This document shows, piece by piece, positions 1 to 64,000 of a stretch of DNA of 64,000 bases (the stretch's first letter is position 1; every line of letters starts with the position of its first letter). Below the pieces are notes generated by a model that saw only the letters and a list, made by a program, of their open reading frames with translations, was not told the origin of the DNA and did no database searches. This stretch comes from Magnolia sinica (Eukaryota > Streptophyta > Magnoliopsida > Magnoliales > Magnoliaceae). Location of the stretch: contig NC_080577.1 of assembly GCF_029962835.1 (NCBI RefSeq), positions 7,354,501 to 7,418,500 on the forward strand, in the 5' to 3' direction. Made by a program: the position numbers and the translations under genes.

Positions 1-84
1 ATGAGATTTGGACAAGTTGCAAACTATGGTAACCAGCTTTTAAAGGGTTGGTATTTGATCTCTGATCTTTCACGGTGTATGCAG

Positions 85-3000
85 GATGTAGCAATACTGG
101 AGTTCTCAGGCTTCTATGGTGTTGGGAATCTCATTGACCAACACAGAGATATGCGGCTGGATATAGATGACATGTCTTATGAGGTAATAAAGGCTGGTAC
201 CACTATAAGATGCAACTTTTTTCTTCGGAGATGTCTGGAATTGCTTGCTCTTTGAGAGGATGGTTTCTTTCAGTAAAATCTTTAAATTTGCCCCATTTCT
301 TCGGAAAAAGAAAAAGAAAAACGAAGTGCTTATCTAGGAAGCGTTGGTTTCGTTATGTAGCCCTGAAATTTTGAGAATTTTGCCACTATGGTTGTTAAAA
401 AAAAGAAAGAAAGAAAAGAAAAAGAATCACCACAAATTTTGCATTATGTCCAAGGATCTATTTCAACTAGTTATCTTAGGTTTACAATACACCTAGTTGC
501 TTTGGAATTTAGACTTGTGGGAGAATTGAATTGCCAATCTGGACTGCCCATTCACTCCATACAAGTATTGGCAGGCCACAATGCAAAAATTGTTGACCCT
601 TCAAATGTTGGTCCTTTTCTTTCATAACTGTCCATTTTACAAGTCATAGATCAGACGGTTGGCATCATATAACCAAAGTATTCTTTAGAACCACAAGCAA
701 TCCCAAGTGGCGTTAATTAACCATATGACCATAGTTCATCCTTTGTATGTTGGTTTTGGTCCTTTCTTTCTTTCGTGTTTCTTCCATAACTGTACATTTT
801 ACATATCATACATCAGATGGTTAGCATTGTATGCCAAAGTGTTTCTTTAGAACCATAAGCAATCCAAATTGGGGCCAATCCAAGTCATGCTTCAAGATAA
901 TGATTGAATTCATTTTCTTATTGTTGAATGGGCTTCTAATGTATTGCACAAGATCGACTGTAATCTGTTTGCGTTCTCTTAGGCGTTTTGATCAGCTATC
1001 TCAGCAGGTCAAATCCCTATTTTGTAGTCCTTTTTTCTTAATATAAATCTTCTGTTACTTATCAAAAAAATAATAATGATTGAATCTATTTTTCTTTGCA
1101 CAATCCATATTTGCATGTTATTGATCGGATCATTAGGGTCACCCTATTTGTGGGATTCTTGTGTTTTGCCTTCCAAGAGTCAGCTGGAATGAATGGCCAA
1201 TCTAGATCAATGATCGGACGGTCCCATGTCCGAAGCAACTAGTTGTGCAGTAAACCTAAATACAACTAGTTTTACTAGATCCTCTCTATTATTACTTTCT
1301 ACTAGGAAAGTGGCACATGCAAGATGCAACACACGTATAGAGAAGGACGGGAAAGAGAGAAAAAGTGGGAGAAATCAGAAAAGGGGGAGAAAGGTGTAGG
1401 CTGAGAGAAGGATGTTCATGGTTTTAATGGTGGGTGACCCATCGTCACGTTTTCTTGTGCCATGGCCTATTCAAACTTTAGATCTACCTACCTTGGTTTT
1501 GGGTAGACATCCTAACATGAGTGGGTGCAATAGATGTACAATATAGTCATCACAATGGGCTCCACAGAGCCTTTATTGCATGGTCTCCCTACTATCATGC
1601 TCCATGCCGGCTTCATGCAAAGAATAGTAGTTCCAGCAGGCTACTGGCATCAAAGGATTGAAAGACAAAAATACTTCGTTGTGGGTTGAATGTAAGCCAT
1701 TTCTTGACTTTTTGTGGGCGAAATCTAAATTATACGTGAGACAACAGCCACATTTTCCAGTTTCCTAAATACCCGACTTAATAAAATGCATTCCTATGTC
1801 ACTTAAATATTCAAAGTTTTCTGCCCTAAGAAACTAATTGCGTGGGCAAAAATGTCCAAAAGCTGCATGTGTTATATACAGTATAGATTTATTATTATCA
1901 TTATTAAATTTTTTTTAGGGATTTGATTCCCTTCCCCGTGGATTACCCGATGCACATGGTTGGTGGGTGATTGCGTGAATCCACAAGGAATAGTCTCGCC
2001 TTAAAGGGGCAGGGACGCCCTGTCATCATTAAAAAAATTATTATTTTTGATGGATAATGAATGTTTATTAGAAAGTCTGCCGGCAATTGGAATGGGAAAA
2101 GAATACAAAGAAAAGAAGAGAGCCCTTGATTACATCTCGAATAGAGAAGAAAAATCAACAGCCCCTGATTACGTCCCGAATAGGGAGGCAATCTTGATCA
2201 CAACCAACTGTACTGATCCGGAAGAGTTGCAAAAGCATCGATTGTTTCTCTCTCCCCCAAATAGCCCACCAAAGAGGGGGAGAGGATAAGATGCCAAACA
2301 ATCTTTCCTTGCTTCCTCACCCCATCTCCATGCCAACCCAAAGAAGCATCCTTGTGGAAGAAGGCATAATCCACGGCGTGCTGAAAAGAGATAGGAAATG
2401 CGCCCAGACTTCGACTGTGAAGGGCAGTGAATGAATAAATTGTTGATTGTCTCCGACTCTTGCTTGCACAGGGAGCACGTTTTAGGGATAGGCATCGACT
2501 TTCTTTGGAGATTATCGATAGTCAAGACTTTGTTTCTACCCACTAGCCAAGTGAAAACCGTCACCTTGGGAATAGCACCGTAGAACCAGAAATGAAAGAG
2601 GTGATTCTGCTCACATATAGGTTCAGGGGTCTAAGCGTCACGTAGAATGATTTTACCATAAACCGGCCTGAGCTATGCATCCGCCAAACCAAGGAATCAT
2701 TCCCATCGGATGGGTTGGGGGCCATCTTCAGCTTGCCCGGACGACTAATGAGGTCTTCTGTCTCACTATCCAAGAGGCCCCCCCCCCCCCCCCCCCTACA
2801 CGGGGGCACCCATATGGGATTAGAGCTGCGAGGACAGAAACACTCTTCAACTTTGATGTCTATTAAAGGTGCAAGACGAGCCAGCCCTGAAACAAAAGGA
2901 TCAAAGGTGCGTTACCACACCAATTATCTTCCCAAAATCTGATTCAAGATCCATCTCCAATCGAAAAGGAAATGTATCTTCTGAAGTCCACCCTTACCGA

Positions 3001-4737
3001 CGCAGTCATCTTCCAAACATGAGACATCCGGTAAAGGTTAGACTCTTTGATCTCCCGCCCACCATCCTGCTTACCATATTTGATGCTGATAAGCCCGTGC
3101 CATGAGCTACCCTCTTCAGTCCCAAAGTGTCAAAGCCACTTACCAAGAAGAGCAATATTCATGCTTCGAAGCTCCCTCAGCTCCACACCTCCTTGATGAA
3201 TTGGCAAACAGACCTCTTCCTAATTGATGAGATGGAATCTGTGATTGGCATATGATATCATGATCCCCTCCAAAGGAAATCCCTCAGGTTTTTTAATATT
3301 CCCGAAGCTGCTTGAGAGAACTTGTATATGGACATGAAGTACAGTGGTATGTTGGAGAGAACTGCCTTCATAAGAGTAAGGCAGCCCCACAAGGAGAGGT
3401 AGCGGCTCTTCCAGCTTGCTAGCTTTTTCTTCACTCTCTCAATCACCCTATCATGTAGGTGTTTACTGGGCTCACTGATGCACAAAGGAAGCCCTAAGTA
3501 TGTGGAAGGAACAATTCCGGCCTTGCATCCAAACAATGAAGCTAGACTTGCAATCTCATTGCGACACCTAAAAATTCGCTTTTCAAGAAGTCTACCTTAA
3601 GCCTGGAAACCACCTCAAAGCAAATGACCATGTTCCACAAGTCGTTGACTTTTCTGAATTTGCCTCTTAAAATATGATGGTATCATCAGCAAACTGGAGA
3701 CGAGATACCTGAGTTTCCGACCTAGACAGCTCGAATCCAGAAAAGATGTTGTTGTTGTTGTTATTATTATTATTATTATTTATTACTACTAGTCTGAAAA
3801 TACTGTTGCTGCTGCTGCTGCCGTTGTTAATGCTTTTGGCTATAAATGCAGGAACTATTGGCCTTGGAGGAACGGATTGGAGACGTAAACACTGGTTTAT
3901 CCGAGGAATCCATCCGGAAGTGTCTAAAGACGAAGATACATGTTTCTTGCATAGCTTCTTCCCCTCCAGACCAGTCGGCAAGCATGATGCAAGACAACGG
4001 CACCTGCATTATATGCCAGGCATGTATCTGCCATCGGATGTTTGTTCGTTCTTGTATTTTAGTGCAAATGTCAAAAGTTCTTGGTTCTTAATGTTTGAAT
4101 TGAAGGTTTTCTGCTCATCAGCAAATCTTCAGTTTGCTGACACGCTTGATTCTATGCATTTGCGGCTATGGTTCGGTGATCCAAACCACTGATCTGTTTA
4201 GATGCATAGATAGTGTGTGCCTCGAAAATATTCATGATTTGAAGATCCTCACCCTTGAATCAGTGGCCACAAAAAGATGGTCTTTATTCAAAAGAAAATA
4301 GTTAAATGATCGAAAGGTTGGAATATTCCAATATGGGAGATTTTTGGGCCGCCCCTCATCCACGGTGAGGCTTGTCATTCAAACAGTTCGAATCACTGTA
4401 TATTTTCTGATGAGCAGGACCCTACAATTCCTCTTCTTAACAATGACTGCTTTCAGAAACTTATTTCATGTGATTATCAAAATGTCACCAGCCATTGGAT
4501 GTCCTTTGAACTGCTGCTTTTCTTCTCCTCCAATTATTACTATTTTGGCAGTGTTCTGCAACACTAATGGTGAATACTTGGGGGTTTCAGGTCGAGTATG
4601 AGGAGAATGAGACAATTGGAATCCTTGATTGTGGTCACAATTACCATGCTGACTGCATAAAGCAATGGCTATTGTTGAAGAACATCTGCCCCATCTGTAA
4701 AGTGTCAGCTTTGTCCTCGGATGGTAAAGAAGGATGA
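85..4737 (+). CDS. RING-H2 E3 ubiquitin-protein ligase, MBR1/HIP1/RHG1A-like (3' part, 3 exons)
   Basis: Three in-phase exons are visible: 85-183, 3852-4019 and 4591-4737 (TGA at 4735-4737). The 5' exons lie outside the window. Exon 85-183 encodes the family motif DQHRDMRLDIDDMSYE, exon 3852-4019 continues ELLALEERIGDVNTGLSEE, and the last two exons form a RING-H2 finger: CIIC, then DCGHNYHADC, then CPIC. These are the eight zinc ligands expected for C-x2-C...C-x-H-x2-H-x2-C-x10-C-x2-C. The protein ends 10 residues after the last cysteine pair, as is usual for this C-terminal RING family. Such proteins recruit E2 enzymes and ubiquitinate target proteins. The second intron (4020-4590) splits the RING between CIICQ and VEYEE and starts with GC rather than GT. 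Intron 184-3851 is large because of LINE insertions. The family call is strong; the exact orthologue cannot be fixed without the N-terminus. Confidence 0.9.
616..867. repeat. Diverged direct repeat in RING-gene intron
   Basis: The segments at about 616-705 and 776-867 are diverged copies of the same roughly 90-bp sequence. Both read CATAACTGT.CATTTTACA, then ATCAGA.GGTT, and both end TTCTTTAGAACCA.AAGCAA. They lie about 160 bp apart in the same orientation. No function is apparent; it looks like an old local duplication inside the intron. Confidence 0.7.
910..1072 (+). mobile_element. 5'-truncated LINE 3' end with target-site duplication
   Basis: This 163-bp insert ends in CTTCTGTTACTTATCAAAAA, a typical plant L1 3' end with a short A tail. 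It is flanked by a 13-bp direct repeat ATAATGATTGAAT at 897-909 and 1073-1085. Target-primed reverse transcription that stops early gives exactly this structure. It lies in the first visible intron of the RING gene, in sense orientation. Confidence 0.8.
2034..3735 (-). mobile_element. L1-type LINE remnant (RT C-terminal part to zf-RVT)
   Basis: Read on the minus strand from 3735 down, this segment encodes LQFADDTIIF (the reverse-transcriptase FADD active site, about 3667-3700). It then reads STYLGLPL and SLWGCLTLMKAVLSNIPLYF (3258-3536), DSLVWRMHSSGRFMVKSFY (about 2600-2690), and a zinc-binding end with CSLC and NNLFIHCP (2169-2564). Several frameshifts and a stretch of 19 C on the plus strand interrupt the reading, so it is dead. 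Everything 5' of the RT palm domain is missing. The 3' end is approximate, near the AT-rich tract at 2026-2050. Confidence 0.8.
2778..2796. repeat. Homopolymer C tract (19 nt)
   Basis: An uninterrupted run of C lies inside the minus-strand LINE. On the LINE coding strand it is a poly-G that would encode polyglycine. Its length may be inaccurate in any assembly. Confidence 0.8.
3748..3780. repeat. (TTG)n(TTA)n trinucleotide repeat
   Basis: Consecutive GTT units run into ATT units just outside the 5'-truncated end of the minus-strand LINE and about 70 bp before the splice acceptor at 3850-3851. Confidence 0.8.
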
Positions 4738-6678
4738 GAGGACGATGCCCGTCATTTTACTAATCAATTCGTTTGATTTCAGTGTACATAGAGATTTATA
4801 GACAAGCCTCTCATTTATTTGACCTTCAGAAATCTGAGGGTGAACTCAAGTTTGTTTAAGTTGTATAGAATAGTGCCATTGGGTGGGAGGCTCATGATTG
4901 TTATAAACTTCTGAAATGAATAATGATAGTGATGTTCTCCATCCTTCATCATATTTGATGGTTGGGAGTTCAGTTCCAATACCCTTTTTAGCTTAGTTCT
5001 GAACCTACACATTTATTGGAAGTTTTTAAGCCATCGATCTTATAAACTGGCATTTACTTTTTTTTTTTTTTTTGGGGGGGGGGGGGGGGGTTGGGGGTGG
5101 TATCTTCATCCATTTAAAGACGATTAGCTGGAATCTAGCAAGAATTTTAAAATCCAAAATTTCAAATGCCCAACCATCTTAATCTCCTTGTGTGCTACTC
5201 TTTATCTTAGTGTCACATTCCATCTTTACTCCTGTTGACAAATACAGAACGATACAACTGGTCTAGGGAAATATGACCTAGATAGCCTGAGTTGGACACA
5301 ACTTGCTTGCGCTCAAATAGCTAAAATGAGCACAAGGATGATGATGGTGATGGGTAGATATTCCATTGTAGGAGTAAATGGGCTTTGAAATGTTTTACAG
5401 TAAACTTAGATTTGTCCCATGAAATGAAGCCACTCAAGCACCCTGGTGCGTGTAATGGGACATGTCCCATGAATCACATCGATCTGTCATTTTAACCTTT
5501 CAATTAGTGCCTAACACATATATAGTTGAAAGAAAATGTCAAGTTTTCAGATTCTTTGCTGTACAAGCATGCAAAATCAAGTGCTAGGTACTCATGCGGT
5601 GGAATAAAAAGATTTTTTATTTTTATTGTTGGTTTTCATATACACAAAATGAATATTTTCAAGCACTTGATAGTATGAAAACCCTATGGAAATGCAGGTT
5701 CTCAATACAGAATTTCTGACTTTTTTGGTTGCTTGAGCCAAACATGGTTACCCACAAGGACAAATAGGCTGTCAGCCCAGATTTTGAACTGTTTGGGATG
5801 CCTCTATTTGAAATTTTAATTTTGCCCTAACCTGAGCGCAGCTCATTGACAGCCCTAACAATGGTTGCATGTGAGCTTTTACGCTTGCATTGCTTTCTTT
5901 TTTCACCAATATATCACTTATTTAGAAAATCCGAGCTCTTCATAAGACAGGAAATTCTGTAAGTATCAATTACTGTGAAAATTAGAATGATCCATCCATC
6001 AGGTAGGCTACGCTTTTACATTAAGTTGTGCCATCGGATGTCTATTGATTTAAACAGCGTGGGCCACCTGATGATGGACCATCCTTGTTTTTCGATCCAT
6101 GCCATCTTTACACTGTTGATGACCTTGTGCACGGCTAGGATACTCTGCAAGAGTAACAAATTAGCATAAAAAAGAAAATGTGTTGTTATGTGAAAGATCT
6201 AATGCATGAACTGTGAACGCAAAATACGGATTCACCTCACAGCTATCTGTGGGGTGTGATTTTCGCTGTCCGACGTGAACAGAAGAAGAACACACATGAA
6301 CAGAAGAGGGAAGAGAAGTTGGGGAGGGAAATGAGCGTCTGTAGGCAGAGAGGCAATCTCACTTTCTTGCTAGTGATGGTCTACTTGAGTTCTATATCTG
6401 CTTCTTTTTAGGATTATATCCGAACATGAGCCTATGGACCTTACATTGAGATCACGGTGGGCCTCATATAGTTTTTGTTGATCTGGATTATAAGAATTTG
6501 CTTAGAATGCCCAAATCGGAATGAGTTTTCAGATGTTTACTGTAGGTCTTTTTTTAACCTATTCTTTTTATAATTGTTCTCTCTTCCTAAAGAAAAATTT
6601 TACGGAGTTCTTACCATGGGCAAGGATTTAATTCTCTATTATGAATTGGAACCATCCATCTTAGGGTCCCTATGTACC
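4738..6678. other. Intergenic spacer after the RING gene
   Basis: This holds the probable 3' UTR of the RING gene followed by AT-rich spacer. A homopolymer junction of about 16 T then 17 G lies at 5058-5090. I see no coding exon, RNA gene or clear mobile element in the remainder. Confidence 0.6.
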
Positions 6679-7456
6679 AAGGTCTTGTTTATGTGCCACC
6701 TAAAAATGAGGTGATCTCATTTATTTAATTGTAATCATGCTTCACAAATTCCTTTTTTTTTTTTTTGCTAGGGATTAAATATATAACCAATAATTTATAT
6801 AAATTGTGATCTTTGGAACATAATTGATGCCGGCCTGTTTGGGAGCGTGGATTTGAAACTCCCTCGATTTGAAACCCCTTGGATTTGAAATCCTCTTATT
6901 GTGTTTGGCACCTTGAATTTAGAATTTCCTGTAATTCAAAAGTAGCTATGCATAGTATATTTATTGGGGCTTGAATTTAATTATTAAATCAACTTTAATA
7001 TCTCTAATTAGTGTGCGTATGTAATATTTGAGACAATGGTTATAATAAGCCCGTTGACATATATATTTTGCCTGAAAATGATGAAATTCCAAGTCTCGGA
7101 TGGGCCACAAGTGCAAGATCGCATCCAAGTGACTAACCAATGATTTTAAACCATTGATTTACATGGACAGTGTTTGGACGGCGTAGATCATCATATTAAA
7201 GTAATTATAGTGATGCAATTGATAATTTAATTGTTCTGGGTTATCATCTGTGGGCCATGTGCCAAATAAATTAATAGCATAGTTATACACGTGTTACACA
7301 TGCAACTATGGGAAGGATTTTAGATGTAATCCAAGCTTTCAACTTGGATTTAAAGGGATTTGAAATCCCCTCAAATCCCCTCAAACCTCCTCAAATTCAT
7401 GGTGCCAAACGACCCCTAAATAAAACAAGATGAAGTCATTTTTAGTTAGCAACTAT
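6679..7456. mobile_element. Nested MITEs: one MITE interrupted by a second
   Basis: The outer element starts near 6679 with TGCCACCTAAAAATGA and CTCATTTATTTAATTG and is interrupted at about 6831. It resumes at about 7418 with AAAACAAGATGAAGTCATTT, the reverse complement of its own start. The same family is intact at 8216-8428. The inner element (about 6832-7417) starts GGCCTGTTTGGGAGCGTGGA and ends TGGTGCCAAACGACCCC, so its ends form an imperfect inverted repeat. It is rich in internal GATTTGAAA / AAATCCCCTC motifs. Boundaries are good to a few bases. No clear target duplication was found for the inner element. Confidence 0.65.
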
Positions 7457-8215
7457 ACAGTGTGATTTAATGAAATTTAGAAGAGGTTGGAAGTTGATAA
7501 AGAGAATTGATAGAACATATTCACTAATAGTGACTAGTTCAAGATGCAAAATCCTGTCTAAATTTCGATAGTGACAGGAACAAGGTCGTTCGGCTCTCAT
7601 CCTCCAATGCCTGCTGATCGATCAATGGTGATGGTGTGTTATATATCCTCCAATTTGCGTGGCTAAGTTTTGATACTATATTAGGAAAATACTGAGCTTT
7701 AAAAATACCAACACACCAGGGGCCATTTCGATCCAGAGCACAGTATCTATTTGTTAGAGTGGGACAGGTGATTATCTGTGGTCAAAATCAATGATGGGCG
7801 TTCGATCATATCCGTGTAAACGAAATTAATGAATGGAGGTGGATGGTTGATGTTTTGTTTAAATTCATTGGGTTGCAAAGAGGTGGAAGACTGCATCCAC
7901 TCTATTGCCATTATAAATAGATGCGAGCTTATCTTCTTATCTGAAGATCACTACAATTTTAGGATTCAAAGGTTGAATTCAGTTTATGAGAGCTCTAATT
8001 GAATTATAAGCACTATGCATATTCATGTCAACAGTCTTGTTAGGCTTTAATAGAGCTTTGATTTTGCATCTAGCAATCGTGACCGTTGTATAGGAAGACA
8101 AAAGATTTGCATCTTGAATTATGGTCATTGCTAACCAAGTGTGTCATTCATCTATTCATTCACTTTATTAACTTCCAGCCTTCCTTTTAAATTTCATTTA
8201 AATCACGCTACGTGA

Positions 8216-8306
8216 AGCTGCTACCTAAAAATGAATTCATCTCGTTTTAATTAACATCAATTATGTTTCAGAGATCAGAGTTTATATAAATTGTTGGTTA
8301 TATCTA

Positions 8307-8351
<45 letters not shown>

Positions 8352-8428
8352 CATGAAGCATAATTACAAATTTACAATTAAATAAATGAGATGAAATTAT
8401 TTTTACATGGCACACAAACAGGCCCTTA
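8216..8428. mobile_element. Inverted-repeat MITE with GA-repeat loop
   Basis: The left arm TACCTAAAAATGAATTCATC pairs with the reverse complement of the right arm, which reads TGCCATGTAAAAATAATTTC followed by ATCTCATTTATTTAATTG. The loop contains an (AG)n tract at 8311-8349. The same family forms the outer element at 6679-7456 and a relative at 29923-30180. It is non-coding. Confidence 0.65.
8311..8349. repeat. (AG)n microsatellite
   Basis: About 19-20 uninterrupted AG units lie in the loop of an inverted-repeat MITE. Confidence 0.95.
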
Positions 8429-8697
8429 GTGCATTGTGGTAACTTATTCATAACAAGTACCACTCATCTATTGATTGATGGCCTAAAATTTTAAAACTAC
8501 ACTGATTGATGATGATCTTAATCATCACTTCTTACATTTCCTCATTGGAAGCCAACATTGGGCCAGACCTTAAAATGAATGATTCAAATCCACTGTAAGA
8601 CTTTTTTTAAAAATTATTCTCCTTCAAAGAAATTTAGCGAAGCCATGACTAGTGGATCACCCTGGTATTGAGGTCTGCCACAAACTCCCTGAAGTGT

Positions 8698-8860
8698 TGC
8701 TCTCTCCTTGGGTCCTTATGGCTCAATGGTAGCCTTGTAACACAAAGGATCCTTACTCTTGCTCTGGTGGTAGACTCTCAGGAGTTTCAACACCCGGTCA
8801 TGGTTTGGAGACCCATTGTGGTGTGTGGGTAGGTGGGTGTGTAAAAAAGGTGTTTATTTA
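8698..8860 (+). mobile_element. tRNA-like SINE
   Basis: The segment contains a Pol III A-box-like TGGCTCAATGGTAG at 8719-8732 and a weak B-box-like GGTTTGGAGACCC. It ends in a GTGTG-rich tail and a short A run. A second, 5'-truncated copy with an exact target duplication lies at 9573-9717 and shares CTCTTGCTC.GGTGGTAGAC, which shows that the sequence is mobile. The start is uncertain because no target duplication is obvious here. Confidence 0.6.
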
Positions 8861-9110
8861 AGGGGAATTATGGATTGTAAATTCATAGTCAAATATACTT
8901 GTAAAAAAATAGGTAATAAAATTATGATCATTACATCTTTGCATCATAAAGCTATATTTTACAGTGATTTTAGATGAAACAAATAATATGATGAAATCAT
9001 CGTTACAATCAAATGTCAGTGATGTCACTACAAAATCATTAGAGCAAGTAATTATTATTCATTTACAATCATTTATAGTTATTTATAGTTGTAATTGAAA
9101 AAACAAACAG

Positions 9111-9283
9111 CCTCAAATTTAGAAGGTGTAAATGGCCCACTGAAAAAAAGAAAAGAAAAAAAGGTTAAAAGAAACTCTCTATATTCAAAGGAAAGAGAAA
9201 CCTCAAATTTGGAAGAAGCTGTTAATGGCCCACGAAAGAAAGAAAGATGGTTAAAAGAGGCTCTCCGTATTGAAAGGAAATAG
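9111..9283. repeat. Diverged 90-bp tandem duplication, purine-rich
   Basis: CCTCAAATTT.GAAG and AATGGCCCAC, followed by a long A/G run and GGTTAAAAGA, occur at 9111-9190 and again from 9201, a spacing of 90 bp. Short open frames here merely reflect the AAG-rich composition. Confidence 0.65.
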
Positions 9284-9360
9284 GTAAATGAACAAAGGCT
9301 TCCCGATGAGGCGCATTGCAACATGACCACAGATCAAAACAAGACAAATTTACAACTATA

Positions 9361-9782
9361 GACCCACCTTTTCTAAATGCTCTCAAACTGTACTTTCCCA
9401 AAAACTAAACATTCTATACGGACACACTATTTTTAGATGAAAATACCCTTGATCTAGGCTACGGATCCATAGCCATTTTTCGTATGGTTATGGTTTTAAT
9501 TGGTAGCTATAGGTTTCAAGGTGTGACCTAAATGCAAGGGTATTTTCATCTGAAAATAATATGTCCGTACTGGGTCTTTACTCTTGCTCCGGTGGTAGAC
9601 TCTCAGGAGTTTCAACATTGGGTCAAGGGTTCGAGTACCCATAGGTGGTGAAATTCCACTACAGTGTGAGTGTGTGGGGTGTGTATGCGTGTGTTTTAAA
9701 AAAAATAATTAAAAAAAATGTCCGTACTGAATGGTTTAGTTTGAGAAAGTAAAATTTAGGAGCGCTTGGAAAAGTCGGTGGG
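9361..9782. mobile_element. Inverted-repeat (foldback-type) MITE carrying a SINE
   Basis: The left end GACCCACCTTTTCTAAATGC and the right end pair as inverted repeats. Further in, TAGATGAAAATACCCTTG (left) pairs with CAAGGGTATTTTCATCTGA (right), and AAACTAAAC..TCTATACGGAC pairs with GTCCGTACTGAATGGTTTAG. The right arm is split by a SINE at 9573-9717. A TA at each border suggests a short target duplication, but that is weak. Confidence 0.65.
9573..9717 (+). mobile_element. 5'-truncated tRNA-like SINE with 12-bp target duplication
   Basis: The exact 12-bp repeat ATGTCCGTACTG lies at 9561-9572 and 9718-9729, flanking 145 bp that match the 3' two-thirds of the SINE at 8698-8860. It includes a B-box-like GGGTTCGAGTACCC and ends in an A-rich tail. 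The target was the arm of an older MITE. Confidence 0.85.
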
Positions 9783-10227
9783 TAAAAGGTGGGATTTAAA
9801 GTCATAAATTTCTCATACAACTACAATCCCAACATTAGAATAGCAACATGTGGGATTCACTGGAGCGAAGAAGTGAGAGACAAGCTTTGCTACTCTGGCA
9901 GAATGCCATGGATGATACGCAGTCAGCTAGAATTTACTTGGAAACTGCATTCGTGGAATAATCGGTCCCAGTTGATACGTATCATGGCCGAAAAACCAAG
10001 ATCATTCCATCGTCTGGCTATCGTGTCGGTGGACATTCATTGGCCGATTAGTAAAGAAAAGATCCAACGGTCATATTTCTACAAACAATTATTCACGAGT
10101 CAGGGGGTTAGAATAGCTCAACCAATCTCATTTTGGGATCATGACTGCAGGTTTCGCAATTTATGAGTGCCCGCGTATCAACTTGCATGCTCTGCCAGTG
10201 TAACAAATAACTCCCCAGTAAAACCCT

Positions 10228-10233
10228 CACGTG
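10228..10233 (+). promoter_or_regulatory. G-box (CACGTG) upstream of the TypA gene
   Basis: A palindromic CACGTG followed by GC lies 82 bp before the ATG, within CCCTCACGTGGCAG. G-boxes bind bZIP/bHLH factors and are common in plant promoters. No TATA box is convincing nearby. It is a plausible but unproven element and could also lie in the 5' UTR. Confidence 0.35.
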
Positions 10234-10315
10234 GCAGAGACAAGTAAAGAAGTAGGATTTTATTTCTCTTCGAACGGGGAACAGCAGCAGCTGCCATTTC
10301 TCCTCTTTGAAGAAA

Positions 10316-13300
10316 ATGGCGGGTGCATTGCTGCGCTCGCTCTGGTCTTCGACCGGAAAATCCCTCTGTTCATCTTCTACTCGATTCAATCCTCTCAATA
10401 CCTCATCTTTCCCTCACATCCCGCCTCTTCTCCGGAGCTTTTCTGCATCGGCGTCCCCCGCCTCGCTCTCCTCCTCTGCTGCTGCTGCTGCCAGCAGCTC
10501 CTTGGACCCGACCCGGCTCCGAAACGTGGCCGTGATTGCCCACGTGGACCACGGGAAGACGACGCTGATGGACCGACTTCTCCGCCAGTGCGGGGCCGAC
10601 ATACCCCACGAGCGTGCCCTCGACAACATCTCCCTCGAGCGCGAGCGCGGCATCACCATCGCTTCCAAGGCAATTGATTCTCCCCTTCAAAACCCTTGTT
10701 ATTTTGTTTTCTCGATCTTTAACTTTCCGTGGTTGTTTCGTTGTCTTTGCTTTAGAAGTTGGATGACTGCGATGAGCTGAATTCGAGCAATGGATTGATT
10801 AAAATGAATCAATAAGAATTCTAAGAAATCGAGAGTTATCGGGGGACCGCACGATGTGGTGATCCACGCCGTTCATCAGAGTAAGCACTGCTATGGATGG
10901 GCTGCATGGCAAATCACCATTGATCATCTATCTTCAATGCCCACGGAATGACTTTCAGGAACAATCGTCCACGTTCCGACGTATTTTTGACCTGTGAGGA
11001 CCCTTGATTGATAGTATCCTTTCCAAGTGGTCCATCTATGGAGGGGCCACTGGATAAGCGGTGTGATTGCCATGTGGTGAAGCACAAGGCATGAGCAAAT
11101 AACAACAAACGATGCTAGCAAATTTGTGAACTTTGTGCCGACCTGTAAAACTAAGGCGTGGACAAGTTGTGAACTTCGTGCAGACCTGTAAAACTAAGGC
11201 ATGGACAAATTGTGAACTTTGTGCAGACCTGTAAAACTAAGGCATGGACAAGTTTCAAGTAGACTAAGATGGAGGCGATGCCTGCTCTAAGCAGTAAACA
11301 ATATAAACAGAGGGCATCGGATCATTCTCGTGAATCTTCAAAGACGGGCTTTAGTTGGTTGTAATTCTTTGAGCTTCAGCTCCCTACTGAATAAAATTTC
11401 ACCACCTTCCAAAAAAAAATAAAAAATAAAAAATCTTGTGATTCTTAGATTGCAACTGGGCATTTCTCCATGGCTCTTCATGCGTCTCATTCTCATAATT
11501 TCTCCTGCAGTGGTGATGACTTTCTAGTGTCATCATCATCTTCTAAGCCTTATACCAATTAATTGGGGTTGGCTATATGAATTCTGTTCTGCCATTCCAC
11601 TCTGGCCATAACATCAGTTCGACCATAGCTCATCAAGTCTGTTCTTACTACCTCCACTCATACCTTTTTTTGGGCCTTCCCCTGGCCCTTTTAGAGCCTT
11701 CAACTTGTACCAACTCACTCCTAACCGGTGCAGTTCTTGGTTTCCATTGCACATTACTTTCTAGTGTCCTTCGGGTAAAACTCTAGTGGAGACTTAGAAG
11801 GTCATAACTATTTTTTTTTTTTTGTTTTTTTTTTTTTTTTATTTTTTATTTATAAAATTTATTTATTTATAAATTTTTACATGTCAAGGTCTCTTCTGTT
11901 GGCCAGTTAAGGTGCACCTAGCAGCAATTGGTATTGAATTTGATTCTTCTTCTTCTTCTTATTATTAGGTGATAGAGAAGCTAGTTTTTCACATTGTTTG
12001 CTATGATTAATGGGTTTAGCTTTGTTTTCTCTTAATTGGTGATCTGATATGATTCTATTAGTCAAAGACTAGAAATTTCAATTATCCACACTGGGTTGCA
12101 AGTTATGGTTACTGTCATAACATTTATGCTTTCACCTTATGAATGTTGTGTAAGATACAAATAGTTGGATGGAAAAGTTACTTTTGTTATCTTCACTCGG
12201 TTGTTGCTGTGATGGTATTGGAACTTTAGGATGATATCCTCTTTTCTTTTTGGTACCGAAAGGCTAGACCTCTTAGTTAATACTTAATGATAATTAATGA
12301 GGTGTTTTTGTTGTGCTGATGGTTTTTGGCAGATGGCATTACCCATTTGACAGAAAGCACAATGACTGGGATTTTATTTATTTAGTAGCTGAAAAAGTTT
12401 CTTGAATCTTGATTGCTTGCTGTTTCTGCTGCATTTTCTACATTGATTCTTGATTGTTTCTTCTCTCTGTTTACAGGTCACTTCTATCTCATGGAAGGAA
12501 AACGAGCTAAACATGGTTGATACTCCTGGACATGCAGATTTTGGCGGTGAAGTATATAAATATTAAATGATCCTTGATTATTGCAGATTTTGGACTTCTT
12601 TTGGAGCAGTGACCTGTCTCTATAGTTTAATATTTTCTAAATAATGCTAAATTAGCATAATCTTGAATTGTTATTCCATAATGAGTATACAGGTTGAACG
12701 GGTTGTCGGCATGGTTGAGGGAGCAATTTTAGTTGTAGATGCCGGTGAAGGGCCCCTTGCACAGACAAAGTTTGTTCTTGCAAAAGCTTTAAAATATGGA
12801 TTACGCCCAATTCTCCTCCTCAACAAAGTTGACCGGCCTTCAGGTATGGCTTCCTTTTATATGTTGATACGTTTCATGTTCACATTTCAGATAAGTTATG
12901 TCGCTATTCATGCATGTGAAGTACTGGCCCATACATGTATTATTGGGTTTATCAATTAACATTATAGGCCCTGATGCATAGGATGTCTATAGCATTCTGG
13001 CATGCCCAGTCCATTTAATGGGGTCCACTGGCCAGAGATTCAGACCATTGATCTGATGGCAATCCCATGTGTGGACAATGCCTCACAAAACTTTCAGATT
13101 GGGAGACCTAACCGTCCAATATTTTGCCTTTTTCTCCAGACCTTGCTTTATTTTGTTCTCAACCTTCCATGTATCAGACTGATCAATGTGTTTGAAGATT
13201 CCAATTTGGAGATTCTTGCTATCCACCTTCCATGGTGGCTCATTAGATCAACGGTCTGGATCACCAAACCATGGTTCTAACTTGCTGGGACTGAGCAGAT

Positions 13301-16300
13301 AGGGGCATCATTTGCACCAGGACCCTATAATACCTCATCGTTTGAAACATTAAATACAAACTTAAAGAAGGGTTGTCTTATCCTTATGAATGTTATTATT
13401 TTAGACTAGTAAGGATGTATTTTTATGAATATTATATTGTTGCGGAAGTACTGATTGTTCATGATCTTCCTCTGTGAAGTTTCTGAAGAGAGATGCAATG
13501 AGGTGGAGAGCCTGGTGTTTGATCTTTTTGCAAATCTTGGTGCTTCAGGTACATAAAAGAATATTGGGCTGAATAAAGGTTCCACCATGTGTTGTGGTTC
13601 TATTGTTTATCTAATTTCCTATTGGAGTTCTATCTAAGCATTTCCTTTTTGGGTTCTGGCTCAGAGGAACAACTAGACTTTCCAGTTCTTTATGCATCTG
13701 CGAAGGAGGGATGGGCTTCCTCCACCTTTACCAAAGATCCTTCTGATGATACCAGGAATATGTCAGAACTGCTTGATGCCATTATAAGATATGTCCCTCC
13801 ACCAACAGCAAGCCTTGAGACACCTTTCCAGATGCTGGTTGGTATAAGAATGTTGTTGACTGATGTTAAGCATCATTTCTTGTTGAAGTATTAGAGTTCT
13901 GTGGTCTTTATTTTGTGTCATTTTACTTTGATTAGTGAAGAAGTGAGATGTATGCTATTCAGAAAACAATATGCTGCAACTAATGTTATTGTCTTCTAAT
14001 CATGAAACTCTGGCAAACATTTTACTCTTGTTATTGGCTGATGTGACAGTCTTTTTTTTTTTTTGTTGGAGTTCTAAATTGATAGACTTCTCTGGTCTTT
14101 ACCTTTTTATCATTTATGTTGACCTGGGAAGAACAGAAATAGTCTAATTCAGAAAAGAATGTGCAGCAACTAATGTCATTGTCTGCTAATCCTGAAATTC
14201 TGGCAAACAGTCCATTAGTACTTAAGATAGATGTTTGGCAGGCTTTAGGCAAGCTTCCTCTTCTTCACAATACTAGAGATTCAATAAGCAAGACATGCAT
14301 CTTGGACCCATTGTTTTCTTATCTGTGCGGAGGAAGTTTTTCCTTTCCTTTTCATTTTCTTTTACTTGGGAAAATTGAAGAAGATGCTCGACAGTACCAT
14401 GTAGGTTTCCATGATGGAGCGTGACTTTTATCTTGGTCGGATACTGACTGGGCGCATATCTTCCGGAGTTATTCGCATTGGTGATAGAGTACATGGCCTC
14501 CATAGTACAGATGCTGGAGTACAGAAAATTGAGGAGGGAAAGGTTTGTTATTGTTGCATATTACCAGAATGCCATTGAATATCTTTGATCCTGTTAAAAA
14601 TGACTGCTACTCTAAAAGATTAATTATATCCTGTTGCCAAGTTAAGATGATTCGTATTTATGAATAGCTTGTGAAAATATTCATGTAGGTTTTGAAACTT
14701 ATGAAAAAGAAGGGTACAAGCATGGTTCTGATTGAAAGTGCTGGTGCTGGAGATATAATATCAATGGCTGGTTTGACAAGTCCGTCAATAGGGTACACGG
14801 TGGCAAATGTGGAGGTAAGCAACAACATGTTATTTCCTGCTTTTCCACTGCAAGTTTTCATCTTTCTCCTTATAGTGGTCACTTCACTCCACGGTTCAGA
14901 GAGTAGTTGATTCCGCTACTCTCACCTCCTTGACTTAGTTTTTTGTGTCAGAGGTTGTCTGGCTGCTATGGCATCATTTGAACTTCCACCACCAGCTCAG
15001 ACTTTCCTCATAAACATAAAGTTCGGAATAGCAAGAACAAGTTACAACACAAAGGGATTTTTTATTTTTTTATTTTTTTAATGATTCTTTTCAGTTGGCC
15101 AAATGTTAGATCTAATCTATAATCTATTACATCCAATCTCCATGAAGTCGCCCCATACAAATTTTTTTTTTTTGAAAATTAACTTGTATTAAAGGTGCTA
15201 AGAAAAACAAAAGAATGGAACCGCTGAGAAGGCAGCCCATTAGAACAAGAGAAATGAAAAATCGATTTTGGTCCCTTCCAAGTGGGACGCCCATTCAGCA
15301 ATGAGACATTTAACATAAGAAGAAAGTAAGTGGGATGGCTTCGCTTCGTTCTGAAAGCATCTCTTGTTTCTTTCAGTCCATAATGTCCACCAAACTGCCA
15401 GAATTCCAGTCCGCCAGATCCTTGATTTAAATTTCCCTAGTCTGACCCCATGCCAAGCTTTAAGAAGAGTGTCCACATCCTTAGGGAAGACCCAACTGAC
15501 CTTGAAGCAAGAGAGAAGGGCGCACCAGACAGAGTAGGCCAATGGACAGTGGATCAACAGGTGGTTTACCGATTCCTCCGAAGACATACAGCATAGGCAG
15601 ACATTAGGGATTGTCATTCCTTTTTTTCCTGAGATTGTCCAAAGTCAGAATTCGGTTGTTCCCAGCCAGCCAGCCGAACACCTGAAGCTTTGGGGGTACG
15701 GCGTAATTCCAAAGGAAGTGAGGATGGTGAGATGGGGCAGATACGTTGTTGGCAGATAGAATTCTATAGAAGGATCTCACCGTGAAAACAGAAGTCTTGT
15801 CATGTTTCTAGATAATGCTGTCATTGCGGCCTTGATTGATAGACGCTGCCTGAATATACTGCAGCAGATCGGCGAACTGCGCAACCTCCCAGTCTTGAAG
15901 ATTCCTTCTACGGGGTATATTCCATACTGGCTTATCATCTATGAGGGAGTAATAATCTGCTATGAAATTGGCTGTCTTACTCGCCACCCGAAAAATAGAA
16001 GGAAACTTATCTTTCAACGGTTTAACCCCTATCCACGTTTCTTGCTAGAACTGGATGCTGTCTCCCTTGCCCACTTCAAAACTGATCCGACGGGTGACCT
16101 CTTCTTTCATCCGGCTAATATCTCTACACATCGCGGAGGTCCTATATAAAGAGGAGTTAGTCGTCCACCAACCTCCAATCGAACTCCCATACTTTCCTTT
16201 AATGATAGTGTTCCATAGGCTGTCCTTTTCAACTCCAAGTCTCCATATCCATTTACCTAACAGAGCCCGATTCATCGATCTGAGGTCTTTTATGCCAGCT

Positions 16301-19300
16301 CCACCATCTTTGAAGGATTTGAAGACTTGATTCCAATTCATGAGGCTGAACTTCTTTCTGTCTTCCATGCCGCTCCATAGAAAATTGCGCCTGAGCGTGT
16401 CCATAGATTTAAGAATCGCGACTGGGCAACGGAAGAGAGACATAAAGTAGGTTGGAAGGTTGGACAAAGCTGATTTAATAAGCGTTAATCTGCCGCCCAT
16501 GGAAAGGAAGCGACATTTCCATCGAGCTAGATGAATGCGGAAACGTTGTAGGACTTTGTCCCAAAGCTGCTTTTTAGGCTGGCCATCACATAAGGGAAGA
16601 CCGACGAAGAGAGTTGGGAAAGATCCCACACCGCATCCCAAGAGTTCAGCTAGCACCTCCTCCTGCGGCTCCGTATTGACCCCAAATAGTTTGGATTTGG
16701 ATAGATTCACCTTCAGCCCCGCCACCGCCCCATACAATTTGTCCCATGCTTAATTTAAATAGTCATTTTTATGGTAGCACTTGTGTATAAATTTGTATAA
16801 CATTTTTTTTTTAAAAAAATAAAATTATAGAACTCTAAAATGTAGAGTTCTATAATTTGGTGGATTTGGGGGGTGTGAACTTCACATGGTCGAATGGTCA
16901 AAATAATGCAAATAATGTCAAGGCTGGATAGGTTTCTCATCTCTCTGGAATGGGTGGAAAGATTGCCGCTTGTGTCTCAACATGCTCTTCCTAAACTTGT
17001 TTCAGACCACTGCCTTATCTTATTGGAGGTGGAGGGGAATTGGGACTACAAACCTATCAGATATGAGTTATTGTGGTTAGATATTGAGGGCTTCCCTTCG
17101 ATGTTCAAATCGTGGTGGTGGTCCTTTGAGGTTTAGGGATATGCTGGTTTCATCCTAGGCAAAAGATTGAAGCTTCTTAAAAGAAAGATTCTGGAGTGGG
17201 AAAAAGATATGTCGGGGAAGCAGCTAGTTGAAACCGACTTTATGCTTAATTCTATTCAAGCTCTCGATCTAAAAGCAGAAGGTGATGCTCTTTCAGATAT
17301 AGAAAAGTATATGCGGTCTAAGCTAGCTCAGGATTATGGCAATAGGATGAAAGAGAAGGAGATCAAGTGGAGGCAGAAATCTGGTGCAACGTGGCTTAAA
17401 GAGGGGGACAAAAGCATTTCTTTTCCCCACAAAATTGCTAGTGCTTGGGCTAGAAACAACAAGGTTAGCAAAATTGTGGTGTGTGATGCAAGGATCGAGG
17501 AAAAGGAAAGGGTGTGCAAAGAGATTGTCAACTTTTACAAATCCCTATTGAAAAAGGAAGGGTGCAAAAGACTGTCTTTGGATAATCTGCATTTCAGTAT
17601 CTTCTCTAGTGAAGATTCTTCATCGCTCGAGTGGCCCTTCTTGGAGGAAGAAGTTAAACAAGCAATGTTCTCTATGGGTAGAGATAAAGCTTCGGGCCCA
17701 ATGGTTTCCCGCTAACATTTTTTCAAGAGTTTCGGGACATAGTTAAAGGTGATCTGATGAATTTTATGCATGAGTTTTTCACTAGGAGCTGTCTATCATT
17801 AAAATTGGGGCCTCCTTCATTGTGATTATCCTGAAGGTTTTGAGGGTAGACAGATTGGGAAACTTTAGACCGATTGGTTTAATTGTAGGGCCTTATAAAT
17901 TCTTGAGAAAGTGCTTGCTTTCAGGTTTCGGGGGGTTTTAGGAAGTGTCATCTCAAGGAATCAAGGGGCTTTTATAGAGGGGAGACATATCTTGGATAGA
18001 ACCTTCATTGCTCATGAGTGACACAAAGCGGGATTAAAAGGAGTGGTATGGAAGTTGGATATCGAGAGGGCATATGACCACCTTGATTGGAGCTGTTTGG
18101 ATTACATGCTAGGAAGGATCAGTTGTAAAGTGCTGTGGAGGTAGTGGGTCAAGGAATGTATTAGTTCAACTAGGTTCTCAGTTTTGGTTAATGGATCCCC
18201 GAACAGGTTCTTTAAAACCTCGAGAGGAATTAGAAAAGGTGACCCACCATCCACGTTCCTTGTCATTGTTATTGTGGAGACTCTGGGTAGGATGCTTTCT
18301 AAGGGCTATGAAATGGACTTATTTGGTGGTTTCGAAGCAGAAGTTTAGGCTCTCCGATCTCTCATATTCAGTTTATGGATGGCACTTCTATTTTGCGATG
18401 CGGAAGAGGTGAAGGTTAATAATTCGGGCATGATTGTTAGATGCTTTGAGGTAGTTTTAGGGCAAAGGTTAATTTGGCTAAGTGTGATATGCTTGGAGTC
18501 CATTTGGGTAAATGATGAAATTGGGCGCTTGGCCGGTTTTGTTGGTTGCAAGGTGGGGACTTTCCCCTCTTCTTATTTGGGGCTTCCCTATGCTTAGGTA
18601 AGCTGGCTAAGGATCTTTGGGATAAGTTTGTGGAAAGATTTGAGAGGAAGTTGACTGGATGCAAAGGGATCTGTCTCTTAGGGGCGGATCACTCTCATTA
18701 ATGCGGCTTGTCAAACTTGCCTCTTTGTTTTATGTCTTTATTCAGGTTTTCGATGATAGTCCTTGCTCATTTGGATACGTTGAGATGCTTTATGGGGGGA
18801 CTTAGATGGGAAGAAAAAATTTCATCTTTTGGAGTGGGACGAGGTGTGCAAACCTTATGAAGAAGACGGTGCCAACATTTGTAACTTGAGGCTAATGAAT
18901 TTAGGGCCCGTTTGGCCGGTCGGAATGGAAGGGACTGGATGGTATTGGAAGGGATTGGAAGTTAAATCCCGGGATTGGCCGGGTATGCCAAACAGAGTCG
19001 GTGATTTGATCCCAATCCCATGGATCTTAAGATAGTACACTCACAACACTATCATTCCCTTTAAATCCCATCCAATCCACCCTAATCCGTTCAAATTTGC
19101 CTTAGATGTGTTTGGTTGGAGGGATTGGAAGGGATGGGAAGGTTTAATCCAGGGATTGGCCGGTTGTGCCAAACAGACTGGATATAGCAATCCACGGATA
19201 TAGCAATCCCATGGATCACAAAACAATCCACTGACAACACCATCATTAACGAGAGATCCATGCCATCCACCCTAATACCATTCAATCCCTTCCAATCCAC

Positions 19301-22300
19301 CCGGCCAAACGGGCCCTTAGCTCTTTTGGGCAAGTGGTGGCGGCGGTTTGGGGTGGAGAAGGATGCTCCTTGGAGAGAGATTATTGGAGTGAGTATGGAT
19401 GTTCTGAAGGGGGTTGGTGGACTAGGGAGTCCTCTCTTTATAGGGCATTGGTGGTGTGGAAAGGTATTTCAAGCGTAAAAGCTAATTGCAAGGAAGGAAT
19501 GGCCCTTTTGTTTGGGGAATGGAGAGAGTATCAAAATTTGGGAAGATGTATGGAGGGGCGACATACCCTTTCATATCAGATTGCAAACATGGCCCCGAAC
19601 TGAAGTGTCACGGGTGATCGCTGCTATAGTTATAGTGATGAGTTGGTAATGCAAGGGCATTTTCACACTGGGCTCGAGTGGGGTGGCTTGTGGGATGCAA
19701 GGGCACACTCTGGGTGGGCGGTCCGTGTGAGGCGAGTGGCTTGTGTGAAGTGGAACCCATGTGAAGTGGGGCCTACGAGGGGGGTTCGGCTGAGGTCCTA
19801 ACACATGGGATGTGGGGCCTGGGCTATATAAAGGGATTGATTCGCCTCAGTTCGAACTTTTAGAGCAAGTTGTTAATTGTCCTGCATCAAAGTGGTATTA
19901 GAGCGGGAGGTCTCGTGTTCGAGACTCCTCATCGGGGGTGATTAATGCAAGAGCATTTTTACACTGGGCTCGAGTGGGGTGACTTGTGGGATGCAGGGGT
20001 ACACTCGGGGTGGGCTGTCCGTGTGATGCGGGCCCCACCCGTGTGAGGCAGGCGGCTTGTGTGAAGCGGAACCCATGTGAAGTGGGGCCCACGCAATGTT
20101 TTAAATATTGATGATATCGGCCGATATATACCACGATATTTCTTGTATCCCACTTGTACGATACGAAACACACCAATAGTGGCATATATACTACATGTTC
20201 GATCCGGTGAGCATTTTTTATTTTTCGATCTTTTTTTTTTTTTTTTTTTGTAAATCATGTTAAATTAGTGTCAAATTGTTACAAATCCATGTTTTATCAT
20301 GTTTTGCATGAAAAATCATGGATTAGGAGCTTTGATTTTGAGATTTGGAGAAGGACCAAGTTGCAGAAATTTGAAAAAGATTAAAATTTTCCCAACTTCT
20401 AGCAAATCGGTTGCAATTTGTGTCCAAACACAAAATCAAACATGTATGTAACCTGATTTTGTGATTCTTCTTTTGCTTTTGACTGTATTGCTTGTGTTTC
20501 CACACGTCTTCTTACATTTATAAATTATATGAATAAACTTTGAATATACTTGCATCAATTCAGTTAGACAATGCATAGATTAGGACCCTATATAAAGAAA
20601 ACCTATTATGTGCACTTGTTTTTTGTAATGTTTTGATTTGTAAGTGTGTATTAATGTCTTTTTTTTAACAATCATTGAAATTTCATTGAAAAAATCGACC
20701 AATATCCAATGTTTCCCCATGTTTCCAACAACAACGATACATTATGCGATACAACTGATATATCCCATGCGATAATCGATACTTATTCGTATCCCAAGGG
20801 TGCGATATGTAACGCGATACCGATATTTCAAACACTGGGCCCATGAGGGGGGGTTCGGCCGAGGTCCTAACCCATGGGATGTGGGGCCTGGGCTATGAGA
20901 TAAAGGGATTGACTTGCCATGCTCTATCAGTTTGAGCTTTTAAAGCAAGTGGTTAATTGTCCTGCATTAGTTGGTGGTATGGGCCTCGCCGCGCCGCCGT
21001 TACCTTCATTACAATGAGCTGGACGAGTTCATGGCTCTTATGGACTGCTTGCATTGTTGAAGACCTATGGTTAATGAAAGCGATAGGATCGTGTGGTCTA
21101 AAGAAAAGTCGGGATGCTTCTCGGTTAAATCATTCTATTTCTTACTTCATAACGGAGGGGAAGTGCGTCTCAATATGAGTCACGTGTGGCATTATGGAGC
21201 TCCCCCAAAGATCGGAGCTTTTGGGTGGGTGCTTCTCGGTTAAATCATTAGTTGGTGGTATGGGCCTCGCCGCGCCGCCGTTACCTTCATTACAATGAGC
21301 TGGACGAGTTCATGGCTCTTATGGACTGCTTGCATTGTTGAAGACCTATGGTTAATGAAAGCGATAGGATCGTGTGGTCTAAAGAAAAGTCGGGATGCTT
21401 CTCGGTTAAATCATTCTATTTCTTACTTCATAACGGAGGGGAAGTGCGTCTCAATATGAGTCACGTGTGGCATTATGGAGCTCCCCCAAAGATCGGAGCT
21501 TTTGGGTGGTTGGTAGAAAGGAATTGATATTTTACTATAGATAACCTCAAGGAGCGCTCTATGGTGATTCCAAATGTTTGTCTCATGTGCACATCCAACA
21601 CTGAGTCAGTTAACCATGTATTCATCCATTGCCCAGTCAAGTTTGGGCTTCTATTCTATCTGGATTCAATGTCACTTGGTCTATACCTCTCAATGTCGGA
21701 AGTTTATTTATGGCTTGGCATGGGATGCCTTTTTGCAAGAGTCTTAGAGCTGTTTGGACGCTTTATCTTCTTGCTAGGTTGTGGTCAATTTGGGGAGAAA
21801 GGAATGGGAGATGCTTCGGCAATGAAAATAGGTGTGTTGAGTGGATCGTGTGTAATGTTTCGCTTCTTGTTGCGGAATGGGGAATGGGAAAGGGCTGGGT
21901 GCTCTAGTTGTATTCTTGTTTTCGGTCTTTTGCTTTTGTGCTTTCTTGTCTTCTTTAGGGCACTATCTCAGCACCTCTTTTAATGAAATCTTTTGTTATC
22001 TCTCTAAAAAAAAAAGGATATGGTAGAACTCATACTTTTGTTTCAGATTGAAAATTTCTTATGTTTTCTACAGAGCATTCTGCTTTTGGGAAGAAAAAAG
22101 TTCTACTATTCTCTGGTAATTCTGAACTTGCTGATGAATTGATGATCACATCTTTCAGGTTATGACTGCACTGCCCACTGTTGAATTAGATCCCCCGACC
22201 ATTTCCATGACTTTCACTGTCAATGATTCTCCATTGGCAGGACGTGATGGGACCCATGTAAGTGGCAGATTTTTTATTGTCTCTGTCAACTAACTATTTG

Positions 22301-25300
22301 ATTAGTGTAATCTGTGTAGAATATCTGATATTGATAAGGTTCCTGCGTGTTAATAATATCTGTTTCTTCTTGTCATATGTTTATGAGTTGAACTCATGGA
22401 TCTGATTTGAACAAGTGGACAAGAAATCAAAGATTGCAATAGTGTACCTCTTAAGATCTGGACCTGAAGCTTGACCTAAATTTTAGGGGCAGACATCCTT
22501 TTGCCCGTGCTTTCATTTGCCAAGCTTATGCTTTCAAATCTATGACATCAGTTGGCAGGAGTCTGCTGTTTGGTTTACATTGATTGTACCTTTGGCAGGC
22601 ACTGCTTTTTCCCTTTGTTCAGGAAATGGCTAATTAGAGAATCTATGAGCTGTATGTTTACATTTATACTTAATTACCTAGACAAATTAAATAGATATGT
22701 ATACACATATGCATGTTCGAAATCTAAGGCCAAATCCTGCCAAACAGGTAATTCATCTTACTTATTGGTTGTGCTTCTGGGATTCATTTTTGGTAACAGT
22801 ACACCGTATGTCCATAATACGTGCATTGGCCTATTGTTTAATGGTCACCAGCTATGTTTTTCTTCTGGAGTATTTTTTTTTAGACTCTCTATCCAGTGAA
22901 TCTGTTTTGGCTGTGTCACTTGTTGCAGGGAGCTCTTGGGAGTGTCTCTGCACTTGCAGGGAATTACCTTAGATTAGGGAAATGTTCACTGGTGAAAGAA
23001 TGAAAGATTTTGGAACAAACCTAACTGCAAAATCTTAATTCATAGGAAGTTTTGCAGTTGCTGCACCCTATAAATTATAATGATTGAGATGCCCATATTT
23101 CAGTGGACAGCTTAGTTGACAGAAGGGACAAATGGTCTTTCGGTTTCAGTAAGTTCCTCCCAAGCATTTTATTGAAGATTTACTTGTCGAATACTTCTGA
23201 GGAAACCTATCCTGTGCAGTGTGCACAATGATTATCATATGCTTCTGCATCAATAGACATTCATTGATCATTCTCTTTTGGTTGCATTTGTAAGAGGAAT
23301 GCTTCAACTAACATTTGTTCTGTTTGTTGTAAACTTCATTATCATCATCTAACAATTATCCCAACTAATTGAGGTTGGCTACACGAGCCCTGTTTCGCAA
23401 TTCCACTCTATCAAGGACCAAATCCTCATTTAAACCATAGGTCACCAAGTCTTTTCTTACGACGTCCACCAAAGTCTTGAGTGATGACTTCCAGTTGAAA
23501 TTGCCATGAATTGTACAAATATCTTAGAAGTTTGAATAGAAAAGGCATGCCAAAATTTAAAGAATCCTTGCCAAATGTTTTTCTTTCTTTATATAATTAC
23601 ACTCCTAAATTGCTTGTTTTCCTTTGGGAACATTGGGTATGTCAATTCGTTGTGCATGCCATATCTGATTTTCTGCTGGGTCATCCCTGGGACTTCCCAC
23701 TGTCCTGAAATTTTTAGTTTTGTATTTCATTATAGGGTGGAAGCTTCTGACTTGAAGAACTAATGAATCATTAAATTGGTTTGTTGCCTGAGCACTGGTT
23801 TCCACATGTTATTAGCTGATTTCCTTAAATTTACAGTTGACTGGGGGGAAAATTGGTGATCGGCTGATGGCTGAAGCAGAAACAAATCTTGCCATAAACG
23901 TTCTTCCAGGCTTGTTGTCAGAGTCCTACGAAGTACAGGGGAGGGGCGAGCTACAACTAGGTTTGTCCTCCGAGAATTCCCTTTTCTCCCTGTTTATACC
24001 TCCTTGACTCGTTGAGTTTGTGCGAAGAGCTACTTTTTAGATTTACCAAATCTGTGAAGTTCATTGACTGCTCTAATACATCAGTTTAGTTCAGTTATGT
24101 TGCTTGCACTTTTGAAATTCAGGTATCCTAATTGAAAACATGAGGCGTGAAGGGTTCGAGCTTTCTGTTTCACCACCAAAAGTGATGTGAGTTATTTAGC
24201 AAGTTAATGGCGCCCATCCTTTCCTTTCAGTTTCATTTTTCCTGTTCATTTATGAGTTTCAGCATTATGTAGGTGTGTTTAATTTGTATGTTCTATTTAC
24301 TGCAGCATTATTTTCATGCTTCAAAGTTGTAAAAGAAACCAATTTCTTGCAGATTTGTTTTACATATTGCCCAGATTTGCCTATTTCATCATACGGGGTT
24401 GAGCTTTACACCCCCAGACTCAGTTCATGTCTCACATTGAAACCTTTGTGAAATTAACTGAGAAACTCCTTCCCCTGGAAAACATGAGAAATGATGATTC
24501 AACGATTGGATTTTCTTTATCTGGTTAACTCTGGGGAGATCCAATGAAGAGCCTGTTTTGTCTTTTGGGTGAGTGCGAATAGAAAATAAAAGGGTTCAGA
24601 GTGGTTTTAGACAGTAAGTTGGAGCAACTCAAGTCTTAGACCTTGGAAGCATTCATGATATTCTGAGAACTGAGTCTTGATTTGAACTATGTTTTGAAAG
24701 ATTGAATGTATCCTGAGCTACGCTTCTGTACTGGCTGAGTCAAGTTCACTTGGATAGTTTGGGGCAAATTCATTGAGTTTTTGTACCATTAACAAAAGTA
24801 CCTAGCTTTGAAAAACGAATATTTGCGTCTTTTCGTCCTTTTCATTATGCTGAGATGTGAAAATAAACTCATTTGGAAAAAAAGAATAAATTTTATATGG
24901 AACAACTCCTGCATTGGCTGAGTCAAGTTCACTTGGATAGTTTGGGGCAAATTCATTGAGTTTTTGTGCCATGAAGAGAAGTTAAAAGTTAGTGTATTGT
25001 TGTCATTTTTATTATGTTGAGAAGTGAAGAATAAACTCATTTAGAAAAAAAGAATAAATTTTATATGGAATAATGGCATTTAACTTCTCTTCACATCAAC
25101 ATGTTTTTTATAAGTATCCTATGGAACAATGACATGCTTCCAAGGATCTGCCTTTCATGCTATGCAATTGCTTAGTTTGGTCTATTTTCTTTTCTTTCAT
25201 TTTCATTTTGTTTTGTTTTCTTCTTCTTCTTCTTGGGTAAATATGTGGTCTGAGTGGTCATTCTGATCATTGAATCAGGTATAAGACCGAGAATGGTCAA

Positions 25301-28300
25301 AAACTTGAGCCACTGGAAGAGGTGACCATTGAGGTATTCAAATATGCAATCACTGGTCACACATAAAAGTAGTTACTTTTTCATAAGCAGTTGGAAATGT
25401 TCCCCGTCATCTTTGTATTTCAGGTAAATGAAGAGCACGTCGGACTGGTTATGGAAGCACTATCACATAGGCGGGGCGAGGTTGTTGACATGGGTCCTGT
25501 TCCAGGGAATGTTGGCAGGACTAGAATGTCTTTGACTTGTCCATCGAGGTTGGTCTTAATTTTGATTTTGTTTCTCGTTGTCTGTTGAATGCTCACATGG
25601 TTTTGTGAGTTACAAATTTAAATCTACAAGTGACAAGTCCTATTTATAGGTGGCTGGTTGCCATTTGTTATTAAATTAGCCATGGTTTAATTTATAATTT
25701 CTCATTCTCCATTCCAAATTTGACCAATGTTTCTGATACTTAAGCTGCCAATGGTAAATGTATTTCTGCATGTCGTTTGTTGCAATACTCTTTAGTGCTC
25801 TGCCGTTTCTACTGTTGTGGTTGAATCCCCTTCCAACAAGCGAGACAAAATTGTGATCATATACCAGTTTTCATGTGGAATTTTGGATAATGAATATAGA
25901 AGCCACATCCACAGACTAAAGAAGGGATCAGTCTGTCAAGGGAAATTGAACTAGGCCTACCCTTACCAGTTAGGACTTCAGCAAGATCTTGTGATGAAAT
26001 GTCTAGGGAATCCTAACCAACCACAATGTTGTTATAGTGGATATATGTGAGCTTATTAATTCTTTAACTCTCTGGCCAGTGGATTGTGTGTGAACATATA
26101 ACTTCCTTGGTTCTTTCCATGGTTTCGTCCAACTTCTGTGAAGGTGTGGGAAACATCTGTTCTAATAATGTCAGGAAGCGGAAGGGTCTAGCAACTAGCA
26201 AGCTCCTATATGAACACAAACATGAACATTGAAGTATTATATTTTACCAAATATAAATACTTCAATGGTTTTAACTTGATTTTGTTAGTCTGCAAACAAT
26301 ACAGATATTAATATGTAAGTATCTAACAATTTGTTTATAAGAACTCACATTGTCAGACTTATTTTCTCATTACCTATTAAAAAAGAATTTACATTGTTAG
26401 ACTTACATAGAATCTGAAATGAACCTCAAATAGTACAGGGTTGGAGATAAAGGTAAAGAAGAAATAATGTGACTTCTTGACTCGCCTTCTCTTATTTGTT
26501 AATCGTTTACATAGATTGTGCACATTGTTCATTTATATTTGATATGAAGGTTATCTGTGGAAAAACCCCGAATGTCATTTGTGTAGTCCACACTCATGTA
26601 TTTTTCATTAAATGAATCAAATAGAACTGTAGCTCGGTCAGATTTCCTACCTACTCCTACTGTGTAAGATGTCTAACATTGGCTCAAAATTCCTTGAGGT
26701 ATCGAGATTTATTTCAAGGCTTCATGTGTCTAAAGAAGCTACATTCATATATTAACACTTTCAGCCCTTGCCAATTTCATTGAATAATTGGAGTGAACAT
26801 TCATAAAAATATCTGCTTATCTAACATTTGTTCTCTTTTGAAGAATCATGAGTGCAACATGTCACTCTTTTTTCTTGAATTTTGTTACTTTAACGTGTTT
26901 TGTAATATTTGTTTTCTTCAATCCTTACAAAATTTATGTTCTCTTATAGCTGTCTGCATGGTTGTCCATGTTTTTGTATTCAATCCACTCTATCTTGTGT
27001 CTCGTTGCAGAGATTGCTGATTTTTTATCTGGCTGCATGCTTACAGGGGCCTAGTTGGTTATAGAAGCGTGTTTAGCAGTGATACACATGGCACTGGATT
27101 TATGCATCGTGCTTTCTTGAGTATGTATTCTTGTTCTCCTTTGTCTTCATTTAATTTTGCTCCGATATGGATCTGTGGACTCAATCAAAAGTGTAAACTA
27201 CTTACTATTTTTCATAAATGTCTTTGAATGATTTGCATTTCTGAAGTTAAAGTTGATGTAGAGATGTCTTGAACTCTAATATTCATCAGCACTCAATCTC
27301 CATTGTATTACAGAATTTTCCTTCAATGCAAGGTTCTAACATCCCCATGTAATGCATATTTTTACTACATTATCTACTTCAATACAAGAATTTTCCTTCA
27401 ACGCAAGGTTCTAACATCCCCATGTAATGCATATTTTTACTACATTATCTACATCTTGATGAAGTATAGCTCACATTCATCCGGGTCTTCCTTTCTTGCT
27501 TTGTATATGGATGCTATTTATAGTTAGATTCATCATTAAGATAGTCAAACTGAATTGGGATCAGTTGATGGGCTCACCCCACTTTGAGAATTTAATGTTT
27601 ACTATCATTGCTATTGTTCTTTTTCTCCCCTCTAGTTTGTTGGAACATGATTTTATGGTGGGTTCATGATAATAACAGCTTAGTGGATCTTGTGTTATAA
27701 TCTTTGCAGCCTATGCAAAATATCGAGGTCCTCTTGGAAATGTCAGGAAAGGGGTATTGGTATGTCTCTCAGTTGCCTTTTCAAATTATCTAGCATCCAA
27801 GATCTATTTAGTTGCTTCAATCAAGCATAAGGAAACAAGGTTGAGATTTTACTGCACACTTCAGTGGAAGGCATGCCAATCCTTCCCGTTGCTTTTGAAG
27901 TTCATGAATGGTGCATGTATCGTACTTGTTTTTGGAGGGTTCTTGGGCTATGCAAGTCCTGGGCATAAGCAAGAAAACACTTTTAAATATTAAATGCAAT
28001 TATGCTTCTTGGCAGATGTGAGCATGTGAAACCAACCATGTCAACCTTTTAGCTCTGGACGTATCGGTTTGGTCCAACTGCTGATCTGGTTTGACCCACG
28101 TCTGACCATGGTGTCTACTTGAATTATTGTTAATGAAAGATAAAAAAGGAACTAAGAAAAGAAGCGATGAATAGTATGTCTGGTATTTAATGGAAGGTTG
28201 TAGCTTTGAGCTCTATCAAGGCGATCACACATTTTGCTGAGAAAACAGATGACCACTTATTGACCCAGCTTTTTGGTGACCTGGTCTGTTTCTGTTGCCA

Positions 28301-30027
28301 GTACTGGTCCAAACTGGTCTATGTCCAGTTGATCAGGTTTTAGAAATCTGAATCACATATTCCGTCTTTTTTTTTGAAAGATACTGATTTTATTCTAGGC
28401 CAGAAGAAAAACAAAAGCCAAAAACAAAGGAAAAAGGAAAGAATACAAGATGCCAGTAAGGCACCAACTCTGAATCGCATATTCAGTCGCTTTTGTATTT
28501 TCTCAACTGCAATAGTGCAGTTCAATTTATCTTTCAGAAAAAAAGAAAAGAAGAAGCAATAGTGCAGTTCAATTTTATTTTTTTTTTTGTTTGTGAAGCT
28601 TTCAGCAGAAGGGATAACCATACTGTATGTGTAAAAGAGGATAACCAATTACCTTTTCTTTTAATCGTATATTATAATTCTTCTCAAGTGATCAAACCTA
28701 CAAAGAGCTCAACTTTCAATTGCTGTTTAAATGAGTCTTCACTTTCTTAATCTACTTGGTCAAACAGGTATCCATGGGCAACGGGATTATCACATCGCAT
28801 GCACTGATGAGTTTAGAAGCGCGTGGAATTCTCTTTGTATCTCCGGGCATGGAGGTTATTTTCTTAATATGACCAGTACTGGATTCTTTTTGCTTCATAT
28901 TTTCATGATCTTGAGAAATGGGGCATACAGCTTAGTTCCTAACATGCATATTGAGTTAAAATGTGTTGACTTTTGTTTTCTTTTTCCTTTTATTATACAC
29001 AGACATATGACGGCATGATAGTTGGCGAACACTCTAGGGATACTGATCTTGACGTAAGTAGGAAGATTTTTGAGTACCTTTCTTAAAGTGCTTACCTGTG
29101 CTCAAATCTAATCCAATGAGCATTATTGACCTTTCCATTGATTGCCATGCTATAGATCAACCCTGTAAGAACAAAAGAACTGACAAATGTGCGTGCTGCG
29201 GGCAAGGATGAAAATGTGCGGTTGTCCCCGCCTCGTCTGGTATGTTGTCGAACATCTTTGCTTGTGGGATCATCATTATCACCAAATTTATTGTTGCTGT
29301 TGCTACTGCTGATGCTCCACTTGCTGTATCATCACCACTCATTATTATTGTTGATACCACTGGGCACTGCTGCTATTGCTGCTGTCGCTTCTGCCAGTAC
29401 TGCAACTGCTGCTAATGTTGCTCAGGCTGGCAATGGGTCAGGTAGGCCCATGGGCTGGCTGGCCTCACTGCTCCGCTTAGTCAGGTGTGGGTGGCACTTG
29501 TGAAGTTGCAGGTTAGGTTTGGGCCTGAAATTGGGGCTGAAACTTATACAACCATACCCAACCCACTTACAAGAAGCTTCTAAATAGTAACAGGAGGGTC
29601 GAGTCCCTAAACCTCTCATTCAGCACTAATGGGTCTTGAAATGAGCCCATTGAGTGAGTGTCCAGTTGATCGTGATGTGGCCCTAATAATTTGTTTTACG
29701 GGTTGAGCTGCAGGCTCAAACTCTGGACTTATTTAGTAAACAGGTCGGGCTTGGGTTTCAGGTCATCTGTTGCAGCTGGGGCTTGAGTTTGAATTTTGGG
29801 CCCATTTTAGTACACAGGTCAGGCCCAGCCTGACTACAACCATGATCAAACCCGACCAATTGCTACATATTACTGTTTCGACACTGGTTAAGTTCCATTA
29901 TGTTTCCATCAGGCAACATTTAGCTTTTGTTTGGGAGACGCCTAAAAAACGAGTTCATCACATTTTAAATTACAGCAATTATGTATTAGAGATCTTGATC
30001 TCTAAATACATAATATAATGAGAGCTG

Positions 30028-30074
<47 letters not shown>

Positions 30075-32219
30075 GAGTTATGCTAACGGTAATTTATATT
30101 GGAGATCAAGATCTTTATTACAGAATTACTGTTAACTAAAATGGGATGAACACATTTTTAGGCGTGTACCAAACAGGGCCTTCTATGTAGGAAGTAGCAA
30201 AATTATTCTATACGATCTATGCTATATATAACAGGGTAGCAGAGAAACTGCCATTAGTTTTGGATGAGACTAAATTTGCCTTATTTAAGGGACATGGAAG
30301 GGTTTTTAGAAAATAACAAAGTATTTGGGTAGATTTAGACAGGTACAACCAATGGACCGTGTGTTGCTAGAGGCTTGACTCTTTTTACAAGGAAAAAACT
30401 TTAGTACTTGGGCAAGTAAGATGGTTGATATGCGGGCACTGAGAATTTGTATGTGGAAGATTATAAACTGAAATCAAACCATCCAAATTGTGTGTTTCGA
30501 TACAGATGGATCTTGATTTGATTTTCTAACTGGCTGATTGGTGATATTTAATAGATTAATTATTATTATTATTATTATTTTTGTTGAAAGATGGTGTTAT
30601 TTAATTGATGGCTGAACAAAACCAGCCAATTGTCGAAAATCAAGAGATAAATGCTTATTAATTGGATATGTAGAATTTCAGATACTTGCCTTAATCTGAT
30701 TTGCACAACTTGGAGGGGTTGATTGAGCTATCGTATGCCACATGTACAATGTCAAAGTGACCTACTTTTGAAACCTACCTACCTAATGTGGTTCCCATAA
30801 GTTGGGAGGGGCTGTTTGAGCTAATGTGTGCCACTTGCAGAATGTCAAAGAGCTTGAGTATCAACCCTCGCACTCTGTCGGAGTATTAAAATTCTTTCTA
30901 CAAATCGTAATCTATTACTTTGCGACAAACCATTTCTTCTCTCTCTCTCTCTCTCTCATGGTTTGCAAATTGGATTTCTTGTATTGAATTGTTCACCACC
31001 GATACATGATGCACGAGCCATACCCTCTAGCTTATATAATGAGAGCAAATTCTTCTTTTTGATGATAGTTGTGCTCTTTATTTAATTTGACAGTCTGAGA
31101 CTAATATAAGAGGGTGGTATCATTTATCAATACTTATATTAGCATGCACAAACTTCACTACATACAAATTGAAACTTATAGGTGATCCAAATCTAATGAA
31201 TCTGCATTATACACATAAAACTACTTTATGCATACCATCAAGATTGCAAATTTTCAACTCTGCTTATGCCGCTTCTTAGATGCTCCCATTGATCAGATTA
31301 GAAATTTACAACTCCATTTTAGCGTGACCTCCCTTGAATTACAAACTTGCAACCCTTTTTATACTGTTTTATGTCAGCGTGCATGCCTTCTCCAACTAAT
31401 CTAAAATGAAGCAGGATAGGAGATTTTTTTTTTTTTTTTTGGTAGGAAGATGCTCTCATGAATCTAACACAACATCCTCATTTTTATTTTTTTTTAAAAG
31501 AAAGAAAAGAAAAGTAAGTTTTAACTAGTTACAACCATGAGTTGTGCAGATGACTTTGGAAGAAGCTATTGGGTATGTTGCAGCTGATGAGCTAATTGAG
31601 GTAAGTGTTGAATTCAGTTCAGTTGGTGATGGGTTACGGTATATGCTCATGCATGGTGAGGTGATATACGTCAGATTGGTTTTCCTTTGGACTGACAAAC
31701 CTCATGTGGGGCCCACCTTTTAGTGATCCTAGTTATTTATATGGTGGGTTGTTTGGTCCATGGGAGATTGAGTTCCTTTGGCCTGACAAACCTCATGTGG
31801 GGCCCACTGTTTAGTGATCCTAGTTATTCATTTGGTGGGCTGTTTGGTCCACGGGAGATTGAGTGGAACCTCTTACCCTGTGGAAGATTACAATGGTCTG
31901 GCTGGGCCCCTTTCGATATGGATAAAAGGGTTTTAATTGCCTATTTCCAAATCTGGGCATGGCCTATGAAATGGTGGGACCTTCCAGATGAGCAGCTTAG
32001 GCAAATCCTTAGGTGCAATCACTGGTTCTTAATAAGACTGCTGGGTCTTAATAAGAAGAAGCCATTTCTTCGATGGAGCATCATGTATGTATTACCTCTA
32101 TCATTGATATTCACAAGTAGTGTGTTGGCTTGCAGGTTACACCAAAAGCTGTGCGGTTGAGGAAGAGATACCTTGATGCGAACAAGCGAAAAGCAATGAG
32201 AAATAAGCCCAAGGAATGA
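10316..32219 (+). CDS. TYPA: TypA/BipA-like translational GTPase, organellar (19 exons, complete)
   Basis: Exons: 10316-10669, 12477-12551, 12693-12843, 13480-13548, 13665-13837, 14405-14542, 14689-14814, 22159-22257, 23837-23960, 24123-24186, 25279-25333, 25424-25548, 27047-27120, 27710-27759, 28768-28854, 29003-29053, 29156-29239, 31550-31600, 32136-32219. They total 2034 nt (677 aa), with matching phases throughout. The start ATG has a good context (AAAATGG). Residues 1-65 are S/A/R-rich without acids, with RSFSAS near 40-45, so a mitochondrial (or plastid) presequence is likely. GTPase motifs: AHVDHGKT 75-82, RGIT 111-114, DTPGH 133-137, NKVD 187-190, SAK 228-230. Domain II, the EF-G-like domain with [20 protein letters not shown], and the TypA-specific C-terminus follow. 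The family binds 70S-type ribosomes and hydrolyses GTP. The closest plant relative I recall is Arabidopsis EMB2785 (embryo-defective). Intron 1 begins GC; all others are GT-AG. Confidence 0.95.
11125..11253. repeat. Three tandem 43-bp units in TypA intron 1
   Basis: TGTGAACTTTGTGC.GACCTG followed by TAAAACTAAGGC.TGGACAA begins at 11125, 11168 and 11211. Spacing is exactly 43 bp with few differences between units. It lies just upstream of what looks like a LINE 3' tail (AATAAAATTTCACC... then an A-rich run at 11410-11432), so it may be part of that element's 3' UTR. Confidence 0.85.
11390..11432 (+). mobile_element. Probable LINE 3' end with A-rich tail
   Basis: GAATAAAATTTCACCACC followed by AAAAAAAAATAAAAAATAAA resembles the polyadenylated end of a plant L1 element inserted in sense in TypA intron 1. 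The 5' boundary and a target duplication could not be defined, so only the tail is reported. Confidence 0.45.
11545..11760 (+). repeat. Dispersed repeat shared by TypA introns 1 and 8, copy 1
   Basis: The segment contains AATTGGGGTTGGCTATATGA, CATTCCACTCT and TCAAGTCTGTTCTTACTACC. Matching sequence is present in intron 8 (23345-23480: AATTGAGGTTGGCTACACGA, TTCCACTCTATCAAGG and AAGTCTTTTCTTACGACGTC). The two copies have the same orientation. I regard it as a dispersed, probably SINE- or retroposon-derived plant repeat; the family is not named. Confidence 0.55.
15161..16725 (-). mobile_element. 5'-truncated L1-type LINE with 12-bp target duplication
   Basis: The direct repeat CGCCCCATACAA at 15149-15160 and 16726-16737 flanks 1565 bp. 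The + strand starts with a T run (15162-15173), the minus-strand poly(A) tail. An open frame at 16045-16737 (230 aa, minus) encodes the RT thumb and connection region with [28 protein letters not shown] and [18 protein letters not shown]. Frame 15240-15617 (minus) gives the zinc-binding end with [15 protein letters not shown] and WTERNKRCF. Long intact frames suggest it is younger than the neighbouring LINEs, but it lacks endonuclease and RT palm and cannot move by itself. Confidence 0.9.
18904..19316. mobile_element. Tourist-like MITE inside the plus-strand LINE
   Basis: The termini GGGCCCGTTTGGCCGG and CCGGCCAAACGGGCCC form a near-perfect inverted repeat, flanked by the 3-bp duplication TTA (18901-18903 and 19317-19319). 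Removing it rejoins the LINE reading NLRLMN to [11 protein letters not shown], which matches intact relatives. A TTA duplication fits the PIF/Harbinger (Tourist) group. Internally the element contains two diverged half-units, each with GGATTGG.AGGGAT and ATCC.GGGATTGGCCGG. Related elements occur at 57090-57540. Confidence 0.9.
19647..20969 (+). mobile_element. TRIM-like miniature LTR retrotransposon
   Basis: Two direct repeats, LTR1 19647-19889 (243 bp) and LTR2 19943-20969, flank only 53 bp. The internal segment has a primer-binding-site-like TGGTATTAGAGC (resembling the complement of initiator Met tRNA, TGGTATCAGAGC) 3 nt after LTR1, and a purine run GGGGGTGA just before LTR2. The 5-bp duplication GTTGG lies at 19642-19646 and 20970-20974. 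LTR ends are TAATGCA...TGCATTA (LTR1 ends TGCATCA), not the usual TG...CA. LTR2 is longer only because a 744-bp MITE sits in it. There is no coding capacity, so it would need proteins supplied in trans. Confidence 0.85.
20094..20837. mobile_element. hAT-like MITE inside the TRIM 3' LTR
   Basis: The terminal inverted repeat is CAATGTTTTAAATATTGATG on the left and CAGTGTTTGAAATATCGGTA from the right end (reverse complement). The 8-bp flanking duplication is GGCCCACG (20086-20093) and GGCCCATG (20838-20845), one mismatch. Eight-base duplications are typical of hAT transposons. The interior is rich in GATATCGG / CGATACG motifs and has no coding frame. It interrupts LTR2 at a point that is continuous in LTR1. 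Confidence 0.85.
20965..21509. repeat. Perfect tandem duplication, 281-bp period
   Basis: Bases 20965-21228 and 21246-21509 (264 bp each) appear identical, separated by 17 bp that repeat TGCTTCTCGGTTAAAT from inside the unit. The copied unit starts with CATTA, the last bases of the TRIM LTR2, followed by the GTTGG target duplication and LINE sequence. It therefore arose after the TRIM insertion, or is an assembly artefact. Confidence 0.9.
23345..23480 (+). repeat. Dispersed repeat shared by TypA introns 1 and 8, copy 2
   Basis: This matches the repeat at 11545-11760 in several blocks, including GAGGTTGGCTACACGA, TTCCACTCTATCAAGG and AAGTCTTTTCTTACGAC. It lies in intron 8 in the same orientation as copy 1 and has no coding potential. 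Confidence 0.5.
24725..25070. repeat. Tandem duplication of about 183 bp in TypA intron 10
   Basis: TGGCTGAGTCAAGTTCACTT at 24732 recurs at 24915, and both copies end with AGAATAAATTTTATATGGAA. The first third is nearly identical and the middle is diverged. No function is evident. Confidence 0.85.
27311..27458. repeat. Tandem duplication of 75 bp in TypA intron 13
   Basis: AATTTTCCTTCAA.GCAAGG and the following TTCTAACATCCCCATGTAAT start at 27314 and again at 27389. Two nearly identical copies lie head to tail. Confidence 0.9.
28363..28468 (-). mobile_element. Short 5'-truncated LINE tail with 16-bp target duplication
   Basis: TCTGAATC.CATATTC lies at 28347-28362 and 28469-28484 (one mismatch), flanking 106 bp that begins with a T run on the + strand. 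Read on the minus strand it ends AGAATAAAATCAGTATCTTT followed by CA and poly(A), a LINE-type 3' end. It lies in TypA intron 14. Confidence 0.8.
28529..28555 (+). mobile_element. 27-bp retrotransposition scar with 20-bp target duplication
   Basis: The exact 20-bp repeat GCAATAGTGCAGTTCAATTT lies at 28509-28528 and 28556-28575 and flanks only ATCTTTCAG followed by A/G-rich tail sequence. ATCTTTCA is also the terminal sequence of the LINE tail 60 bp upstream. I infer an extremely 5'-truncated LINE insertion. Confidence 0.65.
29270..29420. repeat. Trinucleotide-biased stretch (TTG/CTG/TGC)
   Basis: This is a low-complexity region with many imperfect TGCTGC / TTATTG triplets just after exon 17 of TypA. 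It is followed, to about 29865, by 'GGGTCAGG...CCCAGCCTGAC' repeat sequence that may be an old hAT-type MITE; its ends are not resolved. Confidence 0.5.
29923..30180. mobile_element. Long inverted-repeat MITE with (TA)n loop in TypA intron 17
   Basis: Arms of about 90-100 bp pair. TTTGTTTGGGAGACGCCTAA (left) matches the reverse complement of the right end (CTGTTTGGTACACGCCTAAA), and AGAGATCTTGATCTCTAA matches TTGGAGATCAAGATCTTTA. The loop is a (TA)n run at 30033-30072. It shares motifs with the MITEs at 6679 and 8216. No target duplication is certain. Confidence 0.7.
30033..30072. repeat. (TA)n microsatellite
   Basis: About 20 TA units form the loop of the intron-17 inverted-repeat MITE. Confidence 0.95.
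30937..30957. repeat. (CT)n microsatellite
   Basis: About 10 CT units lie in TypA intron 17. The remaining intron sequence between 30181 and 31549 is AT-rich with T tracts, and I see no other structure in it. Confidence 0.9.
31683..31864. repeat. Tandem duplication, 91-bp period, in TypA intron 18
   Basis: TCCTTTGG.CTGACAAACCTC starts at 31683 and 31774. Each copy continues with ATGTGGGGCCCAC, TTTAGTGATCCTAGTTATT and GGTCCA.GGGAGATTGAGT. The copies differ at a handful of bases. Confidence 0.9.
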
Positions 32220-32910
32220 GGACGATGCCCTCAACAATTTTGTAACCTTATCATTATTCTTTTTTACTTTTGAATTTTACCACACTGTAGTATTATTATG
32301 ATGAAATTTTGATAAACGATTGTTCTTAAAAAAAGGAAAAAACAAACAAACAAGAAAACAAACTTCAGTTGTTGAATTTTAAAAATAATGCATGTGGTGA
32401 ATAGCTATTACATTCATGAAATTATACAACGGTTGGATTCTCTATTCTGAACTTTGAAATTGTTATTTATTTATTTAGCTAGAGGCATTATAGAGTGCTG
32501 AGGCAACAGAATGTGAGAAGTGTCTGATGCACCGTTATGTATGCATGGAGCCAATGGTTCGGTGGAAGCATCCGGACAGTCTTCCTGTACTGACGGTCTC
32601 CACTACAATTTTCAAGTGGGAGTGCTCCTGGAGATGATACTGTAGATCCGTCTCTCCACGGAACACACGTGGAGGGATAAAGTGACAATCTGGACCGTAG
32701 ATTTAGTGGGACCTGTCTTAGATGGCCCTTGTACTGAAAATCAAGTATGTCTCGACTAATTAGCCATCCACAATACAGTAAGATGGACGGTCCAGATTGA
32801 TATGTTGCCTTCTACGTGTGCATGCAGAAATGGCTCTACAATTTCATCTCCTTACCCATCTCGTCTCAAAAGAATTGTATCGTCCGGTTCTAAGCACATG
32901 CTTTATTTGT

Positions 32911-33045
32911 TTTTTTTTTTTTTTTTTGTTAGCTTGTTAGTACACCCACTGTCAGATCACACTTCACTGTTAGCCACCCCCACTGGGGAATCGATGCCAA
33001 GACCTCAGTGTGAGGTGACGGACGGTACGGTTTTAAACCTCAAAT
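32911..33045 (-). mobile_element. tRNA-like SINE, minus strand
   Basis: A T run (32911-32927) begins the + strand copy, so the poly(A) tail is on the minus strand. Read on that strand the element contains GGTCTTGGCATCGATTCCCC, which resembles a B box, then GGGGGTGGCTAACAGTGAAG and GGGTGTACTAACAAGCTAAC before the tail. A truncated copy of its 3' end lies at 35019-35061. The 5' limit is approximate. Confidence 0.6.
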
Positions 33046-35003
33046 GGCGCCCACCCAGATTGACCAGAAGGCAAAAATCTCTTAGACGTCCGTTCGTTGA
33101 TCGAATGTAACTGTTGCTGCATTTCGTTCATCGATGTCCGCTTGTAGGCTACCAACTGAAAGGTTAAAGAGTGTCCTGTCTAGGAGCTTTTCTAGACATG
33201 ATGCAACCAATGCGGGGCCCATCAGACTAAGGGTTTACATCATTGAGAAATGAGACTCACTTGTACATATTCAAGGATACTGAGGACGCTGACCCTCGGT
33301 TTACGGATATTGAAAGAGGAGGGGCTGTCCCTGGGCCTCTAATGCGTGTATTTTTTGGCCCCATTGTGGATGGACGACAACCCAAAAATCTCACCTACAA
33401 ATCTTGGGCTCCTTTTTTTAAGTGAAATGTTTCTCTTCTTAACTGTATATTCATGTGGGCTCTGTCGGAGTTTCTACTGGGGCATGGTTGGTTATTCTGA
33501 GGCACGATGATTGGGATCGCCGCTAAATGATGGGCCCCACGTAGTGACACTGAAACCCGAAATCCCTGTATGCATCAACGTTGTGAATTTCCTCTTTCCT
33601 GCGAGCACTTGCTGAGCAGAGGAATTATATCCTCAACCCAAGGACATGCACATTATTCTCCAGTTCTTTCTGTTTGTCAAAGGAGGTCCATGGTTCAGTA
33701 ATCCTGACTATTCGTCTGTGAGGCCCATCTTAAATGAACCATGCCCTAGAAATCTTATTGGTTCTATATGGTTGAGAGGAGAAGTTCAGCAATTAATGGG
33801 TCTACATTCTATTAAAGAGCTCCAAGATTACTGACACTCAAGTGGGGAGCTATTTGAAGCTCAGGTACCGTGTCAAGGTTCGCACACATGCACTCAAAAT
33901 TATAATGTGACAGTTCAGATTATGTTATAATACCATAATCATGTTTATTGAAGATCCTAACTAAGGGTGCAAATTACATTCGGCTAACATGATCCCGACT
34001 GCTCCAATCTGAACTTTTTATCAGGTTGGGTTGGCTTAGGTTGAGGTTGGGTTGGCTTCAGGATAAATGTCACACTTTGAAATTCAAGGACTGAGTATAT
34101 ACCCTTAGACTTGAGTTTTGATTCGTAATTCGTACATTGTATATTTAACTAATTTTATTATAAGATTATTAAGATACAAAAATAATATTCATTTTACGTT
34201 TCAACTAGATATATTCTCAATTATTCATACAAAATGATTTAAGCATCAATATCCATCTATTCTCAATATCTATAAACATTCAATCAATATAAATTAAGCA
34301 CCATTCATCCGATAATACAACTTACCATTAAGTACTCGTTACAAACTTATAACAAATTAAATAAAATTTGTCATTATTGCTTATCTATCACAAATTTATG
34401 GTATAAATAAAAAATCAAACAAGTTTTTAGTGATTCTCAATCACTACTTACTGACCAAAAACCCACAAAACCCACGATTGTCTAGATTTCTCATGAGCAT
34501 CTAGGTTTGGAAGATTGGTGGCGCCATGATCATTTTGTCAGCTTAAACTGTCATCTATAATTTGTTCTGCTTTTGCTACTTTGCCAATTGTGTTGCACCT
34601 ATATTTAGACGAACAAAATTAGCTTGTAGCCTTTTTGTTTTGTTTTGTTTTTTTTTTGTTTTTTTAAAGTTTTATATCTTTATAATACTCTTGTTAAGGA
34701 ATGCCACTATTTTCATTGTAAGAAATTCAATGTTTCCAATATAAAGTGAACTCATATGAAAGACTAATCTTCTCATTTATAAATTATTTAATTATATTAT
34801 TAATTGAAAATTAAGCAATTAAACCAATCCTTACAAATTTAATCATAATCCAACTATTTCGGCACTTGAGGTTATAAGTACAATTTGATTTGAATCGAGC
34901 TATTACATAGTTGCACAGGTATACACTTATAGCTGCGTGTTCGAGTTGAATAGAACACGTGTACAGTTTCTCAATGCACGTGCAAGAAGCAGGTCTGTGC
35001 CTA
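33046..35003. other. Intergenic, AT-rich spacer
   Basis: No host gene is evident. 33,960-34,900 is notably AT-rich, with 'GGGTTGGGTTGGCTTAGG' near its start that resembles a degraded GGGTT-rich MITE. The rest is unassigned. Confidence 0.5.
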
Positions 35004-35018
35004 GTTTAAGAAAGTTCT

Positions 35019-35061
35019 ATTTTTTTTTCCTGTTACCTTGTTAGTACACCCACGGTCAGAT
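35019..35061 (-). mobile_element. 43-bp SINE tail insertion with 15-bp target duplication
   Basis: The exact repeat GTTTAAGAAAGTTCT at 35004-35018 and 35062-35076 flanks a T run followed by TTGTTAGTACACCCAC.GTCA, identical in type to the 3' end of the minus-strand SINE at 32911-33045. It is an extreme 5' truncation. Confidence 0.85.
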
Positions 35062-35703
35062 GTTTAAGAAAGTTCTTAGCTCTTAAATGGACCACGCTTA
35101 TCATACCCCGCCTAGCGGCCTAGGTATCTATTGTAGTTACCTTGTTTAACATGGGAAAAGTACTTAAATTTGCATGAAATCAACCCCATTATCAGGTTGA
35201 TTTAATACCAGGTGGGCCACTCTATAAAATTATACCTAAAATATTTAAACTCACCTGGCATGCATGACCCTCTCTAGTTTTGGAATTATGTGATTTTGGG
35301 TCATTCTTTCATCTCGACGAGGCATATCAGATGAACGGATTCGATGACATAGCAACACCACAGTAAGTCATATATAAAATCAGTGGTGGGCGTCCCGTCC
35401 CAACTATTTCCTTTGGTGTTCTCCAATTGAAATCTCGGATCATCATGACTTTTAGTTTCCATGGTTAATATGAAACACTATATCTGATGAACGGGTTGGA
35501 TCTGATGAAAATCCCACCCATGTCGCGGATGAATGGCGTGGATAAAACACACATGCATCACGGTAGTCCCAGGCCCATAGAGTCCAATCAGATTGACAAC
35601 GCGGGCGAGCCGTGCGAAGGGACTTTCGGAATAGTAACGTGCGACTGGCAGTAAGGAACCATCACTGCATTGACACGTGTCTACACTGTCATGCATGGAG
35701 ATG

Positions 35704-36174
35704 CCGCCTGTTCCAGGTTCGGGACAGGCAGAGGCTTCGATGGGCCACCGGGGTGCTACCGTCATGTTTGACTTCTATCTACACCGTCCATTCATTTTTT
35801 TCCATATCTTTTTAGATTATTATCACAAAATAAGGCATTTACAAGGCTCAAGTCGACCACACCACCGGAAGCAGCGGTGCTAAAGGCACCCACCATGTTG
35901 TTTATTTGCCATCTAACCTATTGATATAGTCGTATATACATGGATGAAGTGAAGAAACAAATATCATCGTGATCCGAAACTTCTGTGGTCCGTATTAATT
36001 TTTCAACGGTATGAATTTAATCCCCTCTATGTAGTCCACCTGAGACTTAGATATTAATTATTTTTGGGTTGTTATTCAAAAGTCATTTACTGAAATAGAT
36101 GGACGGTGTGGATGGAATCTACACATCACGTCGGCCCTTTGGAGCCCAGCCTGTCCCGGGCTCAGAACAGGCGG
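35704..36174. mobile_element. GC-rich inverted-repeat MITE
   Basis: The left end CCGCCTGTTCCAGGTTCGGG (then ACAGGC) matches the reverse complement of the right end, CCGCCTGTTCTGAGCCCGGG (then ACAGGC). ACACCGTCCATTC / ACACCGTCCATCTA follow inward. It resembles the family at 39600 and 44205 in its internal sequence (for example 'CTATTGATA' and 'GATGGACGGTGTGGAT'). No target duplication was seen. Confidence 0.55.
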
Positions 36175-38583
36175 GGTAGTACCTAATCCGCGCCCGTTCC
36201 TTACGCCTTCCTTCTCACACACAATGTTGCCACGTGTCAGAACCGTCTTGTCTGGCTGATTGAAGACGTGTTTACTCGGTATTAGCCCGACCCGACAGCC
36301 ATCTTTCTCTTCGTCGACGCGTCCGAGTCACGTCGTCCCGTAACATTTCCGTTCCTTATTTGTGGTCCGCGGACTACTAAAGCTCATTACTATTTCTCTG
36401 ATTGGACAAAGTGTACGGGTGATCGGAACCGTTAAATCGAAGACAAATATGAAAATATAGATTGCTAAAATTGAGCCTATCTAGATACTGAATGCATGGA
36501 CATCTATGATGATGGAAGCTATAAAGATTCAAGTCCATTTTTGGCATGGTTACAATCATTTTTACGGAAAAAGTGGGCCCCCTGTGGCAGAACGAATAAC
36601 TTAAGGTTTGTATTGACACCAATATGCATGTATAAAACTTTCAATTCAGTAGCTCGCGGAGTACTGAACCTTGTATATCTGTACTGGCCTTCTACGCTTG
36701 CAGAAATTCTGGGCTTTAGTACTACGGGACCCCTATTTAGTATTTACACCGAGTTCGTTTTCCCTCTGTCGATCGTGACTCAGGATTCAGCGTCGCCAGC
36801 CAGTGGGGCCCACATGCTTTGATAGTCTTATGATTTGAACCGTCCACACTATCTTCACTACCACAAGATTGGACTACCAGGATGTATGGTCAGAGGGCTT
36901 TTGTTTCTTCAATGTAGACCGTTAATCTTTTTTTTTTTTTTTTAAAGCAGATGAACGGTTCGGATCTTTCAAGTAAAGAAAGAATATCAAGAGGAACACG
37001 TCTGTTTCATGAGCCGTTAGACTTCCACTATACAGATATGTCCGGTCACGTGGAATTAGAACCGTCGATTTTCAAACTAGATTTTAAATCCTCCCGAGAT
37101 GGGATGCGGCCTACCAAACGCGTACTATAAAGAAATGAGTATTTGGTGACATTCCAAATTCAACTAACTCTTCGTTCGCTGAATCATCCCAATACAAATG
37201 TAGTCTTTTCATACGGTTTTTAGAATATAATAGAGACATGTAGTCATAAGCATTTGGTAAACATATGCCTAACCACAATGCGATAATCCCTGATTTGCCC
37301 TTGCAATTTTAAATGGAATCAATGATGTTGCACGTTTGTAATCTGAAGTTTACGATGGCATTTTGGTAATAGTTAGTAAATTTAAGGTACAAATTTCGAA
37401 CAATTGGTGGGGAATTTTAAAAGTAAATATCGCTCATATCAAACCAGTTGGACTGCTAATTTATGGCCCCATTCATCAGGTGGGCCACATTATAACACAA
37501 TGGATAGCCGTTGATATGATACCAAGATTTAGGTGTGGCCCACTTGCATTGCCTTGTTATATCTTTAAAATCGAGGAGGTCTCACGTACAACTAGTTGGA
37601 CAATGGCATACATGTTAACGTGTGAGGTTTGTACAACATCAAACCCGTCTAAAAGGTTAGCCCCACCATGAAGAATACCTTATGATAAAATCCTCATGAT
37701 CTAGTGCATACCATCATCGAAATTATGTGTGTGGACTACCTGATGAGCGGATTGATCTGTTTTCTATCCTATTCAATCTCTATGATGGGGCCAATCTATT
37801 GGACGTCTTGGATGTGATACACGCATGACAAGCATGCAACAAACTATACTGGTGGGGTCCAGCTAGTTATGCTTGCCGCCTTCCTTTTTAAATGGCATCA
37901 CCAACTGTAATCTACCCAATGAGTAGATTTATTTATTATTATTATTTTTTCGGAAATGAGGAAAAACGGTATGGACAGTATGCAAGTTGCAATCTAGTGG
38001 GTGGGGGCATTTTGGGAATTAGCGGTACTTAAGAGGTGTTAGATGTGTGAAAGTACAATTCACGGTACGTGCATTTTAGAATTAGACGGTTTACATGCTG
38101 GTCTAAGCTAGGAAAATTGTAATCTAGACCTTTGAATAAATGAAATAAATATTTTTAGATACTTTAGAAGGGCGATTTGGAAATAAACGGTTTAAATACT
38201 CCAACAAGATTGCCATTTTTGTCCACTAGATGGTGGGCATTTTGGGAATAAATTCAAAAAATAGGTTTGCAAAGTTTCTAGAACAGATTTCTCTTAAAGG
38301 TAGGCCCCACCTTGAGTATGAATGTGTTCGCTTCATTCTTCGGTTGGATGTACATGCGTACATTGAGTGGTCCATTATTTTCTATGATGTGGCCCACCTG
38401 ATTAACGGATTAGCATGATTTTTGCACCCAATGATTCAAAATGATCAGTTCTATCTTTTCAATGGTTCAGATGCCTTGTACCTGTTACACATTGGCTGTA
38501 TGTTTTGAATGGATCATAACCTGAATGTCACCATTGGCATGGATGCAAAGATTCCTCAATTTCGCAATCTTGCACGCATTTAA
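36175..38583. other. Intergenic spacer with scattered repeat fragments
   Basis: No gene is recognised. Short motifs such as AGGTGGGCCACAT (37490) and GATGTGGCCCACCTG (38388), plus T tracts at 36929 and 37937, point to degraded copies of the 'GTGGGCCCAC' repeat families. The small open frames have no recognisable domains. Confidence 0.5.
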
Positions 38584-38790
38584 GGGGCGTTTGGATCTTA
38601 AATTACTTAAGATAAACTACTCATGTCTCAAGTAACTTATCTTCATTTTACTTATTAAGCCAAAGTGATTAAGTAACTTTAATAAAAATTACTTATAAAT
38701 GATTTTAAACCAAACTTATATAAAAAAGTTACTTATCCACTGCTGTAAATTAAAAAAAAAAAAAAGTAATTTATTTAGTGGTATCCAAAC
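38584..38790 (+). mobile_element. Short MITE (GTTTGGAT...ATCCAAAC), arm A
   Basis: It starts GGGGCGTTTGGAT and ends GTATCCAAAC, and it is rich in AAGTAACTTAT motifs. A second, diverged copy in opposite orientation lies at 40800-40950: its reverse complement reads GCTACTTATGTCTGAAAGTA, ACTTATTAA and GTGATTAAGTAACTT, in the same order. Confidence 0.6.
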
Positions 38791-38857
38791 AAGTACTTGG
38801 GAACTGCTTAGGAAGATATAGTTGCAAATCGGAGATAAGAGAAGAAACCCTAAATCC

Positions 38858-38906
38858 ATGCCGTTGAAATTTCAGCAAGGCCACATTCAAATTCGAGCTC
38901 CAAAAG
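38858..38906 (+). other. First-exon-like sequence, unrecognised
   Basis: AAACCCTAAATCC is followed by ATG and a 49-nt frame (MPLKFQQGHIQIRAPK) that ends at a strong splice donor AAAAG|GTACGT. The telo-box-like AAACCCTAA next to a start codon is common in plant gene leaders. I do not recognise the protein and found no second exon. It may be an orphan exon carried by a repeat, or chance. Confidence 0.25.
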
Positions 38907-39599
38907 GTACGTTAAAACATCCAAATTTTAAATAGCTGGTTGCATCTGCACGTAGAATCTCTACAGTAGCATCTAATGGGTCATTTGATTTTCAAGATTT
39001 TCTGTGCCTCACTTACTTTTCAAAGCCTGTTTTTGTCTTTGAAATTTCAACATATCAGGTTTAAGTAATGGATGCATGTGCATGAATATATACATGCATT
39101 TAAGCGAGCACGCTGCGCTTTTATTACGTGCATTCCTGGAGAACATACATACTCGTTCCACGTAAGCATGCAAACGCTTTCATGCAAAACTGAATTTATT
39201 GCCAACCACGTGAAGTGTTTTTATTTTATTGTGTATATGCTCTTCCTCAAATTGAAATTTAACTCATTTCACATTAATGTATCACATGATATTATATCAG
39301 AAAATATTCTCGGTACGATAAACAATGTTAGACGACCATACCCAATCTGGCATACATGAAAGGTGGTGTATGTGTACGTGTTTTCGAAGTAGTCTGCCCT
39401 TGGAGAGATAAAAGAGCCAATCCAGGCCATTCATCAGTTGTTTATTATTACTATTATTATTATTATTTTATTTGTGTTTATCAGGTTGGTCGTGCTGTGA
39501 ATGCTCCCTGGCCTGAAAATAGGCCGGTCAATTCATCAGGTGCACCACGTGCGTACAACTTAAAGCTGGGTGGGGATGACTGGTGGTGTATTTTTAACG

Positions 39600-40132
39600 G
39601 GGAGCTGATTAGGTGCGGCCCAGGCCTAACCCAAGACGGTGCCGACCTTACTGTGGGGCCCACCTTAATGTGTGTATTCTACATCCATGCCGTCCATCCG
39701 TTTTTTCAGATTATTTTAGGGAATGAGCAAAAAATGAAGTGATCCAAATCTCAAGTGGACCATAACTTAGGAAACAGTGGTGATTGACCATTAAAAACTT
39801 TTTGTGAGCCGCAAAGTTCTGGATCAAGCTGATATTTATTTTGTCACATTATCGAGTTTTGTGTGACCTTATCAAGAGATCAGATGGAAAATAGAAATAC
39901 GGGAATATTACGGCGGCCCCTAGGAAATTTTAATGGTGGGGAATTCAATCAACACTGTTTCCTGTAGTATGGTCCACCTTAGATTTGGATCCGTTTCATT
40001 TTTGTACTCATGCCCTAAAATTATATGAAAAACGGATGGACGGCATAGATGTATAATAAATGTAACAAGGTGGGCCCTATGATAAGGGCTGCACCATCTG
40101 GGTAAGGCCAAGACCGCACCTAATCCGCTCCC
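39600..40132. mobile_element. Mutator-like long-TIR MITE with 10-bp target duplication
   Basis: The terminal inverted repeat is over 100 bp: GGGAGCTGATTAGGTGCGGC at the left pairs with the reverse complement of the right end, GGGAGCGGATTAGGTGCGGT. Both arms continue through GGGCCCACCTT and CATGCCGTCCATCCGTTTTT (right arm CTATGCCGTCCATCCGTTTT). ATTTTTAACG (39590-39599) and ATTTTCAACG (40133-40142) flank it. Long arms with a 9-11 bp duplication fit Mutator-like elements. It is non-coding. Confidence 0.85.
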
Positions 40133-40420
40133 ATTTTCAACGCAAACATCTTGCTTACGTGATTAAATGTGGAACGTCATGATTTATGGGGCCGGGCATA
40201 TTCGCGGGCCCCACTTAATGAATGGTCCAGATGCTGCACATGCATGGCGTTGGGGGCAGGGAGCTTAGTTGCCTATTCAACGTCTCCTCGCCACAGTACC
40301 TTCAGCGCTAACTGGATAACCTGAACATATATATATGGTGCTTCCACAGAAGATAGATGGTTGCGATCATCTGACCAGCTAGGAAAGTGGGCCCCAAAAG
40401 GCAGATGGATGCGGATGAAC

Positions 40421-40725
40421 TCAGTCACGATTTACGCAAAAGCAACTTGTGTGAAATACCATCTCCTGGGCTGGGCGTACGAAATGGGGGTCTACTTCAG
40501 CTGACGATGGTAGAAGTACTGCATAGTAATTTCTGCCTTTCCCGTCTCGGTAAAACAGCAGAGAAATAGGGAAACAGACCACCTTATATCCATTCAAAAG
40601 GAAGAGACAAGACCCCTTGCATTTGGGACAGGTTCCAGTGCCTCTGATGGCATGGGGGTACATTACCTCCTCAATATTTCTGCACATACGGCATACATCG
40701 ACTAGATCTGTACCGTTAATCTCAC
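40421..40725 (-). other. Cysteine-pair open frame, unrecognised (possible gene fragment)
   Basis: On the minus strand a frame following a splice-acceptor-like CTAG reads VDVCRMCRN and then RGTGTCPKCKG. It thus has two C-x2-C pairs, vaguely like DnaJ-type cysteine-rich proteins, and then loses any recognisable pattern. No splice partner was found. It may be a captured or decayed exon, or chance; I do not assign a function. Confidence 0.2.
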
Positions 40726-40799
40726 AGGGACAATATCACATTGGCCACGGTATAAAATTAACAAATCTATCCCTTTCATTCATGGCATACAAATGATAC

Positions 40800-40950
40800 G
40801 ATACCACCAAATAAGTTACTTTTTCTTCTTACAACAGTAGATAAATAAGTTTGGTATAAAGTTACTTAATCACTTCAATTTAATAAGTAGAAATCAAGAT
40901 AAGTTACTTTCAGACATAAGTAGCTTATTTTCAAGAGGCTTATACAAATT
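40800..40950 (-). mobile_element. Short MITE, arm B (inverted relative of 38584-38790)
   Basis: This is the reverse complement of the same family as 38584-38790, with AAGTAACTTATCTTGATTTC and TTATTTGGTGGTATC. With arm A it forms a widely spaced inverted pair around 2.0 kb. Confidence 0.55.
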
Positions 40951-41007
40951 GATAAATTTAAACTATTTTGTGGGAACTTGGATGGTTTTTTTTTTTTTGG
41001 AAAATAA

Positions 41008-41046
41008 TCTCTCTCTCTCTCTATACTCACACACACACACACACAC
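41008..41046. repeat. (CT)n then (CA)n compound microsatellite
   Basis: (CT)7 at 41008-41022, a short spacer ATACT, then (CA)9-10 to 41046. Confidence 0.9.
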
Positions 41047-41564
41047 ATTCATATTAGATTAATTTAGTCTAACACCATCCTCCCCAGAAATATAAGATGA
41101 TATGAGAAAGTCATCCACTGATTTATTTGGAAAATAAAATAGAAGTTTCAAAGTATTGAAGTTAGAGCAGTGAGATGAAGGACAATTTAAATGCAGGTGA
41201 TATAGATTGGTTCATCTGAACAGGAAGTATCATAAAAGATGATAAGGACTTGACAATACACTAGGAAGGACAGGTGTGCGGAAATAGGTTTGCAGAGAAT
41301 GGTTACAAATTGCTTTAGGTGGATAGATTTTGCAGGTACACAAAACTTCATATTGAATATTTGGTTGTCCAAAGACAGCTAGATATCAAATTAAAATGTA
41401 GATGGCAACGATTAGGGGTTCTATATTGATGTTTGTGTATGTCGGTTTAGATCTCTAGATCTGACTTATTAGCAACAACCAAGTATCAAATCCAATCAAA
41501 ATTGAATTACAAAAAACTAGCATATGCTAGAAATATTTGGAAGTTTCTAGAGTTTCCTGTTGTG

Positions 41565-41694
41565 TTTTAGCTGAGTTTGGAATTATTAAAAAGATGCTAT
41601 AGTATTCTTGACAGTAAAAAAACAAAATATTTTAGCTGAGTTTGGAATTATTAAAAAGATGCTATAGTATTCTTGGCAGTAAAAAAACAAAAAA
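41565..41694. repeat. Perfect-like 65-bp tandem duplication
   Basis: TTTTAGCTGAGTTTGGAATT starts at 41565 and 41630, and each copy runs on through GATGCTATAGTATTCTTG and AGTAAAAAAACAAAA. One G/A difference is seen between the copies. Confidence 0.9.
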
Positions 41695-42863
41695 GCCAAG
41701 TTTCGAAACCAAGCCCACTGACATTAAGGAGTCCTGTAGAGTTACTAGGCCAGTAAATCCTAGTGTGGGACTCAAAACTTGTAATCTTTTCAAGATCTAC
41801 TAATCCACTTTCTTATGTTCTCTTACACTAATTAATTGTTACCGTCTAATAATTAGCAGCACCAAACAGATATAGAGTGGCTTGAGCAGGCACTGGTGTT
41901 ATGGAGTTAGCAAGTCCATGATAAATGGATCACATTAAGTGCCTGTTTGCATACTTTAATTAAAATAAGTTATTTTTTAATTTATGTTTAGTAATTAAGG
42001 TTGTTTTTTGAGTAAGCATTAATGTAAAAGTAACTCATGTGTCAAAAGCTACATATCTTAATAACTAAATTTTTTAAAAAAAAATCTTTTTAACCCATGA
42101 CTTTTCTACTTCTTTCTCACATAGGACATGTGAAATGAGACTCTGCTTTCATGGTCCATATCAAAGGAGGCCTTACGTGGTGGATTGTCCACATTAAAGG
42201 TGGGGCTCACACAGTGGACTTTTCACGTAAAAGGTGGACCCCACATGATGGATGACCTCATTTTAATGTGGGCTCACATATAGATGGTCCACATCAAAGG
42301 TCAACTCATAATGATATAAAAAACTCACATTCAAAGCTGGCTAGTATGATGGACAACCCACTTCAAAAGTGGGGCCTGCATGATGGACGATTCACTTTGA
42401 AGGTAGGCTCTACATGATGGGTAGTGGACATTGAAGCCGGACCCCATATGATGGATGGTCCATATTGAGGTGGTCCCACATGATGGGTGGTTTACATCAA
42501 AGGTCAACCCCCTAATAATGAATGTTGACCCATATCCAAGGCGAGCCCTCTATGATGGGCAACTCACTTTGAAGGTGGGGCCCATATGATGGATAGTCCA
42601 CATCAAAGGTCGGCCCTAATGATGAGTGGCCCATATCCAAGGCAGGCCCTACATGATGGACATCCCACATCAGAGGTGGGGCCCACATGATAGACGGTCC
42701 ACATTAAAGATGGGTCCACGTGATGGGTGGTGGATAGTGAAGGTGGGCCCTACTTGATTAATGACCAACATCAAAGGTGCACCCTACATAATGAATTGTA
42801 CACATTAAAGGTCGGGCCATAATAATGAATGCCCCACATTCTAGGTGAGCCCCATATGATGCA

Positions 42864-43808
42864 TAGGGCTGGTCACGAGTTAAGCTAGCTCGAAAAACTC
42901 GCTCGACTCGGCTTGAGTCAGCTTGGATTGACTCGGCTTGAATGACCTATTCGGGCTGAGTCAAGTTAATTATTTGAAGCTCGAGTTGAGTTCGAGCTGA
43001 GTTCAACCAGGGGGCATTTCAACTCGACTCAACTCAAAGCTTGAACTCAAGCTCGACTTGGCTCGATTAATAAATATAAAAGTTGTGGGGAATGCGGAGA
43101 AAATTGAAGTGGGATCTCTTTGCTTTTACCCCAACAGCGAAGAATTTGATGTTGGTGTTGACAGTCTCTTGAATTCAAAATGGTATATTGTATGGAGCAC
43201 TCACATGAATAGACATATTCTTCCTGAATATGTTGTGAGCTACAAGTCCTCAAATCATCTGCAAGGTAATGAAAACTGCGCTTTTGTTTAAGCAGCAACA
43301 AGGCAGGTGGGTCCCACTTTTTTGTGGTCTCAGGTCCATTCAAAATCCTATCCATTGGAAAGTATGGCCTTGATGATGGGTAATTCAGAACATACAATTG
43401 GAGATGCTTTTGGCTCATGGTTCTTCTATCATAAGGCCTACACAGGTGGATTTTTTGGACTGTTGAAGATGGACTACATCCTGTTTCGGTTGTCGGGCCA
43501 AAGTAAAAATGAATTTCGCTTGGTAGAGCGCCATGTAAAATACATTTAAAATTTTTTATTTAGCTTCTCTTCTGAATCAATGGAGGAGGATCAAGAACAG
43601 AATCCATTACTCTCTCACCCAACAAGCTCGAGTTTAACTCGAGGTAAACTCGACTCGACTCGAACCACTAGCTCGACTCGACAGCTTTGACAAACAAGCC
43701 AAAGCTTCAATGTTGAGCTCGAGCTCAAGCTTGAACTTGAGTATAACATGGACAAGCCAAGCCGAGCTTGGCCCACCTCGACTCGACTCGGCTCGATGCC
43801 CACCTCTA
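42864..43808. mobile_element. hAT-like element carrying an SRO/PARP-like gene fragment
   Basis: The ends TAGGGCTGGTCACGAG (left) and TAGAGGTGGGCATCGAG (reverse complement of right) resemble hAT termini. The flanking 8-bp duplication is ATGATGCA (42856-42863) and ATGATGGA (43809-43816), one mismatch. Both subterminal regions (about 190 bp each) are packed with CTCGA / TCGAG motifs, as expected of transposase-binding repeats. Between them, 43079-43265 encodes part of a host gene. No transposase is present, so it is non-autonomous (a Pack-type element). Confidence 0.85.
43079..43265 (+). pseudogene. RCD1/SRO-family PARP-like domain fragment (captured exon)
   Basis: The frame begins KVVGNAEKIEVGS and continues FDVGVDSLLNSKWYIVW and MNRHILPEYVVSYKSSNHLQ. 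It matches my knowledge of the C-terminal half of the PARP-like domain in plant SRO proteins (pattern GVD.L..PK.Y.IW..NMN..I.PE.VVS.K). It ends at CAAG|GTAATG, a good splice donor, so this looks like one exon plus intron start. Upstream exons and the RST domain are absent. Further open frame at 43307-43549 is not recognised. SRO proteins act in stress and developmental signalling through transcription-factor binding; this fragment alone is unlikely to function. Confidence 0.75.
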
Positions 43809-44204
43809 ATGATGGACAACCCACATCAAAGGTAAGGCTCATACAATGAGTGGCTCACATCAAATGTTGGCCCCATATGATGGATGGTGGATGTGAGATA
43901 GACCAAGCAAACTTAAGGGATAATTGCTTGTGATGCTGCAAATCAAACATGCTTATTTACCTTTTAATTGATAAATAATGTTCATTGTTAAACATATAGA
44001 AGAAATAAGTAGAAACCACTCTAAGTTAGTTACCGCATACATAGCTTACATAGCTTGTCGACTGATGAGGATAGTTAAATAAAATAAAAGCGGTGGCCGC
44101 TTCGGATCATCACACACACGTGCCACTTGTATGGTAGTACAAACTGTCGTGGCCCGTCATGAAGTGGATCGGACAACCGAGTCAAAGCGCACAAGTGAAC
44201 AAGA

Positions 44205-44706
44205 GGCGCGGTTTGGCTGGATCCCTAACTGCAGGTCTCACTTTGATGTATGTACCTTACATCCACCCTGTCCATCCATTTTGACAGCTCATTTTAGGCA
44301 TGATCCAAAAAATGAAGCATATCCAAATCTCAGGTGGGCCATACCACATGAAATAATTGTGATTGAATCCCCGCCATTAAAAACTTCATGGGGCCACTGG
44401 GAATGTTTATTTTCCATCCAACCTATTGATAAGGTCATGAAGACCAGCATGATGAGACCACACAAATATTAGCTTGATCCAAGAATTTTGTGGCCCATGA
44501 GAAGTTTTTAATGATTGACTACCACTGTTTCCTGTATTATGGTCCACCTGAAATTTCTATCTGCTTTATTTTTGGAATCATGCCCTAAAATGAAGTTTCA
44601 AAACGGATGAACGGCATAGATATAAGGCACATACATCACGGTGGACCCCACTGTTAGGAATCCCAACCATCTTGGTGGATCCGGGGATCCACCGAAGCTG
44701 CGCCCA
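44205..44706. mobile_element. Mutator-like long-TIR MITE with 9-bp target duplication
   Basis: TGAACAAGA lies exactly at 44196-44204 and 44707-44715. The arms pair from GGCGCGGTTTGGCTGGATCC (left) and GGCGCAGCTTCGGTGGATCC (right, reverse complement) through TGATGTATGT.CCTTA and CCATCC. Internal motifs such as CCATTAAAAACTTC and CACTGTTTCCTGTATTATGG (44526, with GTCCACCT) show it belongs to the same family as 39600-40132. Confidence 0.85.
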
Positions 44707-44715
44707 TGAACAAGA

Positions 44716-47530
<2,815 letters not shown>

Positions 47531-48008
47531 AAACGATGAAGAATGATTAAAATATAGATTATACATTGAGATTCTATGTAAACCATTTGATTCCATCCAA
47601 TCTTGATGGTCCAATTGGTGGCCACTGGTTTAATGGACCGTAGCCAAAATCCACAAGGATTCACCTTAAAAAATAATAATTTTAATTTGAACAGTCCATT
47701 GTAGGAAATTCAACAGAAGTTACGAACAACACACGACATAGTCCATCAATCAGCAACACTTGTCTAGTAAGATTTTCAATGTATGACCATTCGAGAAGTG
47801 GTCTATTCATTGGCCTTGTTGATTAATGTGACTCTTTGGGGACCCAAATTTACTATAATGGACTATTGCAAGGAGCACATGCATGTGGGACCCAACTGAA
47901 GGTCTGTGTGACATCCACTCAATTCATCATTTCCTCCACTAAATCATGTTAACCCATGAGCCTAAAATAAGATAAATCCATTACTCAAAGTGAGCGATTC
48001 TCAGGCCA

Positions 48009-48082
48009 CACGAGGGCGATTCTCCGGTGATGCGAGGGCGGCTTCTCCGGCGACGCGAGGGCGGATTCTCTGGCATCTAGGG
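48009..48082 (+). repeat. Short GC-rich tandem units in the LINE 5' UTR
   Basis: Three imperfect units of about 23 bp (ACGAGGGCGATTCTCCGGTG, then ATGCGAGGGCGGCTTCTCCG, then ACGCGAGGGCGGATTCTCTG) follow the 5' target duplication. Tandem 5'-UTR units are known to act as internal promoters in some LINEs; that role here is inference. Confidence 0.75.
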
Positions 48083-48124
48083 CGACACTTTCCTTCATAA
48101 AGGCATGAAGAAAACAGAGTAAAG

Positions 48125-48526
48125 ATGCCAAACGATCGGGTTAGAGAGGCTACTAGGGCACCGAAGGCCAATGAATGGACGACCGTTCGACCCAAATGCC
48201 ACAATAAGGAAGAGAGGAGCCTCTTCGTGGGGAACTTAGCATTCGAGGTCTTTGATGACGATTTGCGGAAGAGGTTCGGACAGTTCGAGGATCTCACAGA
48301 CATATACATTCTGCTCATAGCTCCATCCGAAAGGAAAAGGGGATATGAGTTAACGTTTGTGAGGTTTTGTCGGAAGAGTGATGCCCTTCAAGTGAAGGAA
48401 ATGCTCAACGATAGATTCTTGGGTCGACGCAGAATGTATGTCAACGACGCATCTTTAAGAACCATCCTCATCTTCACCCCAGCCCCAAGACAGGAACCCA
48501 GATTTGCCAGTAACAGCCTCTTGTAG
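48125..48526 (+). pseudogene. LINE ORF1 N-terminal part with RRM-like domain
   Basis: The 133-aa frame has RSLFVGNLAFEVFDDDLRKR, in which LFVGNL is RNP2, and RGYELTFVRF, a degenerate RNP1. LNDRFLGRRRMYVNDA follows as the end of an RRM fold. RRM-type ORF1 proteins are known from a subset of plant L1 elements and bind the element RNA. After 48526 the frame shifts, and the remainder of ORF1 (to about 49940) is scattered over frames, so the ORF is broken. Confidence 0.7.
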
Positions 48527-50179
48527 GATAGTCGACGCCCTCATCCCTCCAATTTGCCCACCAGGGGTCGAGGGGACCCTAATCTCAATCCACCCTTTGT
48601 ATCTACCACCAGATTGTATGCGGATGCCCTTCACCCACCCAAACCACCCCCAATATCCATCTCCATTATTTTTCCTAAGTGGATATCGGACCAAGGAAAG
48701 GCAAACATGAACTATGCTCTAGTGGGAGAGGTCCACGGTTCTATCGATGCAACAAAAGATTTATACAAAGCTCTCTAATCTTCTCCTTTCAATAACAACC
48801 AGATCTAGATATTTCGAGCTTCAGCAACTACATATATTCTTAGATTTAATTCAAGAGAAGATGCCAACGCTTTCTCCAGAGACTGTCCTCTTCGGCTCAA
48901 AATGTCACTTAAAAACACCTGCACATGGGGTCCTACCATGTCCATCCTTGGGAAGGGAACGTGAATCCGAATTGAGGGAATTCCCATCCATGCCTGGAGC
49001 GAGCACACCATTGGCCAAATCGTAGAGGAAATGGGTACTGTTATTGAATTGGATAGATGGTCGGTGGAAGGCACAAATCGTTGGTATGCCAGGGCCAAGA
49101 TCAATCTTCATCAAGACAGTCCTCCCATTAAAAGGATCAACCTCCTGGTTGATGGGAGATCTTTCCTGGTCACAACATTCGTTGATTTCTACCCCCATTT
49201 AGGCTTGGAGACATTGACTCCCATGGCCACTCGCCAACACGAAAGAAGGAACAAAACAATGGGTCACCAGGGCGTTCATTGGCATGCAGCAAGGGCGAGC
49301 AGAAGATGATGGAAAACAATTGTTAGCTGAACAAAGTCAACAAACGGGCCAACAGGAACGCCTCTAACCTGTTTGTCAAAATGCCGCTCAGACAAATCCG
49401 AACGCTGAAGATCTCCAAATTATCGGGTTTTAACTCGTATTAGAACCTTCAAGCTAATAATGAAGATACCTTTCCTCTCCAGCTCCAACACCAAACTCTC
49501 GTCTTACCACCCCAGCCAGTCTCTACTGCGGCAAGTGAGGAAAACAGGATCACCTTTCTAGTCTCCTCCTTAGCCCCTCAATTAGGCAGGCCATCGGTAA
49601 GCAATAATGTTATGTCATCTGATTCTAACGTGCAGGTTTCAGCTCATATTCCAAATCAGGCGAATCAACTCTTACCTCCCACTCCAGCCACTTGGATCAG
49701 GCCTTCTACGGAAGTCCTAGAAGCTTGGGAGAAATGGCTCTCAGGAGTTAAAGAATTGTTCCGGGAGAGTCCAGCGAGGCCGCTGAACTTTTCCTCCCCT
49801 GTCCCAATTACCATTGCCGCAGACTGTTCTAAGTCTCCCAACAGGGACCTTATGTATGTCATGGACGTTGTAGCGGTGGGAGAAAGCCAAGGAAAAGCAT
49901 TGGGGACCTCGGAGATGGAAGGCAAGGACTCTTATTAGTTAAGGAAGAAATTGGTAGAAATCACGAATGAAGATCTTAGCCTTTGGGTTGATATTCAGGG
50001 TTCAAAATGCTCACTGGAAAGGTCAACCTTAGGTTCTAGCATGATATCTTTAAAGGACAAGCTAGGAAAAATTAAGAAGAAGGTTAGAAAAAATCTTCCG
50101 AAACTTAACCTCATCAATAGGAAAAGTCAGAGGTTGAAGAGCAAACACAAACGGTTTGAGAATAGGGGCTGGGTTACTG

Positions 50180-53100
50180 ATGATTAGTATCTTGTCCTGG
50201 AATGTGAGGGGGGTAGGCAATGCGCTAACTACCCAGTTTTTGAGAAATCTTATCAGAAAACACCAGATTGAGATCCTCCTGCTGTAGCAATGATGATCCG
50301 GGATGCTAGGAAAGCAGCAGTAGCCGCGAAACTGGGATTCGCCAAACAGATTTCTGATGATGCGATTCAAAACAAAATCTGGATCCTGGTTAAGAGTCAC
50401 ATCCAGCTCCAAACAATTCGTTCCTCCTCTTAATGCATCACCATCAAAGTAAAGTCAGACATTTCTACCCTCTCGGCAACCGTCACCATTGTTTACGCTA
50501 GCTGCTCTAGAAACCTTAGAGTTCAGCTCTGGGATGAACTCAGGGAGACGTTCCGAATCACCAGGGGTCCTTGGCTAGTGTGTGGGGACTTCAACACTAC
50601 TACATCTCCCGACGATCGTCTTAGTGGCCCTATCCACATGTTAGGATCAATGTCCGATTTTCAGGAGGCTATTACCGACACCGGCCTGATTGATGCGGGT
50701 TATTCAGGCTCCCCTTTTACTTGGTGCAACAACCGGCCTGGCAGTAGCCGCCGATGGGCCAGATTGGACAGAATGTTCATTAATGCTGAGTGGATAGCTG
50801 CAGTCCCCCATTTTAAGGTTGATCATCTCACGAGAGCCTTCTCAGATCACTCCCCTATTCTCCTCAGCATCAAAGGTGAGTCCATAAATTTCCCTCGTCC
50901 GTTCAAATTCTAAAGGATGTGGACTACACACGATGGCTTCATGCAATTGATTAAAGACAGTTGGACCACCGGGCCTGCAGCCTCTCTCATGTTCAGGCTT
51001 CATATCAAATCGAAAATTCTAAAAGCTATGTTGAAGGCATGGAACAAGGAAGTCTTTGGTAACATTTTCAGAAATGTTCAACAGGATGAAAACGAGGTCA
51101 ATAGAGCTGAACTCCTTCTCCTTAACTCTCAAAGTCAAGACAACCTCATCCAGCTCAATCTAGCGCACGCAAAACTAAAGAAGGCCCATTTAGAAGAAGA
51201 AATTTTCTGGAAACAAAAATCCAGGATCACGTGGCTGGAGGAAGGGGATAAAAACACAAAGTTCTTCCACAATTTTGTCCTGGACAAGCATAGGCGTGCT
51301 TCCATTAACCAGCTGAAAAAATCTATAGGGGAAACTATTATCATTGCAGAAGACATAGGAGAAGAGGCTGTTAAGTATTTCCAGGAGCTCTTCTCGTCGG
51401 AGGGAAGCCACTTATCGAGCCATATTCTCAACAGCATCCTGAGATTGGTGGGTGATCGTATGAACGAGTTCCTCACTAGACCTCCAACCATGGCCGAAGT
51501 TAAGGCGACTGCCTTTGCTATCCCGATTGACAGCGCCCCCAGGCCTGATGGATTTGGAGGGGCCTTCTACTCTTCATGCTGGGAAGTGATAGGAGAAGAT
51601 ATTCTTCATGCGGCCAAAGATTTCCTCCAGGGAGGCCCGATCCCTAGAGCGTTTCAGTGCACCCTTCTTTGCCTCGTTCCTAAAAAAAAGAATCTAGAGT
51701 ATGTAAAAGACTTCAGACTGATAAGCTTATGCAATTGCATTATGAAAATATTCTCCAAGTTGTTGGCATCCAGGTCGGCTCACATTTTGCCCATGCTCAT
51801 ATCCAAAGAGCAATGCGCTTTTGTCAAAGGTAGATCAATCACAGAGAGCATTTCCTTAGCTAAAGAGATGGCCCATGAGATTGACCGCAAGGTATATGGT
51901 GGTAATCTCATCATCAAATTGGATATGGAGAAAGCGTATGATAGAATGGAACGAGACTTCATCAATCAATTGCTTTAGAAATTCGGCTTCAGCCCTCCTT
52001 GTATAGCTCAGCTTCAGCGATGCTGGAAAAATATCAACTTCTCTGTTCTCATCAATGGAAGAAGCTTCGGTTTTTCCAAAAGCACAAGAGGTCTCTGTCA
52101 GGGAGACCCTCTCTCTCCATCCATATTCATTCTTGTAGCTAAGGCTTTAAGTAGAGGTGTGGCTTCTCTGTTTGCGTCAGGGAGCTACCAACCTTTCCAC
52201 CTTCCCAAATCTTGTCCTACCATTACGCACCTATTTTTCGCTGATGATGCAATTGTTTTCCTGAATGGCAGGCTAGCTAATGTGAAAAATCTCCTCAGCT
52301 TCATTCGAGATTATGAAATCTCTTTAGGCCAAAGGGTCAACACAGCCAAAACTACCTTCATTGCTCCAAAGAAAACATCAAGGAGAAAAGCCCAGCGACT
52401 TTTCAACATATCAGGCTTCTCCCGAGGCTTCTTCCCCACGTCTTATCTGGGCATTCCCCTCGCCAAGGGTAAAATCACGAGGCCGCTGCTGCAGCAACTT
52501 GTTCAAAAGATTACCAACAAGATTGATGGATAAAAAGCTAAATTACTCAATCCAGCAGCCAGATTAGTCTTAATTAGACACGTTCTCTCAAGTATTCATA
52601 TTCATCTCCTGTTAGCAATCAACATTTCGAAGGTAGTTAGTAAATCTATCGACAACGCGATTGCTAACTTCTTTTGGGGTAGTTTGAATCAAGGAAATAA
52701 GAGACACTAAATCAGTTGAGATAAAATTTACGCCCTTTTCTAAGAAGGCGGATTGGGAATTCGTAAAATGGAGGAAGTTATGCGTGCTCTTAGAGTCAAA
52801 ATGACATGGAACCTTATCAGAGGTATGTCCCTCTGGGCCAATTATTTTTCAGCGGCTTATCTATGGAAATTCTTATCTCGCCATGGCAGGTCCCGTTCCT
52901 GCTCTTCCCCCACCTGGAAGGAAATCGCCAAGGTGTTGCCCTTCACTCTCCGTCATTCCAGATGGCTCATTGGAACGGGCCACCTAAGCTTCTAGTTCCA
53001 CAATTGGTCGGGAAACGGGATCTTAGCTGGAGCTGTCATTTCGTGTATCCCTCCACAGTTATTGCAGACCTCAGTCAGTGACTTCCATCCTATCTCGGGC

Positions 53101-53600
53101 AGATGGAAATTATTAGATATTTAGGATTTGATTCCCCCCCCCAATGGAGACCCTGCTGGCCTCTAAGGTTGCGTTTTACAACTGCCCAGACAAGCTCATT
53201 TGGGACTTAACTACTTCTGGCGACTTCTCAGTTAAATTTGCTTGGAATGGCATCAGACGGCAACTCCCTAGGATCCCTTGGTCATCTTGGATCTGGAATA
53301 AATTCCTTCCTCCTAAGCTAACATTCTTTGCTTGGAAAACATCTTGCAAGGCGGTCCCTATTGATGCGATAGTCCAGAAACTTGGAGTTTCGATTGCCTC
53401 GAAATGCGAGTGCTGCAGGTTTCCCCAACCTCTGAGTTCGGCGCAAATTCCTGACATCTCTAATGACCACCCTCCTCTTCAACCCCAAGTTGACACCCTC
53501 CATTCAACAGTCAGCTCTCCCCTGCTTCTCAGATCCACAGCAACCAGCCGTCTAATCCCGGTATTCCCAGCCCTCTAGGTGCGGAGGAGACCTTGAACCA
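50180..53600 (+). pseudogene. LINE ORF2: endonuclease and reverse transcriptase, broken
   Basis: ORF2 starts ATG-ATT-AGT with MISILSWNVRGVGN, the usual APE-endonuclease start, and meets a stop at about 50285. The endonuclease continues at 50578-50913 (CGDFN; SDHSPILLS). RT occupies 50917-51978 and 52159-52533, with the FADD active site at 52237-52248. The connection region and zinc-binding end follow to about 53600 in shifting frames. The element was competent once; at least five interruptions are visible. Confidence 0.85.
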
Positions 53601-53942
53601 TCTTTTTTGCCAAGGAAAAATTGCCAGTCGTGTCTGGGAATTCTTCAGCAGACTTTTCGATATTCCTCTTATCCAGGAATAGCCTATCCTTCCCAGGTTC
53701 ATGCTTTGGACTACATCTGCTAGTCTCAGCTCTTGCTCTGCAATTTTCTCGAGCCTCCTTCCTAACTTGGTTAGTTGGGAGCTTTGGATTAGTAGAAATG
53801 CTGCAAGATTCGAGGGGCTCAGTATGTCCGCCAGTAAGATCATCTTCAGAGTTTCTCATTGGTTACGTGAGATTGGATCCTCCATTCCAATCTCGGATAG
53901 TCCATCTATGACCGAGATCGCTATCCTCAACTACCTTCAGAT

Positions 53943-54497
53943 TTGCAACCCGACCCTTCCTCCCCAGCTAAATCGATTATCGTCAGATGGACCAAACCCC
54001 CAAAGGACTGGCTAAAGCTTAATGTTGATAGTTCTTCGAGAGGTAATCCGGGTGTAAGCGGCGGAGGAGGAGTGTGTTGGGATCACTTCGGTAACCTCAT
54101 TTTTGCTTTTCACAGGTTCTATGGGATTACCTCAAACACGATGACTGAAGCCCGGGCAATGCTTGATGGGTTAAATATTTGCTCCAACCTGGGTCTCGCC
54201 AACATTGTGGTGGAGTCCGACTCCAAGCTTATTGTCGCAGTAGCTGAGGACCTTTCTTATTCCATTCCTTGGAAAATCTGGTATATTATGGGGGATATTT
54301 GGTTCAAAATTCAGAGCCTTAACCCGTCTTTCTCGCATATTTTCCGTGAAGGTAATGCCGTAGCTGATGCTCTCGCGAGACTGGCTAGTGAAAGGTACCC
54401 GGACACTACCTTCAGAAGTCAAGCCTTGCTCCCTAGGCACGTTAGAGGTGAACTTGTTTTAGATAATACAGGCTTGGGTTATGTTAGATCTCCTTGA
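53943..54497 (+). pseudogene. LINE RNase H domain
   Basis: This 184-aa frame reads WTKPPKDWLKLNVDSSSRGN, then TEARAMLDGL, VVESDSKLIV and HIFREGNAVADALARLA. These supply the D-E-D-D/H pattern of the RVT_3-type RNase H found at the C-terminus of some plant LINEs. The domain itself looks intact although the upstream ORF2 is broken. It is not a host gene: it lies immediately before the element's A tail. Confidence 0.85.
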
Positions 54498-54714
54498 TCT
54501 TTTCTTCCCTGCCCTTTTCTGTAGTGTCTGCCTAGCAGTGTTCTTGACCTTTGTCCTTGTGGGAACCTCTTTGGGTCTTCTTTTCTGTTTTTGTGCGTAT
54601 CACACAATAGGTGTGGTCCTCTTTCTTTTTGTAGGTACCCACCCGAATGGCTGTAAATTCTGTTGATTAAAGAAATTTTCAGTTTTTTGGAAAAAAAAAG
54701 AAGAAGTGAGCAAT

Positions 54715-57086
54715 GCAACAAGAAATAATGTGGTGGGACGCACCTAATTAACGTTGAAACCTTCTTGGGGATAATAAAGTTTTGATCGGGATAAAAGTAG
54801 GTTTTCCTTTTAAAATCACCTTACCAACCTCTGGGATGGCATACGAACATAGCAGTGGGCCTAAGGAAAGTCTCGATGGTGTGGGTCCCATCCCCACTGT
54901 TCCTTGTGGTGTGGCCCACATAAGTTTTGGACTGGTGAGACATGAGCTTGCCCAAAAGATGGACGGAGTACGTAGACGTCATCACGGTGGGGGGCCCACC
55001 GAACTTTTCGGTGGCCGGCTTCCATACAAACAACTGTTGCAGAAATGAAATTGTCTCTAGTCTATGGTATCTCTTAACGTCACATCATACCCCACGGCAC
55101 GTGTCCATTTACACTCAACCTGCTCATCCGCTGGTTCCCACGTTATCCGTTGGGCAATCAGAGATATTGATTGGGCAGTTATAATCGTTCGATCCTACTA
55201 ATTAATGGACCATGGCCAATCCAGCATGTGATCAGCCCGTCGAATGGTCTAGATTTTATCATAAATAATTACGATTTTAGATTTAACGGTGAGAAGTTTC
55301 GATGAGTAAAGGCGAGTGGTTGGCTACGGAAACTCCTGCTATTGTGGCTCATGCACACGACAAGCAATCTTTATTGCGGTGTCGGGCGGTATCGATACAT
55401 ATCGCCCGAAATGTGGCGAATCAGTTGAGCATGGAAAACGCGTAGGCATACAAGTGCCCACCGCTTCCATGGAGCGAACGAATTCATGTGCATGCGATCG
55501 ACACCGTCCATCAGGTGCACTGCATGGTGTTTGTCCTTTAACCTGGATGTCACACCGATCCAAAACTGAGGTGGCTTCACCATAGGAAACAGTGTAAAGC
55601 ATGCTTAAAACCTGGTGTGGCCCATCTGAGTTTCAGAACATAGTAATTTTTATAACATCCGTTCATCCTGTTGATTAACATCAGATGAACGGACTGAATG
55701 TTTCAGATTATTTTTGGTGGGTCCCACACTCAACTAAATGGTGGACGTCCCATCTCAACTCTTCCCTACGTTGTGGCCTATATGAGTTTGATAACGACCT
55801 GATATTTGGGTTACTGGAAGATCACGACGAAACGGACCTAATGGACGGCGTGGATCTCATGCATGATATCTCCCACGTGGGCGTGAGGCTTGCGATATGT
55901 TCAATCAGTAACTAGTGATATACTCGCATATGCATAAAAAGTACGTAGGTCGAGCATGTATACGAGTGGTGTTCCCATACGAGTGTTGTAACGTATCGGG
56001 CGTTACGAATAAGAGTAAAAGGAGAGTGGGGAAGTAGACAAAGGGGATTTGAATAATTGAAACATTGATGAGATGGCATGCACAAGAGAAGGCGGAGGCA
56101 TTGCATGTCGGAATCGCACCGACACCACGAAGCCATCCCTTAAATACTCTCTTTAAAGCCCCCGCATGGGGAGTTGGAGAGTCCTCTCTCTCTCTCTCTC
56201 TCTCTCAACGTTGATACTCTGGCAGACTATCACGTTTCATATACATGCACTAAGTAATTTACACGTGGCATGTATCTATCTTAAATCACTCCTACAATTA
56301 ATAACCCAACTTAGATCAGTGACAAACCATACATTAAACTGAATAATTTTATGCCCGAACTGCCTGATTTGTTTAGACATCTAATGGACGGTCGAAATAA
56401 AAAATTATTAAAGGCTCCGAATTCAATGGATTTAAACCTATCTAAAGTGGGCCCCACAATTTTTTGGATTTGTTTGGTTTGTCCTTGTGCACCGGTACGA
56501 TCTTTGGTCTCTGTGCTGAACTGAAATCGCCCTTCTCCCTAAAGCCAATATCTTCAATTTCTGACTTTATTGCTTTTTACTTTTATTAGGGTTTTGTTTG
56601 TCTACATTCAGAGGGACGTGGGCCGGAAGCCCTTGATATGTGTGTGATAATAGCTCTTATTTATGAGGTATTTTGCAATTTGTGCACTGCTTTTGGGTTT
56701 TTTGGTTTGTACACTTGAGGCCCACCGTTCAACGATCCAAATTGCTGATGCAATGACCTCCACCGTCGATGGTACAAGCACGATACAGTACTTGTAAACC
56801 AGTAATTGAATTTTTGTCGTTTTCTCTTTTAATAAAAGCTTTTGTTGCATTTCCTTTCTTGACCGTCTATTTTTTTGATCACTTATCCAAGGGTTTACAG
56901 ATTTTCCCAATCAGGAAGTTTTTTTTTTTTTTTTTTTTTGCAATTGTCACGTGTGGCCATGCACGTGTGAAGTGACCAATGGCCTTCCTTCGAGTTTCTT
57001 TTTAAGTTGTTGAGAACTGACGCCTCTGATGAAGGGTTGTTTTCTCAGATTTTGAATGGGAAAATCTGAACGGTTGGATGAGTCTT
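54715..57086. other. Intergenic spacer with dispersed repeat copies
   Basis: Two related segments, about 54880-55005 (CCCACTGTTCCTTGTGGTGT ... ATCACGGTGGGG) and about 55735-55885 (CAACTCTTCCCTACGTTGTG ... GGACGGCGTGGATCTCATGC), belong to the dispersed family also seen near 44998. A (TC)n tract is at 56183-56206 and a T tract at 56921-56939. No gene is recognised. Confidence 0.5.
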
Positions 57087-57089
57087 TTA

Positions 57090-57540
57090 GGGCCCGTTTG
57101 GCCAGGCAGATCCCACGGTATTAAGAGGGATAGGATCCACAAAATCCTGAGATAGGCATGACGAGCCAAACAGATCCGGTGAACTTAAACATGGGATCTG
57201 CCCGGCCAAACAGGCCCTTAGGGCCTGTCTGGCCAGACCAATCCCACGGTATTAAGAGGGATGGGATTGCGATGTCCCGGGATATGCATGACGAGCCAAA
57301 CGGACCCGGTGTACTTGTCCTAGGATATAAGCAATCCCATTGATCTTAAAACAATCTACTGACATCACCATCGTTACCTTAAAATTGATATATGCGGGCG
57401 TGCCAAACAGACCCAGTGAACTTATCCCGGGATATAGTAATCCCATGGATCTTAAACCAATCCACTGACACCACCATCATTACCTTAAAATCCATCCCAT
57501 CCCTCCAAATCCCATGGGATTCGCCCGGCCAAACAGGCCC
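57090..57540. mobile_element. Two adjacent Tourist-like MITEs sharing a TTA
   Basis: Element 1 (57090-57217) runs from GGGCCCGTTTGGCCAG to GGCCAAACAGGCCC, with TTA on both sides. Element 2 (57221-57540) runs from GGGCCTGTCTGGCCAG to GGCCAAACAGGCCC, with TTA on the left and ATA on the right. Internal ATCCCACGGTATTAAGAGGG is common to both. They are relatives of the MITE at 18904-19316. Element 1 looks like a short internal-deletion form. Confidence 0.8.
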
Positions 57541-60270
57541 ATATATCTAAGACTCCATGCATAAGAAAAAAACACACGTATACACGCACCAACTATAAAA
57601 GGATATCCCATCAAGGTCTACGGCATTCCCTTCATTGGCTGCGACTGGTTTCTGACGCTGTTTTGTCAGTTTCAGTATATGGGCCATCCACAGTGGGGCC
57701 CGCAATTTCAACCATTTAGATCAAAGAACCATGGAGCCAAACTTTTAAATCTTAAACGTACTGTAGGAATTTTCATCTGCTAGCATTGTGTGACAGAAGC
57801 AGATTGCGTGTTCCGTGCCTCCATGTCTTTTTGAATAAGTGGCACACTAAGATAGAATCTAAACCGTCAATTTTGTATTTCTAATTGTGAATCAACCAAT
57901 GTCGATCGTAGAAAATTTTGATTAGGGCTGATCAACCGCCCGAGGCCATGGAGATGCCTGGTTTGAATCATGATACAGTCGTGTCACATTTCTAGTTATG
58001 AAAATGTTGTTCCTTCAAGCAATTTGTCCAATCGTATACAGTGAAAAGAAGCTCAAAACAAAGACCTATGCTAGAACACACCGGGTGGTATTTTGGATTT
58101 ATAGCCATTCGAACCCGGGCAATATTTAGTGATTCAAATGGCTGATTCGACAAATCATGATAACAGCAAAGATGGTTTTTGTTTTGTTTTTTTTAAAAAT
58201 AATGTCCAAGAGGTTGCAAACACTTCATAGGCTAATCAAACACATAATTTGTTTACCTATAAACTAATTACTACTTAAAAGCCAAACAAATTAAATATAA
58301 TGTAAACCGATTACAGCTGAAACTCTTTTCAAATGTAATGTGTTTACAACTAAAAAAATTATATGCATCCAAATGACTTAAGACAATTTACATAAAATTC
58401 CGTGTGAAATAATAAAATTATCCTCTAAATTAAAGGTGTAGCCTCCAAAACCCCAAGCAAGAAGGCAATGCCCTCCTATAACCTCTAGCAAGCTTAAAGT
58501 AGAGCTCGACCTGCAATCGCATTAGCTGGATGAATAATATAATTATAATAATCCGCTCAGCAGATCCTAACTCAATATAATACACTTGTGTCATGGTTTG
58601 AATTGAAGATATTCAAACTAATGTCATGTAAATGTGTAATAAATATTACAAATTCCTTTAACCTATTTCCAATGTACATCTACACTTGACCGGTGGTTTT
58701 CATGTTTAGTTTGGTGGCGCGGCAAAATTATAATAATGTCACTTTCCCTTTAAATTATCAAGTAATTAGTAAAACAAATAAGCCCTAATATTAAAGATTG
58801 AAAAAAATCTAGACCCATGAATTAATAGCCCACATATCAACAGTAAAGTATATATTGGACCCACAAAAAAAAAACACAAAAAAATAATAATAAATAACAT
58901 TTCTTGGTATCCTCTATCTGCACAAGGCTCATCAACATGACCCCAGACCCAACAACCATAATCCCCTTGTATCTAATTGGGATACGCCCAGATGTATTCT
59001 AGTAAAACCTCCAAAACAATAGTAAGCAGCCAAGTAAAGGTTAAGTTCTAGCCCTATAAAAGGTTTCCTCAAGCTTAGATGCTGTTGATCTTGACTAGCC
59101 AACCTCTTCCATTCAGTCCCAGACTTAAAAGCAGTAAGAAATTTTAAAAGGCTTTATTAACTTATTTATTTATTAAAGTAAAATGTGAGAGTACACCACC
59201 TATACTTTTATTTGTAGTTTGGTTGATTAAAGTACCTTCAAAATGATTATTCTTATAAAAACTCCCCTATCTTCTAGGGTTATTTTGTCAGTTAAATTTT
59301 AAGTGGAACCATTCCATCAAGGGGCTAAGCTCTGAATGAGTACTAAAGCTTTATGGGTTCAAAGCTAACCGTTTCTTGCTGGCTTCCCTTGTATGATATC
59401 CTTTCATTTATCACATAGAGTTTGATGCTCGATACATAGATTCTAAGAAATTGCACATGTGATATCCATATGTAACTTATGATAAACAATTGAAATTAAT
59501 TTTGAATTCTAATTTAGATGGACAATAAATTAAAAATGAAATTGAATTAGTTTCTTAAGTGGTTGATTCATTTAGTTTCTCAGTTCTCTGGTTTGATCAG
59601 TTTAATTCGAGTTAGTGTATGCCACGTGTACAATGTTGGAAAGCCTGCATAATAACCATCACGCCCTGCAGGAGTATCAAATAATTAACCACCTCTTCAT
59701 TAAAAGCTATCCCTAGATTCTACCTCAGCTTTTTGACTACATTTTACTTTCTCGAACGTTTTGGTACGTATTTCATTTATATCAACAGCGACGCATGATA
59801 TCTTTTTCCTTTTATTTGCAAGATCGAGCATTTGGGTCGACGAATATATCTTGTTTCAGTTTTTTCATGATTGTGGACTCCTTTCGTGACCTGTTATTAA
59901 TAAAAATGTCAGGAAACGCCCATTCATTTCTTCTCTTTCCTTTTCATGGAGGAATTGAGTGTTTGGAGGTAGAGAAAGCATCATTAGATCCTAGACTTGT
60001 TTAGGACCTGTTTGGATGCGTCCCTAAGATCATTTAATCTTGAATATGTAATTTTAGAAATGAGTTACAGAGTCGTCATTGTCCCTCTGCTTTTTCTTGT
60101 GGTTTAAAATATCTGCTGATACACGTGTTACTGTTATGTATCCAAAAAATCACAATGTATAGTAAAAAAAAAAAGCGAAGATAAAAAGATAAAAAATATT
60201 TTGTTATTTATATAATTCCTAGGGTTGCATTGGTTGCACCCAATGCCGAACCTAACCCACAATGAACCAA

Positions 60271-60362
<92 letters not shown>

Positions 60363-62989
60363 CATTTAGACCATATCCAATCACACACCATTTTTTTTTT
60401 TTTTTTTTTTTTCAATATTTCTTTTACCTTCTGGGCATGTTTGGATATTACCAATTCTATAAAAAAAATCTTTTCTACCGATGATATAGTTTGAGATGTT
60501 TGGATATCAAAGAAAATCGAGGCTTATTTTTTTATATTGAAATCTATACAAGAAATTAAGTAATAATTGCCTTGTAAATATGAGATTTTCAATTACAATT
60601 ATGGGTTAGTGCCACTAGAAACTTAATTGGATAATTTGGACCTAACTAAGAGAGGACATCAACCTACTAAACAAAGGATTATACACAAAGGAGGGATAAC
60701 ACAAAAGAGAGATAAGAAAAAAGAAAAAGAAAGAAGAAAATACTTGCAGCATGAAGAACACTTTGGCGTGAAGTCAAGTGACTCGATTTTCAATCTTAGA
60801 ATACATGTATGCAAATAGCTGCGTAGCCTATTTGATGAACAAAAATTCATTAGAAAATAAAGGAATTCATAATTATTATTTTCCAAGATATTATCATAGA
60901 ATTGATTTGAAAAGACGCTGCTTTAAGAGAGATATTAAAAAAAAAAAAAATTATAGGTGAAAATCTCTGCTTCATATTACAAGGGTTATCTTGAATTTTG
61001 TCCTTGAAAATGAGAGTAATGAGTGTAAAAATAATAGTAAGAATATTTTATTTCTTTTACAAATCAAACAAGAGAAAATAACCAAGATATCATGAATTCC
61101 CACTTATCAGAAAAGCCTTAAAATAATCACACTATCACTATGATGAATTCCCACTTATCAAACAAGCCTTAAAATAATCACTCCAACACCCCAGATAAAC
61201 CAATCATTTCAGCCAATACTTCCCTTATACTATGGTATATTATATTGATGGTTGCCCATGTTGATGCAAACCAGCTTAGATGGGTGGTCACCCTCAAACC
61301 AACTAAATTATATAGTCCATGCACGAATCTAACTTAGATTGGTGGTCGCTCTTGGGACCCAGCAAGGATAGTCCATGCACTAAAAATCATCTCAATTGAA
61401 AGATCCTATCCATATGATTATTGAACCTGTTTTGGTTGAATGTAGGTCAGTTTTGTACTTTCATTCTCAAATCATCTACTTGCTGACCACCAATTGAAGG
61501 GATAGAAATTTCCTATCTACATTACTTTTACAGTTACAGACCATTCAGAGCAGATCAAGCATCTCAACGGTTTGGATCACTGAATCATTGGCCCACTTGT
61601 AAACTAAAACTTGTAGTTTTAACACTAACTCTAGTATTCTAGTTGTAATATGAGAGTGTATCTGTATCTTCCGCACCATCAATGGACGGTGGCAGATACA
61701 CAATCTCCTGTGTAGCACCAAAGTACACGCAAGATCATTGCTAGATCAGAAACATGGGATTTTTTTTGTGACATGTTCGCAGCCTGTCCTCAAGGGATGA
61801 ATTATCTGACACGTGGCAGGTCTTTGATAGGCTCTCCATTCTGACATATGGAGCCCATGGTTCGTTGATCCAGACCGTTGGTCATTTTTGGACCACTGTG
61901 GATGGTGTGATCTTCAAAATGAGCATTGATGAGACAATCTAACCATTCAATTTCAGTCTTATAGATAGACGGTTAAATGGAGGAATACTGCAAGGGTCCT
62001 GATATTGATCACGAGGGCCTTCCAATCTGAGACACTTTTGAAACCTTCTCCATCCACGGTGGGACTCAACAGACTAATGGTCCGGATTAGTGGACCATGG
62101 CCTCACTTGTACGTAGCAACAAAATAACCGCAATGTACTGTGCAAGTTGCGGGCCACGTGCGTTGTAATTCCTTCAAATTTACCATTTTAACTTTTTCGA
62201 AAATCCACTATTCTTCCTAGTGGACGCACCTTTTTCTGTCACATCTGGCCACACAATAATATAATTCTGAACCATTTTATTACAAATCCTAAAAATATAG
62301 GGTGCATTTGTCAATAAGAAAGGTTGTAAATGTCAGCTCCGATTTTACCATTTTGCCACTTTGGAAAATAAAATAAAATAGAGAGCACATGGAACTTTGA
62401 TACTCTGCAGGCAGAGTGTGACGGATGACACCGAGACAGTAAAAAATTACTTAAAAATCACTTGATACTTCATATGTAATTCAAACTAATCTGTCCCAAT
62501 CAGGAGTCCTAGTATCATGAAAGATTGGACGGCTTAAAACAAGAATATCCAATGGTTCTAGTTCAACATAAAAAAGTGTCAATGAATCAACGGTTAGGAT
62601 AGTTCAAACAATCTGATTTTAATATCGTGACTTAGCAACAATGTGGTCAGCAATTTAGACTGTTTAATTGGAATTGATGCATGTTCCACAAACAAATTAC
62701 GATAGCCCGAGTATCAAGGGTCATACGAAGCCAGAGTATGAAATGATAGCCATTGAGAAAATGGGCCAGGGAGGAAGGGAAGCCCCTCGAGTCAATCCAA
62801 GCCCAGCTTCTTCCGTTTACCAAAAATAACCCAAAAGCCAGCAATAACTCCTCCCACCCCTGCTCTCCAATCAAACCCCTTTCTTGATTCTAAAAGGCCC
62901 ACCCCCTCTTTACTGCTGCAACAACCTCTTCCCTTAGAATAATCCTACACTTATAGCTCTCCCTCTTTAATACCCCTGCACTCCTGCCA
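57541..62989. other. Intergenic spacer upstream of the WOX9-like gene
   Basis: AT-rich sequence without recognised genes. It contains a long (AT)n at 60275-60361 followed by a T tract (60391-60412), a 51-bp-spaced duplication at 61094-61190 (GAATTCCCACTTATCA.A.AA then GCCTTAAAATAATCAC), and diverged repeats near 61263-61385 with TAGTCCATGCAC. Distal promoter elements of the WOX gene may be present but cannot be identified. Confidence 0.5.
60275..60361. repeat. (AT)n microsatellite, about 43 units
   Basis: This is the longest dinucleotide run in the window. Its length is likely to be variable. Confidence 0.95.
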
Positions 62990-63148
62990 TTCATATGTGA
63001 AAGAGAAAAAAGACTCTTCTTCCTTCAAAGAAACAAAATATTAAAAAAATTAAAATAAAAAAAAAAAAACCCAAAACTCCCTTTCTTTTAAATCCATCTA
63101 TTTCTTCGTCATTGAAAGCCCTTCTTCTCTTTTTCTTAATGGGAATTC

Positions 63149-63155
63149 TATATAA
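63149..63155 (+). promoter_or_regulatory. TATA box candidate for the WOX9-like gene
   Basis: TATATAAGC within ATTCTATATAAGCGCC lies about 530 bp before the ATG. It would give a leader of about 500 nt that includes the (GA)n tract. A nearer alternative is CACTATAAGAAGG at 63534-63546, which would give a leader of about 110 nt. I cannot choose between them from sequence alone. Confidence 0.4.
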
Positions 63156-63260
63156 GCGCCGGCATGTATACCTTTCCATGGCTTTCTTGCTTAGCATGCG
63201 GGGGAATTCGCTTGTACTTTGAGTTGTGGGCTGCAGCGCTTGGGTTTTAATGCTTTTGTA

Positions 63261-63262
<2 letters not shown>

Positions 63263-63297
<35 letters not shown>
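63263..63297. repeat. (GA)n tract upstream of the WOX9-like gene
   Basis: About 17 GA units lie roughly 390 bp before the start codon. GA tracts near plant developmental genes can bind BBR/BPC (GAGA-binding) proteins; that role is inference. Confidence 0.85.
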
Positions 63298-63300
<3 letters not shown>

Positions 63301-63682
63301 TACACTGCCAAAGCACTTTTTCTTTCTCTATTTTTTTTTTTTTTTCTACTTATCTTTATTTCTATCTTTCTTGTTTTATGTAATGGGGTCTGAATCAACA
63401 GGAGTTTCTTGTTGTAGTTTAATGGGTATTTTTTTGTTTTATTTTGGGAGGAGGATAGTTTTTCTTTTATTTTTTCTTTTTAATTGAATGGGGGAGAAAA
63501 TGGAACAGGAAGTAGGTGAGAAGAGAAAGTCTCTCACTATAAGAAGGGCTTCTGATGTCTGCCTCGAGAGGTCTCAGTCCTAGCGACAATCTGTAGAGTT
63601 CTCTCTTTCTTTTTCTCAGCTACCCTTTTGCTCCTTTCCTTCCATTACCATCATCATCTCATCATCAAAGAAAACATCCATC

Positions 63683-63812
63683 ATGGCCTCTTCCAACAGA
63701 CACTGGCCTAGTATGTTCAAGTCCAAGCCTTGCAATACTCACCACCAATGGCAGCATGAAATCAACTCATCCCTCATGTCCAATGCATGCCAGAAGACCT
63801 CATACACGTCAG
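63683..63812 (+). CDS. WOX9: WUSCHEL-related homeobox protein, WOX8/WOX9 (STIMPY) type, exon 1 (partial gene)
   Basis: The ATG (context CATCATGGC) opens MASSNRHWPSMFKSKPC, followed by HHQWQHEINSS. This N-terminus is diagnostic for plant WOX8/WOX9 proteins. The exon ends at ACGTCAG|GTAATC (phase 1) after 43 codons, and the homeodomain exon lies beyond the window. WOX8/9 are nuclear transcription factors that maintain cell division in embryos, meristems and inflorescences. Reading through the donor gives a His-rich tail and a stop at 63923, which does not match the family and is taken to be intron. The upstream region has a (GA)n tract, TATA candidates and short upstream ORFs. Confidence 0.88.
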
Positions 63813-64000
63813 GTAATCATCATCATCATCATCATGAACATCATGTTCTTTTTGAGACCATGTGGCCCACTTCCTTAGTTACACCACCACAATACTTTGA
63901 TAGCAGAGTGATAACCTGTTATTGATATTTCTCTTTCTTTTCAGTCGCATACTGTTAAAATGTTGCATTTTTCGGCTTCCTTGAAAACCAACAAAATCGC

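Follow-up and report, generated by a model that had tools for sequence, protein, structure and literature searches.

Capture of genic sequence by hAT elements has been reported in grapevine, maize and animals. The grapevine hAT family Hatvine-6 contains transduplicated genic sequence (PMC2528002), and Pack-hATs have been documented in maize, including one hAT element that lengthens an exon of a maize gene and gives it a novel splice donor (PMC8903248). Among animal Pack-TIRs, 208 of 370 were associated with hAT elements, and gap or repair filling as well as template switching have been proposed for them (PMC8277862). For plant Pack-TYPE elements, growth via tandem insertion and re-mobilisation has been proposed (PMC8903248). 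An earlier note on the DNA studied here had held that hAT-mediated capture is little documented, which was an overstatement; because such capture has already been published for these hosts, the claim of rarity is weaker than first put forward. hAT gene capture is a documented kind of event, and the present case adds one example. The SRO family is described as plant-specific (PMC8490783), and this, along with the general character of the window, suggests that the DNA is of plant origin. In the open-access literature, we found no paper joining SRO/RCD1 with transposon capture, and such an event may still have been reported.

Here, we analyzed a 945-bp insert at positions 42864-43808 of the window, i.e., the whole 64-kb stretch of DNA under study. 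The observation of a hAT-type insert carrying an SRO-like coding stretch was confirmed, and its coordinates were exact as first given. The short terminal inverted repeats (TIRs) of hAT elements start with the consensus YARNG. The 5' TIR (TAGGGCTGGTCA, 42864-42875, plus strand) was identical at 9 of 12 positions to the opposite end (43797-43808, minus strand; reverse complement TAGAGGTGGGCA), and the terminal pentamers, TAGGG and TAGAG, both fit the consensus, in agreement with the hAT-type termini claimed before. The insert is flanked by an 8-bp target-site duplication (TSD), ATGATGCA on the left (42856-42863) and ATGATGGA on the right (43809-43816), recognized by comparison of the ends and by a test of array phase (see below). 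The two copies are identical at seven of eight bases. When all candidate YARNG pairs in the window with a spacing of 200-3000 bp were considered, three out of 30,781 reached the thresholds for both TIR (at least 8/12) and TSD (at least 7/8). Such ends and duplications by themselves are not rare, and hence not decisive. The 945-bp element had 8 and 14 CTCGA/TCGAG motifs in the outer 220 bp of its left and right sides, respectively, and both other passing pairs had none on either side.

Additional hAT-like features were noticed elsewhere in the window. A second non-autonomous candidate of the hAT type, belonging to another family, is located at 20094-20837, with ends CAATGTTTTAAA/CAGTGTTTGAAA (10/12), flanks GGCCCACG/GGCCCATG (7/8) and, by eye, TATCGG-like subtermini. 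A TIR/TSD pair at 22926-24006 is weak (8/12 and 7/8) and probably due to chance. Close to these, a tandem duplication at 20965-21509 (281-bp unit, 1.9 copies, 100% identity) is either very recent or an assembly artefact.

The element interrupts a minisatellite that extends over approximately 42160-43900 (limits set by eye; 42443-42758 according to Tandem Repeats Finder). The period of this array is about 34 bp, since among lags of 25-109 the identity exceeded 0.4 at 34 and 101 only. The flanks are rich in ATGATGGA: 21 sites resembling this 8-mer with up to two mismatches were found in 42100-42863, counting the left TSD. Because the element lies in such a minisatellite, the TSD alone is weak evidence. 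Together with the three end pairs mentioned above, this abundance would also suit a reading in which no transposon was inserted at all, and in which ends of chance likeness and ATGATGSA motifs of the minisatellite happen to surround a degraded SRO pseudogene. The phase of the array argues against it. Using a 34-bp consensus built from 10 units hand-picked on the left of the element, we compared the flanks joined with one or both 8-bp copies. With one copy, the unit spanning the junction fitted the consensus at 25-26 of 34 positions, compared with 18 when both copies were kept, and the following unit gave 23 and 4 matches, respectively. Among 60,960 34-mers outside the array, the mean was 8.4 (SD 2.6) and the maximum 23, with eight scoring at least 20. 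Thus, the minisatellite unit comes back into phase when the insert and one 8-bp copy are removed, so that the array serves as its own empty-site control, and eight base pairs were duplicated at insertion, as predicted for a hAT element. The 8-bp duplication proposed in the earlier note therefore holds, at 7/8 identity and with the array phase restored. The array phase is strong evidence for insertion, and since it returns only on removal of one copy, and the motif-dense arms described below run to the ends of the element but not past them, we regard the reading by chance as exceedingly improbable.

Short subterminal repeats on both sides are a trait of hAT elements, and they are present on both sides of this insert. 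The left arm (42864-43075, plus strand, approximately 212 bp) and the right arm (43620-43808, plus strand, 189 bp), whose inner limits are approximate, are dense in CTCGA/TCGAG motifs. Of the 43 CTCGA sites in the window, 17 are inside the element. When both motifs are counted, 22 of the 89 occurrences in the window lie in the arms (401 bp in total) and the 544-bp middle is devoid of them, which bears out the dense subterminal CTCGA motifs that had been described. The motif-dense sequence extends to the element ends and stops there, with no continuation outside. In addition, the two arms pair imperfectly with each other (31 nt at 81%, 16 nt at 94% and 19 nt at 84%, among the 11 inverted pairs listed). 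The distribution of motifs and this pairing point to a non-autonomous element of roughly 400 bp whose two arms are separated by foreign sequence.

The same arms could be viewed in another way, namely as two adjacent hAT MITEs that moved, via their outermost ends, together with an intervening SRO gene or pseudogene fragment as a macrotransposon. Both arms are MITE-sized, and tandem insertion followed by re-mobilisation has been proposed for DNA acquisition by Pack-TYPE elements (PMC8903248). Such an arrangement needs inward-facing inner ends, one in reverse orientation near 43075 and one in forward orientation near 43620, but none of the six internal 12-mers that match an outer end at 8/12 or better is so placed. 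The one closest to a junction, a forward 8/12 match at 43080, has the wrong orientation, and the sole internal match of 10/12, at 43781, lies inside the right arm. It is possible that inner ends were once present and have since decayed; overall, we consider a macrotransposon unlikely and favor a single element with a captured block.

This captured block of about 545 bp (43076-43619, plus strand; limits approximate) is free of CTCGA/TCGAG motifs and contains a coding stretch similar to the PARP-like domain of SRO/RCD1 proteins. The open frame at 43079-43265 translates to 62 residues, which matched the PDB sequences of RCD1 (5ngo, E 4.4e-11) and SRO1 (7plq, E 1.4e-10) with approximately 45% identity (26/58 and 25/55 residues, respectively). 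The similarity spans 43082-43255, begins at IMGN of RCD1 and covers chain positions 129-186 of the 194-residue construct, which corresponds to the last (C-terminal) third of the PARP-like domain. The reading of this translation as a plant SRO PARP-like domain, put forward in the earlier note, was thus upheld. When the PARP regions of RCD1 and SRO1 and the RST region of RCD1 were used as queries against the 64 kb, the sole strong match was the stretch inside the element (58.2 bits, E 3.5e-13), so that no SRO exon was seen to run on beyond the TIRs. As a control, the best score over 300 shuffled elements (299 with any hit) was 23.1 bits, compared with the observed 58.2. For other SRO exons in the window, the next best match to these PARP and RST queries was 24.3 bits (E 0.10, 7766-7722), and the best match to RST was 18.9 bits (E 1.3). 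Pfam gave no family for the 62-residue frame or a longer 96-residue frame, and the SRO assignment therefore rests on the PDB sequences. Scans of viral and prokaryote contigs for the exon gave 4 and 77 pattern matches, respectively, with no relative confirmed; these scans are uninformative on plants. Membership in the SRO/RCD1 family, for which the PARP-like and RST domains should occur in one protein, was also considered and rejected, as only the C-terminal third of PARP is present. The PARP-like stretch is a captured fragment and no SRO family member.

The likely exon limits were examined as well. A canonical splice donor, AAG/GTAATG, is present at 43265/43266, as had been noted, but the accompanying claim that the coding stretch stops there is weakly tested: the frame is open up to 43288, and the PDB construct extends just 8 residues past the match, so that the end of similarity at the donor is weak evidence for an exon end. 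On the other side, an AG dinucleotide without a pyrimidine tract is found at 43081-43082, where the similarity starts. If this AG served as acceptor, the exon would be 183 nt in length (43083-43265, plus strand) with phase 1 at both ends. A possible retained intron (43266-43563, plus strand), predicted from the sequence, would run from this donor to a possible acceptor, TTTTATTTAG, ending at 43563. Reading by eye the sequence after this acceptor revealed no obvious likeness to an SRO region, and the frame at 43550-43687 matched no Pfam family. The remainder of the middle block may be an intron of the same SRO gene, and the entire block presumably came from one SRO gene. The exon limits were deduced from the sequence, because a published account of SRO gene structure gave exon counts rather than residue positions.

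A PARP exon that is complete, phase-symmetric (1-1) and bounded by two splice sites might act as a mobile cassette that adds an SRO PARP segment to host transcripts or interferes with them, or that silences the parental SRO gene by small RNA. We regard this proposal as decidedly unlikely, and action of small RNAs on the parental gene is speculation. Compatible with the capture described here, yet very improbable in our view, is that such a cassette is functional at present, its PARP exon being spliced into a host transcript or giving small RNAs against the parental SRO gene. The frame is open across the stretch, the donor is canonical, an acceptor is possible, the length is a multiple of three, and exon shuffling by Pack-TYPE elements is on record (PMC8903248). 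On the other hand, the possible acceptor lacks a pyrimidine tract and open frames of such length are common, with 42 of at least 110 residues (stop to stop) in the window. Moreover, the nearest recognized host gene upstream is a BipA-like gene whose last match, a weak one (E 0.011), lies approximately 10.6 kb away. It is most likely that the element today is an inert pseudo-exon passenger.

With regard to the neighborhood, this upstream gene (10256-32216, plus strand) encodes a BipA/TypA-like GTPase, presumably with an organellar leader, and its introns are long. The Escherichia coli BipA query gave ten matched stretches on the plus strand between 10514 and 32216, of which the weakest three had E values of 0.01-0.08. 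Downstream, the element lies approximately 4.3 kb ahead of the RRM frame that opens a LINE-like stretch. In this stretch (48101-54494), RRM (PF00076), endonuclease, reverse transcriptase and RVT_3 exceeded the Pfam cut-off and DUF4283 was slightly under it; we take it to resemble the BNR type. Near the end of the window, an open frame at 63584-63922 contains MASSNRHWPSMFKSKPC, which resembles the beginning of WOX8/9 homeobox proteins, and had no Pfam match. Neither Rfam, at its gathering threshold, nor a tRNA scan gave any hit in the window.

Taken together, the element is very probably a non-autonomous hAT-superfamily transposon with a transduplicated SRO exon, i.e., a Pack-hAT. Host coding DNA captured between TIRs, which is the mark of Pack-TYPE elements, is represented by the SRO PARP-like stretch, and the ends, the TSD length and the arms point to the hAT superfamily. 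No transposase was recognized: none of nine frames of or around the element matched a Pfam family (for six of these, within or overlapping the element, at E 1), and the longest frame (170 residues, minus strand) had no PDB match at E 1. No second copy of the element was found in the 64-kb window. We suggest that a short hAT element with CTCGA-rich arms took up between these arms a piece of a host SRO gene, about 545 bp in length, that would comprise the exon for the end of the PARP-like domain and an apparent intron. The capture may have occurred through filling-in during break repair or through template switching, presumably before insertion at the present site, although capture by an element already sitting there is possible. 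The enlarged element would then have been mobilized by a hAT transposase acting in trans and inserted into the 34-bp minisatellite array, where the 8-bp duplication was made. The locus thus offers a well-delimited case of hAT-mediated capture, in which the minisatellite landing site provides a built-in empty-site control. Its importance would grow only with proof that the exon is transcribed or spliced, or that it gives rise to small RNAs directed at an SRO-type gene of stress signaling.

Several known systems can be compared with this locus. Relative to the SRO/RCD1 PARP-like domain (5ngo, 7plq), the element shares approximately 45% identity over 55-58 residues of the C-terminal third, but it contains a fragment, and other PARP parts and RST were not found in the window. 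Animal Pack-TIRs similarly consist of a TIR element enclosing host sequence (PMC8277862), although their hosts are animals and their parental copies are known. Hatvine-6 members are also hAT elements with a variable region that matches host introns and exons (PMC2528002); they have a common transposase coding sequence, whereas none was recognized in the present element. The maize Pack-hATs differ in genome and captured gene, and the present element occurs in a single copy in the window, but they resemble it in being non-autonomous, with hAT-type TIRs, an 8-nt TSD and captured coding DNA inside (PMC8903248).
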